This document shows, piece by piece, positions 1 to 64,000 of a DNA stretch of 64,000 nt; positions within the stretch are counted from its first letter, which is position 1; every line of letters begins with the position of its first letter. Location: contig SWBL01000001.1 in NCBI GenBank assembly GCA_024195585.1, positions 186,001-250,000 of the forward strand, read 5' to 3'. The stretch is from Aureobasidium sp. EXF-3400 (Eukaryota; Ascomycota; Dothideomycetes; Dothideales; Saccotheciaceae). The translations under genes and the position numbers were made by a program. The notes below the pieces were generated by a model. That model saw nothing but the letters and a program-made list of their open reading frames with translations. It had not been told where the DNA came from and made no database searches.

Positions 1-1
1 G

Positions 2-424
2 GATGCCGCCCGCCAAGAGCAGCAAGATGACTTGGACACCCTTGAAAAGATGAGTCAGGAGTACAATGAAGAGTACAATAATACTCCGATACTACCAGCC
101 GTCGGGCACGCAGGTACAATAATAGAAAATGTGCCTGCAGCGACTTCTGAGGATACAAGCAAGGGTGGAGACGATGAGCCTGAAGAAACATGGAGTTGCC
201 CTATCTGCGGTCAGCCTCAATCTGCTGATGCTGTGCTTTTCAATTTGCATATCGATGGATGTTTGTCGAAGCAGACAATCAAGGAGATCGTTCGTGAGAA
301 CGCATCGCCATCCCGTTCACCACAGGAGCAAGCTCCTTTGCCTGGACAGGGTAAGAAAAGAGGTCGACCGAAGGCGCCCGACCCGCAGCCAAAGCGTCCG
401 AAGAGCGCCTTCTTCTCTCGATAG
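2..424 (+). CDS. DNA polymerase kappa-like protein, C-terminal part (5' end outside window)
   Basis: The frame is open from the window edge, so only the last 140 residues or so are visible. They carry one UBZ4/Rad18-type ubiquitin-binding zinc finger: CPIC, then about 12 residues, then the H-x3-C pair in LHIDGC. A basic tail follows (KKRGRPK, QPKRPK) and ends in AFFSR. Fungal DinB/polymerase kappa enzymes end with this kind of finger, which recruits the translesion polymerase to ubiquitinated PCNA. The terminal FF could be a degenerate PCNA-binding box. The finger is clear; assignment to polymerase kappa is by resemblance of the finger and tail only, since the catalytic domain is off the window. 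Another UBZ4 repair protein, such as a Rad18 type, is the alternative. Confidence 0.6.
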   Translation, partial: DAARQEQQDDLDTLEKMSQEYNEEYNNTPILPAVGHAGTIIENVPAATSEDTSKGGDDEPEETWSCPICGQPQSADAVLFNLHIDGCLSKQTIKEIVRENASPSRSPQEQAPLPGQGKKRGRPKAPDPQPKRPKSAFFSR

Positions 425-1797
425 TCCGTATCGTACTTAGACTTCGTGCCCTGCTTAGATATACCCCAAGTGCCTCTTCAACCCTTGCTCTACCAGAATA
501 CTTCGTAAATCCTTCACCAAGTCCGAGAGTGATCGCTTGACTTGTATTATTCAGCTTCGAAGGCGACGGCAGAATGGCAACTTGGCATTGCTGGCAAGAC
601 CGGACACAGCTGTCGGATCTGAAGCATGGATGCAGCTGATACGAGGACGGCAAATCCTTCTCATATCGACTTGCAGAATCTCCACTATCGAGCCCTGTCA
701 CTATCCGAGACATTTGCTGTGTTGTTCATGGTGGCTGTTTTTAAGCCTGAGTTGACAATCAACGACAAAGCGGGGTCGCGAAATGTTCTCCATCTTGAGC
801 AGTTCAGCTCTTCTCACCCTGCGTCCACCACCAACACTGACAAGACTCTATCCAGTGGCGCTCAAATGGCTTTGAGCTCCGTCGCAATTTACAGCCGCCT
901 CATTGTCAAGAACGAGCATGCAAGACTTACAAGTGTGAGCTAAAAATGTGTATGCAAGCCAGGTTAACAAAATCTCCGAAAAGCTAGACGCGTTTCGGGA
1001 CTGGCGCGTATGCAGGTCCGGACATCACGATTGACCACAACCCAATCTGGGTAGACAACGACGGAACTGGGCATGTCGAGTATGGTTCCGACCTATAGAT
1101 GGAATATTGGCCGTAGGCTTTGGTTACAGTTTTGCAAGGAACTGGCCCCATGGTGAAGAAACCTGGCTTGGCTGTGCCTCCCATGCGCTGTTACGACTGT
1201 CAGACCGGGAAGGTGCATGCAAGAGGGCTTTGTTCCATGATCACAGGCTAAATTTACCTCTGCACATGCTGCACGCAACCGATCTGCTGTCAAACCATGT
1301 CGTGCAACACACGGTCTGCAAGACACGTTTTGTGTATAGGGAAACAGCATAGGCCCTACAGCATCTGTTCACTCGATGCTCAGCTCAAGTACGATGTCGG
1401 CAGTCAAAAGACAGAAAGCAACATATCAAAGGACTGTATTTGCGGACCATGAGAGGCCAGGCGCATATTGCCGACTCAACCATGATTCGAGTCTATCTTG
1501 ACATGGCGGCACGGTCTTGCCGGCACGCTAGCATGATCTCTCGTGCCGTATACGCCTCACCCATACCATCATCTCTCTAACCGAACGGCAGTCTTACCAA
1601 TGCTGGCTGAACGCGAGGGAGACGTACCATTGTTTGTGTTGTAGGATGCTGACAAGCGTATATGAAAGTCCGAAGGATGCTATAGTGGATATACCACAAG
1701 GTAGATATAAAGCCAGGTCCTGTCACCCCAGAATGATCAGCAGCGGATCATCCATACCTTCTCTAACTTTCATCTGTAATACTCCTTCATCTTCATC
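425..1797. other. Intergenic stretch, 1.4 kb
   Basis: No open frame here shows a recognisable domain, signal peptide or sustained coding character. The longest plus-strand frame (626-943) has no supporting feature. The last 100 bases form the promoter of the secreted protein gene, with a TATA-like box. No tRNA or repeat was seen. Confidence 0.6.
1706..1712 (+). promoter_or_regulatory. TATA-like box of the secreted protein gene
   Basis: The sequence TATAAAG lies 86 bases before the start codon at 1798. It is followed by a pyrimidine-rich leader (ctctaactttcatctg, cttcatcttcatc). The position and context suit a core promoter element of a well expressed gene. Confidence 0.45.
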
Positions 1798-4147
1798 ATG
1801 AAGTCTGGATTCGCCCTCGCCGTTCTTGCCTTTGGCGGCATGAGTATTGCTCAGTCTTCTGTCATTGCTTCCGCTGTTGAGGTTGATGGTCAAACTACCA
1901 CACTGGTCAGCAACATTGACCCATCAGATATTGCTTCTCTTCCTGAGCCGGAAGTTCTTGGTCCCCCAATCGGTGTCGTCGACAGTGTCCCTTCAGCAAC
2001 TTACAATGCTGCCGAGGCGACTGCCGCAGTTCTTGCCCTTGTAGTGGCAGCTACTGATGCCCAAACCGCCGTCATTGTTGCTGAGAGCACTGCTATTGCT
2101 GCTTCTAAGACTCCCGTCCCAGTTGAGTCCGATACTGCTGCGGCTCGCAAGCGCTCGTATGTTGGCGGTCTTTCAGGCAACGTCCAACGCCGCGACGTAA
2201 GCTATCCTATCGACACCTCTAAATACGTAAGTATCAATCTTGATCAGAATGAAGAAAGCATCCATGCTAACAAATGCATAGAATGTTCCTTCTGGCTACA
2301 CACCAGCATTCGTCAACCTCCAGGGTTCTACCCAGGCTAACGGATACTTGACCTACAAGACATTGTCAAAGTACGATCCTCAGCAATGTACCGCTGCTTG
2401 CGACAAGATCAGCTCGTGTCAATTCGCCAACATCTACTACGAGAAGGATCCTGACAGCAAGAACAACCCTGTCGACGTCATCAAGTGCTCTCTTTACAGT
2501 ATGCCCCAAACTAACTGCACTGCAACCAACAAGGGACAGTGGCGTGGTACTTTCCACGTTCTGGTCACTGGTAGCAACGGTTACAACAAGGCTGCTGCCC
2601 CCAAGACTCCTGCTGGCTACTCTCTCTCGACTCTCCCCGCTGCCGTCAACGCACCTGTCTACGACAGCGTGGGTCAATGGAGATTCATTCAGCCCGTCTA
2701 CCTGACCTCTTACGACCCTGCTCTCTGCGCTGCCGCTTGCGACAAGCAGACTACATGGGACAAGTCTCAGGCAACCGATGACTGCAACTACAAGACTTGT
2801 GTTTACGCAAACATGTACATTCTGTCGCAGAACGGTGTTCCTAAGACAGTTGTCTGTGCTCTCTACACTGAAGCCACTGATTCGAGCTATGCCGATAACT
2901 ACGGTTATTCCACCGATACCGATTCTTACCAGGTTTCGAACTCGATTGCTTTGACCAACACCACTGCTGTCAAGGCTGGCTACCCACAATTGTGCGCTGC
3001 TTCTTCTGGCGATATTTCTTACCTGAACTCGACTGGAGCCGAGTTCTGCACGAGCTACCTTGGCTATGTCGCCCCTACCAGCACTGTCAAGACTACCGTC
3101 ACTCCTGGGGCAACCACCGTGTTTGCCACTGTCACTAAGCAAGTCACCGTCACATCTGTCTACTCTACCGAGACCGTACAGGTCACAGGATCTGTTCAGA
3201 ACAAGAAGCGCGAAGCAGTAAACATCATCACGACTACTGTTGAGCTGCCTTTCATCACCGTCATTGGTAATGAGACCGTGATTGATTACACGACCAGCAC
3301 TTTGACTGTCAATGCCGCTTCTACCTCTGGTGCCGTGATCACTCCCGCCGCAGCTGATCCTGCCGCATCTGCTGCTGCCCTTGCCAAGCGTAGCGCCGTC
3401 CCTACACCTTCTTCCATTCTGCACTGGCCATCTGGAAAGATCTCTTCTGCCTGCTCGCAGATCGCAACTGGTACTGTTACTATCACAAAGACCGCCACCG
3501 CATCTGGATCTGTCGTCACCGCTGGCTCCACTCAAAGCGTAACAAAGGTTTCTTCAATCATCTCCACAATCACCATCACCGTCAGCGGAAGCAAACCCAG
3601 CACCGTCACTTCAAGCACCACAAGCGATTCTTCTGCCCCTACCACCACTCCCGGTTGCCCCAAGACCGCTGGTTCTCAAGGCCAACTCTACCTCGGCGGC
3701 TACGCTCTCGGCTACCCTACCCCCATCACCTTCGACTCCGACCCCCTCTTCTGGACCCCCCTCGGCTCCTTCGGCGACGAATTCATCTACGACACAACCG
3801 GCAACTTCCTCTACCACGTCGACACTGGCTACTGCCTTACCCTCGGCGCCCCCACCTCCACCAAGTCACCCAAGTACAAAGACTCACCCTTCACACTCAG
3901 TGCTTGCTCCTGCTCTTCCTCCACATCGGTTACCCAAAGCTTCACTTTCAATAAATTGAAGGTTAAGAGCGATAAAAAGACTATGTATAAGAATTGTCTG
4001 GCTGCTCAGGGAGATTTGAGCGCTGCTAAGCCTTATTATCCTAAACTTGTTGATACGGGGGATGCGGATTATCCTTTCTCTGCTGTTTATGCTGGGACCA
4101 AGTTTGATGCTTGTATTACTTTTGAGCTGGACTCTGAGTTTGAGTAG
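1798..4147 (+). CDS. Secreted protein with two apple/PAN-like modules and a Ser/Thr-rich stalk
   Basis: Two exons, 1798-2226 and 2282-4147, give 764 residues. The 55-nt intron has GTAAGT, a GCTAAC branch site and ATAG. Residues 1-20 form a signal peptide. Two cysteine-paired modules of apple/PAN type follow at about 166-235 and 280-360, each with a CTAACDK- or CAAACDK-type core and a later C-S/A-LY strand. A Ser/Thr/Val-rich stalk spans about 405-600. The C-terminal 165 residues start at CPKTAG and contain GLYL-like and GYCLTLG strands, possibly a small beta module. Dibasic sites (RKR, QRR, KKR, AKR) suggest Kex2 processing. Many fungal wall or adhesive proteins have this build. The ligand is unknown. 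Codon choice becomes distinctly more AT-rich after about 3945. Confidence 0.85.
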
Positions 4148-4896
4148 ATGGGTTCTTTGATCTTGGGTCTGAGGTGTTTTTGGGATTTTCTTTTCTTGCA
4201 TATATGGAGTGCAGAGGTTTTATATGGTGTGGTTTTTTGGTGTGGAAGTGATCTTTCCATATCTTTGTTTTGAGTTTTTTAATTGATGCCGAAAAGGCAG
4301 TTCTTACTATAATCACTTGAGTGTCTTTCTGTCATGTTTGTGATTGTTCCTTCTGGTAGTTGAACTCGATGCTTCCGTAGTATCACTTGTCTTGGTCGAG
4401 TGTTAAACGAACTTTAGGCCTCGTAAGTTTCTTGCCACCTTTGGCTTGCTAAAGAGCTTGCATAGTCGGACCACGTTCCTTGCATTGATTTAAGGGTGGG
4501 TAAGGGATGGTCTTTAACAGATCTCTTTTGCCAAGTGAGATACACAGATGATGTTCCTTTCCTCTCTTTTACCTCGAAATGCATAGGTGTGCGGGTTCGT
4601 TTACTGGAATTGGAGCCATATGCAAATGCAGATCCACATTCCAAGTTCAGGAGAGTATGCTAGCAAGCAAAAGGAAAGAACGGTAGAGACAAAACGATAA
4701 GATGACTCTACCATCCCAGTCCGATCAAAAAAAGTCAGGACCTGATAGACGAAATAAAAGGATAGAGCAGATAATATTACAGACGTAAGGGAGACCATGA
4801 TAGCAGACATAAGGGTCACGAAAGTTAAGGCTAGAACAAAGGCAACGATGGGTTGATAGATAACTCATATGAGAGGGAAAGAACTCCAAAAAGAAA
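4148..4896. other. Intergenic stretch between the secreted protein gene and the tRNA genes
   Basis: No coding potential was recognised. The part next to the stop codon is T-rich, as expected for a fungal 3' untranslated region. The remainder shows no repeat or RNA gene that I could identify. Confidence 0.55.
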
Positions 4897-5002
4897 TGCC
4901 TCGAGGGAGAATCGAACTCCCATCTAAGGATTACCCAAGCCATGCTTGGTCATGTGTATGACCGATATGAGACCTTCGTACTAGCCGTTATACTATCGAG
5001 GC
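4897..5002 (-). tRNA. tRNA-Met(CAU), elongator type, with a 34-nt intron
   Basis: Read on the minus strand, the 7-bp acceptor stem GCCTCGA/TCGAGGC is perfect and is followed by a discriminator A at 4897. The T arm is GGGAG-TTCGATT-CTCCC. Exon 1 is 4966-5002, the intron 4932-4965 and exon 2 4897-4931, which gives a 72-nt mature RNA. The intron sits after position 37, the normal place for nuclear tRNA introns. The anticodon loop is CTCATAA with stem AAGGT/TCCTT. The U31-U39 non-pair is also present in the yeast elongator tRNA-Met. The D arm (GTAT...GTAC) resembles Asp/His-type tRNAs, so the isotype rests mainly on the CAU anticodon. Confidence 0.82.
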
Positions 5003-5327
5003 TTGATGGGTGAGCGAGCCAGATGGTAGAGTATATGTTGCTGAGCAAACTATGACGATCAGACTGCATGGATTGAAAGCACCATGACAAACAGTGTTCA
5101 TTGTTGGTCAGGTTTGTTCATCGAGAGCGGCATGCCGAACAAAAAGTCGTGAATACTGAGGTTTGGTGGTGCAAGGCTGCCAAGACATGCTCCACGTGGG
5201 TCAGCCACAACGCTCGAGCCATATACCAGTCCCAAAATGGCAACTCTCATATGGAACCAAAAAAAATTCTCCTCAACCATCACAACGTCAAACAATATGA
5301 CTCTCATGCCGTTAATGTGCAAAATGA
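5003..5327. other. Spacer between the two tRNA genes
   Basis: No gene was recognised. This 325-base spacer must hold the 5' flank of tRNA-Met and the 3' flank of tRNA-Ile, both read on the minus strand. Confidence 0.5.
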
Positions 5328-5416
5328 TGGTCAGTACGGGGGTCGAACCCGCGACCTTGGCGTTATCATATCAGAAGATATTAGCACCACGCTCTAACCA
5401 ACTGAGCTAACCGACC
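5328..5416 (-). tRNA. tRNA-Ile(AAU) with a 15-nt intron
   Basis: On the minus strand the acceptor stem GGTCGGT/ACTGACC pairs with one G-U and is followed by discriminator A. The D arm is GCTC...GAGC, the anticodon stem TGGTG/CGCCA, the anticodon loop CTAATAA, and the T arm GCGGG-TTCGACC-CCCGT. Exon 1 is 5379-5416, the intron 5364-5378 and exon 2 5328-5363, for a 74-nt mature tRNA. The intron follows position 37 as in other nuclear tRNAs. The gene lies 325 bases from tRNA-Met on the same strand. Confidence 0.93.
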
Positions 5417-5696
5417 TGTTGGATGAAGCAAGAATGAACTGCAGCGTATAACAAGTGCCATCTAATTCTCACACGCCACCAGACGGTTGTTGAGCCTTAC
5501 ATGTCTAGGCGTGGATGTTGACATACTTGACCTTCTCTAGCTTATCAGCAGAGTCGAGGCCCATTCGACCATTTTGGCAAGAGAAGCGGCGACATTGAGC
5601 GATGGGCTGTCGAAGAGGTACGACAGTATACGACATGAGTATGAACGCTCCAGGAATATATGTGGAACATGAAGACAGGCGAGTGAGTGTGGTTTC

Positions 5697-6971
5697 TCAA
5701 TCGATTTTGCGGTCCGCCATCCAATCCGAGATGACTCTTTTTCCCTGTTCGAGAGTACTTGCTTGTGTATGCAAAGCACCCAGAACATCTTTCCTGGTGA
5801 CGTCCAGTTGCAAGTCTTTGCAAAGTGTCTCCAATTGATTGGCCTGAACTCGTGGGACAATTTCATCTCCGGAAGCGACTACCATCAAGACTTGCGGCGG
5901 GTGAGGTGATTCGGCTATCCTGCGCAGAGCATCTTCACTATCCCACCAACTGCGAAGAAATGGCCAGAGATGCTTGTATGGTACCCACCAGTCCGGGTAA
6001 ATGGCTGCAAGCATACTCTTGATGCTAACGAATGGGGTCTCCAGGACGAGGCGGGATATCCGAGCGACACCAGTGGTTTCTGATGACTCTAGGTATTTCG
6101 ATGCAGCATATGCAGCAACTCCAGACCCAATGCTTTGGCCCCAGAGAATCAACTCGGTGTTTTCCGGATCTCGACCGTACGTCTGAACTGCCCAATTCAC
6201 AAAAGCTTGCGCATCCTTTTCGATGCCTTTTTGGTGAGCACGTCCTGAGGAAGTCCAGTATCCACGGTAAGACAATGCAAGCAATGTCCATTGATGTGGA
6301 GAGTCTTTTGCTGCAGCTCTCAGGATGTTCGAAAGCATTGGTGTCCGTGGTGGAATCGATGCGCCATTACCTTGGAAGTATAGCACAACTGTCTTTCTAC
6401 GTTTGACTTGCGCAGCTGTAGGCGAGTCCTCCGGATGTGCGACAGCTACAGAGAGTTTCGTACCGTCCAGAGATTTGATCCTCTGCTCTTCCCAGATTAC
6501 TCCAGCCCATGTCTTTGAGTAATCTTCCAGTTTCTCACGTCTTGATCCTGGAGGAAGAGATGGCATGTAGATGATCTTGTTTTGAAACAAGACCATGAGC
6601 AGACATTTGTGGATCCAATGGCCGATGAGCAGGCCAACAAAAACACCTGGGACTAAGATGAAGGGCGAAACACCAGCAAAGATGGTTCGTCTTTGGACGT
6701 TCAAGACATGGCTGTGTAACGAAAGATAGGGGCGTCGGAGTGGTCCACTTCGTGTGGTGGTAAGCAACCCACGTCTTTGTACGGTGCCCACCGCATGTCT
6801 CAAACACAACCCTGGTCGAGCATGGTGGATGAACAAATAGTTCAGTCGTGAGTACATATCAGCCAGCAAGAAAGACAGGTAAGCTCTACCTGCCTGAGTG
6901 CGTGACTTGGTCGAAATCAGTGACGTAGATGCAAGCCAATCAAAGCGCGTTTGATCAACCCCTCGCGTCAC
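5697..6971 (-). CDS. Alpha/beta hydrolase, ABHD/Bem46-like, membrane anchored
   Basis: A single-exon frame of 424 residues. A hydrophobic segment (about 98-130, FILVPGVFVGLLIGHWI) precedes the hydrolase fold, and the FQNKIIYMPSLPPG strand after it is typical of ABHD12/13/17 and Bem46 proteins. The nucleophile elbow is GQSIGSG. The acid is probably Asp in VASGDEIVP and the base His in LGALHTQ. The first 38 residues look atypical. The ATG at 6857 (MYSRLNYLFIHH) gives 386 residues with an Arg/Ser-rich leader that could target mitochondria, so the true start may be there. The gene is divergent from the orphan membrane protein gene, with 185 bases between. Substrate unknown; family members act on lipids or acyl groups. 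Confidence 0.85.
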   Translation of the reverse strand: MTRGVDQTRFDWLASTSLISTKSRTQAGRAYLSFLLADMYSRLNYLFIHHARPGLCLRHAVGTVQRRGLLTTTRSGPLRRPYLSLHSHVLNVQRRTIFAGVSPFILVPGVFVGLLIGHWIHKCLLMVLFQNKIIYMPSLPPGSRREKLEDYSKTWAGVIWEEQRIKSLDGTKLSVAVAHPEDSPTAAQVKRRKTVVLYFQGNGASIPPRTPMLSNILRAAAKDSPHQWTLLALSYRGYWTSSGRAHQKGIEKDAQAFVNWAVQTYGRDPENTELILWGQSIGSGVAAYAASKYLESSETTGVARISRLVLETPFVSIKSMLAAIYPDWWVPYKHLWPFLRSWWDSEDALRRIAESPHPPQVLMVVASGDEIVPRVQANQLETLCKDLQLDVTRKDVLGALHTQASTLEQGKRVISDWMADRKID

Positions 6972-7156
6972 CCTCCATTTCGCGTCTTGGAATGGTTTCT
7001 AAAGAGGGCAAAGACCAGGTTCACTTTCTTGTTCTTGATTTCGATACATTGCGACGCGCTTCTGTTTCTGCTCGAAATTGCATAACTTAGCCCCATAAAT
7101 TCTTGATCATCCTGCTGTCATAAAAGGGCGCAAGCGATTGGACTACGACGCTGACC
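6972..7156. promoter_or_regulatory. Short divergent promoter region
   Basis: Only 185 bases separate the start codons of the alpha/beta hydrolase gene (minus) and the orphan membrane protein gene (plus). Both promoters and leaders must fit here, so shared control is possible. No specific site was identified. Confidence 0.5.
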
Positions 7157-8788
7157 ATGACACGCATCACGCGCCGCCAACCCCAATTATCCGAATCTTG
7201 GGCAGACATGGACGACGATTCGCACACCTCAGAAGAGGAATTCCAGCCACGTATTCGAGAAGCATACTACAATTCTCACAAATCTGGCACCTTGTCAAAT
7301 CCACCAAACTCGACCGGCTTTCAGGAAAGTCCAGCACAGAAACAACCCTCTTCAACTCGTCGCAAACGGAATGCTTCCCAGATAAGCTCACAGTCCGAGT
7401 TCGTCATGCCTACGCCTGAATCCAGTGGTTATCTTGAGACTCCTCCGACTAGAACGACGAGGCATTCTCCAAGGCCTGCTGTCAGAGCATCAGCTATTCG
7501 CAAATCTGTACCTATCAAACGTGCTACACCAGTCGCTCAACCAACAAGACGCAAGGCTGCCAAGACCACCACTCAGGATACCTCACTAGACTATGTTCAT
7601 TATGTTTGGCGAAATGCCGCTCTTCCTTTGCTCAAATATGTGCTATCAGTCTTTTCCATCGCTGCGCATGCCCTCAAACCACTTCTTGGATACACCCTGA
7701 TTGTGCTCATCATGGCTGCTGGAATCGGTATCGCAAAAACCATGGTGGTACACAGTGTTAGCAATGCTCTGTCACTATTGTGCAACATCCCAGGAGCTGG
7801 CTTCCTTAACCTTCCATTCTGCGACTTGGGACACGATGGACGTAGAGGTCCTGTTGAATTCGACAAGCTGGTCATCACGCAGTCGAATTTCGAAGACATC
7901 CTTGAAGCCTCTGTCCATCAAGCTGCCCTGCCATTAGCCATGAAGAACTCCGAGTTGTCTATCCGTGATCTACGTACAGTGGTCAGACACTCCAGTTTGG
8001 GTTCACGCAATGAGCTCGTCAACGAATTCGATGGTTTCATCGAGACTGCTCGTCAAGCTAGCGATGGCCTCTCACAATTCAACTCGAGAATCTCACGCGC
8101 ACTGGACGGTATTCTCTCTGCCAACCGCTGGACGATGAAAGTACTACAGGGCATTGAAGCCGCACCAGACTCTGAGGGTATCGTGCCTCGCTTCTTCTCG
8201 CAGTACTTGTCTTTCCTTTCCTTGGCCGTACCTCAGCACTCAACCCAAGACGTCATCTACGACCAGTACATCCGCCATACCTCTGAAGTGGAAGAGCAAA
8301 TCAAAGTCTGCATTCTGGAAGCCAACACTCTTCTCGAAGTCCTCGAGAACCTAGACGATCGCCTCCATCAAATCCAAGATATCGCTCATCGCGAAGACCT
8401 CAAAGTCGGCGATGCCAAAGCCGAGCTACTAGGTCTCCTCTGGACCAAACTCGGCGGAAACAGAGGTCCACTAGCCAAACAAGAGCAACAACTGGCAACC
8501 CTCAACGACGTAGGCAGATATCGCAAAACCGCCATGCAGCACGTCATTTCCACCCTGGTCAAACTTAAGGATATCGAGAACAACCTGAGTCAACTCAGAG
8601 ATGATGTTGCTGCACCCACTATTGTGGACAGAGAAAGAATGCCATTGGAAATGCATATTGATCTTATCAGTTCTGCTGTTGATCGTTTGCAAACGGTTAG
8701 GGATGAGGGTCGCAGAGAAAAGGAGAAGATGCTGCAGGGCACACTGCATCAAATCAATGAGCATTCTACCGATAAGAGAATTGGATAA
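7157..8788 (+). CDS. Orphan membrane protein with basic N-terminus and coiled-coil C-terminus
   Basis: Single-exon frame of 543 residues that I do not recognise. Residues 1-145 are hydrophilic and rich in Ser, Thr, Arg and Lys (RRKRNAS, TRRKAAKTTT). One long hydrophobic stretch or a hairpin spans about 155-198. The remaining 345 residues are helical, rich in Leu, Glu, Gln and Lys, and probably coiled coil (LEVLENLDDRLHQIQDI; LVKLKDIENNLSQLRDD). The build of a basic tail, a membrane anchor and a long coiled domain recalls proteins of the inner nuclear membrane or ER, but this is inference only. The start has no upstream in-frame ATG competitor within the short intergenic region. Confidence 0.75.
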   Translation: MTRITRRQPQLSESWADMDDDSHTSEEEFQPRIREAYYNSHKSGTLSNPPNSTGFQESPAQKQPSSTRRKRNASQISSQSEFVMPTPESSGYLETPPTRTTRHSPRPAVRASAIRKSVPIKRATPVAQPTRRKAAKTTTQDTSLDYVHYVWRNAALPLLKYVLSVFSIAAHALKPLLGYTLIVLIMAAGIGIAKTMVVHSVSNALSLLCNIPGAGFLNLPFCDLGHDGRRGPVEFDKLVITQSNFEDILEASVHQAALPLAMKNSELSIRDLRTVVRHSSLGSRNELVNEFDGFIETARQASDGLSQFNSRISRALDGILSANRWTMKVLQGIEAAPDSEGIVPRFFSQYLSFLSLAVPQHSTQDVIYDQYIRHTSEVEEQIKVCILEANTLLEVLENLDDRLHQIQDIAHREDLKVGDAKAELLGLLWTKLGGNRGPLAKQEQQLATLNDVGRYRKTAMQHVISTLVKLKDIENNLSQLRDDVAAPTIVDRERMPLEMHIDLISSAVDRLQTVRDEGRREKEKMLQGTLHQINEHSTDKRIG

Positions 8789-9123
8789 TGGAGATTTGGT
8801 TTATTGCCTCTTTTGGGAAAACAGGATTATGATACGGCGTTTTGGATTAGGTAGTGAGCAGCAAGTTGGATAGCGTATACCAGCTTAGATTGCAAATGAC
8901 ATAATGACTTGGATTCAATAGATTTATTTGGGCATCATCCGAGACCTGTCTTCAGACTGCATTCAAGTGACGAAATAGGCGATGATGCAACAATAACACA
9001 TTAAAAGGTCCACCTAGCGCTGTTTTCCCGATAATTAAATATGATTGAACTGCCGCTGTATAGATTGTTTGAACACGTCCGAAATTGCCCAGAAGCAAAA
9101 AATCAAGGCCGAAATGCATGAGC
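8789..9123. other. Convergent 3' intergenic region
   Basis: The 335 bases between two converging genes are AT-rich 3' flank. No gene or repeat was seen. Confidence 0.5.
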
Positions 9124-10941
9124 TTATGCAGTGACACTATTGTCATCAAGCTGTAGAAAGCTATGCCAGTCATCTCTCCAGTCACTGGTCCCTTCCTCAC
9201 TTCCGGGCCATATCCGTCTGAAGATCCTCTTGACCCGATGGTGGAGATCTTTTGGAGCAGGCGGTCTCTCCTTGCCATCTGTTCCCACTTCTTGTATCTC
9301 CATTTCATCGGGTCTGTCGTCTCGGACTCCACGTAGAACCTTCCATGACCGGCATATGTGGCTAGAGACACCGTATGTAATTGACCGGGTATCAAAAGGA
9401 TGATATGATAGGCCTATCAATTTGAGCTCCTTAATGCCGCATGTGCGGTGAGGGGGCGAGACCAGAGGGAACACGGTCTTCGCAAGATTCTCATCGATGG
9501 CTAGATCAATGAGAGTCCTCCTGATATCGCCATAACGGCCAGAACGCCGCCGATCAAAGGGGTCGTAGGATTCCATCCGGCCCTGTTCCCTCTCCAATCG
9601 GTAGTTTCTGGCGGCAAGATATACATGGAGATATTTAAGGACGGGAAACGTGGCGAACATCTTGTATATGGCCATCTCGGCTAGGCTACCTTGATCCCTC
9701 ACTACGGTGATAGCGAGATGTGTGAGTAGTGGGCATTGGTCCCGTATCTCTTCGAGTACCAAAGCTGTTTTGCCGATTGCAGGTAGAATCGCGGGAGAGA
9801 ATCGTAATCTGCGAAGACTAGCACCGTGTCTTTGGTACACGGCGGTCATGTCGTGGATATCCCACGTACCTCCGATGGTAAGGTCCCGAAGTGGGAGTAG
9901 ACTCGTGATGAATAATCTCGCAGATGGAGAGTCACTTTGATCAGGTAAACCGATAGACTCAAGCCCCAGACATTTCAAAGAAGCAAGGTCGCACCCCATC
10001 AGCCATCTATAAGCATCCGAGTCAAGTGGCGAGCCCAAAACCAGAGTACGCAGAAGGGAAAAGTCGACATGCTCGTGCCAGCTTTTCAACTCTCCCATGG
10101 TCAATTCAGACCCTGGGTAGGTTCTAGAGTGTATCACCAGCCGCCTCAGATGCGTAGTAGCATTGAAGCTGTGCTTCTCCTGTGGTAATCTTATGTCTTG
10201 CTGTCCCGAGCTTCCAGGGGGATGATATGCCATCCGCCTAAAAAGTATCTCTCTCACATTTGGTGCTGGTCTTGTGAGCAGTTGCTGAATGACTCGTTGA
10301 GACCGGCTGGCGTAGGGATCGTCTTGCTCCGGCTCCATATACGAGAACCAGATGCTGTGAAGACATGGTGAGGATGCAAGGGCCAGTTCATGCTTGTCTG
10401 GCTCAGATCCCATCAGACTTCGAGCACAGAAGGTCCTCATGTGCAAGCGGCAATGGGGGCGATACTGATGTAGCGCGTTGAGTACACAGGGCGGTAGTTG
10501 GTGTTCTAGCTCATGAATCAGATCTGACAAAGCAGGGCATCGCTGTAGCAGATCGACTACGGGTGTCCAAGCATGATCGTGTGTCCAAATGACCTCAGCT
10601 GGCGCCATGTCGCTACGAAACCAATTGGAAGGGTAGTGGAGAGTCATTGGATCAAAGCAGTCTGAAGGGACACAGAGTCTCAAAGTACGTATGTGATTAA
10701 GGGCAGAGATAGGTCCCAAGGCATCAGAAAGTCTTTGTACCGTTTCCTCTACGCTATCATGATTGCGTATAGGGAGTTTAACTCTCTGGAATATGATCGA
10801 TTTGGCAAGGTTTCTGACTCTGTGGCTCGTCCCTGAGAAGCTATGAATGCTTGCCGGGTGGGTGTCTTGTAGCAGCTCGCAAATTTGCAGAAGAATCTCG
10901 GGTGGCAGATTCTCGATGGCGGAGGAGGACATATTGCTCAT
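9124..10941 (-). CDS. F-box protein, 605 residues
   Basis: An F-box lies at about residues 10-50, with the characteristic LPPEILLQICELL core followed by a helix ending in IIFQRVKLP. The rest is a leucine-rich, loosely repetitive fold (for example LRRLRFSPAIL, LTHLAITVV, LKYLHVYLAARN), like fungal F-box proteins with degenerate leucine-rich repeats. F-box proteins bind Skp1 and bring substrates to SCF ubiquitin ligases; the substrate here is unknown. Two Met codons (positions 1 and 4) could serve as start. There are no introns. Such genes are numerous and fast-evolving in filamentous fungi. Confidence 0.85.
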   Translation of the reverse strand: MSNMSSSAIENLPPEILLQICELLQDTHPASIHSFSGTSHRVRNLAKSIIFQRVKLPIRNHDSVEETVQRLSDALGPISALNHIRTLRLCVPSDCFDPMTLHYPSNWFRSDMAPAEVIWTHDHAWTPVVDLLQRCPALSDLIHELEHQLPPCVLNALHQYRPHCRLHMRTFCARSLMGSEPDKHELALASSPCLHSIWFSYMEPEQDDPYASRSQRVIQQLLTRPAPNVREILFRRMAYHPPGSSGQQDIRLPQEKHSFNATTHLRRLVIHSRTYPGSELTMGELKSWHEHVDFSLLRTLVLGSPLDSDAYRWLMGCDLASLKCLGLESIGLPDQSDSPSARLFITSLLPLRDLTIGGTWDIHDMTAVYQRHGASLRRLRFSPAILPAIGKTALVLEEIRDQCPLLTHLAITVVRDQGSLAEMAIYKMFATFPVLKYLHVYLAARNYRLEREQGRMESYDPFDRRRSGRYGDIRRTLIDLAIDENLAKTVFPLVSPPHRTCGIKELKLIGLSYHPFDTRSITYGVSSHICRSWKVLRGVRDDRPDEMEIQEVGTDGKERPPAPKDLHHRVKRIFRRIWPGSEEGTSDWRDDWHSFLQLDDNSVTA

Positions 10942-12133
10942 CTAGAGTGAACGGTTCAACGATTTGTGAAATCGCGATGGTGTTGATGGAATTCGATGGA
11001 TGTTCAGAAAGTGTCGGTGAGAAAGATGTTATCATGCGGAGCGCCAACATGCGGCGCGTAGAATAGGAAGCACGCAGCTGCAGCGGTTGTGTAACCCCAC
11101 CTCATGTGCCTTCCCACTCAAAATGGCAACAACATCTATCGAAATGCGTGACCTTATCGACTCTTTCCTAATTCGCGTCTGCTGACAGACCAGGATACAT
11201 TCCAACATGATTTTGTTGGATCCAATAGACAGGTAAGTATAATCACAGGAAGAGATCCTAGAATACCACCCATTTCTCCTCTGCATCTCTCACATCAGTA
11301 CAGATCCCATGTTCAACGAGCACCAACGAGCTTCTATCCCGATTTGACAGTGGGAGCATGCTAGTGCCAGGATACCGGCAACGTGTTAGTTTTGGCGGTA
11401 CAGATAAATGGTGAATGAAGCATGAATTGTGAGATTCAGATCTCCCCGCCGGAGTCCGAAGTCCCAGGCATAAATAGAAGATCGATGGCTGCTCGATGAA
11501 CGGTCGATGTCTACCGATAAAACAACTCGAAACACAGTGGACACGCACTCTTCATCGTCAAGAATCTGATCCGCACGCCACCCATGCGTCTTGGAAGTTC
11601 CTGATAGCGCGAATCACGTCGGATGTTCGAGTTGGACGCCCACCGATGATCTTACCGTCGCGAACAATTGTTCATAACGAGACTACGCGCGGACGTGTCT
11701 GCCTCCGAATCCGAGACGAAGAAGATGAAGAGGGCCTCGGAACCACTTGCCGAAGCCCTAGAACCCTGCCAAAATTTGGCCCTCCACATCGGAGCTTGGC
11801 AGGCCGACTCGGGACCACTTGTTCGCGATCCTTTCTCTGACGCTGGTCAGACTTGATTTTGCAATCCTGGAACTATTGAACCTCCGACCATCCGATATTG
11901 TGTCAGGATACCAGAATATCATTTTCAAATAGGAGGCGTAAGCTTGTATATCTATAGGTAAGGTTGCTGTGATGCTGTAGGTTTTCTTGTGTCTTCTTCT
12001 ATTCACGCTTCGCACATCCTACACTTTTATCCATCACCGGATTCCAACAGCTCACACCAACATTCTCCTCTACTTGTGTCACACCAGCTCTCGTATCGTC
12101 AAACTCCCTGGAACATATCCCATACCCACCAAG
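10942..12133. other. Divergent intergenic region, 1.2 kb
   Basis: Upstream region shared by the F-box gene (minus) and the SNG1-like gene (plus). Short frames in it lack domain or codon support. The frame upstream of 12134 is open back to 11987, but the ATG at 12134 has the better context. Confidence 0.5.
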
Positions 12134-13633
12134 ATGGGCTTTGTCAGTCTCTTTCTACCAGAGAAATCTTCTCATCGTGTGGGGCATAGAGACCCGTTCT
12201 GGAATGGCAGAAAGAAGCCTTTCATGATCGCGGCTGTTGCCTCAGCCATGCTACTGCAGATCTTGTTCCTCGTGAACATGGCTTACCTGTTCGGTTCCCT
12301 GTTCAAATCTGAACACAGAGTGCACAACCTCCACATCCTTACGGTTGACTACGATGGTGGTGTCATTGGAAAGAGTCTCCAAGGAGCCATCACACAGCTC
12401 AAAGCTGATACCTTCCCCACTTTCGACATCGAGAGCAGTGCCAAGTACCCTGCAATCGAGGATATCGTTCAAGCTGTGAGGAAGGGAGACCATTGGGCTG
12501 CTGTGTTCTCTCACGCTGGAGCTTCCGAGCGCCTTGCGGCTGCTCTTGCAGGTGGAGATGCTGCAGCTGCTTATGACCCGACAAACACACTTACGTACGT
12601 CTGGAACGAGGTCCGATACCCAGCCATGGAGGACGGTACCATCAAGTCCAGCATGTCACAGCTCATGGCAGTCGCCCGCATCGCCTACAACCATATCAAC
12701 GGCACCGGCGCCCTACAAACACTAAACAAGAACGACCCTGCCGCTCTCCAAGTCTTCCTCAACCCAATCCAAGCAGGAGAAACCAACATTATGCCTACAT
12801 CCCAAGGAACAAGGGTGCTATACAACACGGTTGCAATGGTGATGCCCATCATCATGCAATTCTTCTTCCTCATGGCCATCAACGGCGTCAGTGCAGAGTT
12901 CAAATTATACTCGCATCTGCCTGTGCTCAACAATGGCATCATCAGACTGGTACTCAGTCTATCATACACTTTCATTGGTTCCCTCTGCTGGGCCGGCTAC
13001 ATCTGGGCTTTCCGCGAAACCTGGTCAGTGGGCGCAGGCCAATTCTTCTGTACTTGGGTAATAATCTGGCTCTTCATGCACATCAACTTTTTAGTCGTAA
13101 ATCTTCCCCCTCCATTCCCACCTCTAAACCCTTCACTGACATACAAACCACAGATCGACGTCGCAACCGGCTTCATCCCCATGAAATTCCTCCCTTTCTT
13201 CGTCCTCACCTGGGTAATCCTAAACGTCACCTCTACAATCTGGCCCTTCGAGCTCGCACCCGCATTTTACCGCTGGGGATACGCATTACCCGCCCACGAA
13301 GTCTGGCAAGTGTTGATCCAGATATGGTCGGGTGGGGCTGTGGATCGTCTCTATCAAGCCCTTCCTATTCTGTTTACGTGGGAGATTGTGTTTTTGCCGC
13401 TGGCGGTTGTGGCGTTGAATCATCGTTGTAAGGTTGCGGAAAGAGAGCATAAGGCTTTGGAGGAGGAGAGGAGGCAGCTCATTATGAAGGCGGAGAAGGG
13501 GAGGGCAGATGAGGGTGTGGAGGGAAGAGATGGAAACGAGGAAGCGCCCTCGCCGGTGGATGAGAAGGTGCAGAGTTTCGAGGCGAATGTGCAGAGGGAT
13601 GTTTATTCTCCGGCTATTCCTCCCCCGGTCTAA
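12134..13633 (+). CDS. SNG1-like membrane protein (DUF3533 family)
   Basis: 499 residues, starting at MGFVSLFLPEK with a strong context (ACCAAGATGG). One transmembrane helix near residue 40 is followed by a lumenal or external domain of about 190 residues containing LTVDYDGGVIGKSL. Four to six helices follow in the second half. The tail is charged and coiled (EEERRQLIMKAEK). This is the layout of the SNG1/DUF3533 family, named for nitrosoguanidine resistance in yeast and related to ABC-2-type membrane domains. The biochemical activity of the family is poorly defined. The gene converges on the GMC oxidoreductase gene with 120 bases between. Confidence 0.85.
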   Translation: MGFVSLFLPEKSSHRVGHRDPFWNGRKKPFMIAAVASAMLLQILFLVNMAYLFGSLFKSEHRVHNLHILTVDYDGGVIGKSLQGAITQLKADTFPTFDIESSAKYPAIEDIVQAVRKGDHWAAVFSHAGASERLAAALAGGDAAAAYDPTNTLTYVWNEVRYPAMEDGTIKSSMSQLMAVARIAYNHINGTGALQTLNKNDPAALQVFLNPIQAGETNIMPTSQGTRVLYNTVAMVMPIIMQFFFLMAINGVSAEFKLYSHLPVLNNGIIRLVLSLSYTFIGSLCWAGYIWAFRETWSVGAGQFFCTWVIIWLFMHINFLVVNLPPPFPPLNPSLTYKPQIDVATGFIPMKFLPFFVLTWVILNVTSTIWPFELAPAFYRWGYALPAHEVWQVLIQIWSGGAVDRLYQALPILFTWEIVFLPLAVVALNHRCKVAEREHKALEEERRQLIMKAEKGRADEGVEGRDGNEEAPSPVDEKVQSFEANVQRDVYSPAIPPPV

Positions 13634-13753
13634 AGTAATGGATGAGAAAAGTATAGAAACATCTATATAGAAGTTACCTAGGATAGATCATTGGGTAGTG
13701 GAGTAGTGTTGCTAGTAAAAAGTATATTTATCCATTCGCAAGTAATGTTATAT

Positions 13754-15574
13754 TTAAGTAGACCACTCAGCAGCGATGATCTCAGCAGCACGCTCAGCAA
13801 TACCATAAATCGCCGTCTGAATATGCGCAGAGATCTGCACAGGGATAATACTAGCATCCACAACTCTCAAATTCGCGGTACCGTAAACCTTCAACTCAGG
13901 GCTAACAACACCACCATCCTTCTTGGGAAGCATAGCACAAGTACCCAGAGGGTGGTAAATAGTCAAAGTGTGGTTCAGAGCAAAGTTCCTCCATTGCTCG
14001 TCAGTCTGAATAGCAGAGCTAGGCTCGTATTCTTCGGCAATGATGTCCTTCATGGGTGCTGTTTGGGCAATCTTGCGGTTGAGCTTGGTGGCGGCAATGG
14101 CGGCTTGAAGGTCGTACTCGTTGCTGAGGTATCTTGGGTCGATGATGGGTTTACCGAGAGGGTTAGAGGCGTTGATGTGGACATTACCGCGAGAGAAGGT
14201 GTGCATGATGACACTGAGGAGAGTGAAGTAGTTGGAGCCGTACTCGGAAGAGTTGACGACAGGGTAGCCACCGACACCAGTGTAGCCATCAGAGAAGATG
14301 ATTTCGAGTTGAGGAACGGCGTGGCTCTTGTTTCCAGTCAGGAAACCAAGCTTGGTTTGATCAACAACGGAGGCTTTGGCGTTCGTTGTGCTCGTAGCGA
14401 CGTCAATCAGAGCAGCAGACTCGTTACCAAGGGCTTGTTCCCAGGTCAAGTAAGCGAAACCAGAAGCAGCATAGTCGTAGCTAGACACCTTGTTCGCATT
14501 GTAGAGAGCTAGCTGTTCGGCCTTGAAAGTTGCGTTGTACTTGAGTTCGTCAAAAGAAGTCTCGTTCTTCAGCTTGAAGCTGTTTTGAATACGAATGTGA
14601 TCTTGCAGATTCTCGCCAACGGCAGGAAGCTCCAGTACTGGCTTGATACCAGCAGCTTTGATGACAGAAGAGTTGCCAATTCCAGAAAGCTCGAGTAATC
14701 CAGGGGACTGGAAAGACCCAGCACTAAGGATTACCTCCTTGCCAGCATTGATGACGATGTTGCCCTTGAGCGTGACACCCGTAGCAATAGTCTGGCCACG
14801 ACTCTGCTTTGTGTTGATTTTGATAACTTGTGTCTCAGTCATGACATGAAGGTTGCTCCCAGCAATCTTGAGGTACTCTGGGCTGTAAGAACGTGTGTAC
14901 TTTGCAGTGTCGATGTTGTTGGGCTGGATCGAGACACCGAGAGGATTGCCGTTGAGAGACTCCATGTTCTCGCGGAAGCCATAGTTCTCCATGGTTGGGA
15001 TCCATGTGTCTTGATCAGTAGGCTGAATTCTGTTGATCGTGGCGTGGATTGGGCCATCGACTCCAACACCTTGGTCAATTTCTTGGCCAGGATACACACT
15101 CTGTGTATAGTTCTCGACCTTGAGCATGCTGTCGATCATGTTCTTCCAGTTCCATCCAGGGTTACCAATCTGCTCCCAAGCGTCATACTCGGCCACCGAA
15201 GCGCGGTCCCAGCACATCAAGTTCAGAGCAGAGCTTCCACCGAGCACTTTTCCTCTGTTTTGCGCCCAAGAACGGCCGCCAGCATGAGGTTGTGCGACAG
15301 TAGTGAAGTTGTAGTCGTAGACACCGCCTAAGGTGCTGCCCTTCATACCAGGGACATAGATACCAGATACATTGCGACCATCAGGACCGGCTTCAATGAC
15401 CAGAACTGTGTTGTGCGGTAAATATTGACTCAAGCGACTTGCGACAGCAAGACCGGCGGTACCACCGCCGACCACGATAAAGTCGTAGCTAGCCGGTTTA
15501 GACGCTTGTACGACCGAGAGGGCAGCAAGAGCCGAAACGAGAGTAGTTGAGATCGATAAAGGAGCCATTTTCAC
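13754..15574 (-). CDS. Secreted GMC oxidoreductase (AA3_2-like)
   Basis: Single-exon frame, 606 residues. Residues 1-24 form a signal peptide (LVSALAALSVVQA). The FAD-binding motif VVGGGTAGLAVASRL follows, then the GMC signature RGKVLGGSSALNLM and the second signature SAGSFQSPGLLELSGIG. The C-terminal domain has the catalytic pair His in YHPLGTCAM and His in QISAHIQTAIYG, as in glucose oxidase and aryl-alcohol oxidase. There are several N-glycosylation sequons. It is an extracellular FAD enzyme oxidising an alcohol or sugar. The substrate cannot be read from the sequence, and versicolorin-B-synthase-like relatives share the same motifs. A second Met (residue 3) could be the start. Confidence 0.9.
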   Translation of the reverse strand: MKMAPLSISTTLVSALAALSVVQASKPASYDFIVVGGGTAGLAVASRLSQYLPHNTVLVIEAGPDGRNVSGIYVPGMKGSTLGGVYDYNFTTVAQPHAGGRSWAQNRGKVLGGSSALNLMCWDRASVAEYDAWEQIGNPGWNWKNMIDSMLKVENYTQSVYPGQEIDQGVGVDGPIHATINRIQPTDQDTWIPTMENYGFRENMESLNGNPLGVSIQPNNIDTAKYTRSYSPEYLKIAGSNLHVMTETQVIKINTKQSRGQTIATGVTLKGNIVINAGKEVILSAGSFQSPGLLELSGIGNSSVIKAAGIKPVLELPAVGENLQDHIRIQNSFKLKNETSFDELKYNATFKAEQLALYNANKVSSYDYAASGFAYLTWEQALGNESAALIDVATSTTNAKASVVDQTKLGFLTGNKSHAVPQLEIIFSDGYTGVGGYPVVNSSEYGSNYFTLLSVIMHTFSRGNVHINASNPLGKPIIDPRYLSNEYDLQAAIAATKLNRKIAQTAPMKDIIAEEYEPSSAIQTDEQWRNFALNHTLTIYHPLGTCAMLPKKDGGVVSPELKVYGTANLRVVDASIIPVQISAHIQTAIYGIAERAAEIIAAEWST

Positions 15575-17002
15575 TTGTTTGGCCGATGAACAAAATTGTC
15601 ACGGAAGCTTTTGACATCAACAGACTATGTCTTTATACATACCACTAGGGCCAGTCCCCTGAGGCGAAGCTCTGGAAGGATTGTCGGCAGTTCGTGTTGG
15701 AGTTTGGCTCAGGTACTGAGCTAGTGTATAGAAGTGGATTAGATGAACCTCCCAGATTCCGACTGGGGCGGTCTGCAGAGCCAAGATCTGTTGATGCATA
15801 CAGGGCAGACCAGAGCACCTCTCTAGAGCTGACCAATGGCGGCCAAGTACAGAGCCACCCTATTGATCGCCAATTGCTGCGTCCCTAAAGGATGCGGACA
15901 ACAGATTGGATACGCAAAGTTCATCCGTAGAACCGCAAAATCGAATTCGCGAGGTGCTTGTGGAGATCTGGACAGGCGGGTCACATATTGATGTCTTCAA
16001 TGGCTCCATCGACTTATGCACCTCGGTCGCTAGGATAAATATCAACTCGGTGGAAATGGAAGCAACGAAGAACTGGTTTCATCAAAAGTGGCGGGAAATG
16101 CAAGGTCGATCAGCATCGGCAACTTCCTCGGCCGTGCCGAGCGACCCTGCTTTCACCAACCACCTCGACAACTTGCTCCTCTTCTTTGTCACAACACAGC
16201 GTTGCTAGAAACGATACAATATTCTTTGGTCACACTATCAAGTTATTCGGGATACACGTCAATTACGTGTCGTTCGTCTGTGAGACCTGTGAATGCGGGC
16301 CGCATGCGGGTATTTCTGCCGAACCATCCATCAGATTGCAGGGGTCCGCCGCCGACAGAGCTGCAACCGAGCCGTGCGAGCTTTATTGAACGAACCGCTC
16401 GTGCGCGGCCTATTATCTCGAGCCCTTAGTGACTCCAGTCTTGAGCCGACGTCTAGAAGCTCTGCATGAGCAGGTTCCTCGATTCCCAAAGACCTTCTTC
16501 TGGATATCCGGCTCAGCCCTCGTGGCTAAAGTTCAGCCAAGGTCAAGGAGGGATATTGCAACACACAGTAAACCATGGATACAGCTCTCACAACAGATCG
16601 TGAATCGTGACCGTACGTCGTTCTTCCAAGGTAGTGTCTGTCCATGGATTACCGAGCTACATTGTAAAAGCACAACAGAGGAGTCGACAAAAAGAAAAGA
16701 ACTGATGCCAGCATTATCCTTCCTCGTAAGAGTCAAGTCGGATGTGTTAAAGGGAAATTACTCACAACCCTGCGGATCCATTTTTGCTTATCCATGACAA
16801 CACCTGCATTGATGAGTCGCTTAGAGCCGGAGCCACAATGATGTAGCGCCTCTTGCAATCATACTGCGTGGGAACAGTTGGCTGTAAGACAGGCCATTGA
16901 TGCTTCTAAAAGGATGGGCACTAATACAAGACCTAGGTAGGGTCTTGTCCGATACACTTTTCATTGCTGCACATCTGAGTCAAGTCTTCAACTGCCGTCA
17001 CG
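15575..17002. other. Divergent intergenic region, 1.4 kb
   Basis: Upstream region shared by the GMC oxidoreductase gene (minus) and a rhodopsin-like membrane protein gene (plus). Frames such as 15906-16208 have no recognisable domain. A 10-bp palindrome CCGCATGCGG occurs near 16300 and could be a regulator site, but it is unsupported. Confidence 0.5.
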
Positions 17003-18199
17003 ATGGCAGGACACTCGCGCGATGACGACAAAGGCCCTACATTGCTTGTCCTTACCTGTATACTTACTTCTTTCGCTGTTCTAACCACCACATTACGTTG
17101 CTGGGTACGATGGGGAAACCGACAACTCGGACTCGACGATGGAGCAATGGCTCTGACAACTGTACTCGCAGTAGCCCGTATGTCGATTCAAATCATCAGC
17201 GTCGGCTATGGCAATGGAAAGCACCGCGAATTTGTTTCCGATCACGACTACAAGACTGTAAACAAATTGACGTGGTTGACCCAAGTCTTACTCTTTCCGA
17301 CGATTTGCCTGATGAAGGTTTCGATCTGCATTCTGATCTTGCGTATCAAAGATACGCGGACCCTTAGATACGTCTTGGGCTTCATCATCACAGGATTGGT
17401 CTTGACAAACTTCGAGTGCTTGCTGGTACTGCTGGCCGAGTGCTCACCACTGGATGCGTACTGGAATGGAACATCTGCAGAGCATTGCTGGCCTGCCAAA
17501 GTGCGCATATACAGTATCTACCTTCAAGCATGTGAGTACTTCAATAAATAACGGTCGACTGATGCTGATACCTTCAAGCATATGGCGTTGCGACTGATGT
17601 CATTTGTACCATCTTACCAATTCATGTGGTCTGGAATGTCAAAATAGCGCTGTCAACGAAAGCAGCAGTGTGTGGGCTGATGAGCATGGGCTTGGTGTAA
17701 GTATTCATCGTATCACTGTGGCATCCTTCGCTTATGCTGATCACCTATCAAGAGCAACATTGTGTTCGGCGATCCGAGCAGCATCCCTCGGAACGACTAC
17801 CAACGATCTCTCATATGCCTACTGTATTGCTGCGATATGGGCAAAGTAAGTGTCATCCCTGGAGCATAAGCCCCACAATGCAGCTACTGACCAACTTGTA
17901 GCACCGAGCTATTCCTAGGCATCATCGCGGCCAATCTTGCCTTGGGTCGTTCCATTTACAAGTACTTCACCGAAAGGGCACGAACGTTGACCTCGAACAC
18001 CTCGGGATCAAGAACAACGAATCTTCGCAATAGTCTCGCAACGCCTAGTCGCATGGGCTACGTCAAGTCATCCGAACCTTCTTTGGCCCTGGAAACGATT
18101 GGGTCGGGTCGTAGTCAAGCAAGCGGCATGCCGCTCCGACGCTACAAGGAGGGAGCAACGTTTACAGAGATGGATGAGTTCGAAAAGGCAACGCCATGA
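17003..18199 (+). CDS. Rhodopsin-like (SAT4/PTH11-type) seven-helix membrane protein
   Basis: Four exons, 17003-17531, 17579-17696, 17753-17845 and 17902-18199, encode 345 residues. The introns are 47, 56 and 56 nt with GTGAGT or GTAAGT donors. About seven hydrophobic helices are present. Family hallmarks are the early LRCWVRWGNRQLGLDD, the YGVATDVICTILPIHVVWN segment spanning intron 1, and GIIAANLALGRS near the end of the last helix, followed by a Ser/Thr-rich cytoplasmic tail. This fungal family is related to PTH11-type sensors; function and ligand are unknown. A similar protein is encoded at 58115-59388 on the other strand, but it is not an obvious recent duplicate. Confidence 0.87.
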
Positions 18200-18924
18200 T
18201 GATTGAAGGACATGAATGAGAACGGTAACAGGATGAGAGGACAGAATCTCATGGGAAGAAGTGTAATCTAATCGAAGACAACGCCGACAATCTCCGGAGC
18301 TTAAAGCAAGATCTTATCTTGATTGCCAGGGTTGTACTCTCGACAAGCAGATTTGGGACAAAAGTGCTTCGGAAACAGCGTCGGTGACACATTCATGACT
18401 TTGTACGTAATACATACATACTTTAGACACTAATCGTCTTGATAAGGTCTATCCGAATGAGTTTCCGCCCTGTGATGGTTAACCAGACTTGATTTTGTGT
18501 TTCGGAATCTCCAGTTTTGAGAAGTTGATAATAATTACACGCAAACAGATGGGCCATTTTGGGCAAAGCTATGCATCGCAAGGATCGAGTCCATATGGCG
18601 TCGGAAACTGACTGCTCGCCGAGGAAGCTATCGAAAAGTCTATCACACAAGTTCCCAAGAGCCTAAGAACTGGTATAGCTACGGCCGGCATGGAAGAGGT
18701 GTAATCTAATCTGATCAGATCAGAGACGAAAGAGTGGAGGCGGGCCGAGATGCGGGGAGGGGGCCAAGCATCACATGCGACCTCGGAATGTTCAATGCAT
18801 CATCGTGAAAGGGACTTGGACGGTCAAGTCGATTGTCTCATGATACACGTTCATATCTCTCTTACTGTCTGCTGGTGATCACCTATACTTTGCTTTCAAG
18901 GCCCAGCGTAATGTGAGACTCGCA
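18200..18924. other. Intergenic region upstream of the ABC transporter gene
   Basis: 3' flank of the membrane protein gene and promoter of the ABC transporter gene. No gene was recognised. A repeated gatcagatcaga string occurs near 18711. Confidence 0.5.
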
Positions 18925-21603
18925 ATGGCAGCGCAGTCGACCCTACGGCACAGCCCAGACGAAGCACTTCGGGCAGTCTTCAGCCGCCTACTCGATCGTC
19001 TCCGTGGACGACTCAGACGAACACCTCGAACATTACGCCTGCTGGCTGCGGTACTCTTTACACTCGGTCTCGTCGGCGGGAGCGTTGGGTCATACAAGTG
19101 GTGGATCGACAGCCGCAAGGAGAAAGAGACGGGCAGACGATTACTACGACGCAACTCGGGGCTGAGAGCAAAAGACGGCACAAGAACAATCTATGTCGCA
19201 TACAAGTCTTCGACCGCAAAGGTTGTCATCAACCCAACCAAGCCGACCACTTTCGATGCCCATCGTCGCTTGTTCTTGCAGCCGCCGAGAGCTGTTGGCC
19301 TCAGTGACAGCAACCTGCCACAGGTGCCCCCTCTCCAGACAAAGCCTGGCCTGAACCTCGCCTTCTTGCATCAATTCCTCAGTTTGATGAACATCCTGAT
19401 CCCGCGATGGGGAAGTAAAGAGACTGGTCTGCTCTTCAGTCATGGCGTCTTCCTGCTTCTGCGAACATACTTGTCCCTTGTCGTTGCCCGTCTAGACGGC
19501 GAGATTGTACGAGATTTGGTCGCAGGTAAAGGCAAGCCTTTCCTCTGGGGTATTGCCAAATGGTGCACTATCGGAGCTCTGGCCAGTTACACCAATAGCA
19601 TGATCAAGTTCTTGCAGTCAAAGGTCTCGATAGCCTTCCGCACTCGTCTGACCCGCTACATCCACGACCTCTACCTCAACGATAACCTCAACTTCTACAA
19701 GCTATCCAATCTCGATGGTGGCATTGGTCATGGGGCCGATCAATTCGTCACCCAAGATCTGACTCTCTTCTGTGACTCTGCCGCCAGTCTCTACTCGAGT
19801 CTCGGAAAACCCTTTGTCGATCTATTGGTCTTCAACTATCAACTATACCGCTCTCTTGGTCCGTTGGCCTTGACAGGATTGCTAGCAAACTACTTTGCCA
19901 CTGCCACACTTCTCAGAAGACTGTCACCTCCCTTTGGCAAGCTAAAGGCGGTCGAAGGTAAGCGAGAGGGCGACTTCCGAGCTCTTCATGCTCGTCTGAT
20001 CGCCAACGCGGAAGAAGTCGCTTTCTATGGCGGCGATCAGATGGAAAAGTTATTCTTGGACAAAGGTTTCCAAGAACTCAAGAGATGGATGGAGGGCATC
20101 TACAGTCTGAAGATTCGCTACAACATGCTCGAAGACTTTGTGCTCAAATACTCCTGGAGTGCGTTCGGTTACCTTATCACTTCTCTGCCCGTCTTCCTTC
20201 CCGCTTGGGCTGGACTTGCAGATATTGGGGAAAGCAAGATAGCAAAGCCAGCGTCTGAAGCCGCTTTGATGGCACAGACACCAACAGACGAATCTGGCAG
20301 TCGTACCCAAAACTTCATCACAAACAAACGTCTCATGCTCTCGCTCGCCGACGCAGGTGGCCGTATGATGTATAGCTTGAAAGATCTGTCAGAGCTAGCA
20401 GGCTACACTTCCCGCGTCTACACTCTCATCAGCACTCTCCACCGCGTACACGCCTCTGCCTACCACCCACCCCGCAACACATACCCCGAACTCTACTCCC
20501 TCGCAGACACCCAAGGAACCCTCCACAAAGGCTTCTCAGGCGTCCGCTTCGAAAACGCACCAGTAGTTGCACCCGGCCTCTGGCCCCAAGGCGGCGAAGA
20601 ACTCCTCGACAACCTCAACTTCGTCATCCAATCCTCTCAACATATATTAATCATTGGCCCGAACGGCGCTGGCAAAAGCGCCGTGGCTCGCATTCTCGCT
20701 GGTCTTTGGCCCGTTTACCGCGGTTTAGTTTCTCGCCCTCGCAATGTCGGTCAAGATGGCATTATGTTCCTTCCTCAACGACCTTACCTCTCTCCCGGTA
20801 CTTTACGCGATCAGATTATTTACCCACATACGGAGTTAGATATGCGCAATTCCTCACGCCGCGACTCTGAACTAGAGCAAATTCTCGCTGATGTACGATT
20901 GGCTTACCTGCCTTCCCGTGAAGGAGGCTTCGACACCAGAAAAACGTGGAAAGACGTGTTGAGCGGCGGAGAAAAACAACGTATCTCCTTCGCTCGCTTA
21001 CTCTACCATTCCCCCGCCTTCGCTGTAATCGACGAGGGTACATCAGCAGTATCCAGTGATGTAGAGGGTTTACTCTACGAAACTTTGAAAACAAGGGGTG
21101 TTACATTACTTACCATCTCCACTCGAGCAAGTCTGAGAAAGTATCATGATTATGTGCTGACTTTGGGACTGGGAGCTCAAGGAGACGAGTGGGAGATGCA
21201 GAAGATAGGTACGGAAAGCGAAAAAGATGGTGTGGAGAAGGAGATTGCAGAGTTAAAGGAGAGGTTGACTCATGTGGAGGCTTGGAAGAAGAGGAAGGCG
21301 GAGATTGAGAGTGAGTTGGCTGAGGTATGGGTGCAGGGGAGTGGTGTTTTGGAGACGCCTGAGTTTTCCGAGGACGCTAGGATTGCTGAGGATGCTGAGA
21401 AGGAAGATATTGAAGAGCAAGAGGCAAAGAAAACCAAAGCTGAAGAAGTGGAAGTACTCGAGGAAGGAGATGGCGAGGAAGTTGCACTTGATAGCGAGAC
21501 AGAAACGGAAAGAGCGGCGAGTGAGGCTGGATACAATACTGACAACACGCAGGACCTGTTTGTTACGCCTGCTGCTACGCCGATGGAGAGGGGGTCTCCG
21601 TAG
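18925..21603 (+). CDS. Peroxisomal long-chain fatty acyl ABC half-transporter (ABCD/Pxa1-like)
   Basis: 892 residues from MAAQSTLRH (context CGCAATGGC); an in-frame ATG at 18913 would add four. The N-terminus has one helix (about 40-55), then the ABCD membrane domain with the family loop NAEEVAFYGGDQMEKLF. The nucleotide-binding domain has Walker A GPNGAGKS (about 578-585), signature LSGGEKQR (about 679) and Walker B FAVIDEGTSAVS. The last 150 residues form a long acidic coiled tail ending in a Ser/Thr/Glu-rich stretch, longer than in most ABCD proteins. Pxa1 pairs with Pxa2 to import fatty acyl-CoA into peroxisomes for beta-oxidation; the likely partner is not in this window. No introns. Confidence 0.92.
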   Translation: MAAQSTLRHSPDEALRAVFSRLLDRLRGRLRRTPRTLRLLAAVLFTLGLVGGSVGSYKWWIDSRKEKETGRRLLRRNSGLRAKDGTRTIYVAYKSSTAKVVINPTKPTTFDAHRRLFLQPPRAVGLSDSNLPQVPPLQTKPGLNLAFLHQFLSLMNILIPRWGSKETGLLFSHGVFLLLRTYLSLVVARLDGEIVRDLVAGKGKPFLWGIAKWCTIGALASYTNSMIKFLQSKVSIAFRTRLTRYIHDLYLNDNLNFYKLSNLDGGIGHGADQFVTQDLTLFCDSAASLYSSLGKPFVDLLVFNYQLYRSLGPLALTGLLANYFATATLLRRLSPPFGKLKAVEGKREGDFRALHARLIANAEEVAFYGGDQMEKLFLDKGFQELKRWMEGIYSLKIRYNMLEDFVLKYSWSAFGYLITSLPVFLPAWAGLADIGESKIAKPASEAALMAQTPTDESGSRTQNFITNKRLMLSLADAGGRMMYSLKDLSELAGYTSRVYTLISTLHRVHASAYHPPRNTYPELYSLADTQGTLHKGFSGVRFENAPVVAPGLWPQGGEELLDNLNFVIQSSQHILIIGPNGAGKSAVARILAGLWPVYRGLVSRPRNVGQDGIMFLPQRPYLSPGTLRDQIIYPHTELDMRNSSRRDSELEQILADVRLAYLPSREGGFDTRKTWKDVLSGGEKQRISFARLLYHSPAFAVIDEGTSAVSSDVEGLLYETLKTRGVTLLTISTRASLRKYHDYVLTLGLGAQGDEWEMQKIGTESEKDGVEKEIAELKERLTHVEAWKKRKAEIESELAEVWVQGSGVLETPEFSEDARIAEDAEKEDIEEQEAKKTKAEEVEVLEEGDGEEVALDSETETERAASEAGYNTDNTQDLFVTPAATPMERGSP

Positions 21604-21918
21604 AGTAGTATCATTGCGAAATCATCATCATCATCATTTCTTGTTCTGCTTGACTGTAATTTACCATCGGCTCTTGAAATACCATACACCGTGTTCACTG
21701 TTCCGCCATGAAGGGTCTCCGTAATCCCGTCTCTTCTTATTGCTTCTGATCAGTCTCTTCTCGACAGGTCAGTCTCTGCAGTTTCTCTGCTCTTCTTCTT
21801 TCTCTTATTCCTTTTCTATTCTCTGCTCGTCATTCTGGTCATTACACCACATATTCGTTCGTCCTTCTTCCTCGTTGAACAGATTGGTTACAGCTCACCA
21901 TAGCATGCTCTCAACACT
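21604..21918. other. Convergent 3' intergenic region with a CAT microsatellite
   Basis: The region between the ABC transporter and dynamin-like genes contains a short (ATC)n run near 21622-21637 and pyrimidine-rich tracts. No gene was seen. Confidence 0.5.
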
Positions 21919-24507
21919 TCAGTTGTCAGACAGCGAAGCGACGTCCTCTCCGATCTTACCGATAGCAGCAAGCTTGCGCTGAGCCTCGAGGAAATTGATC
22001 CTCTCCTTCTGCAACTCCTTGCGACGAATCTCACGCTCACGGTCCTCGGCAAGCAGTTCCTTACAGCGTTCGTGCGCATCGCGAGTCTCGACCTCGAGGC
22101 CAGCCTTGAGTTGCCGTATGAGGTTGGTCTCGAGCTCGTGCAGAACCTCCACCTGGACACCCTGAACGACGTGGTCGAGGAAACGAAGAAGAGCCACGTT
22201 GTGGTAGCCCCTAACCTTGGCCATGACATGGATTTCTTCCTTGAAAGGATCGTCGCCGAGCTCGCCTCTGGCCTTATTGTCGTTCTTTGCTTTCTTCTTA
22301 CGTTCGACTGTGTCGACCATGATTTTGCCAGCGGCACGGTCAGCGTTTTCGAGCTTTTCGAGAAGTCGTTGGGTCGTGCGGGCATCCTGCAGGATGCCGA
22401 GTTCTTTATCATGGTGTTGCTTGTAACTCTCGTTATTCCAAGTCATTGACTTGCGCTGCTCCATGTCCAGAGCACGCTTTGCATACTGCAGCTGCTCACG
22501 CATGGCATTGGCGACGAAAGATTTGACGATCTTTTTGGCCTCGCTAAAGAAGGCTGTGTTGAGCCACTGGGCGCATGCCTCTTCAAGCAATTGATCTAGA
22601 GTGTTTTGGATTTCTTGGTGGACATTTTTTATGAACTCAAGCATGGGAGGCTCCCAACCTGCAAACGTCTGTTTACGGAGGTGGTCAACAGCAAGCGGGT
22701 CGACCTCGCCAGGCACGCTTGAAGCTGTCAGCTTGCTAAGAGTCTCGCGCACTTCGAGCAGGTCGAACTTCTTCTTTGCCATAGGAGCATTGCCGTTCGT
22801 GGGGGTAACAACGTCGGACTTGATCTTAACCTTCTTTGCAGTCGAAGTAGTCGGAGTTTCAGCTTCGGCTCTTCTCTTTTTGCTGTGAGATTTCGGCTCT
22901 ATAGTCGGACATGGTGTAGCAGCCCGTTCATCATCATCGGAAACGGAGAAGATAGGAGTTTCGATTGCTTGACGAAACTTTTCAGGAGTTGCAACGACAA
23001 GGGTAGGACGGAGCTTTACCAGGTTAGACTGGAAGTCATTTGCTAATCCTTTGAGAGAGTTGTGCATCTCATTGTAAGGATGGATTCCTTGAGCATGCTT
23101 CTCGAGGGTGATGCGGAAGATAGTCAAGGCCTCTAGCACCTTGCCCAGAGCATTCTCTGGTGGATCGGGGTACTTGGTGAGCTCGTGTTCGACTTCTGCA
23201 ATGCGAGCATCGACGGTCCTGGTGATCTCGGGTAGAGCGACAAGAATTTGCTTGGTCAACTTGACGGACAAGGTGTCTCGAAGTTTGAAAGTTCCGAAAC
23301 GGCCCTGGAAGTCCTGTAGCTCAGTGCTCCATGGATCTTGGGCGAAGAAAACATCTTCTGATACACGGGCCTCCTCGGCGGTGATGTTGTTGTTAAGCTC
23401 CAGTTGGTTGGGCTGTTTGGTAACGAAGTAACCATGACCAACAGCGAAAGCGTCGCCGTGAAGGACGTTCTTAATGAGTTGAGTCTTGCTGCCGAGAGGC
23501 CAGCGATCAGGCTTGGTGAGACAACCGACAGTACGTGCAAGGGCGCCTTCGTAGTGGTCAATCAAGGCAGCTCCGCTCGAGTTGGCAAAGTCTGACTCCA
23601 TAGAGCGAGCAAGCAGGATCAGAGAGTTTCCTTGTTTGATGTGGTCGGCCACAAGGTTCTCGACGAGATTCACAAGCCATTTGTCCTTTGCTTGGGTCAT
23701 CTGGCGAATGACACCAGGGAGATCGATGAAGGATAGGCTAGGCTGTCCGGGTGCAGTAATGGCCAGGATAACCTTGTTGGGCGAGAACTCGACCTTCATC
23801 GGCATATCGTCGATGGAGGATGTGTTGAGATATTCAAAGGGGTTGTCACCAGGGTTCAGAGTAGCACGTTGAGCGCGACTGAGAACATCCTCAAGATCAT
23901 CCTTGTTGTTGACGACAGCGAAGTCAATGGTTGTCGGAGTGTGATCCTCACGCCACTTGCCGTAGCGACCGTCGGGCCGGGCCTCTGAGTCGAACGAGAA
24001 TCTCTGCTGTAGTGACACTTTACAGGTCCAGGCAGTGTCCTCGGAAGAGAACAAGGTGATTTCCAGCGGGCATCGAGTGCAGGTACCGTCGCTGCGAGGG
24101 ACCTTAATACCGCTGATGCCCTCGATAAGCTACTCTCGCATTAGTTGAGGTGCGTTGAAACGAACCAAGATCGTGGACCTTACAGAGCTTTTTCCAGCAG
24201 ACTGATCGCCGACCACGACGATCTTTGGTAATGGTAGTCTCTTGGTCTCAACGCCGAGTTGCTCCAGATCCTTGATCAATTGGACCAGCTTTTGCACGGG
24301 GCGGCCCAGGAGATCGAGCTCTGCGTTGACTTGACCACCGCACATCTCAGGGTCAGGCGTAGGCGCAGCCATGGTGGAACTGTCGGATGGCGCAGTGTTG
24401 TCGTTGTTGTTATTGTTGTTGAAGATGTCGTGAGCGCGGCCAGCCGAAGAAGGATGCTCAAGCTTGATGTGAGGTTCCACCATGTGGTGGGAGACGCGTA
24501 TCGACAT
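21919..24507 (-). CDS. Dynamin-superfamily GTPase with nuclear-type basic insert
   Basis: Two exons on the minus strand, 24184-24507 and 21919-24129. The 54-nt intron (GTAAGG, CTAAT branch, GTAG) falls right after the P-loop. The product is 844 residues. GTPase motifs are G1 GDQSAGKSS (100-108), G2 in CTRCPLEI, G3 DLPG (244-247) and G4 TKPD (313-316). A stalk-like helical region follows, interrupted at about 505-560 by an insert with two basic clusters, KSHSKKRRAE (about 521-529) and KKVKIK (about 540-545). The C-terminus is charged and helical. No PH domain or membrane helix is visible. This resembles the Mx/Drp-like fungal GTPases of unknown role rather than Vps1 or Dnm1. A poly-Asn run (about 30-36) lies before the domain; a downstream ATG at residue 46 is an alternative start. 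Confidence 0.88.
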
Positions 24508-26202
24508 ACAGAGGATGCGCGTTGGTGAAAGAAGTAAAGTTCGACAAGACTATGTGTGTTGTGCGAAAGTGAGAGCTTTCCGCAAGTGAAGCAACACGAA
24601 GCTTTTCGTCCCAACAAAGAAAACGCCCCTACCTGAAATTGGGCAGCTTTCAAGATTCATAATAGTTTTGAGAGACGGGAGAGCATTGATGGAGAAGCGA
24701 CATGCTCTCGGCTGTCTTGGACCATATTTCTGGTTTGGACATTGTTGTGCTCTTGAAAGTGAGCATGTCTCTTCTCTACCTTTGTGAGAGGATGCAGGAC
24801 AATGCGTCAGTGGTCTAGTAACTGATATCTCTGCTTCCAGGTGTGATAATCAGAAGGGATCCGATAAGCTCCGCTGCAACTCCACGCATGCCAATATACG
24901 AGTGGGGGACATGACAAAAGCAGAGGCACGAATATACTTACTTTTCTGGTTGTCCATTCAGCTCAGTCCTTTGGAGCTATTGAACCCATTGAGCTTGCAG
25001 ACGAGCTTCACCGAAAGACTTCGGGATGTTGGAGCCAGAGCATATCGTTGGGTCCTGAGGATGTTGGACCTGAGATCATTCATGCTCGCAGTCATCGTTT
25101 GTTGATTACGAGAGTTTAGACCCGCATACGATCATGCCGACAGGAGATCATTGGTAGAAGGATGCCGCTTCAAACCAGACGCAGGTCAGGCAGCTCTTGT
25201 TGGAGACAAGGACTTCCTTGAGTCCGCTCACACTGCAGAAAGGCAGCAGCCTGTCTTGGTCATACAGCAAGTATGCAAGTGTGTAAGCATATAAGTCCGG
25301 CGTCACGACATGCAGCCCATCGACTTCCACACAGCTGATTGCGTTTTGCACAACGAACCACGTTCTTTGATGCAGGTTCCCGGTTCTGAGCAAGCGAGCT
25401 GTTGCTGGCTGCAAGACAACTCCGGTTGCCGTGTGACAGTACTGAGAACCTATCCACGTGGTCGATAATCTGACGTGATCTGTTCATTACAATGGTGCAA
25501 CATACCAGCCAGGCGAGCATGTCTGATGTGGTTGGATGTCTCTGTTTGACTGAACAAATTGGATACACATCCAAGAAAGGCTTCCAAACGAGATCAATTC
25601 CTGATCGTCTATCTCCAGAGGAGAGGTTGGACGCTGCCGCGTGAAGCTATTTGCTCCCAGGCTTGGATTGGCTACAGACACAATGGGCACTATAGTGACC
25701 GACATAGAGCCTATCATCCTTCTCGAAGCTGACAAACTCGGGGTTGAGTCGACCGTATGGAGCCCTGTGTCAAGTTTATCTTCATGAGCTGATGCTTTCG
25801 ATTTATAATCGAAAGATGTTGCATGAAAGAGAGAACGAAAAACGGATGCCCCAGGAAGTGTCATTTGTCCCGCAATTGGCCCAAAACGGCAGGAATAGCC
25901 TCGTTCGGCATCGACATCCGAGTCGCTACTTATCTCCATACGCAATGACACAGCGATGCGGTCGTGAGGAAAGAACGGCACGCAAGAAAGAGGGGGGCAA
26001 CAAATGAAAGATATGGCAGTTACGACTCGTCGCTTTTCCAATCAACAGGTCCTACTTCGCTCAACTCTGCGCGCTTGATGACAAACCAGATCCTAGTAGC
26101 ATCATCGCCATCCTTCTTTCCTGTCGCATAAACACCCTACGTCAGACCGGACCGTTGCAATTCAGGCCTTTGCGACTCCGAGTCACCCTACCGAAGCGCA
26201 AG
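24508..26202. other. Divergent intergenic region, 1.7 kb
   Basis: Upstream region of the dynamin-like gene (minus) and the MFS transporter gene (plus). A minus-strand frame at 25487-26041 could encode 184 residues but shows no domain, signal peptide or coding bias, so it is not called. No RNA gene was seen. Confidence 0.5.
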
Positions 26203-29071
26203 ATGCAGCGCGACGAGTCGAACCGAACGGTTCAGAAAGAGGAAGAGCGCGTCCCTTTCGATGTAGTGCCCAACCCAGACACAAGAGTCGACCAAGGAGC
26301 AGACGAAAGAGCAGTGCGCAATTCAAAAGACAGCGATACAGATGAACCAGTCAGACCACGGTCCAAGGATGAAGAGAGTGGGATCACAGCCGTGGGCGAC
26401 GATGGCGTCAACGAGAAAGAGTTTGAGGTCACTTGGGACGGCGACGACGACCCCATGAACCCCAGGAGCATGGCCTATGCCCGCAAGTGGATCATTGTCA
26501 TAATCGTTTCTGCGAGCTCTCTATGCGTGTACGTAGAGCTTTCATTCGTCCTTCTTACCACTCTCAGAAAAATGCATCAGAACATCATGTGTCTATTCCA
26601 ATCTGTCCATGCGCCTGTTCGGACCGCTACACCGATTGAGTTGAGCATGTCAAGTCTGACAGTCCTTGTGAATTAGTACCTGCACTTCTGCCCTCTACAC
26701 ATCAACCTACGCGCAATTGGAGCCAGAGTTTGGCTGCTCTAGGATTGTCGCTACCCTTGGATTGTCTCTCTTCGTTGTGGGTCTGGGTCTGGGACCCATG
26801 GTCATGTCACCACTCTCAGAAGTAAGTCCATACTCCCTGAGAACGAGACGAGAGGAAGACTCGAGATCTAACCAAGTCAAAAGTTCTACGGAAGAAGGCC
26901 CATCTACATTGCTTCGTACACTTTCTTCTTGATCTGGCTGATACCGTGCGCGGTGGCACAAAATATTGCGACAATGCTGATAGCACGCTTCTTTGACGGT
27001 CTCGCTGGAAGTGCTTTTCTCAGGTACGTCTGGCCATCTTGGCAACACGCGACGGATACTGTATAGGAGGGAGACTGACCCGCAATGATACAATAGTGTA
27101 GCCGGAGGAACTGTTGGTGATCTATTTCCTAAAGCTCAGCTTTCTTTGCCCATGGCATTCTATACTGCAGCCCCATTCGTCGGTCCAGAGATCGGACCCA
27201 TTGTTGGAGGCTTCATCAACTACTACACAAACTGGCGATGGACCTTCTACGTCCTACTCATCTGGTCAGGAGGAATGTTGGCAGCCATCATCTTCCTAGT
27301 ACCTGAAACGTATCATCCTGTGCTCTTGCGCAAAAAGGCTATCAAGCTCAGAAAAGACACGGGTAACCCGGCCTGGCGAGCACCGATCGAGAACATGAAC
27401 AAATCAGTGTTCCGGACCGTCGCATGGAGCTGTGTCAGACCGTTCCAACTTCTTTTCCTCGAAGCGATGTGCCTGAGTCTGTGTATCCTCTCGGCCATCC
27501 TTCTGGGTATTCTCTATTTGTTCTTCGGGGTACGTAAGGCGAGGGTACAGGCTAACAGCCATTAGGGCTATTCCACTGCCCATGTGCATTATTCGCACAT
27601 GAGAAACATGCTAACCGTAATCTCACCTCTAGGCGTTCCCACTTGTCTTCGAGAAGAACCACGGCTTTGTTCTATGGCAGACCGGACTTACATTTATAGG
27701 TATTTTTGTCGGTATGGTTACAGGCGTCAGCTGTGATCCCATCTGGCGAAGAAATTACAACCGTCTGGTTAACAAGAACGGAGGTGTTTCTGAGCCTGAG
27801 TTCCGCCTACCTCCAACCATTCTGTGAGTCTTCAAAGCGTTGGGACCCACGAAGGTGTGTTGAAGTGGAGTGGGCTGACACCTACTTTAGTGGTGCAATT
27901 CTGGTTCCAATAGGTCTGTTCGGCTTTGGTGAGTAATCGAAGAGGAGGTGTCTCGAGAATGATAATTGGATAGCTGATACATGGTGTTGCATAGGTTGGA
28001 CCACGTATTCCTCGGTAAGTGGCTTGCATCGATTATGACCTTGGCGCAATGCAGAAAGATGATTGTTCTTATTGGAGGCAATATATCTAATGCCCAATAT
28101 CCACTTCAACCCCGCCGCAACATCCCACTGGTTCCAGAAGTGCCGCTTTGCACGACAGGCCAGATGGGAGCCCGAGTCCATGGCAAGAGAAGAACATCCA
28201 GCTAACCCCCGTGCTGCAGGTACATTGGATTGGTAAGACCTCTCGAGCTCGATGCCTTGCATAAGCGATTGAGTACTAACTGCTGGGTTTGCAAAAGTCC
28301 CCATCGTCTTCAGTGGCATTTTCGGTCTCGGGTAAGCCTGATCGCAGCAGAACAAAGCAAGATATGCAAAGCGGACGTGCTACTGACAGGGCAAAAACAG
28401 GAACATCTTTGTCTTTAGCGGAGTTTTCACGTTCCTTGTCGAATGCGTAGGTGATCGTCCAGCGGCTACGGAGCGGACCGTGGGGTTGCCACAATGCTTC
28501 ATCCAACCGCTCCAATAGAGGTGTGCATAGAAGGCTGACGTTCTGTGACAGTACCCTCTATATGCTGCGAGCGCGCTGGCTGCCAACAGTTTCGCACGTT
28601 CGAGCTTCGCTGCAGCGTTCCCACTCTTTGGTAGGTCGAATTGTATTGCATTGTACCTCTATGGAGAAGCATGCTAACTGTACGATAGGTGTGCAAATGT
28701 ACAACAGTAAGTTACCTGTTTAGGGCAAAGATCAAAGAAGCGGTAACTAATGCGGAAACCTGGAATAGAGTTGGGATATCAATGGGTGGGTCACAAGCAC
28801 TCGAGTACGATGATGATGGTCAAGTGATGCTAAATCGGTGATAGGCGTCGTCATTACTGGCATTTTTGGCTCTTGCCATGGCACCGTTTCGTGAGTTTTC
28901 AAAAAGCAGAGACCCCGTACCATGGATGAATAATGCTGACCCTGGCATAAGCGTACCTATTTTTCAGTATGAAGCATTGCTTGGTTAGAGATGGGAGCGA
29001 GGAGGAATGCTGACAAGCCAATAGGATACGGCAAACGACTTCGCAAAAACTCCAAGTTCGCGCAATCTTGA
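26203..29071 (+). CDS. MFS drug/H+ antiporter-type transporter with 16 exons
   Basis: Exons: 26203-26528, 26677-26821, 26884-27023, 27097-27529, 27633-27823, 27891-27928, 27995-28014, 28220-28232, 28298-28331, 28401-28446, 28552-28630, 28689-28706, 28769-28785, 28845-28890, 28952-28966 and 29025-29071. They join in frame to 535 residues. A charged N-terminus of about 90 residues precedes the helices; DPMNPRSM is the usual start of the DHA1 fold. Motifs are SPLSEFYGRRP (loop 2-3, across intron 2), RFFDGLAGSAFLSVAGG and PFVGPEIGPIVGGF. The last helices (VHWIVPIVFSGIFGLGN and ECYPLYAASALAANS) are pieced together from exons as short as 13-20 nt. All introns are GT-AG. The family exports drugs, polyamines or metabolites across the plasma membrane; the substrate is unknown. 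Confidence 0.87.
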
Positions 29072-29986
29072 GGACAGGGACAGATTGGGAAGGCTGAGGT
29101 ACAGAAATAGATGAGATTGGATCGGTGGCACTGCATGAACAATAGTGCATGGCGTCTTTCCCACGAGGCAAAAGAGACACCAAAAAGATCTGTGCTCGGG
29201 CCGCTTGATGGTGGAAGACAGACAGCTGGGTATTTGGAAACCAGTCAAAACGAGCAAGTCGGACGAAGGAATCTCGAAGGGCGAGACATGAATGGCGTTG
29301 ACAGGACGAACAAGCGAGCATGTGCAACCCAGAGTCTCGATCACTGACAACCTGGCATGTTGGCCAGGCGCACAAGATGGACTTGAATATGGGTACGTGT
29401 GATGGCGCTTTGACACGGTCGTGTCGTTGGAGTGAGGGGAAGGATTGGAGAAGGCGGGTTCGGCCTTGCGGGAAGGATGCGGGCTTGCCAAGGCCGAGTC
29501 GCGCGCATGTCGAGGTCGATAGCATGTGCGAACAGCTCATTCTCTAACCATCACGACGTCTTCGGAGCTCGTACTTTCGTCGCGCAAAAGTCGCGCGCTC
29601 ACCGTATCATTCAAAGTATAGGGCATTCTTTTGCGACAGCACCGTGACGCAGGACCCTCGATTGTCGGCCCACTCGCGCATTCCCGACAGAGTGGTGTGG
29701 CATAGATATGATGACTTTAGCGAGGGTGACACCAACTGCGTAGACATTGCTTTGGTAGACAGCGCTTTGCTGCCCCTGCTTACCTTGCACCGCGTGGGCG
29801 GAAGCAGACCCTCCCTGGCAAAGACCCTTGTGGCACGGCGCATACAGCCACTCGTCATCTCACATCCATTCACCTGGGAATCCTGAAACGGAAGCAATCC
29901 TCGGGAAGCTGCAGAAAACGTGCCCAGCACCACAACCACCTGCTCCGTGCCACTACAGTGGACTCGACTCTTATATTACTCCGGCC
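29072..29986. other. Intergenic region upstream of the AcuK/ERT1 gene
   Basis: 915 bases of 3' flank and promoter. Short frames on both strands lack domains. No RNA gene or repeat was seen. Confidence 0.5.
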
Positions 29987-32184
29987 ATGGCCCCCGGTCC
30001 AGCCCAACACGGCTCGCCCGACGAGCAGACAGACTCGACCAATAACCAGACACACACTCCCTCGCAGACACAGCCCAACATGTCCGACTCGATTCAAGAA
30101 GCTTCTCCGAGCGACGACAGAGCTTCACCTGCCTCTGCCTCATCCAACAAGGACCAAAATGGCTCAGCGACTAAGCGAGCAAATACAAAAGATCCCTCAA
30201 GACCTAAGAGGAAGAAGGCGCGAAGAGCGTGCTACGCTTGCCAACGGGCACATCTGACTTGTGGTATGTTTCATTGTACTAGATAGTCTGTCTGATACCG
30301 TCCTCTGACTTGACCAGGTGACGAACGACCATGTCTTCGATGCATCAAACGTGGCTTGCAAGATCACTGTCACGATGGAGTGCGGAAGAAGGCCAAATAT
30401 CTTCATGACGCACCCAACGAAGCTCTGATACCACACACCTACAACCAGAATCAGAACCAGATGGGCCAGTCAACTCCCGCTACCGAGCCCACTCCTGTAG
30501 CTCAATCTTCGTCGTATTACCAAGCTCCAGTCGGTGCCCAGCCATTCGCAAACTTTGGCCATACTCCTTCTACCGCTCCCATTCAATCTCCCTCAGCTAC
30601 CGAATCTCCCATGGTCCATCCTAATCCTTACGCTCCGCAGCAGAATATGGTTACGCAGCCATTCCCTTCGACTGCTTCTCAACAAATGCCGCCTCCTCAG
30701 GAACCTATATCATCCATCGCACATACATCCGGAGACGTAAAGCCTGGCCAACCCTTTAATGCTCCATTCTTCGACCCCGCCGACCCTTCGCTCTTCAACT
30801 TCGACATCTCAAGTCTGAATTTTGGCAACCATTATGGTGCTCTGGAGTTTGGCATGCTTGGACATATGTCTTCTGGTGCAGTCGAGACTCCCGATACTGA
30901 AAATGGCAGCATGATGACCTCGATGCCTTACGACCCAACCAATTCAAACTACTCAGCTACTTTCCCCTACAGTAATACAGGCTATAACGACTGGCAACGG
31001 AACACCGATGGCACCAGACAAAACAGCTCTGGCCAGGTCTTCTCCATAACAGGAGACAGCAGTTTTGATGGACAAATGAACTTTCCCAACGCTTTTGCTA
31101 TCGGCGAAAATGGTTCTATGTCAGGAGCCAGTCCCGGCGCCGCTAATCTGATGGATTTCAGTACAGGGTATGGCACAAGTCCTGTCGCTTCGGCGCAACA
31201 TATGCTACGCAACTCAAGTCAGGATTACAGTCGCCATCAACCACGACCGCAAATCAGAAACAGTTTCTCAGCAAACGACATACACCACACACGGCCCAGT
31301 CAACAAAGGAAACGGCGAGATCCTTCTGACATATACACATCAGTCACTGCGCCGTATTCATACACTACTGGTTTCCACGCATTGACTGCTTGTCTGCAAA
31401 GACTATACTCGCCACAGAAGACTGCCCGTATTGCGAGAGCGCTAGCAGCTATTCGACCATCGTTCATCTCTTGCACGAAACAATTGAATGTTGACGATCT
31501 GATATTCATGGAGAAGTGCTTCCAGAGGACGCTATTCGAATACGATGACTTCTTGACGGCTTACGGAACCCCTACACTCATCCTACGTCGTACTGGCGAA
31601 GTCGCTGCCGTTAGTAAAGAGTTCTCGCTACTGACAGGATGGTCAAGAGATGTCTTGCTCGGCAAGGACGCAAATCTGAACATCAACATCGGCAACGCAT
31701 CAGGCCGCCAGACTGGTACCAGCACTAGAGGCACTGTTACACCCCGCGCCCAAAGTAATGCAGACACTGCTGGCCGACTCCAGCCAGTCCTTCTCCCGGA
31801 GCTCATGGAAGATGACAATGTCATTGATTTTTACGAGGACTTTGCTAAGCTGGCCTTCGGAGATTCACGTGGTGTCATGATGAAGCCTTGCAAGCTCCTG
31901 ACATACAAGACCAAAGAAGACCCTGGTTGGAGCGCAGACTTGCTGAGCGAGCGAGACAACAGACATCGCAATGGGAAGCCCGTCGGTCCGCTTATCAGTG
32001 GCGAGTCGGGTATGAACTCGCTCGGCGATCGGGACGGTAAGGTGTCCTGCATGTTCTGCTGGGTCGTCAAGCGAGATGTATTTGACATTCCTATGATGAT
32101 TGTTATGAATGTGAGTCTAACCCTCCCTCTGCATACGAGAAGCACAATATACTGATCCCAAAGCAGTTCCTCCCGATTATCTAA
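29987..32184 (+). CDS. acuK: Zn2Cys6 regulator of gluconeogenesis, AcuK/ERT1 type
   Basis: Exons 29987-30263, 30318-32110 and 32167-32184 give 695 residues. The last exon encodes only FLPII. The zinc cluster (residues 82-110) has six cysteines, [11 protein letters not shown] then CLRC and a final C, interrupted by intron 1, as in AcuK/ERT1. It is flanked by [10 protein letters not shown] and by [17 protein letters not shown], both characteristic of this family. A long Gln/Pro/Ser-rich middle follows, then a PAS-like domain with [22 protein letters not shown]. The C-terminal segment [20 protein letters not shown] continues into the last exon. Family members activate PEP carboxykinase and fructose-1,6-bisphosphatase genes on non-sugar carbon. 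The start codon shown is the first ATG in frame after the promoter. Confidence 0.93.
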
Positions 32185-32734
32185 ATGTTCGAGCCACTGA
32201 TCTGGCAGAAGGTGGCGTTGCTTCCCGTCACAGTGGGAGCTGGAAAGTGATACATGCAATACCTACTTAATATTGGGCTGTATAATGAGTAGATGATGGT
32301 GGTTATCCGGATGGAGAGGATCGTCTGCATGCACAGCAAGCAGGAGATATTGATTTATGCATCAATACTCGAGTACCTATATCCGAGCAAGTCCGTCTAT
32401 AGCTCGTACGAATAGATGCTTATTAATTGTCGAATACCGATGCATCTCCGCTGCAAAGCCGTCGTGTATGTCAGGGAAACATGCTCTCTCTAAATTCATG
32501 CTCACATAGACTTGAATAGATACTTTCGAACTCGTGAGAGGAACACGGGTCGAATGCATTGGATGAAGAGATGGCGCTTGGGCCAATGTCGCAATCAACA
32601 AGTTCCCCACCAAAAAGTTCAAGGTGGGATGGAAATCAATGTTGAAAGGCATCCAGCTGCAGCAGCCTTTGAAGCTCAAGTTTTTCAGACCTTCTATACA
32701 AGCAGTTCGCTACGTACACATAGGCTTCCGCAAA
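32185..32734. other. Intergenic region between the AcuK/ERT1 and MTAP genes
   Basis: 550 bases of 3' flank and promoter. No gene was recognised. Confidence 0.5.
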
Positions 32735-33834
32735 ATGGCAAACGTCGCAAGCACATATTCCGGTAAACGCTGCACCAATACCGACCAAACAAAGAAGCAC
32801 ATTTTTGAGAAGATGAGGACCTGACTTTTGGCGGCTCTGTTTCGCGTTTCATACAGATCCCATTCACATTGCTGTCATTGGCGGCACTGGTCTGCAGTCG
32901 CTGCCTGGCTTTACTCTCGCTGCCTCCCTCAACGTCGATACACCATGGGGCACTCCCTCCTCGCCGATCAGCGTGCTGCACCACAAGTCCCCCGAGTCTG
33001 GCAAGGACATCGCCATCGCTTTCCTGTCTCGCCATGGTCTGCACCATGAGATTGCTCCTCATGAGGTTCCCGCTCGCGCCAACATCGCTGCTCTCCGCTC
33101 CCTGGGCGTCCGTACCATTATCGCTTTCTCGGCTGTGGGAAGTTTGCAAGAGGAGATTAAGCCCCGCGACTTTGTGGTGCCGGATCAGGTTATCGATCGT
33201 ACCAAGGGTATTCGCCCTTTCACTTTCTTTGAGGAGGGTATGGTTGGCCATGTTGGCTTTGCCGATCCCTTTGACGAGAAGTTGGGTGCTGTTGTGAGAA
33301 AGCTTGGTCATAGCCTTGAGGGAGATAATGTGCGTCTTCACGATAAGGGCACTATTATCTGCATGGGTATGTAAAGATACAAGAGAAAGAAAGGAGATGG
33401 TGAAAGAGATACGAGTGCTAACGACAAACACAACAGAGGGACCTCAATTCTCCACCCGCGCAGAATCACACATGTACCGCTCCTGGGGCGGTAGTGTCAT
33501 CAACATGTCTGTCCTCCCTGAAGCCAAGCTGGCTAAGGAGGCAGAGATCGCCTACCAGATGATTTGCATGAGCACCGACTACGACTGCTGGCACAGCAGC
33601 GAAGATGTTACTGTAGAGATGGTTATGGGCAACATGAAGGCCAACTCGGAGAACGCACGCCGCTTTGTTGGTGGTGTTCTTGACGAGTTGAGCAGAGAGG
33701 AGCACAGTGATTTGATCCAGGGCAAGCATTTGGAGGGACAGACCAAGTTTGCTGGTGGTATTACTGCACCTGCTGGTCGTAAGGAGGCTGCTAAGAAGAA
33801 GTTGACTTGGTTGTTCCCTGGTTACTTTGAGTAG
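32735..33834 (+). CDS. MEU1: 5'-methylthioadenosine phosphorylase
   Basis: Exons 32735-32762, 32857-33366 and 33437-33834 encode 311 residues. The first exon is only 28 nt (MANVASTYS plus one base) and was chosen because it joins in frame to IHIAVIGGTGL. Family motifs are IGGTGL (phosphate loop), SRHGLHHEIAPHEVPARANI, FSAVGSLQEEIKPRDFVVPDQVIDRTKG, EGPQFSTRAESHMYRSWGG (across intron 2) and MSTDYDCW. The enzyme splits methylthioadenosine from polyamine synthesis into adenine and methylthioribose-1-phosphate, the first step of methionine salvage. Length matches the family. It lies tandem with, and upstream of, the proteasome gene. Confidence 0.95.
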
Positions 33835-34296
33835 ATCTGGAGTCAATCATAGATGATGGTCGATGGTACGAGGCTTACAAAAAGAGATGGCCAGTGGCAA
33901 CAATTTTATTCTCAAACGACATTGCTCCTTTGGCCTATCACACTGTGATTTACTCCCGAGGAAAATGTATAATTTGAGGACTGTAACACAAAGAATGAAT
34001 GCTCTACTTGAACGATGGCCTGGATTGATATGGGCGTATGGAAGTGTTGGCAACAATTCAGTCGGCGTCGGAGAAGGAGCTGAGCTTGGGGCAATCGCGC
34101 ATGACATCGATTCAAGCTCCGGGTCGCCAGCCAGCAGTCAAGCAACGACAACGAGCACTCACTTTCCCATCCATCGCTCTTTCCGCATCTCGTGTCATAC
34201 CGCCCATCCTTCCATCTCCGCCGCCAGCGCATCAATCCGAGCGCACTTTCCCAACCAACTTCGCCTCTCTAACCGACACTTCTCCACGCAAGCGCC
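33835..34296. other. Intergenic region upstream of the proteasome alpha-3 gene
   Basis: 462 bases of promoter and leader. An open plus-strand frame at 34038-34340 overlaps the gene start in another frame and is not supported as coding. No PACE-like proteasome element was recognised. Confidence 0.5.
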
Positions 34297-35205
34297 ATGT
34301 CTCGCCGCTACGATTCACGAACAACCATCTTCTCGCCTGAGGGCCGTCTCTATCAAGTCGAATACGCCCTTGAGGCCATCTCGCACGCCGGTACTGCTCT
34401 GGGTATCTTAGCTAAGGATGGAATTGTCCTTGCCGCCGAGCGCAAGGTCACCAGCAAGCTGCTCGAACAAGACACATCCGCCGAGAAGCTGTACACCCTG
34501 AATGAGTCCGTCAACCCCTCTCATCTGTATCATGCTATCATGCTGACCTCTTCTCAGCAACATGATCTGTGCCGTCGCCGGAATGACCGCCGATGCCAAC
34601 ATCCTCATCAACTACGCCCGCTCAGCCGCCCAAAACTACCTCCTCACCTACAACCAAGAGATTCCTTGCGAACAGCTTGTCCGTCGCCTGTGTGATTTGA
34701 AGCAGGGTTACACTCAACACGGTGGTCTGCGTCCCTTCGGTGTCTCATTCATCTACGCTGGTTACGATGACCAGCGCCAATTCCAACTCTACCAGAGCAA
34801 CCCCAGTGGCAACTACGGCGGCTGGAAGGCCACCAGTGTTGGTGCCAACAATGCCAGCGCTCAGAGTTTGCTCAAGCAAGACTACAATGATGAGTGCTCG
34901 TTGAGAGAAGCCTGCGGTTTGGCCGTCAAGGTCTTGAGCAAGACTATGGATTCTACAAACCTCAGCAGCGAGAAGAGTACGTTATTTTCATATACTAGTC
35001 TGAGGGCTTCGCTAACATATTTACAGTCGAGTTTGCCACGGTTGGCAGAACAAAGGAAGGCACTGTCTACCACCACCTCTGGGGTGCCGAGGAGATCGAC
35101 GCTCTTCTCAAGGAGCACGGTCTGGCCAAGCCCGTAAGCTCAGAAGAGACCACCGAGCAAGCTGTCGGCAGCGCCGGCTACGCCGAGAACAGACCCGAGA
35201 ACTAG
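34297..35205 (+). CDS. PRE9: 20S proteasome subunit alpha-3 (PSMA4/PRE9 type)
   Basis: Exons 34297-34505, 34558-34976 and 35027-35205 give 268 residues. The N-terminus [27 protein letters not shown] is the diagnostic alpha-subunit signature (YDS, QVEYA). [28 protein letters not shown] and [12 protein letters not shown] identify the alpha-3 class. Intron 1 has a weak donor (GTCCGT) but joins LND-NMICA exactly. The tail after LKEHGLAK is Glu/Thr-rich, as usual. The protein is structural and non-catalytic in the outer ring that gates the 20S core. Confidence 0.96.
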
Positions 35206-35788
35206 ACGTCTTCTCATGTCTTTTTTCGTTTTGTAACAGTAGTTTATTGACGGGCATTATCAATCATGCATCTTTGGGCTTAGGGGCTTGCGATGGCGTT
35301 TCTTAGACCTGCAGAGTGGGTTTGTCACGTAGAGAGAGAAGGATATGAAAATGAACATTGCACGTTTCTCCTCAACCCCAGGGCTCTGTCCCTGGTTTTC
35401 CTTCTTTGATACCCTGACATTTGTGTCATCTCTATTCCTCTTGCATCGCATTTCATTGTGTCAAAAATTTCTCAAGAGAACAAAAGAAAGACAGAAAACA
35501 AACATTTCCTGTCCTGCACTCGTGAAGGGTAAAGTCCTTGGAGGGGGAACAGACAGCATCTGGAATCCATGAGCATTCTTTTTTGCCTGGCAAGCAACGC
35601 AAGTTTGCTCTTTGCATCTTGGTTTCTCCACCTTCAGACAAGGCCAGACGACATGCTCCACCATATTTCAGTGTCGAGACAGTCATCTGGCTGTTTCTCG
35701 AGCCGGCTTGAAGGTGCTTTTCCTTGCTAAAGAAAACCTATGTGCCTGTAACTCCTCCACTCCCCCGGCGAGGGTCTACGAAGCTCTC

Positions 35789-35904
35789 GCTATAAAATGG
35801 CACAACGATGTCCAGATCAGAGATGGATCCAAAGAGAGCTGAGAAAATGTTCCTTTTCCATGGATACTATCCTGTTTCTCGACACTACTGTGCCTTTTTA
35901 CAGC
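35789..35904 (+). repeat. Stem-bounded element, copy 0 (upstream of the orphan gene)
   Basis: A 116-nt unit begins GCTATAAAATGGCACAA and ends TGTGCCTTTTTACAGC. The two ends are inverted repeats that can pair over about 16 positions with only two mismatches. The inner part resembles copy 1 (38486-38600), including GAGAGC...GAGAAAA and TGTTTCNCGACA shortly before the 3' arm. It is 827 bases upstream of the orphan gene first exon start codon. Confidence 0.75.
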
Positions 35905-36164
35905 TACACAAACTACAACTCTTGCACATGGGGAGGCACCTATTTTCAGAATTGCTAGTGAAGGAGAAAGTCGGCGGTCGATGAGACGACCAGCATTTCT
36001 GACCTCGATTCACTTTGACCGACATCATACAATACTTCACAAGTCTGAGTCCTTGTTGTTTATCCTTCACTTGGAGCTCGTTTGTCGATAAGCACGGAAA
36101 ATCTGTCGTCGTCGTGGTGTCGACTGGTGTCGTTCTTCCACACACACAAATTCTGTTCACTTGT

Positions 36165-36560
36165 TTTGCCGTAACTTTCTCTCATTATCCACTCCTCACC
36201 TCACTGAAAAGTTACGCGCGACGCTCTCACTGTTGTCGTAACTTCTCTTCCTCTTTACTTCTCGGCGCTCGCACAACTTTACGTCGTCGGCCAGCTCGCA
36301 TTACTTTACGTCGTCGACAGCTCTCGGCGCTCGCATAATTCTTCGTCGTTTCTTCCGCACGACTCGATCATCAAACCTCTTAGATCGTCGCGTAACTCAT
36401 CAACTGAATCTAACGCACTCGCATAAAAGCAACATCATCATCGATCGTAAGTTACGCCGTCCTCTCACGCTCTGTTGTGCTACTTTACGCCTCCTCATGC
36501 CACTTATGCGTACTCTTTACGCTTAGTCGCCCTCAACTCTGCGTAACGAATCTTTTGCTA
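36165..36560 (+). repeat. TTACG-rich repetitive leader sequence
   Basis: TTACG or its complement CGTAA recurs about ten times, including GTTACGCGCG at 36211, two CTTTACGTCGTCG units at about 36277 and 36304, GTTACGCCG at 36452, and TTTACGC units near 36484 and 36518. A second motif, CTCGGCGCTCGCA, occurs at about 36261 and 36323 with a partial copy at 36567. The composition differs from all neighbouring intergenic sequence. Confidence 0.6.
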
Positions 36561-36600
36561 CGTTTCTCGGCGCTGTGCTAACCTTAATGGGCGTGTACAG
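36447..36600 (+). other. Probable intron in the 5' untranslated leader of the orphan gene
   Basis: A consensus donor GTAAGT at 36447, a GCTAAC branch site at about 36577 and acceptor TACAG ending at 36600 define a 154-nt intron. The coding ATG follows 15 bases later at 36616. It would remove part of the TTACG-rich tract from the mRNA. Confidence 0.6.
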
Positions 36601-36615
36601 TCTCAGCATTCCAAA

Positions 36616-38238
36616 ATGGCTACCGGTCAGAAGAAAGTCATGCAGACGGCTGATCAGCTGTGGGAGACTTTCACCAGAGTCAATGCCGACCTGGGTCGCG
36701 GTGATAGCAGTGCCCGTGGCACAATCTCCCTCCACCCTGTCGGCCATTGGCGCGATGAGGAGGCCATCGAGTACTATGGCAAGAAGGTGTTCGATCTTGA
36801 GTCGATTCAGATCATGCGTGGCAAGAACTGGTTTGAACAGGGCTTGCGTAAGGATGGTGTTCGCGAGTACTGGGTGCTCGAGCGTGTGATTGCTGCCTGC
36901 ATGGAATACTCGGTCGATGACTTTGAGCATCTGATGAGAGTCTTCTTTATCGAGTGGGAGAAGGACCTCAAGCCCGACGGCCGCACCAACAAGAACAAGG
37001 ACCAATGGACTCGCTGGTGTGAGATCCATCTTGTGCGCCATCACAGAGCCAGCAAGGCTCAGCGTTGTCTCGACGTCTTGGAGGCTCTTGGTCTTCTCTA
37101 CCCCGGCTGGTGGAAGCAAGTGTACGCTCTCAACCACAACACCCCCGTCTACAACGACACTTACGCCGGACCCTGGGACATTCGCCCATCCGTCAACGTC
37201 GCCGAGATGGATGAGCTGAACCAGAAGTACGCTCGTGTTCCTCACTCGACTCAAGCAGTCGCTCAAGCCGCAGCCCGCACCGCCGCATCAAACATCCAGA
37301 CTCCCGCCGCCGGTTCTGCCTCTCGCGGAATGAAGAAGAGAAAGGCTGCCACCAAGACTGCTGCCAGAACTGCTACCAAGACTAGTCGCTTCCAGGAGCA
37401 CCTCGACGAGCTTGACGACGATTACGCCGACAACACTTCCGCCCAAGACGCCGACAACGAGTCCGAGGAGTCCTTCATTCCCGAAGACTATTACCCAGAC
37501 TACATCCACGAGTACGACGCCGTCATGGGCGTCCCCAAGACTACCAACCCCCAGCTCGCCCACACTGTGGGATTCGCACCTGCCGCTGAGGCATGGCGCA
37601 ACTTGAACGGCGATGGCTTCGCAGGAGCTACTCGCTACAACCCCCAGATCAATGCCACCCGCATCATTGACTCTGTCGCTCAGGAGGCCGTCCGTTCTCA
37701 GCCCGCTCCTCCTGCCACCGGAGGCCCTCTTCCTTCCACTGCTCGTACCAGTGCAGGCCCTGTTCCTCCCAAGCCCTACGGCCCTCAACCCCCTCCTCGC
37801 GCAATGCCCACCCGTCCTCAGCCCGCTTCTGCCTTCATCGACTGGTCTCTGCTTGACGAGCGCGACTTCGTCAACGCCATCACTCAGGTCGACGCCGACT
37901 TCCTTCAAGGCGGTGCTGCTGCCGAAGGCCCCCTTCCCAACAACCCCTACGAGCGCCAGCGCATGCTTGATCACCGCAATGATCTCTACAATGCTGTCGC
38001 TGTCTACAAGAACGTTCCTGCTGCTGACCTTGCTCGCCGCAACGCTGAACGCGCTGCTGAGCAGGCTCGTTACACCACCGCTCCTCAAGCCCCTGAGCCT
38101 GAACCTGAGGCTGAAGGTGAAGGCATCAACTGGAACTACACCCCTGATCCTGCTATGTACCCCCCTGGCATGGCTCCTGGCGAGGAGGAACCTATCAAGT
38201 ACACTGATGGTATCTCTTCCTGGCCCATCCAGAAGTAG
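36616..38238 (+). CDS. Orphan protein, 540 residues, strongly codon-biased
   Basis: A single uninterrupted coding frame. I do not recognise the family. Residues 1-200 form a well-ordered, Trp-rich, likely helical domain (DQLWETFTRVNADL, HWRDEEAIEYYGKKVFDL, FEHLMRVFFIEWEKDL, LYPGWWKQVYALNHN). Residues 235-260 are Lys/Arg/Ala/Thr-rich (KKRKAATKTAARTATKTSR), a nuclear-type signal or nucleic-acid contact. An acidic stretch (about 265-300) and a Pro/Ala-rich, probably disordered second half follow, with a short FIDWSLLDERDFVNAI helix and a C-terminal DGISSWPIQK. Codons are strongly C/T-ending at the third position (GCC, CTC, ACC, CGC), suggesting high expression. The gene has a leader intron and is bracketed by four stem-bounded repeats. 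Confidence 0.85.
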   Translation: MATGQKKVMQTADQLWETFTRVNADLGRGDSSARGTISLHPVGHWRDEEAIEYYGKKVFDLESIQIMRGKNWFEQGLRKDGVREYWVLERVIAACMEYSVDDFEHLMRVFFIEWEKDLKPDGRTNKNKDQWTRWCEIHLVRHHRASKAQRCLDVLEALGLLYPGWWKQVYALNHNTPVYNDTYAGPWDIRPSVNVAEMDELNQKYARVPHSTQAVAQAAARTAASNIQTPAAGSASRGMKKRKAATKTAARTATKTSRFQEHLDELDDDYADNTSAQDADNESEESFIPEDYYPDYIHEYDAVMGVPKTTNPQLAHTVGFAPAAEAWRNLNGDGFAGATRYNPQINATRIIDSVAQEAVRSQPAPPATGGPLPSTARTSAGPVPPKPYGPQPPPRAMPTRPQPASAFIDWSLLDERDFVNAITQVDADFLQGGAAAEGPLPNNPYERQRMLDHRNDLYNAVAVYKNVPAADLARRNAERAAEQARYTTAPQAPEPEPEAEGEGINWNYTPDPAMYPPGMAPGEEEPIKYTDGISSWPIQK

Positions 38239-38485
38239 GCGCGTCACGCAGCACTACGATTTGACGACTGGTTGTTTCTTTGGCGCACTATACCCCTTTT
38301 CTTTGTTTTTTCAGTGGCTCGATGGACCTGAGATGTCTATAATGGTTTGCCTTTTTTTCGCGTTTCTTCAAATAGCATGGCGATTTTCTTCGCTACAACT
38401 ACAAAGCATAAATAGCTCTATGAAAATGTCTTTTGTCTCCCAATCGTTTCCCCCTTTTCTTGTCTTCAGTGCAGTGATTTACTAA

Positions 38486-38600
38486 GCTATAACAATGCAC
38501 AGTAACATCTATAAACAACCTGAGACCAGTGAGAGCGAAGAAAAACACGGCTTTCAAGGGGAAAGGCTTGTTTCACGACAGTATCGTGCCTTTTTATAGA
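38486..38600 (+). repeat. Stem-bounded element, copy 1
   Basis: This 115-nt unit starts GCTATAACAATGCACAGTA and ends CGTGCCTTTTTATAGA. It is the most degenerate stem of the four, with about 13 of 17 positions pairing. The inner part matches copy 0 (GAGAGCGAAGAAAA, CTTGTTTCACGACA). Confidence 0.75.
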
Positions 38601-38696
38601 TGGTTACATGTATAGCCTTGTTTTTGGGATGAGTCTTTCTAACCCCTGATTCTACTCCTTACTGATATCTCCCGCTTCATGTACAGTTATATATAG

Positions 38697-38812
38697 GTTA
38701 TAGAAATGCACAGTTGTATTGGTAAATAGACTTGGACCACAGAAGACGTGCAAAACCGATGCATCTCAGTGGATATGATCTATCTCAGATGATCACTGTG
38801 CCTTTTTATAGC
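38697..38812 (+). repeat. Stem-bounded element, copy 2
   Basis: This 116-nt unit starts GTTATAGAAATGCACAGT and ends ACTGTGCCTTTTTATAGC. About 17 of 18 terminal positions pair, including one G-U where copy 3 has C-G. The inner part shares GAAGACGTG and GATGCATCTCAGTGGA-type sequence with copy 3. Confidence 0.8.
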
Positions 38813-38916
38813 TGTATATTCCCATTACCTCTGGATCTGAGATAACTGTTACATGCATCTATGACTCCCTATCTCAACCCCTGTTCTCATCTCCACATCC
38901 CAGACAGTGTAAAGTA

Positions 38917-39033
38917 GCTATAGAAATGCACAATAGTGTTGAAAAGGAGAGTAGAGGCCAGAGAAGACGTGTAGATTCAATGCATCTCAGTGGAATTGAC
39001 TTGAATCAGAAGATTATTGTGCCTTTTTATAGC
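38917..39033 (+). repeat. Stem-bounded element, copy 3
   Basis: This 117-nt unit starts GCTATAGAAATGCACAATA and ends TATTGTGCCTTTTTATAGC, with 18 of 19 terminal positions pairing. The inner end of the stem reads AATA/TATT where copy 2 reads AGT/ACT, so the pairing is kept although the bases differ. The inner part has GAGAAGACGTG and AATGCATCTCAGTGGA as in copy 2. Confidence 0.8.
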
Positions 39034-39658
39034 TGCTCAGCTGTGGACCTTTACGTTGGGAGTGCTGTACTTAGTCTCGTTATGTACTTTTTGCAAAGGA
39101 AGGTGCGAGAAAGGAAGGAGCGAAGAAGAGAGCGTTAGCTTGACTAGCACCTTCCATCTCTTTCACCCAGTTATGTAAAAATATGTTGTTTGAATAGACA
39201 GTGGGAAGACCATGATGGTGAGAAAAGATACTATAATGTAGTGTACAGAAAACAAAGTCATATAGCAAAGAAAAGGAAGCGATGTTGGTGACTGTTTCCA
39301 TCCTGCTGCTCTTGCTTTAATGTATGCAAACCATTCATTCCTGCTCTGTTGCTTTGCTCCTTCTTCTGGCTCTTTACAACATGAAATGACATCCCAATCT
39401 AGGCTGTGCAAGCAACGAAAAAACAACCCAAATATGAACATGAAGACACCTGCTGTGCGCCGAGTCACCATCCCATTGTGCTTCACACCACCTGCTCCAG
39501 GAGAAAGAGAATAAAACAGAAAATAAGCAAAACAGCCCAGCGGACGAAACAAGTGACCGCAACGATTAAATGGGAATAAAACGGCAAAGACTGGTCTCTA
39601 TGAGACATGCGTGGTGTGAAGCGGAAAGAGACGAACGAGGAGTCGTGGGATAGCAATC

Positions 39659-41592
<1,934 letters not shown>

Positions 41593-42820
41593 TGTGGGAG
41601 CAGCCTGGCTGCTTTGGACGTCGACGGGAAGGGGAAGCGAAGCGACGGCGTGGTGGGATTATCGATGTTGTCGTACAGGATGATGATGCAGGCTTCAGGT
41701 CATAACTCGTGTCGTGTGCAAGGCGTGTCGTCTCTTTGGTCTATGAACAAATGCTGCGAGAGAAGCTGAAGAGACTCCAAATCGCCATGTCCAATGCTGC
41801 ATCCCTTGGCGAGCCTTCCCGTTGGTACGCGCTAGAGCACCTTCCGCCAAAACCTTGAACACCCTACTGACTCAGGAGCGACACTGTTCACTCTTTCCTT
41901 TTTGCCAACAAAAGGAAGTCACCTCCGACCCCTACAATCTCTGATGTTATCAGAGACACTGAACACACCCAACTCGTGTATCCCCTGCCATGCCTTGTGT
42001 TTGCGTTTGCCACTCCTGCTAGCCAATCTGCCAAGTCCTTCTTTCATGCTTGGTTGATCGGCATAACCCTGCATTGCATCGTCGTCTCAGAACAAGGCAA
42101 GAGAACCAGCCACGCGGAAGGCACGTTTTTTGCACAACCTTATGACATCCTTTTGCATCTCCTGCTTCTTCTCACCGCTCACATGTCCCTTTTTGGACGA
42201 CACTATCTGACCCGTTCTCATACGAAGACCCTACTCAAAAACGCTCCTATTCACGAGTCAGCCTTGTGAAGACTGACAAACTCATCCCAAGTCTCTGCGA
42301 CTCTGCTCTAAACTTTAACCCTCGTGTGATCTGACCCATACCATCAGATCGCCTCTACCCTGCGCACGCCCATCTGCTTGACTCTTGTTGAATCTCCTTT
42401 TTGTTCCCTGAGATCAGATCCTCCCACAGTGGGGCCGTATCTGGAGAAAAGTCATCTTGATCCGCTAAACCGTTGTCCGTCTAGCCCCTCTGTCCCACGC
42501 GCACACACCTACACACATCCACCTCACAGGGTCTGGAAGCTTTCTCGGTTTCAGCACAAAGTCTTTTCGAGGGCTTTTGGAAATTTATCGTTTGTATACA
42601 GTTGAAGTCGTATCTCTGGCTCTTGGCCTCTGCGAATGAACAGCAATAGTAATGCAGAAGTAGAGAAAACGCCTTCCTCAATTCCCCTAAACGCCTCCAA
42701 ACCGGGTCCTTCATGTTGCGCCGCCTGACTACCTAGCTATGCCATGGTCTTGGGCTCTGAAGAGAGTCCAGACAAAGTGATATCTTATGAGCCTCCAAAC
42801 CTTGAATGTCAACTCACGGA
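41593..42820. other. Intergenic region between the kinase and UBC8-type genes
   Basis: Promoter of the kinase gene (minus) and 3' flank of the E2 gene (minus). Pyrimidine-rich, with no recognised gene. Confidence 0.5.
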
Positions 42821-43838
42821 TCAGATCTCGTCCATGTTACCAGCGGGTTCGTCATCCGAGTCGAAACTGCCTACGCTGCTCATTTCATCATCGTCGTCCG
42901 AGTCTTCGCCTGCCTCCTCTGCTGCCTCTCTCGATGCGTACTTGGAAACGTATTCTGACAGCGATTAGTCGTGTCGTTGATGTCAAATACTTCGCACTTC
43001 TCTTACCCTTGACCTTAGCTTCGTACGTCTTTGGCTCCCTCATCATCAAAGCTGCAGCCTCGCCGTTTAGGGGATCCGTCGGGTTGGGGTAGCGCAACAG
43101 TTGGGGAAGGAACACCTCGAAGATATTGACCATTTCGTACATTGGTGACCATGTTTGGTTGATGACGTCGAGGCAGACGCTGCCGGATCTGAAGCATTAT
43201 CAGGCCACGAACTCTTGTCCAGCGTTACCAGAATGTATCTTACAGCTCGTCAATGTTGGGGTGGAAGATGCGGTTCACAAACCCAATGCTGGGGCTCTTG
43301 TAAGGGTACTGGTCAGGCAGCTCAACGTGGATCTTCCAGAGACCGCCCTGGAAGGGTGCTGTGAGTTGTTTCAGCACAAAATTCTCGTTGTGTCGACGTC
43401 AACAGCGTCTCTTACTCTCTTCTGGACCCTTGAATCGGACAAAGAACTCCTGCCTGCGCGCCACGTCAGCAACCTTTGTAACGACGGATTGGAGTCGGAT
43501 GATCGGGTACGAACACTACAAGATGAGTTAGCAGATGCATATTTCAGGGACACGACTAGGTACAATCATACTGTTGTCGTTGACCAGAGTGACTTCGTAG
43601 TCGCTCATCATCCTAGCCCAGTCGTCAGAGATGCACGGGGTGGCACAAGTTGTCGTTCATACGTACATCCTGTCACCAGTTAGTATACAAGATAGCGGCT
43701 GCTTTGGGTGTATTTGCGACTTACTTCATCACCTATAAGCAGAGCAAGAAGAAAGTGTTAGCCCATGCTAGTCTCCGACTGTTGTTCTGTTCTTCTCAAA
43801 CGTACATCCGTCTCGATTCTTCTTTTGGGACTGCTCAT
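42821..43838 (-). CDS. UBC8: Ubiquitin-conjugating enzyme E2, UBC8/UBE2H type, nine exons
   Basis: Minus-strand exons: 43806-43838 (33 nt), 43725-43732 (8), 43667-43669 (3), 43572-43612 (41), 43515 (1), 43416-43453 (38), 43244-43358 (115), 43007-43188 (182) and 42821-42954 (134). They join in frame to 184 residues starting [12 protein letters not shown]. The E2 core has [20 protein letters not shown] and the catalytic Cys in [15 protein letters not shown], then [16 protein letters not shown]. The C-terminus is acidic and Ser-rich ([20 protein letters not shown]), typical of UBC8. In yeast UBC8 serves the GID ligase that degrades gluconeogenic enzymes. The 1-nt and 3-nt exons are inferred: without the 1-nt exon the frame breaks, and without the 3-nt exon one Met is lost compared with the yeast length. 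Confidence 0.88.
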
Positions 43839-45237
43839 GTTGGCTCCAGTCGTGTGCGTCTCGCTAGGAAGAGATGTGTGTCTGCGGCTTTGGGAAGCTG
43901 GTCAAGTAGTCGCTGCGCAGGTGGGTGATGACTGGTATCGATGCGGGGTGATGGGGCGATGCGGAGTGGTGCTACAGGCTCGTGATTGCGTGAGGAGGAG
44001 AGATCAGGCTTATAGTTGGAGAAGGGTTTGTCGACGAAGAGGCTCGCTGAGTGTAAGTAGGTTCTTTGTCCGAGTGGAGATGGGTTGCAGCAAGTTGTAA
44101 TGTCAGAATGGCTCGCGGTCGGTCGGATCTAAAGCTTGCTGCTCGGGGTTTAGCCATCACAGTCAGTCCCGGTGTCGCATGACGACCGTCTTCACGAGTC
44201 ACCGGAATATTATTGTGAAAGACTTGGCATTATTCATTTACTTGGAACCGCTTCGAGAGCAACATGCGAACGTCAAGCCCCAGGTTCATCATGGCCGGAA
44301 ACGGTAGGTGCATTGTTGCATAGTTAGCATTCATTACTCGCATCAACCGTCGATGCCGGCACGGGGCGGCTCGCTGAAATGGGTATCTTCCTCGAGACGC
44401 TATTCTGCTAGACAGACGGACGAATGCCTGCTACGATGTAATGAAGCCTTGGACGTAGATATAGCTACGAGTGACACACGGTCTGTAAACTGCTCGTTTC
44501 CAAGTAAGAAAGATTGCCGACGACGGAAGGCTTAGTTGGCAAAGTGCGGGATACGATGTTGATCAGTTCCGCAAAAGGTGTTGATACATTCTGCGAGCGA
44601 TATGATCACCGATGGCTTCTTTGCCCTGTGCTCAACCAGAATCTTCCTTCTTTCTGGCAATCTGTTGCCTGCGGCGCTCAAATCGTCTACTCTGCTGCCA
44701 TAAGCTGTACTTGTCTCTTGCATCGGACAGTCGGACTCGTGTCCAAATCTCTCAGTCGTGCTCGCTGCTCGGGCGCAACATCTGAACTTTGTTGGCCAAG
44801 AAAACGCCCGTAACGAAACCTTTGGTGCTCGATCGACTCCAAGTTCAATCTCGCGCTTGCCTCTACTTGGTCCAGTCCGCCATCGCCACCCGCAATCGAG
44901 TTCGCACCTCTCTCGAGTGCTGTGTCTTCGTGTCTCAACCTGTTGATATCCCCTTCTCGTCGCCAGCCAGGTTTCCAGGGCCTTTCATTGTCGCCAGCGC
45001 TCAAAGCCCACAGTCGCTTCTCGGCCGAACGTGGCGTCGCGCCTCTACGCCTGCCCATTCTCGACTCGCGGTCTGGCCCCTTCTTCGCGGACAAGGCTCC
45101 ACCGACGACATTAATTCATCCACAACAACCTCGTAATCCTACATTCCTACTGCGACAAACCCTCTACCGTGCTTGGTCGTCTTGTACGGTCCTTGCCTAA
45201 GCCATAATCGCAACCCCCGACGCCGACACCCGCCACC
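43839..45237. other. Divergent intergenic region between the UBC8-type and phytochrome genes
   Basis: 1.4 kb serving two divergent genes. The stretch from about 44750 to 45237 is C-rich with many short open frames and looks like the long leader of the phytochrome mRNA. No separate gene is supported. Confidence 0.5.
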
Positions 45238-48200
45238 ATGTGGTCGGATGATGAACAAGGCCGTCGACAGGACAACTCGAGTCCCTCGAACCACTCCGAT
45301 TCGTCCCAAGAACACGAACCAGAAGAGCGCTCCTCCTCAGAGCAGACTCGCCCCAACACATATTTATGGCCCGGTTCTGGTCAGACACCACTAGATGCGC
45401 TGAGTCCAGACGTCGCCGACCGCGTCTTTCCCATCCGCTCTGTCGTCTCTGTCGACCCCAACGCTACTCCGTCGCATCGCTCCGACAACAGTAACAATGG
45501 TTATTTTACACAGGCATCTCACAAGGGGAGGAGGTTCTCTGTCACCAGCGACTCGGATCACAAGGGTCGCAATGGTGCTTCCAACAAGACCGGGACCGGC
45601 GGCTACACCGACAGCCGTTCAGACAATCCTCGAGATCGGCAGCCCTCGACCGGTGCGAATAATCAACAACGGCATTCGGCACAGTTGTTCAATGATCTCG
45701 CGTCTAGCAAGCACCCCGACCACAGCGACAACCGTTCTATGGACTCCCGAAGCACACGTCCGCGTTCTTCGAACCGCGCACCGTCAGTGAAGAGCGCCGA
45801 GGGTAAGGACGAGGCAGAGATAGGTGCAGGTCTAATGACTGCTCGGTTCAAGCATGTCGTTTCCGAAGGCGGCCATGCTATCATCACAGGCAGAGACGGC
45901 GACACGCTCCAGCGCTGTGAAGACGAACCTATCCACATTCCTGGTGCTGTTCAGGGTTTTGGACTGTTGGTGGCTCTTGAAGAAGAGACCGAGGGCAAGC
46001 TAATCGTGAGGGTGGTCAGCGAAAACTCTAAAAGACTTATTGGTTACACACCGAAGCAGTTGTTTGCCCTCGACAGCTTCACCGACATTCTATCCGAGGA
46101 CCAGACGGACAATCTCTTGGATCACGTCGATTTTATCAGAGATGAAGAGGCTGATGTAAGCACGAATGGTCCCGAGGTTTTCACCATGTCAATACGAACG
46201 CCGCAGCGAAAGTTGCAAAAGTTATGGTGCGCCGTGCATATCACCGATAAGAATCCTGGCCTTGTTGTCTGCGAATTCGAACTCGAAGACGATCCCGCCT
46301 ACCCTCTAATCCCCAACAACGAAGGAACACCTGAACTGCCTGAGGATACGCTCGCCTCCGAGCCGAGCGCCGACGAATATGCCGAGAGCACAGAGATCGC
46401 GAGCAAGCCTTTACGAGTGCTACGTAGTGCTAGGAAACGCAAGGGAGAAGCCGCTGCCATGGAAGTTTTCAATGTCATGTCGCAAGTTCAGGAACAGCTT
46501 GCCGCTGCTCCCACTCTGGACAAGTTTCTTAAGATCCTTGTTGGTGTGGTAAAAGAGCTTACCGGCTTTCATCGCGTCATGGTCTACCAATTTGATGCTC
46601 AATGGAATGGCCGCGTCGTGACCGAGCTGGTCGACCCTAGAGCCACCAAGGATCTCTACAAAGGACTTAACTTTCCCGCCTCCGATATTCCTAAGCAGGC
46701 ACGAGACCTCTACAAGGTCAATAAAGTTCGTATGTTGTACGACCGCGACCTCGAAACTGCTCGTCTGGTTTGCCGCACCGTCGAAGACCTGGAGAAACCC
46801 CTGGACCTCACATACTCATACCTCCGCGCCATGTCTCCCATTCACATCAAATATCTCGCCAACATGGCCGTGCGTTCGTCCATGTCTATCTCTATCAACG
46901 CATTCGGTGAACTCTGGGGTCTGATCTCCTGCCACGCCTATGGATCGAAGGGAACTCGTGTCTCTTTCCCAATCAGAAAAATGTGCAGACTTGTGGGCGA
47001 AACTGCTTCACGGAATATAGAACGTCTTTCATACGCCTCCCGATTACATGCTCGTAAGCTTATCAACACTGTTCCGACCTCGAAGAACCCATCTGGATAC
47101 ATCATCGCCTCATCAGAAGACCTTCTGAAGCTGTTCGACGCGGATTTTGGTATGCTTTCCATCAAAGACGAGACCAAGGTACTGGGGCACGTAGAGGAAA
47201 CACAAGAAGCCTTGGCCATGCTGGAGTATTTGAGAATGCGCAAGCTCACTTGCGTCACTGCCACTCAAGATTTGAAAGAGGAGTTCCCCGACCTACGTTA
47301 CCCACCTGGCTTCCACAACATTGCTGGTCTACTTGTCGTCCCTCTCTCATCTGGTGGTCACGATTTCATTACCTTCTTCCGCAGAGGCCAACTCAGAGAG
47401 GTGAAGTGGGCCGGAAATCCTTACGAGAAGTTTGTCAAAGAAGGTACCGAGGGATATCTTGAACCGAGAAAGAGTTTCAAGACTTGGAGTGAGACGGTGG
47501 TAGGAAAGTGTCGCGACTGGACCGAGGAAGAAATCGAAACAGCTGCTGTTCTCTGCCTTGTCTATGGCAAGTTCATCGAGGTTTGGCGGCAAAAAGAGGA
47601 TGCACTGAAGAGCAGCCAATTGACGCGCTTGCTTCTGGCCAATTCCGCACACGAGGTGCGAACGCCACTCAACGCCATTATCAACTATTTGGAAATAGCT
47701 ATGGAGGGCAATCTTGATGAAGACACACGCGAGAGCTTGGCCAAATCACATTCTGCGTCCAAGTCATTGATCTATGTTATTAACGATCTACTGGACCTCA
47801 CCAAGACAGAAGAAGGTGGCAGTCTCAACAAGACAGAGCCGTTCAGCCTGTCAACTACTTTGAAGGATGCCACGGATCAGTTTGCTGGTGACGCACACCG
47901 CAAGAAACTCAGTTATGATGTCGTCGAGCACCCTGGCCTTCCTGCCACTGTCATTGGTGACCAGAGAAAGATCCGCCAAATTATATCCAACGTTGTCGCC
48001 AACGCCATTCAAAACACAAAGAGTGGTGGGGTCAGCACTGAGATGTATGTGATGTCCAGGGAAGACAACCATGTCGAAGTCGAGATCACTATCGCCGATA
48101 CAGGATGTGGCTTAAACGCTAAAAAGCTGGACACTCTGTTCAGAGAATTAGAACAAGTACAGAGCGAAGTGCATGACATGTTGGACGATCAACCAGCTGC

Positions 48201-49800
48201 GAACGCCAAACAAGTCGAAGGAGGACCAGACGCGAAGCGTACAATTGGTCTTGGTCTAGCCGTGGTTGCACGTATCGTACGAAACATGAATGGCCAACTA
48301 CGACTCAAATCCATCGAGGGCAAGGGTTCACGCTTTACTATACAATTGCCGTTCGATATACCTAACAATGGAGCGAAAACACTTGCTGGATCGGTGTCAG
48401 AAGGATCTCAACGCTCCACACTCATCAGCGCTGGCAACGAGGGTGAGATTACCCTGGTGGAGCGCAACAGTGAAAGACGCAACTCGATCGAGCAAACTCT
48501 ATCACGCACTGCAAGCAACGATAGTATTGGCAGCAGGCGCAGTCTACCCAGCATGAAGTCTGGGCGCAGTCAACCTAGCATGAAGTCCGTCCGCAGTCAT
48601 GCGAGCGAAGACTCGACCCGTAGCGAGGCTGACAGACTCATCGATGCAATCTCGTCACCTGTCGACAACAAGCGAGGTGCCCCGTCCCGTGGAAAGGGCA
48701 ACGGTGGTCCGCAAAGACCTGCATTGGGCTCGCGGCATAGCACGTCAGCACTCCCCAGCAGCTTCCAAGCCAGACGGCAACGGTCAACTAGCAATGAAAC
48801 GATCTCACAGGAACTCACCACCGAAGTTAGCAAAACCACTCCTGGCAGCGTCAATATTATGGATCAGGGACGCCCTGTCAAAGCTGTACGCGTGCCAGAA
48901 GAGACAGACGATGTTCCCGCCGCAGCTCAAGATCAACCACAGGAATCATCGCGTGTTCTCGGCGAACATCAAGAAGTGCCCCCGGAATCGACAGCCGAGC
49001 AACCTACGGCGGACCACATGCGTGTATTGGTTGCCGAGGACGATCCGGTCAACAGTAGGATCATCAAGAAAAGACTAGAGAAAATGGGCCACGAGATCTA
49101 CCTCACGACTAACGGTGAAGAATGTTCTAGCATGCATGGAGACAAGAGCGGTTATTTCGATGTCGTATTGATGGATATGCAGGTTTGTTCACGAAGTTCT
49201 CCTACAATTAATTCTTTTCGCTAATTTCCTCAGATGCCCATTGTCGACGGACTTACATCCGCGAAGGTTATCCGCTCGTTCGAAAAATCACATCCTACAC
49301 ATCTGCTCTCGACCCGTGCGTCGCTCAACGGGCGGATTCCCATCATCGCAGTCTCTGCTTCGCTGCTTGAGAGGGAAATCCAAATGTATGTGGACGCTGG
49401 CTTCGATGGTTGGATCCTCAAACCTATCTCCTTCCCTCGACTATCGGAGATCATGACCGGAATCGTCGACAAGCAAGTACGTCACAAGAACGTTTACACA
49501 AAGGGCGGATGGGAAAGAGGTGGTTGGTTTGAGGAAACCCAGTCCAATGTTTGGGAGGCCAATACCAAACCGGACGAAGACAAGATCGCAATGTCTGGAC
49601 CTAGCGACGCTGTACAGATACAGGCGGCTAGTGATGATCCACAAGAGAAGGGAGACGACCAAGACGACAGCAGACAGACACAGGAGCAGCACAGAATCGC
49701 CGCCGTACAAGATCGCGATGCAGGAATCGAAGCGCCTCCGGAGCAACTGGGCGAGAAAGACGATCCTGACGTTAACGGCGAACCGCACGATTTTCCTTAA
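45238..49800 (+). CDS. Fungal phytochrome hybrid histidine kinase
   Basis: Two exons, 45238-49182 and 49234-49800, encode 1503 residues (start context GCCACCATG). After a disordered N-terminus of about 200 residues comes the PAS domain with Cys227 in QRCEDEPIHIPG, the expected biliverdin attachment site. The GAF domain follows with FPASDIPKQARDLY, and the PHY domain with the tongue motif PRKSF. The histidine kinase has H-box SAHEVRTPLNAI (His805), the ATPase G box GLGLAVVARIV and DTGCG. The receiver domain starts MRVLVAEDDPVN and has Asp1313 in LMDMQ, right before the 51-nt intron; MPIVDG follows in exon 2. A Glu/Asp/Gln-rich tail of about 110 residues ends the protein. It senses red/far-red light and signals by phosphorelay to HPt proteins and the MAP-kinase pathway. 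Confidence 0.96.
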
Positions 49801-50007
49801 AGACGGCATTTATACACGCAAGTGAGCCTTCGAGGCTCCGTTTCTTTTTCTCTGGGATGCTCCTAATTTTCTTGTTTACGAGTATACTCGATATGACTCG
49901 AGGGGTCTTGAGCATGTCGCGGCGTTGGGGAGGCGTTTCGCATACAAGATCACGGGAGTTGCATATCTTTTTTCACCTTTTGGGCTTACCAAAAATATCA
50001 TGCAGCG

Positions 50008-50031
50008 CTTGCTTGTTTGTTTGTTTGTTTG
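50008..50031 (+). repeat. (TTGT)n microsatellite
   Basis: About five consecutive TTGT/TTTG units in the 3' flank of the phytochrome gene. It is a simple repeat with no evident function. Confidence 0.7.
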
Positions 50032-50563
50032 GATACCAATGTCTGGTTGTTGTTTTTCTAGAAATTGGCGGAGGCCAGCGTATACTTTATTCTTCCTCTT
50101 TTTTTCTCTCGCTCTTCTACGGCCTGGCTCTAGACGACTGATATGTACGATACGATAGCCTTTGTTAAGTCTTTCCTCATGCATCTTTTGTTTACGAGGA
50201 CTCTTGACAGCTCTTTCCGTCTCTGTTTTCTTGTCTTCCTTCCATGCGTCCTGAGCACCTTCCTGTCTTGTTGACTTTCTTGCTTTGTGGTGGGATGTAG
50301 TAGATGGTCAGCACCTCAGAGATAACGTTATCGATGGCCAGATATATATGAACAGGCAATACCAAGGATAACGCATCAACGACGTATAAAAATGGTATAA
50401 GTCATGCACCAGAGGTCCAGAACCCACTTTTCTTCCCACCGGCAATAAGATGAGAAAGATTTGCTGGCAGTCAGCACGAGTTTCTGGTGGGCGGCGTTCC
50501 CGCTTTTGAACGAGCCGCTCCACCGATAACTCACTTTGATCGATGTCCAGTTCTGAGCATCGG

Positions 50564-50621
50564 TGCTGAGGGTAATAATTGGCTTTCTGATATGCTGAGG
50601 GTGATAATTGGCTTTCTGATA
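50564..50621 (+). repeat. 29-bp tandem duplication
   Basis: Two adjacent 29-base copies of a unit starting TGCTGAGGGTAATAATTGG differ at one base (GGTAAT versus GGTGAT). The near identity suggests a recent local duplication. Confidence 0.8.
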
Positions 50622-51142
50622 TGATGGCATACAAGGAAGGAAGAACCGAACACGCATGGTTTGATCGTTGATCGGGTTCATTCATCGCGGATCGTTGCCG
50701 TGATGGATGGTGATTGCTCCACTTCAGCTCAACCTCTTCTTGTGTTTGTTTCCTTCCTCCATATGTGCAAAAACGGGTGATGTGTGTAGCTGAAGAACTG
50801 CACGATATTTTCGAGAAACAGGATGATAGCCATCGAGAGATGAGAGATCTTGAGCTCTCTTTGGCCAATTCCATAACCTGGAGACTATCATGAATTTCAA
50901 TAGTCCGTAGGTTGTTCTAGACTTCTATAGAGGGCGGTCATTATAGATCTCAGTACACCGGAAGGTTGTGTTAAAGTGTCATATCAGCATTACTTCGCGA
51001 GCCGTGTGTTGGCATAAGCACAGCTGAGCTGCTTTCTCTTGTACAAGACGTGTATATTCAGAACTCTGTACAGTGTAAACGACATTTAATCATTATTCTT
51101 CCCAGTCTCTTATTCCGATATGTTGCGAAATTGTCTTTCCAT

Positions 51143-53132
51143 TTACATCTTGTGTACGGAAGAGTTGCGAGACCTGTCAAGCAGTATGTTAGCAAAAGGA
51201 ACGTCAAATAAGAAAAGAGCTAGGGACGTTGAGGAAAGAGACTGACCATCTTCTGAATGTCTTTCCCTTGTAGTAGAACAGGATGCCAAAGAGACACCAC
51301 AGCAAGACTAAACTGCCATTTGTGAGGATCGGTGGAATAAAGCCCGACTATTGAAAAATGTTAGCACTTTGAGCATGTTTGGAAGTTTTCATCTCTGCTC
51401 ACCTTCTCGACCCAAGGGGTGATGAACTTGGAGAATCCATATCCCCAGACGTTCTTGTTTACGGTGATGGCAACGAACAGGGGTCCAGCGACTGGCTTGT
51501 ACGAATCGACGGCATATGTGCTGACGATGGAGGGAATCGAAGCCACTTGCATGCCCGCAGCGCCGAAAGCAATCACGACGATGACTTGCCAGGGCCACTT
51601 TCTCTCCATGCCAACACCGGCGACGATGTTGCCAATGTACATAATGATCACATAGGGGATCATTGCCAGGAGACGCATCTCGGGCTGGAGAAACACAGAA
51701 TATGTTAGTCGATGTACTCGTTGTAAAGGGTCGAGATGAGCTTTGCTTACCTCACGAATACCTCCATTCCTCTTTGTTGCTCTGGCGGCTACCCAATCAC
51801 TGAGTTTTCCAGAAGTGGCCAAACCGATAATAGCACCGATGAGAATGGCGAAATTGAAGAATCCAATGTTCTCGGACGAAAAGTTGTATGGTGGTGCAGC
51901 AAATGCCTGAGCTTGTGTCAAGTTGAGTGTCAAGAAACTCGAACAAGACCACGAGCACACAAAGGCAGCGAACTCGACAATGGGAAATGCAAATAACTTC
52001 CAGGGTAGCCAGAGATCGACGGCGATGCTCTTCCAGGGATCCGCGTTAGATTGCCAGAGTTTCCACTGTTGCTTTGAGGGATAGCCTTTTCCGAGGAAGG
52101 GATCGCGGTCTGCGGTTTTCGTTGCTGACAGTTCGGGCATACCAGCTTTCTGGGCTCCCATTTGTTGGATCTCGATATCTTCGACTTGTTCGCCGGCGCC
52201 AAGTTTCTCCTGTACTGGAGTCGAGGAGTCGCTGGCTTCGTAGTTGCGAGTTGCAGGAGCAGAGATCTCATGAGGATGAGGACGATGATATTTTGTTTCT
52301 GGGAAGCAGAACACAACCATCAGGAGTGACACAGCGACGAGGCCAACATTGAGCCACCAGAAAGATCGCCAGCCAAGACGATCCGACATTACACCAGAGA
52401 TGATAGGGCCGACCATCAACGATCCCTGTGCGTCATATTAGCACGAGAAGGAAGGAATAAGACGAGAAGAGTTACGTACCATGTATGCAGTCCAGTAAAC
52501 GGTATTCTGGAAGCCACGGTTGTGTAGGAAGAACACATCTGCAATGACCGCAGGCTGGATAGACTCAGCGGGTCCAGCACCGAGTCCGTTGAGTACGCAA
52601 GCACCCATGAAGGATCCATAAGTCTGTGCTTTGGCTCTCCAAATCATACTAGCCAGACAGATCAATTGACTAGCAATCAACACCACTCTGCGTCCGAAGG
52701 ACGAACTCAAGGGCACCCAGATAAAGTTACTGAAACCGAGGATAAGGATGGATATGCCGGTAAATTGAATCGCGTCGGCCAAAGAGCAATCAAACTCCTT
52801 GATGTAGTATCCGAAGGCAGGTGCAAGGGCAAGAGGACCAAAGCCTTGGCTGAAGGAAACCAGACTGCTTGCTGTGATAGCGAGGAACTTCCATTTCGTT
52901 GACCAGTTCAAAGGGTCGTGGGGGTCGGCTGAGGGTTGGGGGACGAGGACCCCGTTGTGGCCTTTCACGAAGTGATGGCTTCCAACATCGGTCATAATCT
53001 GAGTCCGTTGTATCAGCAAAAGTTTTTGAGTTGCGGTCGAAGACAAGAACATACCTCTGTACCAGGCAAGATCTCCATATGGAGCTCTTCTTCAATGCGA
53101 TGCAACTCTGCATCATCGTAGTTCATCTCCAT
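51143..53132 (-). CDS. MFS transporter, DHA1-type, six exons
   Basis: Minus-strand exons 53055-53132, 52480-52998, 51751-52425, 51403-51684, 51247-51347 and 51143-51173 encode 561 residues. The cytoplasmic N-terminus ends in DPHDPLNWSTKWK, the usual start of fungal DHA1 transporters. Loop 2-3 has SSSFGRRVV and helix 5 GLGAGPAESIQPAVIADVFF. A long charged central loop (about 245-320) precedes helix 7. The short last exon (SRNSSVHKM) was chosen because intron 5 has a GCTAAC branch site and GACAG acceptor; reading through instead would end the protein about 13 codons further on in a different tail. Likely exports small molecules across the plasma membrane; the substrate is unknown. Confidence 0.88.
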
Positions 53133-53355
53133 CTTGGCTAAATACGGGGCCTGCCCTCGACAAATCAATCAATGGTATTTGAAATGTTACTGGATATGTC
53201 TGAACGAGACAAAAGTAGGGAGTGAAGATCAGGTGTATAATAGACAAAAGCAGAGAGGATAGGCATCTGCAGAAACAGCGATCAACCCAGACTTATATGT
53301 CTCCTGCAGTAATGGCAGACGCGGAAACACCCCCGCATGGAGGCGTTTCTGGGGA

Positions 53356-53367
53356 CCCCACGTGGGG
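53356..53367. promoter_or_regulatory. Palindromic E-box CCCCACGTGGGG
   Basis: A perfect 12-bp palindrome with a CACGTG core lies 224 bases upstream of the MFS transporter start codon. CACGTGGG is the known site of Pho4/NUC-1-type bHLH factors, and here it occurs in both orientations. Function is inferred from position only. Confidence 0.45.
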
Positions 53368-54248
53368 AACTAAGTTTACCCAAGCATTTTTCGCCCAGCA
53401 AATTTCATTCTTGTCGCTGCTACTTTGCTTCTGCGATTGCCCCGACTGTCGCTCTAGGATTTGACCCAGAAGGATCCGACTGGCTACTCCAATAGGCTTT
53501 TTCAGACATCCTGGGTCTTGTTTTGCCACCTTGGACTGAAGCTTAAGGGGGTTGTTGGTTGTTCGCGGATGTGAATCACGGCAGTTGTGCTTGAGTACGA
53601 GCGATGGGTAGAGCGCGGGGAACGCGTAGCGCATTCTGCTAGAGCGATATCAGGTCAACGTTCCCCCACGGCCGCTGCGAGTTCGGGATCTGGGCCTGGG
53701 GAGCTAGGATGTGTGATTGCGAATGCGAAATGCTGTGTCACTCAGCTAATTGCCGGGTTTGGATAACAAGATCAGTCTAGGCTAGTCTGATACATGCTAC
53801 ATACTGGCAAGTGGTTGATACTAGGGTTCGTCCCTTGGGTGTCTTGGTGTGGGAGTTTGTAAGATGACAACTGCCGAGTTGCTCTTCGAGGCTAGGAACC
53901 TTTGAAATCGAGAATTGATTTTTCAAATATGGCAATATCAGACAACACCACATAGTATCAACGATCTAAAGGCCACCACAATGCGCTACAGGCTCCAGGC
54001 TGCAAATGTAGCATATTGATTTGACCACATATACTTAGTCTGACGAAGGTATTGCCATTTTGTGTCGGCGCTCAGTTGTCTTGGGGATCACCCTGTCTGA
54101 TTGCTAGACCATTACTACAACACCATTTTGGAAGCTGACTATCGTTAGGGCTCACTTGCTACGATAGTCTGGAAGGCTCTTGATTGAGCAAAACTTTCTT
54201 CTTCGAACGGCATTGTTCGGCGACGGGCATGACTTGTCCTGTACACAA

Positions 54249-54327
54249 CCTTACCATAACCGAGGTCATGCTTAACCATAACCGACATCCAAGGTCATGA
54301 GTACCCATTACCGACATTCATGGTCAT
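54249..54327 (+). repeat. Degenerate triple repeat with GGTCAT motifs
   Basis: Three imperfect units contain TTACCATAACCGA, TAACCATAACCGACAT and CCCATTACCGACATT, each followed by GGTCAT. Unit length varies from about 24 to 30 bases. Confidence 0.55.
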
Positions 54328-55090
54328 TTCATTGTCCCTTCGAACAATTTCTGAGCATTTCTTTGGCTAGAAGCTTGCAAAAGCCCACAGAAAACGATGC
54401 GCTATAGGACGCGGTAATGCAATCGGACCGTCGGTCGATATGCTTTCTCTCTGGTTCGTTACCAGAACATAGGGACAAGACGGTACCTTCCATCTCCTTC
54501 TCTTGTCTGCTCTGTTCTTACGGATCGTTCCTCCTTAGTTCGTTGATTTCCCTGATGGCCGAGTGTTTGATGGCTGCTGATATGTTTGCGTGATGCTCTG
54601 GTCCTTTCAACCCTCTTGTGTCTGGTTGTCATCAACCAGCCATCGTTTGTACATCCCAAGCAAAGCTGTGGGCCACAGAGGCCGGGGTAATGACCAGAGT
54701 ATTGTTTGTATGATGGCGGTATTCCGTTATTGGAGCTGAGATAAGGCTGTAGTCAAACCAAACACTTGTGCTGTATGCGCAATACCTGTTTGAACACACA
54801 CTGTCGTCGCCACGCAGTGCTTTGATCGAGACATATTCGTCGGGTCGACATGAAGGTTCTGGACGAAGTGTCAATCTTCCAGCGTCGGTGCAAAACAATG
54901 CCAGTTGCTTGATCGACGACAAAGGTAGCATGCCGACTTGCCGTACGTATCTTCACTTGACCTAGCTGTATAGATCCGGCAGGCCCACATTACTTCATAT
55001 CTTGTCAACGCCCAGGCCAGCGAGTTGGAAGCCAGTGACAAGAAGAAAGCTGCAAAACTCACCAAAAAGCCCTCAGCCAAGTCGACAGCT

Positions 55091-55450
55091 ATGCCCAGAT
55101 CCATGACGGATGCCAAAGAGGACTCCGTCGTCCACTCGACTACAGGCAAATCAACCAAAGAGAATAGCAAGCGCAACATGAGCAAGGAAGAACACAGTGA
55201 AGATGAAGAGGAGGAGGAGGAGGAGGAGGAGGATGAAGGCATCGAGGAAGATGAGAAGAGAGAGGAGCCTCAGGCCAACTCCACAGGCGTGAAGTACAAG
55301 TCATGCGACAACTGTACCTGTGCTAGAGTCAAGTGCGTCGCAGGCCAGAACACAAACACGGATGGAGACAAGAGCTGCCTTGAATGCGAGAAACGTGGCC
55401 GCACTTGTCACTTCAGCATCAAGGGCCAGCGACCGGCAACTCAGCCTTGA
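55091..55450 (+). CDS. Small acidic Zn2Cys6 zinc-cluster protein
   Basis: From the ATG at 55091 (MPRSMTDAKED) the frame gives 119 residues. It is open upstream to 54972, so an additional 5' exon is possible. A Lys/Ser-rich N-terminus is followed by a run of about nine Glu residues (a GAG/GAA microsatellite at about 55208-55231). A GAL4-type zinc cluster follows: CDNCTCARVKC, a long loop of 13 residues, then CLECEKRGRTC. The protein stops soon after the cluster, so no dimerisation or middle-homology region is present. A truncated regulator, a competitor of a full-length factor and a gene remnant are all possible. The cluster is clear; the gene start is not. Confidence 0.6.
   Translation: MPRSMTDAKEDSVVHSTTGKSTKENSKRNMSKEEHSEDEEEEEEEEEDEGIEEDEKREEPQANSTGVKYKSCDNCTCARVKCVAGQNTNTDGDKSCLECEKRGRTCHFSIKGQRPATQP
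55208..55240 (+). repeat. GAG microsatellite coding for poly-Glu
   Basis: A run of GAG triplets within the small zinc-cluster gene encodes consecutive glutamates and is prone to length change in multiples of three. Confidence 0.75.
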
Positions 55451-58114
55451 GGATGAGTACCTCGACCACTCCCGACCTCATTGGCGTGTCTAATCTGAGA
55501 ACCGTCAAACGCCAAACGAAACCAGAGGAGATGAGGACAAACGAAGGATTCGACTGAATCATGGTCGCCAGCTAGTGGAGCTTTGGCTTTCACCAAATGT
55601 TCGTGGACCCACGATACTGCTTCACTACTATCCCTAAATCCAGAGCGGTTCTGGAAGGTCGAATTCAATACACCAGAATATGGAAACTGCATCCTTCTTG
55701 TCCATGCTAGTAGTCGGCGTGGTGAGTCTTTAGTGTAGTTTCTGCGGGATCTGACTCGCGATTCGCTCTTGCTGTCAATGTTGCGGTGGTTAGATGTGCA
55801 TAATGCTTACTGACTCGTGGCTCGCTTGTACTTTCGATGCTTATTGTTCTTCTGGACCCATTTCTCGCAAGCATATTGATACGTACAAGCAGGTGTCCAC
55901 AATTAGCGAAGTCGTCCAGCTCAACAGAAGTTTGTAGCAATAGTCATTTTATGGACAGATCGCAGTATGCAACCGTTGATTTGCTTCTCTCGTAGATTGT
56001 GTTGTTGGTTATTGTGCGGCTCGCTCGTAGAAGAAAATGTGCATGAGTAACGCGCTGACCCGCATAAGTCTGTATCTCTCATGTAAACACTCAGTACGAG
56101 CAAGAGATAGACAGAGGCGCAGAATTTAAGCGGTAGAAATCGCGTCGATGTACAAAACGCGTTGGTTTGGTGTTCGTTCTTGGAAGCATGAGAAGTCGTG
56201 AAGTGAGTGACCTATCAAGCTATGCCAAAAGTCGTGGTCGTGGCTGCCTCGTGTGTTCGGCGCCCTCAACGTCTTGATGCTCGCTTGCGAAAACACGAGA
56301 AGTCTATCAAATCTTGTCGCTCTGCCTGTTTGGGTACCTTGATGATAATTGACTTATCAACAGAAGAGTAGTCGATGGATCTCAGTGAATGTTGCCATGT
56401 GCGACATCTTTCCATGGACGGTGCTGTGACACGTCGACATGGAGACATCTCGTGCAGAAGATCTAAACATACCACATACCAGAGCTCCAACAACCGGCAA
56501 CAGATCTTGCTAGCATCACTTGCCCGTCGTCAAGATAGTCTTCGAACCGATGTCAGTCAGTGACTATGCTCTGTGACCTATGGAAACGGTCAAATTACTC
56601 ATCAACCTCATTGACCGTCAGTACCTTGGCAAACTTTTTGACACTTTACACATCGCTAAGAAACTTTAGAGCAGTCCCGACGGATGTGGTATATCAAACC
56701 TTAACTAACGTTGCACATCTAATCGATTTCTGTTCATCAGCTCGTGGCAGGCCTTCATATGGACAGTGTCTGCGCACTCTATTGCGTTGATCACACACAT
56801 TGACATCACTACTTCACATGCTTGATTCATACGACAAGAAGGAAGCGGCAGTCGAGTCCAATTTGGCTCAAGCAGGTAAGATCATGTGTTTTGATGGACA
56901 ACTCGACCCAATAACCCCATGAAGGATGTCGACTGCCGAAACCTTGAAGGAGTTAGATTATCGACGACGGGCTCACTTGCTGGCTCTCGTATGTGACAGA
57001 TATGGCTGACGAGTCCCACGTTCTACAATGGGATGGTTGTCGTCAGACCGAGACGGTCCTGAACGAAGATCTTACCCCTGACCTTGCCAGCAACAGCTAC
57101 TGTGTGGCGATCAAACCAATATCCACGGACAGAGGAACCGATTATATTGCGAAGGAAGGGACTTGGGAAACAACCCATCCTCCTCAAGACTTTTGATACA
57201 CGCCATAAGCTTTTTATGGAATGTTCTCTGATGGAATCCACACCTGTGACACATCTGTCACTTGAATCCTTCAAAGCAATTCAATTCGGGCCTCCTGTCT
57301 TGCAAGACAAAACAACTTGACAGCCCAGAGTGATACTCTAAACGGATATTGCCTTGCGAGTTGCGCCTTTCGCTAGCCGTCTGCAAGGTGCACCGTGCAT
57401 GCGCCATTGCGGCACGTTAGCGGGAAATGGAACTGAGCCGTGCGTCTGGGCCACGCATGGGCCCTCTGTTTCTACCACAATTGGACTGAAGTTTGTTTGG
57501 TGTGCTGCTGCAGGTCCCAAGACCACAGGCTGCAGGATCTCAAAACCAGGTGTATGGGTTGAAGTTTTGCTGGGTAGGATTGTGATGGAAAGAATCAAGC
57601 ACTATCAACAGTTGAACAAAGTCGGTATCCGGGAGCGGCAAACCTGGATCAGAATCCTGTTGTAGACCTGCAGTCCATCACGTCAGCAGACGTTCGATGA
57701 AACTGGTATCTCTGCAACTGTTCCAAGATCTGCCGCTTCATCAGAGACCTGCAGCAGTTTATCTTTATTCGGCAGGTGCGAAGAATACATGATTATTCCA
57801 CGTTTGGAAGCTTTGGAGTGAATCCCATTTGTCTTTCCTAGAGATAGGTGCAAGGTTTGGGATCTCAAGACGCGAGCGTTTCAACGAGCGCAATGACACC
57901 GTTTGTACTTCTTTTCTAGGGCTTGTGTATTCGTAATCGTCACGGCAGTTCGATGATAGAGAACTACGGGAATTTGCTTGATGAGTGGCAAGTATGAACT
58001 CGTGAGGAGCATTAAATTGAATTATAGTGATGGATTCGGGTCTGTGAAAAGCAGTACCCTCCGAATGGCGCCAGCGCTTGAAATGCAAAGAACATAAGAA
58101 ACCTTCGTGACAGG
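55451..58114. other. Long intergenic region, 2.7 kb
   Basis: The largest gene-free stretch of the window. Frames are short on both strands and none shows a domain. I saw no transposon ends, tRNA or tandem repeat. The part next to 58115 is 3' flank of the membrane protein gene. Confidence 0.5.
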
Positions 58115-59388
58115 CTATACTCTTTCGTATGCGACTGTTGCTCGAGGAGAGGTATTGCCAACTCCGAGTCTATCGTCATGTGCTCTCTCTTCAAATGATG
58201 TGTCGATTTGAACACTGTGGAGAATGCCTCCGTCGTGAAGTTTGTTCGTGCCAGGCACGATTTCTTCCTCGCTGTCTGTTCTTGAAAGTCCGCCCCAGTG
58301 TGAGTCGTCGTTGGAAGCGCCTCCCCGAATCGTGACGGTCGTCTTGATTGCTCCTTTGCCTGTAAAGTCTTCCAGTGGTGTAGCTCCACTGTTCACATAC
58401 ATGTGGGTTCCATTGCGGCCGCGCTTGGTCCAGGGGTTCGTGTCGCGTCCTGTCGAGCTTGAGATACCCATGAAGCTCATGAGACGTTGCATGAGCGGTC
58501 TCAAAGTTCCCAAGTTACCAGCAGTAATACCAATTCCAACCTCGACGGTAGTCCAGATGGCCACATCGGCGGTGCGCCAGAGAAATTCGCCCTTGTATTC
58601 CTTGAGAGTCCAGACGTAGGGTAGACGAATAATCGTTGCGGAACTTCCGACAGCGGCGAAACCAAGAATCACCGCTACGACAACTTTTTGGTGGTGATGC
58701 ATGTGGAGATCCTTGACGATGAAGATTGGTAGGAGACCAAAGACCCAATCAGCCACCGAGTTCAAGGCTGATACTACATAACCTGCATCAGCCATGACTG
58801 TTGCGCTCAAGCAGTGTCCATGGTGATCCGGGTTGAGGTCCCACCAGAAGGAGATTGGGTGACATTGGAAAAGAACGATGGAGAAATATGTGAGACCGAG
58901 CACTGCACTGATGTACATGATGGCCTTGATGATGAGAATATGCCACTTGTTGTTGGCAATCCTTAGGAAGAAGAGGCCGATGGCGATCTTCAGCATTGAT
59001 GTCGCCAAAGTGTAAAAGAGTTCACAGAAGAACCAGAACTATCCAGAGTCAGAAAGAGCATGTGCTAGAGAGAAGATCTCGACTCACCATCAACCCTGTT
59101 TGGGCTGTTGCATCTGTCATGGTCTCGCGTCGTCTGCCATTGCCGTGTGCGAGACTGCCAAGTTGACACACCAGATAGCCAGTAAAAAGAATCAGTGTTG
59201 CAAACATGGCTGCATCATCCCAGCCAACTTGTTTTAATAATCGAGCCCTGGGATAAAGTCAGTTACTATTCCTCCAAGAACATGCTATCGACTTACTTGA
59301 CATAAACTCGTAATCCCACAGAAATCCAAGAAAGAATGAAGAAGATAACGCAGACGACCAGAATCTGAGTAGACCTGTCGTACATCAT
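58115..59388 (-). CDS. Rhodopsin-like (SAT4/PTH11-type) membrane protein
   Basis: Minus-strand exons 59297-59388, 59088-59247 and 58115-59038 encode 391 residues. Both introns are 49 nt with GTAAGT or GTGAGT donors. About seven helices are present. Family hallmarks are SWISVGLRVYVKARLLKQVGWDD across intron 1, FWFFCELFYTLATSMLKIAIGLFFLRI, the ALNSVADWVFGLLPIFIV helix, and VAIWTTVEVGIGITAGNLGTLRPL before the tail. The cytoplasmic tail of about 130 residues is Ser/Thr/Gly-rich. Function and ligand are unknown. It belongs to the same broad family as the gene at 17003-18199, with a different intron layout. Confidence 0.87.
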
Positions 59389-61002
59389 GTCGGTAGGAGA
59401 TGTGGTGTGTAGTCAAAGAAAGGTTCCAGCTAGACTGTTTATGATGGCATGACCTGGAGATGTAAAGAAAGACAAAGGATTGGAGAAAGAACTTGAATAG
59501 GGTTGTAAAGAGGAACAGGTGGAGCAAAAGGCAAAAGGGTCCTACTTGCGTGAGCGATCCTCCATCAATCATATAAGGGCCCTGGACGAGTGACAGACTG
59601 CCGGTTCCTTGCCGAGCGGATGCACATCCAAATGCAAATAGAGAGTCTCGTCTTTGTGGAGCTTACCCAAAGTGTTTACCAGTCTGGGTTGATGGCCAAA
59701 AGCACTGGCTAGCCTTGTAAATCTCGCTACCAGGCTCGACGGCAAGCCTTGAAGCCTCAAGGCCCTTGCTCGCACCGTTCGGTTTCGGGACCCGATCGAG
59801 CCAACACCCTCGCTTTTGGTCTTGAAACCCGGTGACATTAAGCTTGATACAACTATGAGTATGGCGATTCGTGAATGCGATAGTCTTGTTGTACTGGTTC
59901 ATCTTGGGATCCAATTTTGAGTCAACGGGTGAAGCGGGACATTTGGCTGTGTCGCGGGAGGGCCTCCCGGTAGCTAGTCCACGACAACTCCACGATTAAT
60001 ATGTTGCAAGAATTAGTTCATATAAGTTTGACCAACGACCCGCTGCTTTTCTCAGGCGTCCTTCGCTGATCTTTTGAACTGTCTCGAAGTAATCAAGCGA
60101 CCCTCTCGAGTCTCGAGAAGCGGAACAAAACTGGACGGACAGAATTCAGATCAGCAGCGACGACTTCCCAAGAAGCTAAGTGCCAACGTCGCTCCATATG
60201 CAAATACCGAGGACCGTGCCTAGCGTATTTGCCGGCGTGAACTGGTTGTCTTATCACGAATCGGTATATCCACAATCGTTTGCTCTGTTTGACTCTTGAA
60301 AAGTCGTTGTGTCGTCCTTCGGTCCAAGCTCTCAGATCATTCAGATCCTCCAGAAAGTCTACAATCACGTGGTCGGAGTCCAATTATCCACCTACCAGAG
60401 TCGATGCCAACGAACATCGGAACAGTAACATATCGACTCTGTTTTGTCTCATTACTTTCCATCATCAAAACCGATATCGAGAAGGGGCTCTATGCGATTC
60501 GAATCCCAACCAGTAGTGCACAAGTGATGGGATCAGTGGGATCAGTTCTGTTACTAACAGATAATTCCGATGCTCGCTTAGACCTCCCTCTCACGCGCCC
60601 ATCAGAGTTTCCGCGACACAGAGGCTCTGAATTGACACAGCACCACGCACAATTATTCTGGAACTTCGAATCGCCCAGGGTAACAAACAGCATATATGTC
60701 AGTTGGGTTCGTTGTCTTGCTAGAAGACAACACATCTAGGTTGAGTGTCGCTATACTTTTCAGAGTTGACAAGACTCCGATGTTCGCTCGAAATCCCCTC
60801 CTCCACACGGTTATCCTCGGCTGATCGGGGAGCATCTGCTATCTTATCATTGGTATACTGGTGACTACATCTCCTGAACCCTAATGTTCTCTCTTTCTAG
60901 ATAAGAAATTGCATATAGCTCCCTCTTATCCATTGAAGCACTTCCTGTAATCTTCGACCGTATACATACAACGAAAAAAAGAACTTATCATCGACGCTCA
61001 AA
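59389..61002. other. Divergent intergenic region, 1.6 kb
   Basis: Upstream region of the membrane protein gene (minus) and the DUF1989 gene (plus). No gene was recognised. A GATTCGAATCC string near 60499 looks like a tRNA B box but no tRNA fold surrounds it. Confidence 0.5.
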
Positions 61003-61938
61003 ATGGCATCCGCAGACAAGCCTCATACAGCTCCCCAACCCGCCTACCTCCCAACAGCAGGCAGCATCCTAAACGCCAACAAAGACTTCTACAACACCCT
61101 AGCCACCAGCAAATCCAGAACGCTCACTCAAACCATCGATATCCCTCCCCGCTCAGCCAAAGCCTGGAAAGTCCCCGCCGGCAGCATCGTCCGCTTCTCC
61201 ACACCCCAGGGTGCACAAGTCGGCGACCTAAACATCTGGAACCTCTCCAACCCACGCGAAAGATTCTGGGCAGCTCGTACTAGACAACTGCAAGCCAGTC
61301 ATGTTACCGTTTACGACCGATTATGGAGTTGTTTACCCTACCTCAGACCTATGGTGACGATTATTGCGGATTCGTTGAAGGGGTATGGGGTAGATGAGTG
61401 GGGAGGCAGATGTCATGATTTGTTGGGTACGAGGTGTGATCCTTATGTTAATACGATGTTGACTGGGGATCAATATGATTATCATTGTCATTCGAATTTG
61501 GTTAGGGCCGTGGTGCCTTATGGACTTACGTGAATTACCTCTTCCTATTCCTCGATTCACTGCTGATAGAAGTACAGAGAATTCGATGTCCACGATGTCA
61601 TTAATATTTTCCAAGTAACTGGATTGAACGCCGAGGGAAAGTACTTTATGGAACCTAGTCCTGCCAAAAAGACCGATTATCTGGAGTTCTTTGCCGAGCA
61701 GGATGTCTTGATGGCGTTGTCTGCATGTCCAGGAGGTGATCTCAGTGCTTGGGGATGGGGTGAAGGCGGTGCTGGTGAGGAAGGTGAGAAGAAGAGTATG
61801 CTGGACTGTTGCCGACCTTTGAGGGCAGAAGTATACACTCTAGATGATGAGGAGCTGTTGAAGGATTGGAAACAGTTTGAGCCTCCGAAGTATAAGGGGC
61901 TTCATGGTATGAATGTCCCGGTTGGAGAGAACGTGTAG
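61003..61938 (+). CDS. DUF1989 / urea carboxylase-associated family protein
   Basis: Exons 61003-61529 and 61578-61938 give 295 residues; the 48-nt intron joins GLT-EFDVHDVINIFQVTG in frame. Family features are IPPRSAKAWKVPAGSIVRF, GAQVGDLNIWN, SCHDLLG-like HDLLGTRCDPY, and CHSNLVRAV before the intron, then DYLEFFAEQDVLMALSACPGGD. DUF1989 proteins accompany urea carboxylase in bacteria and occur widely in fungi, probably as metal- or carbamoyl-handling accessory enzymes. The exact reaction is not established. The gene converges on the cellobiose dehydrogenase gene with only 124 bases between stop codons. Confidence 0.88.
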
Positions 61939-62062
61939 GACTAGAATGGCTCTTTCTCACTTCTTGCATTGCATAGTTCAAGGGCTTAGTTGGAAATTGT
62001 TCATAGGCTCAAAACATATATACATCGAATCTTCTCTACAACCTGACCTGTCCGTAATCTAT

Positions 62063-64000
62063 CTAAACGCACTGGTAGTACCAGTCATTCTGGACCTTGC
62101 ATTCCGAGCCAGGCGCACATGTGGTAGGCCCCTGGTAGCCGATCCCACCGCAACGACCATACATAGGCACCTCAGTGTAAGCAGGGCTAGGAACAGCAAC
62201 AGAAGTGATAGCGGTAGTGCCAGTAAAGGTAGCCGTCTGAGGAGTAGTTGCCACAGGTGCAGAAGTGATAGTAGCAGATCCAGGAGCTGAAGTCATAGCA
62301 GCTGAGGAAGCCGCGACGGTAGACGAGATGGTAGATGAGGCAGAAGTAGCAGGAACAGTGGAAGAAGGAGCAGGAGTATCATCGCCACCGCTGACCTTCA
62401 CGGCGAGAACCTTCTTTGCTGCAGCCTCGGCGGCAACCATAACGATGGCCTGTGTGTTTCCAGTGGGCAAGTCAGGGTGGAAAGAAGCATCAACAACAAA
62501 CAGATTGTCAGTACCGTAGACCTTGGTGTCCAAGTCCACAACTGCATCACCGCCCTTGCGACCATCCTCTGTTCCCATTTTGGCAGTACCTACGAAATGG
62601 CTGCCAGTGACAAAAGTCTTTATAAGGTCTGCACCAGTAACGTTAGAAGAGGCAGTAAGACCAGCATCAAGAGTAAGAGTCGAGTTCTCGGTCTTTGAGA
62701 AACTGATAAGTCTGTCGATGAAAGCAGCAAGGGCCTCCTTGTCCTCAGATGTGGTGAACCAGGGCTGGGTGATATATTCAGTCTTGCCTGCTGCGGTGAC
62801 GCCAATTTCACCAACAGAAGTAAGTCCGTGGGTAAGGTAGATCTTCATCTTGATAGTGTCGTTGGATGGCGAGTTGCAAGTTCCCTGGACAAAGCGCTCG
62901 ATGCCATCAGTGCCATTGACCGAGGACCAGAAGTTGAGGCGTTGACCACCTTGCACCAGCAAACCGCTGCCGTGAGCAAAGGAATCCACATCCATACTGT
63001 TAGGGGCTGTGAAGGCAGTGGTGTCCAGAGAAGACAGTGAAGACTTAGTCTTGAACTTCAGAGTAACGATGGGGTGATCCTTGAGACCTTTGCCAACTGG
63101 CAGATCAATCCATTCGGCCTCTTCAGGGAGAATGACGGCAACGCTACCACTCTGGACAGTCTTGATTTGGGCGGCAGGGCCAATACCACTGTTGATCAGG
63201 ATACGAGGAGTGCTAAGGGCGCCTCCTGCAAGAACAACTTTACCACCGGTCTTGACATTGATGATTTGACGGCTTCCATCCAGGAGCTCAACTTCGACAC
63301 CGGTGACAAAGGAAGACTTGCGAATGGCGCGGATGACTGTGCTGTTAAGCTGGATATGGAAGTTCTTCTTTGCCTTGGCGAGAGGGAGGTATGTCATGAC
63401 AGGACCAGCGCGAAGTCCATCCTGGATGTTCCAGGGAGGGTGCGAGAAGACATCAATCTTCTTGTTAGGTTCCTCAAGTGCATTGACAGAAGACCATCCA
63501 TTGCTGGTGAAGAAAGTAGACAGCACATCATAAGCGCCTTGGTCGTAGCGTTGACCATCCTTGGAAGGAGAAATAGTACCAAGGTTTCTCTCGTAGAAGC
63601 TCTCAGCAGAAGCCGAGACATCGGACCACTTCCAACCGGTAGGCCATTTGTCGTCAAAGTCACGTTCTTGGGGGCGGACAAACATCAAGGCATTGATCAT
63701 ACTGCTGCCTCCGAGCAGACATCCAGCTTGATCGGCAGTGTCGGTGCAGTACTCGTTGGTGACACCAGCGGTAGAGAGGTAGTAGGCCATCGCAGGGACG
63801 TCGTATTGAGTGGTGGTATCATTCCAGGACTCGACGGCACGACCACCTGATGCATAGGTAGAAGCGTCACCACGCTCGATCAAGAGAACCTCGGCGCCAG
63901 ACTCTGCAAGTCTCTCGGCAACAATGATACCAGCAGGACCTGCACCGGCGATGATGTAGTCATATGTCGAGTTCAAGGTGGTGGCAACAGGGGCAGTAGA
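62063..64000 (-). CDS. Cellobiose dehydrogenase, flavin domain and CBM1 (5' end outside window)
   Basis: The frame is open to the window edge on the minus strand, so the N-terminal haem domain expected for this enzyme would lie outside. Visible first is a Thr/Ala-rich linker, then the FAD motif YDYIIAGAGPAGIIVAERL, GCLLGGSSMINALMFV, and the C-terminal catalytic pair His in GSHFVGTAKMG and Asn in DLPTGNTQAIVMV. The His/Asn pair is that of cellobiose dehydrogenase, not of glucose oxidase. A Ser/Thr/Ala-rich linker leads to a family 1 cellulose-binding module, YGRCGGIGYQGPTTC...WYYQCV. The enzyme oxidises cellobiose and feeds electrons through its haem domain to LPMOs. If the haem domain is absent upstream it would be a haem-less GMC enzyme. 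Confidence 0.9.
   Translation of the reverse strand, partial: STAPVATTLNSTYDYIIAGAGPAGIIVAERLAESGAEVLLIERGDASTYASGGRAVESWNDTTTQYDVPAMAYYLSTAGVTNEYCTDTADQAGCLLGGSSMINALMFVRPQERDFDDKWPTGWKWSDVSASAESFYERNLGTISPSKDGQRYDQGAYDVLSTFFTSNGWSSVNALEEPNKKIDVFSHPPWNIQDGLRAGPVMTYLPLAKAKKNFHIQLNSTVIRAIRKSSFVTGVEVELLDGSRQIINVKTGGKVVLAGGALSTPRILINSGIGPAAQIKTVQSGSVAVILPEEAEWIDLPVGKGLKDHPIVTLKFKTKSSLSSLDTTAFTAPNSMDVDSFAHGSGLLVQGGQRLNFWSSVNGTDGIERFVQGTCNSPSNDTIKMKIYLTHGLTSVGEIGVTAAGKTEYITQPWFTTSEDKEALAAFIDRLISFSKTENSTLTLDAGLTASSNVTGADLIKTFVTGSHFVGTAKMGTEDGRKGGDAVVDLDTKVYGTDNLFVVDASFHPDLPTGNTQAIVMVAAEAAAKKVLAVKVSGGDDTPAPSSTVPATSASSTISSTVAASSAAMTSAPGSATITSAPVATTPQTATFTGTTAITSVAVPSPAYTEVPMYGRCGGIGYQGPTTCAPGSECKVQNDWYYQCV

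Follow-up and report, generated by a model that had tools for sequence, protein, structure and literature searches.

Exons of a single nucleotide have been described in a few plant, fungal and animal genes. The nuclear APC11 gene of Arabidopsis was reported to carry a 1-nt exon (PMC4674806), and 1-nt microexons of the plant APC11 and VPS55 genes were described as conserved in land plants (PMC8831610). In fungi, a single-nucleotide exon was reported in the CYP621A gene of Fusarium and called the first in a fungal gene by its authors (PMC12940212, 2026). According to the same article, the base is a G, the gene encodes a rarely expressed P450, the exon is backed by SRA reads, and the orthologs that carry it, 20 in the results and 24 in the discussion, all belong to Fusarium or Nectria. 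A single-base exon was also described in the placozoan mitochondrial cox1 gene (PMC5436844). In a related fungal arrangement, the stwintron, an internal intron sits in a splice element of an external intron and nothing remains after splicing (PMC12403724, PMC6616335). A term search of a review on non-canonical splicing from 2026 (PMC13149111) found no terms for one-base exons, fungi or stwintrons.

The window analysed here, a stretch of 64,000 nt from Aureobasidium sp. EXF-3400, contains a UBC8/UBE2H gene in which the T at position 43515 is very probably a constitutive one-nucleotide exon lying between two sequentially removed GT-AG introns. A sequence-only reading of the window had called one-base exons extremely rare; rare they are, but cases are already on record, one of them in a fungal gene (PMC12940212), and the UBC8 exon is a newly described case beside those of plants and Fusarium. 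Like the CYP621A exon, it consists of a single base flanked directly by two short fungal introns, is needed for the frame within a conserved motif and was missed by annotation; unlike it, the base is a T instead of a G, the gene encodes a housekeeping E2 instead of a P450, and the exon probably extends over the Pezizomycotina instead of Fusarium/Nectria. With the plant exons it shares its size, a conserved housekeeping gene, a probable distribution over a large clade and widespread mis-annotation (PMC4674806, PMC8831610), and APC11, like UBC8, belongs to the ubiquitin system. By contrast, the plant exons, which are not homologous to that of UBC8, are reported as confirmed by RT-PCR and RNA-seq, and that of APC11 also by a base change. 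The placozoan cox1 gene likewise has a one-base exon but is mitochondrial (PMC5436844). Literature searches of titles and abstract openings, with most subscription papers outside their scope, turned up no paper describing micro-exons in a UBC8 gene of fungi.

Structure and reading frame of the UBC8 gene

Nine exons on the minus strand between 43838 and 42821 (Table 1) join into a coding sequence of 555 nt that encodes 184 residues without internal stop codons, provided that T43515 is kept. The product is a UBC8/UBE2H-type E2: it matches the Pfam domain UQ_con (138 bits), its closest solved structures are yeast Ubc8 (8pmq_E, 235 bits) and human UBE2H (8pjn, 232 bits), and it has the Cys motif and an acidic tail. 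Yeast Ubc8 works with the GID/CTLH E3 ligase. Of the named, annotated proteins among the matches listed, those of Aureobasidium are nearest (87-94% identity).

Table 1. Features of the UBC8 gene in the window, in the order of transcription.
Feature	Position	Strand	Length	Description
Exon 1	43806..43838	-	33 nt	11 residues
Exon 2	43725..43732	-	8 nt	GTGATGAA; counterpart in the second copy, GTCATGAA
Exon 3	43667..43669	-	3 nt	GAT
Exon 4	43572..43612	-	41 nt	3' end GTC AAC GAC AAC A
Intron 4	43516..43571	-	56 nt	GTATGA...CTGCTAAC...TTGTAG
Exon 5 (candidate)	43515..43515	-	1 nt	T, middle base of the Met29 ATG codon
Intron 5	43454..43514	-	61 nt	GTTCGT...GCTGAC...GCGCAG
Exon 6	43416..43453	-	38 nt	begins G CAG GAG TTC; first letters GCAGGAGTTC at 43453
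Exon 7	43244..43358	-	115 nt	
Exon 8	43007..43188	-	182 nt	carries a 12-residue stretch with Cys85, which we take to be the catalytic residue
Exon 9	42821..42954	-	134 nt	includes the stop codon

All the sequence features put forward by the sequence-only reading were found in place when the minus strand was read directly. T43515 is preceded by AG and followed by GT, each of them part of a complete intron. Exon 4 leaves an A over and exon 6 opens with G CAG, so that the frame is one base short without T43515, which fills the gap and yields a conserved residue. When exon 4 is joined straight to exon 6 (...ACA/GCAG; 43572 to 43453), the frame shifts and a stop codon follows after 68 residues, bearing out the proposal that a single intron between these exons breaks the frame. 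The expected Met-Gln-Glu-Phe had been likened to the SMQEF segment of yeast Ubc8; in agreement with this, the alignment to 8pmq_E is gap-free across the junction and until about residue 155 (LINDSMQEF in yeast, LVNDNMQEF here). It should be noted that human UBE2H is shorter by one residue just before the Met29 site (ILG-GLNEF), hence the exact spacing at this site is not universal.

The same frameshift separates this locus from stwintrons, to which it had also been compared. Both involve two adjacent fungal introns and sequential removal (PMC12403724, PMC6616335), but a stwintron removed whole leaves nothing, and joining 43572 to 43453 puts the exons out of frame, whereas UBC8 has two complete introns that leave one base. 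A zero-length recursive splice site was likewise rejected, as TTGTAG/T/GTTCGT has one base between acceptor and donor.

All GT-AG combinations yielding one or two introns, each of at least 35 nt, were then enumerated between conserved anchors in the window gene and in the second UBC8 copy of this genome (see below). With two introns, only the 1-nt exon T gave exactly VNDNMQEF in either copy, and it did so in both; a 5-nt exon, TGTTC, gave VNDNMFEF. With a single intron, six open solutions were obtained in the window copy, all using GTACCT or GTCCCT as donor and all inserting residues, the shortest giving VNDNSMIEF; in copy 2, no GT-AG pair at least 35 nt apart provided an in-frame single intron. 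The solutions common to both copies were the 1-nt exon, the 5-nt exon and variants of the two in which the first donor lies further along and residues are inserted. In the window copy, the frame would be kept by one ordinary intron that pairs the second acceptor with a shifted donor, GTACCT at 43563; both sites stand at percentile 13.7. Since the donor site is lost in copy 2, and since this intron would insert one residue (VNDN-S-M-I-E-F) and change the conserved Gln, we find it scarcely credible. At the mRNA level, GACAACATGCAGGAGTTC would be diagnostic of the 1-nt exon, GACAACAGCAGGAGTTC of its skipping and GACAACATGTTCGAGTTC of the 5-nt exon, and the string ATGCAGGAG is incompatible with both the 5-nt exon and the displaced donor.

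A second gene copy and the strength of the splice sites

Contig C30 (locus L040) of the strain's genome (53.4 Mb in 717 contigs) carries another UBC8 gene, again with nine exons of the same lengths and with ...TAG/T/GTTCGT... at the corresponding place. The copies are identical at 500 of the 555 coding bases (stop codon included) and at 181 of the 184 residues, and therefore differ at 55 bases and three residues; around the one-base exon, both share the stretch TAGTGTTCGT. By contrast, the introns that flank T in copy 2 measure 55 and 57 nt and are identical to those of the window at 36 of 55 (intron 4) and 30 of 56 (intron 5) aligned positions. The same one-base exon is thus found in a homologous gene, and the proposal that T43515 as an exon gives Met-Gln-Glu-Phe is upheld, with an intact protein of 184 residues in the window and the same architecture on C30.

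These data also bear on a sequencing or assembly error, in which a base would be missing and a single intron of 118 nt would be real. One extra base does restore the frame, but the same one-base deficit is present in copy 2, despite its 55 coding differences and its introns of other lengths. A base-calling error is very unlikely because both copies would need to be hit at the same place. In addition, protein P0016 from Aureobasidium sp. EXF-12298, encoded on a contig of 183,923 bases (474,183 for that of the window), contains a stretch of 28 residues that equals the translation of T, intron 5 and exon 6 of the window with one residue changed, which indicates that another strain carries this stretch with its frame kept. 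We therefore regard such an error as next to impossible.

Splice sites were scored against 51 reference introns, identified ab initio from 172 kb of the genome rather than from cDNA, with codon-usage filters and 40 open codons on each side; the set was seeded with the other introns of the UBC8 gene and limited by a score threshold, both of which favour consensus-like sites. The median length of these introns was 56 nt, and the 56- and 61-nt introns of the window are accordingly normal for this genome, as the sequence-only reading had it. A single intron of 118 nt would be long by this measure (nine of the 51 fall at 89-107 nt), but length alone does not rule against it, because the reference scan ended at 110 nt. 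The reference donors include GTATGT (11 of 51), GTACGT (5) and GTTCGT (2). Among the 51 introns, intron 4 ranked at percentile 60.8 for its donor and 7.8, a weak value, for its acceptor; intron 5 ranked at 29.4, below average, for its donor GTTCGT and at 45.1 for its acceptor. The donor required by the 5-nt exon, TTC/GTACCC, scored 0.08 and lay under all 51 reference donors (percentile 0). An earlier set of 233 candidate introns was discarded, being devoid of a donor consensus and contaminated by false ORFs; against it, the intron-4 donor and acceptor of the window stood at percentiles 15.0 and 0.9 and the 5-nt-exon donor at 67.0, without separation.

When the 118-nt stretch was shuffled 20,000 times with its dinucleotides preserved, 57 shuffles contained any AG/N/GT with a branch site in both halves, three matched the observed site scores and one did so with T as the base, which places the site above chance expectation. 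One of 512 natural GT...AG 118-mers in the window qualified, this set including the T43515 site itself.

As regards the surroundings of the two genes, window positions 47414-39394 are colinear with positions 1-8393 of L040 at about 78% nucleotide identity. Many ubiquitin-conjugating-enzyme loci of this genome are paired, and the genome looks doubled or hybrid.

Annotation of related proteins at the one-base site

Other species were compared through protein models; a search with a piece spanning exons 8-9 retrieved no orthologous UBC8 DNA of other fungi among the genome and viral contigs searched. Three protein searches, of which the best 120 matches were listed out of 5,783, 5,877 and 5,717 hits, gave 260 distinct proteins; two plant proteins (P0001, P0037) were left out of the counts. 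Forty-six of the listed proteins have no NCBI source, and these look like transcript-derived sequences because contig size is stated for 45 of them and falls below 2 kb in 41. In all 46, Met is followed by Gln (43) or Ser (3), with EF at the expected distance; as these are uninterrupted open reading frames, their cleanness follows in part from the way they were selected. The site was also clean in nine of nine proteins of Lipomyces, Dipodascopsis and Saitoella (Lipomyces being spelled VNGS), which suggests that the split by a T exon may be a feature of the Pezizomycotina.

The same proteins bear on the alternative kept by the sequence-only reading, in which TGTTC (43515-43511) is a 5-nt exon that uses GTACCC as donor and GGCAG as acceptor. 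This exon is in frame in both copies, but it combines the lowest donor score noted above with the use of the second of two tandem AGs, and it would place Phe where the 46 transcript-like proteins have Gln or Ser, yeast has Gln and human has Asn. The resulting MFEF was found in none of the 260 listed proteins. We consider the 5-nt exon highly improbable and retain the one-base exon T as the reading that fits the protein family.

The rest of the listed proteins that have an NCBI source were counted as annotated Pezizomycotina (n=203, assigned by name). Models were scored as clean by length, which excluded five VNDNSMQEF sequences that are one residue too long. Among these best matches listed, only 18 of 203 were clean at the one-base site and 185 were broken; the 18 may reflect correct annotation or lost introns. 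Three control junctions in the same proteins were intact in 186, 200 and 197 of 203, showing that the models examined are not poor as a rule. At the junction that precedes the 8-nt exon, 147 of 203 were intact, so that models fail near small exons generally and not at the T site alone.

We next asked how the broken models read on the assumption of an ancestral structure AACA/GTRNGT...AG/T/GTAYGT...AG/GCAG, which predicts two error marks. In the first, the first donor is moved by 4 nt and the protein reads N-S-x-Q-E-F, that is AGT, then the two intron bases after GT, then G. This mark (VNDN-S-x-QEF) was present in 26 of 185 broken models, and in 21 of them x was Lys (12), Met (5), Thr (2) or Glu (2), corresponding to GTAAGT, GTATGT, GTACGT and GTGAGT. 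In the second, the first acceptor is used and translation reads through, giving N-M followed by a residue whose codon starts with T (from T/GT). Read-through past VNDN-M was seen in 31 models, with a compatible residue in 29 (23 Tyr, 4 Phe, 2 Ser) and with M-Y-V, expected from T/GTAYGT, in 14; the remaining two, M-H-P and M-P-N, contradict the T/GT reading. Altogether, 55 of 185 broken models carry either mark, and 130 are undecoded or, in the two cases just named, contrary to this reading. The undecoded ones comprise N-S followed by other residues (47), N-R-QEF (5), N-K-F (21), other sequences (27) and models without VTLVNDN (28). An Aureobasidium model, P0002 (VNDN-I-V-R...), is among the 130 and does not decode as a T exon.

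By our own assignment of genera to classes, the M-Y and M-F sequences come from Dothideomycetes (Hortaea, Coniosporium, Aureobasidium), Eurotiomycetes (Aspergillus, Penicillium, Paecilomyces), Sordariomycetes (Fusarium, Beauveria, Cordyceps), Lasallia, presumably of the Lecanoromycetes, and Sclerophora, and the donor-shift mark occurs in Tuber and Drepanopeziza, which we take to be Pezizomycetes and Leotiomycetes, respectively.

Two groups of annotated models recur in an identical form. The 21 that read VNDN-K-F (P0042, P0049, P0080, P0102 and 17 others) have lost Met-Gln-Glu alike in distant species. Five others (P0009, P0031, P0036, P0073, P0097) read VNDN-R-QEF at exact length; this form might arise if the one-base exon had been taken up as a mismatch when cDNA was aligned to the genome.

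Possible order of removal and likely age and breadth of the exon

Each of the two ordinary short GT-AG introns that would abut T43515 has a donor, a branch site and an acceptor of its own and would be recognised across the intron; as both are short and complete, nothing needs to define the one-base exon itself. By comparison, the one-base exon of mitochondrial cox1 is not spliceosomal. Removal of introns 4 and 5 would have to be successive, since only one base separates the TTGTAG acceptor from the GTTCGT donor and the two sites could not be bound at the same time. The joined mRNA would read AAC A-T-G CAG, encoding the conserved Met-Gln-Glu-Phe. The intron-5 donor scores 6.06 in its pre-mRNA context (AGT/GTTCGT) and 4.30 after removal of intron 4 (CAT/GTTCGT), a weak hint that slightly favours removal of intron 5 first. 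Sequential removal was likewise argued for APC11 by Guo and Liu (PMC4674806).

Regulated skipping, in which the two introns would often be removed together to give a truncated product of 68 residues and inclusion of T would control the dose, is compatible with the early stop that follows skipping and with the weak acceptor of intron 4. However, both gene copies are under protein constraint, with three residue changes per 55 base changes, which indicates that the productive form is made; some skipping would still be compatible with it. We hold skipping with such a regulatory role to be unlikely, and constitutive use of T43515 remains the preferred reading.

The one-base exon is probably shared widely among filamentous ascomycetes. 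Judging from the protein models, it likely predates the Pezizomycotina radiation, was retained in most filamentous ascomycetes and caused the failure of 185 of the 203 annotated models there, although with somewhat less assurance than we attach to the exon in the window. The classes concerned by such an ancient origin would be Dothideo-, Eurotio-, Sordario- and Lecanoromycetes and probably also Leotio- and Pezizomycetes. The UBC8 exon would then probably be much older than that of CYP621A in Fusarium. What stands out in the finding is the likely age of the exon and its likely spread: it would rank with the oldest and most widely distributed one-base exons known, located two exons after a 3-nt exon. 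Exon definition is hardly feasible for a single base, so such exons offer natural tests of intron definition and sequential splicing. In addition, the absence of the expected sequence at the T site from 185 of the 203 examined annotated Pezizomycotina UBC8 models points to a systematic error, and faulty models affect the phylogeny, structure prediction and functional studies built on them.

The 3-nt exon GAT, which follows the 8-nt exon, is kept in both gene copies (positions 4152-4154 of L040), within GACAG/GAT/GTACGT in the window and GACAG/GAT/GTATGT in copy 2. Among the 203 annotated relatives, this region has the right length in 52 and is exactly one residue short in 60, as expected if GAT is skipped.
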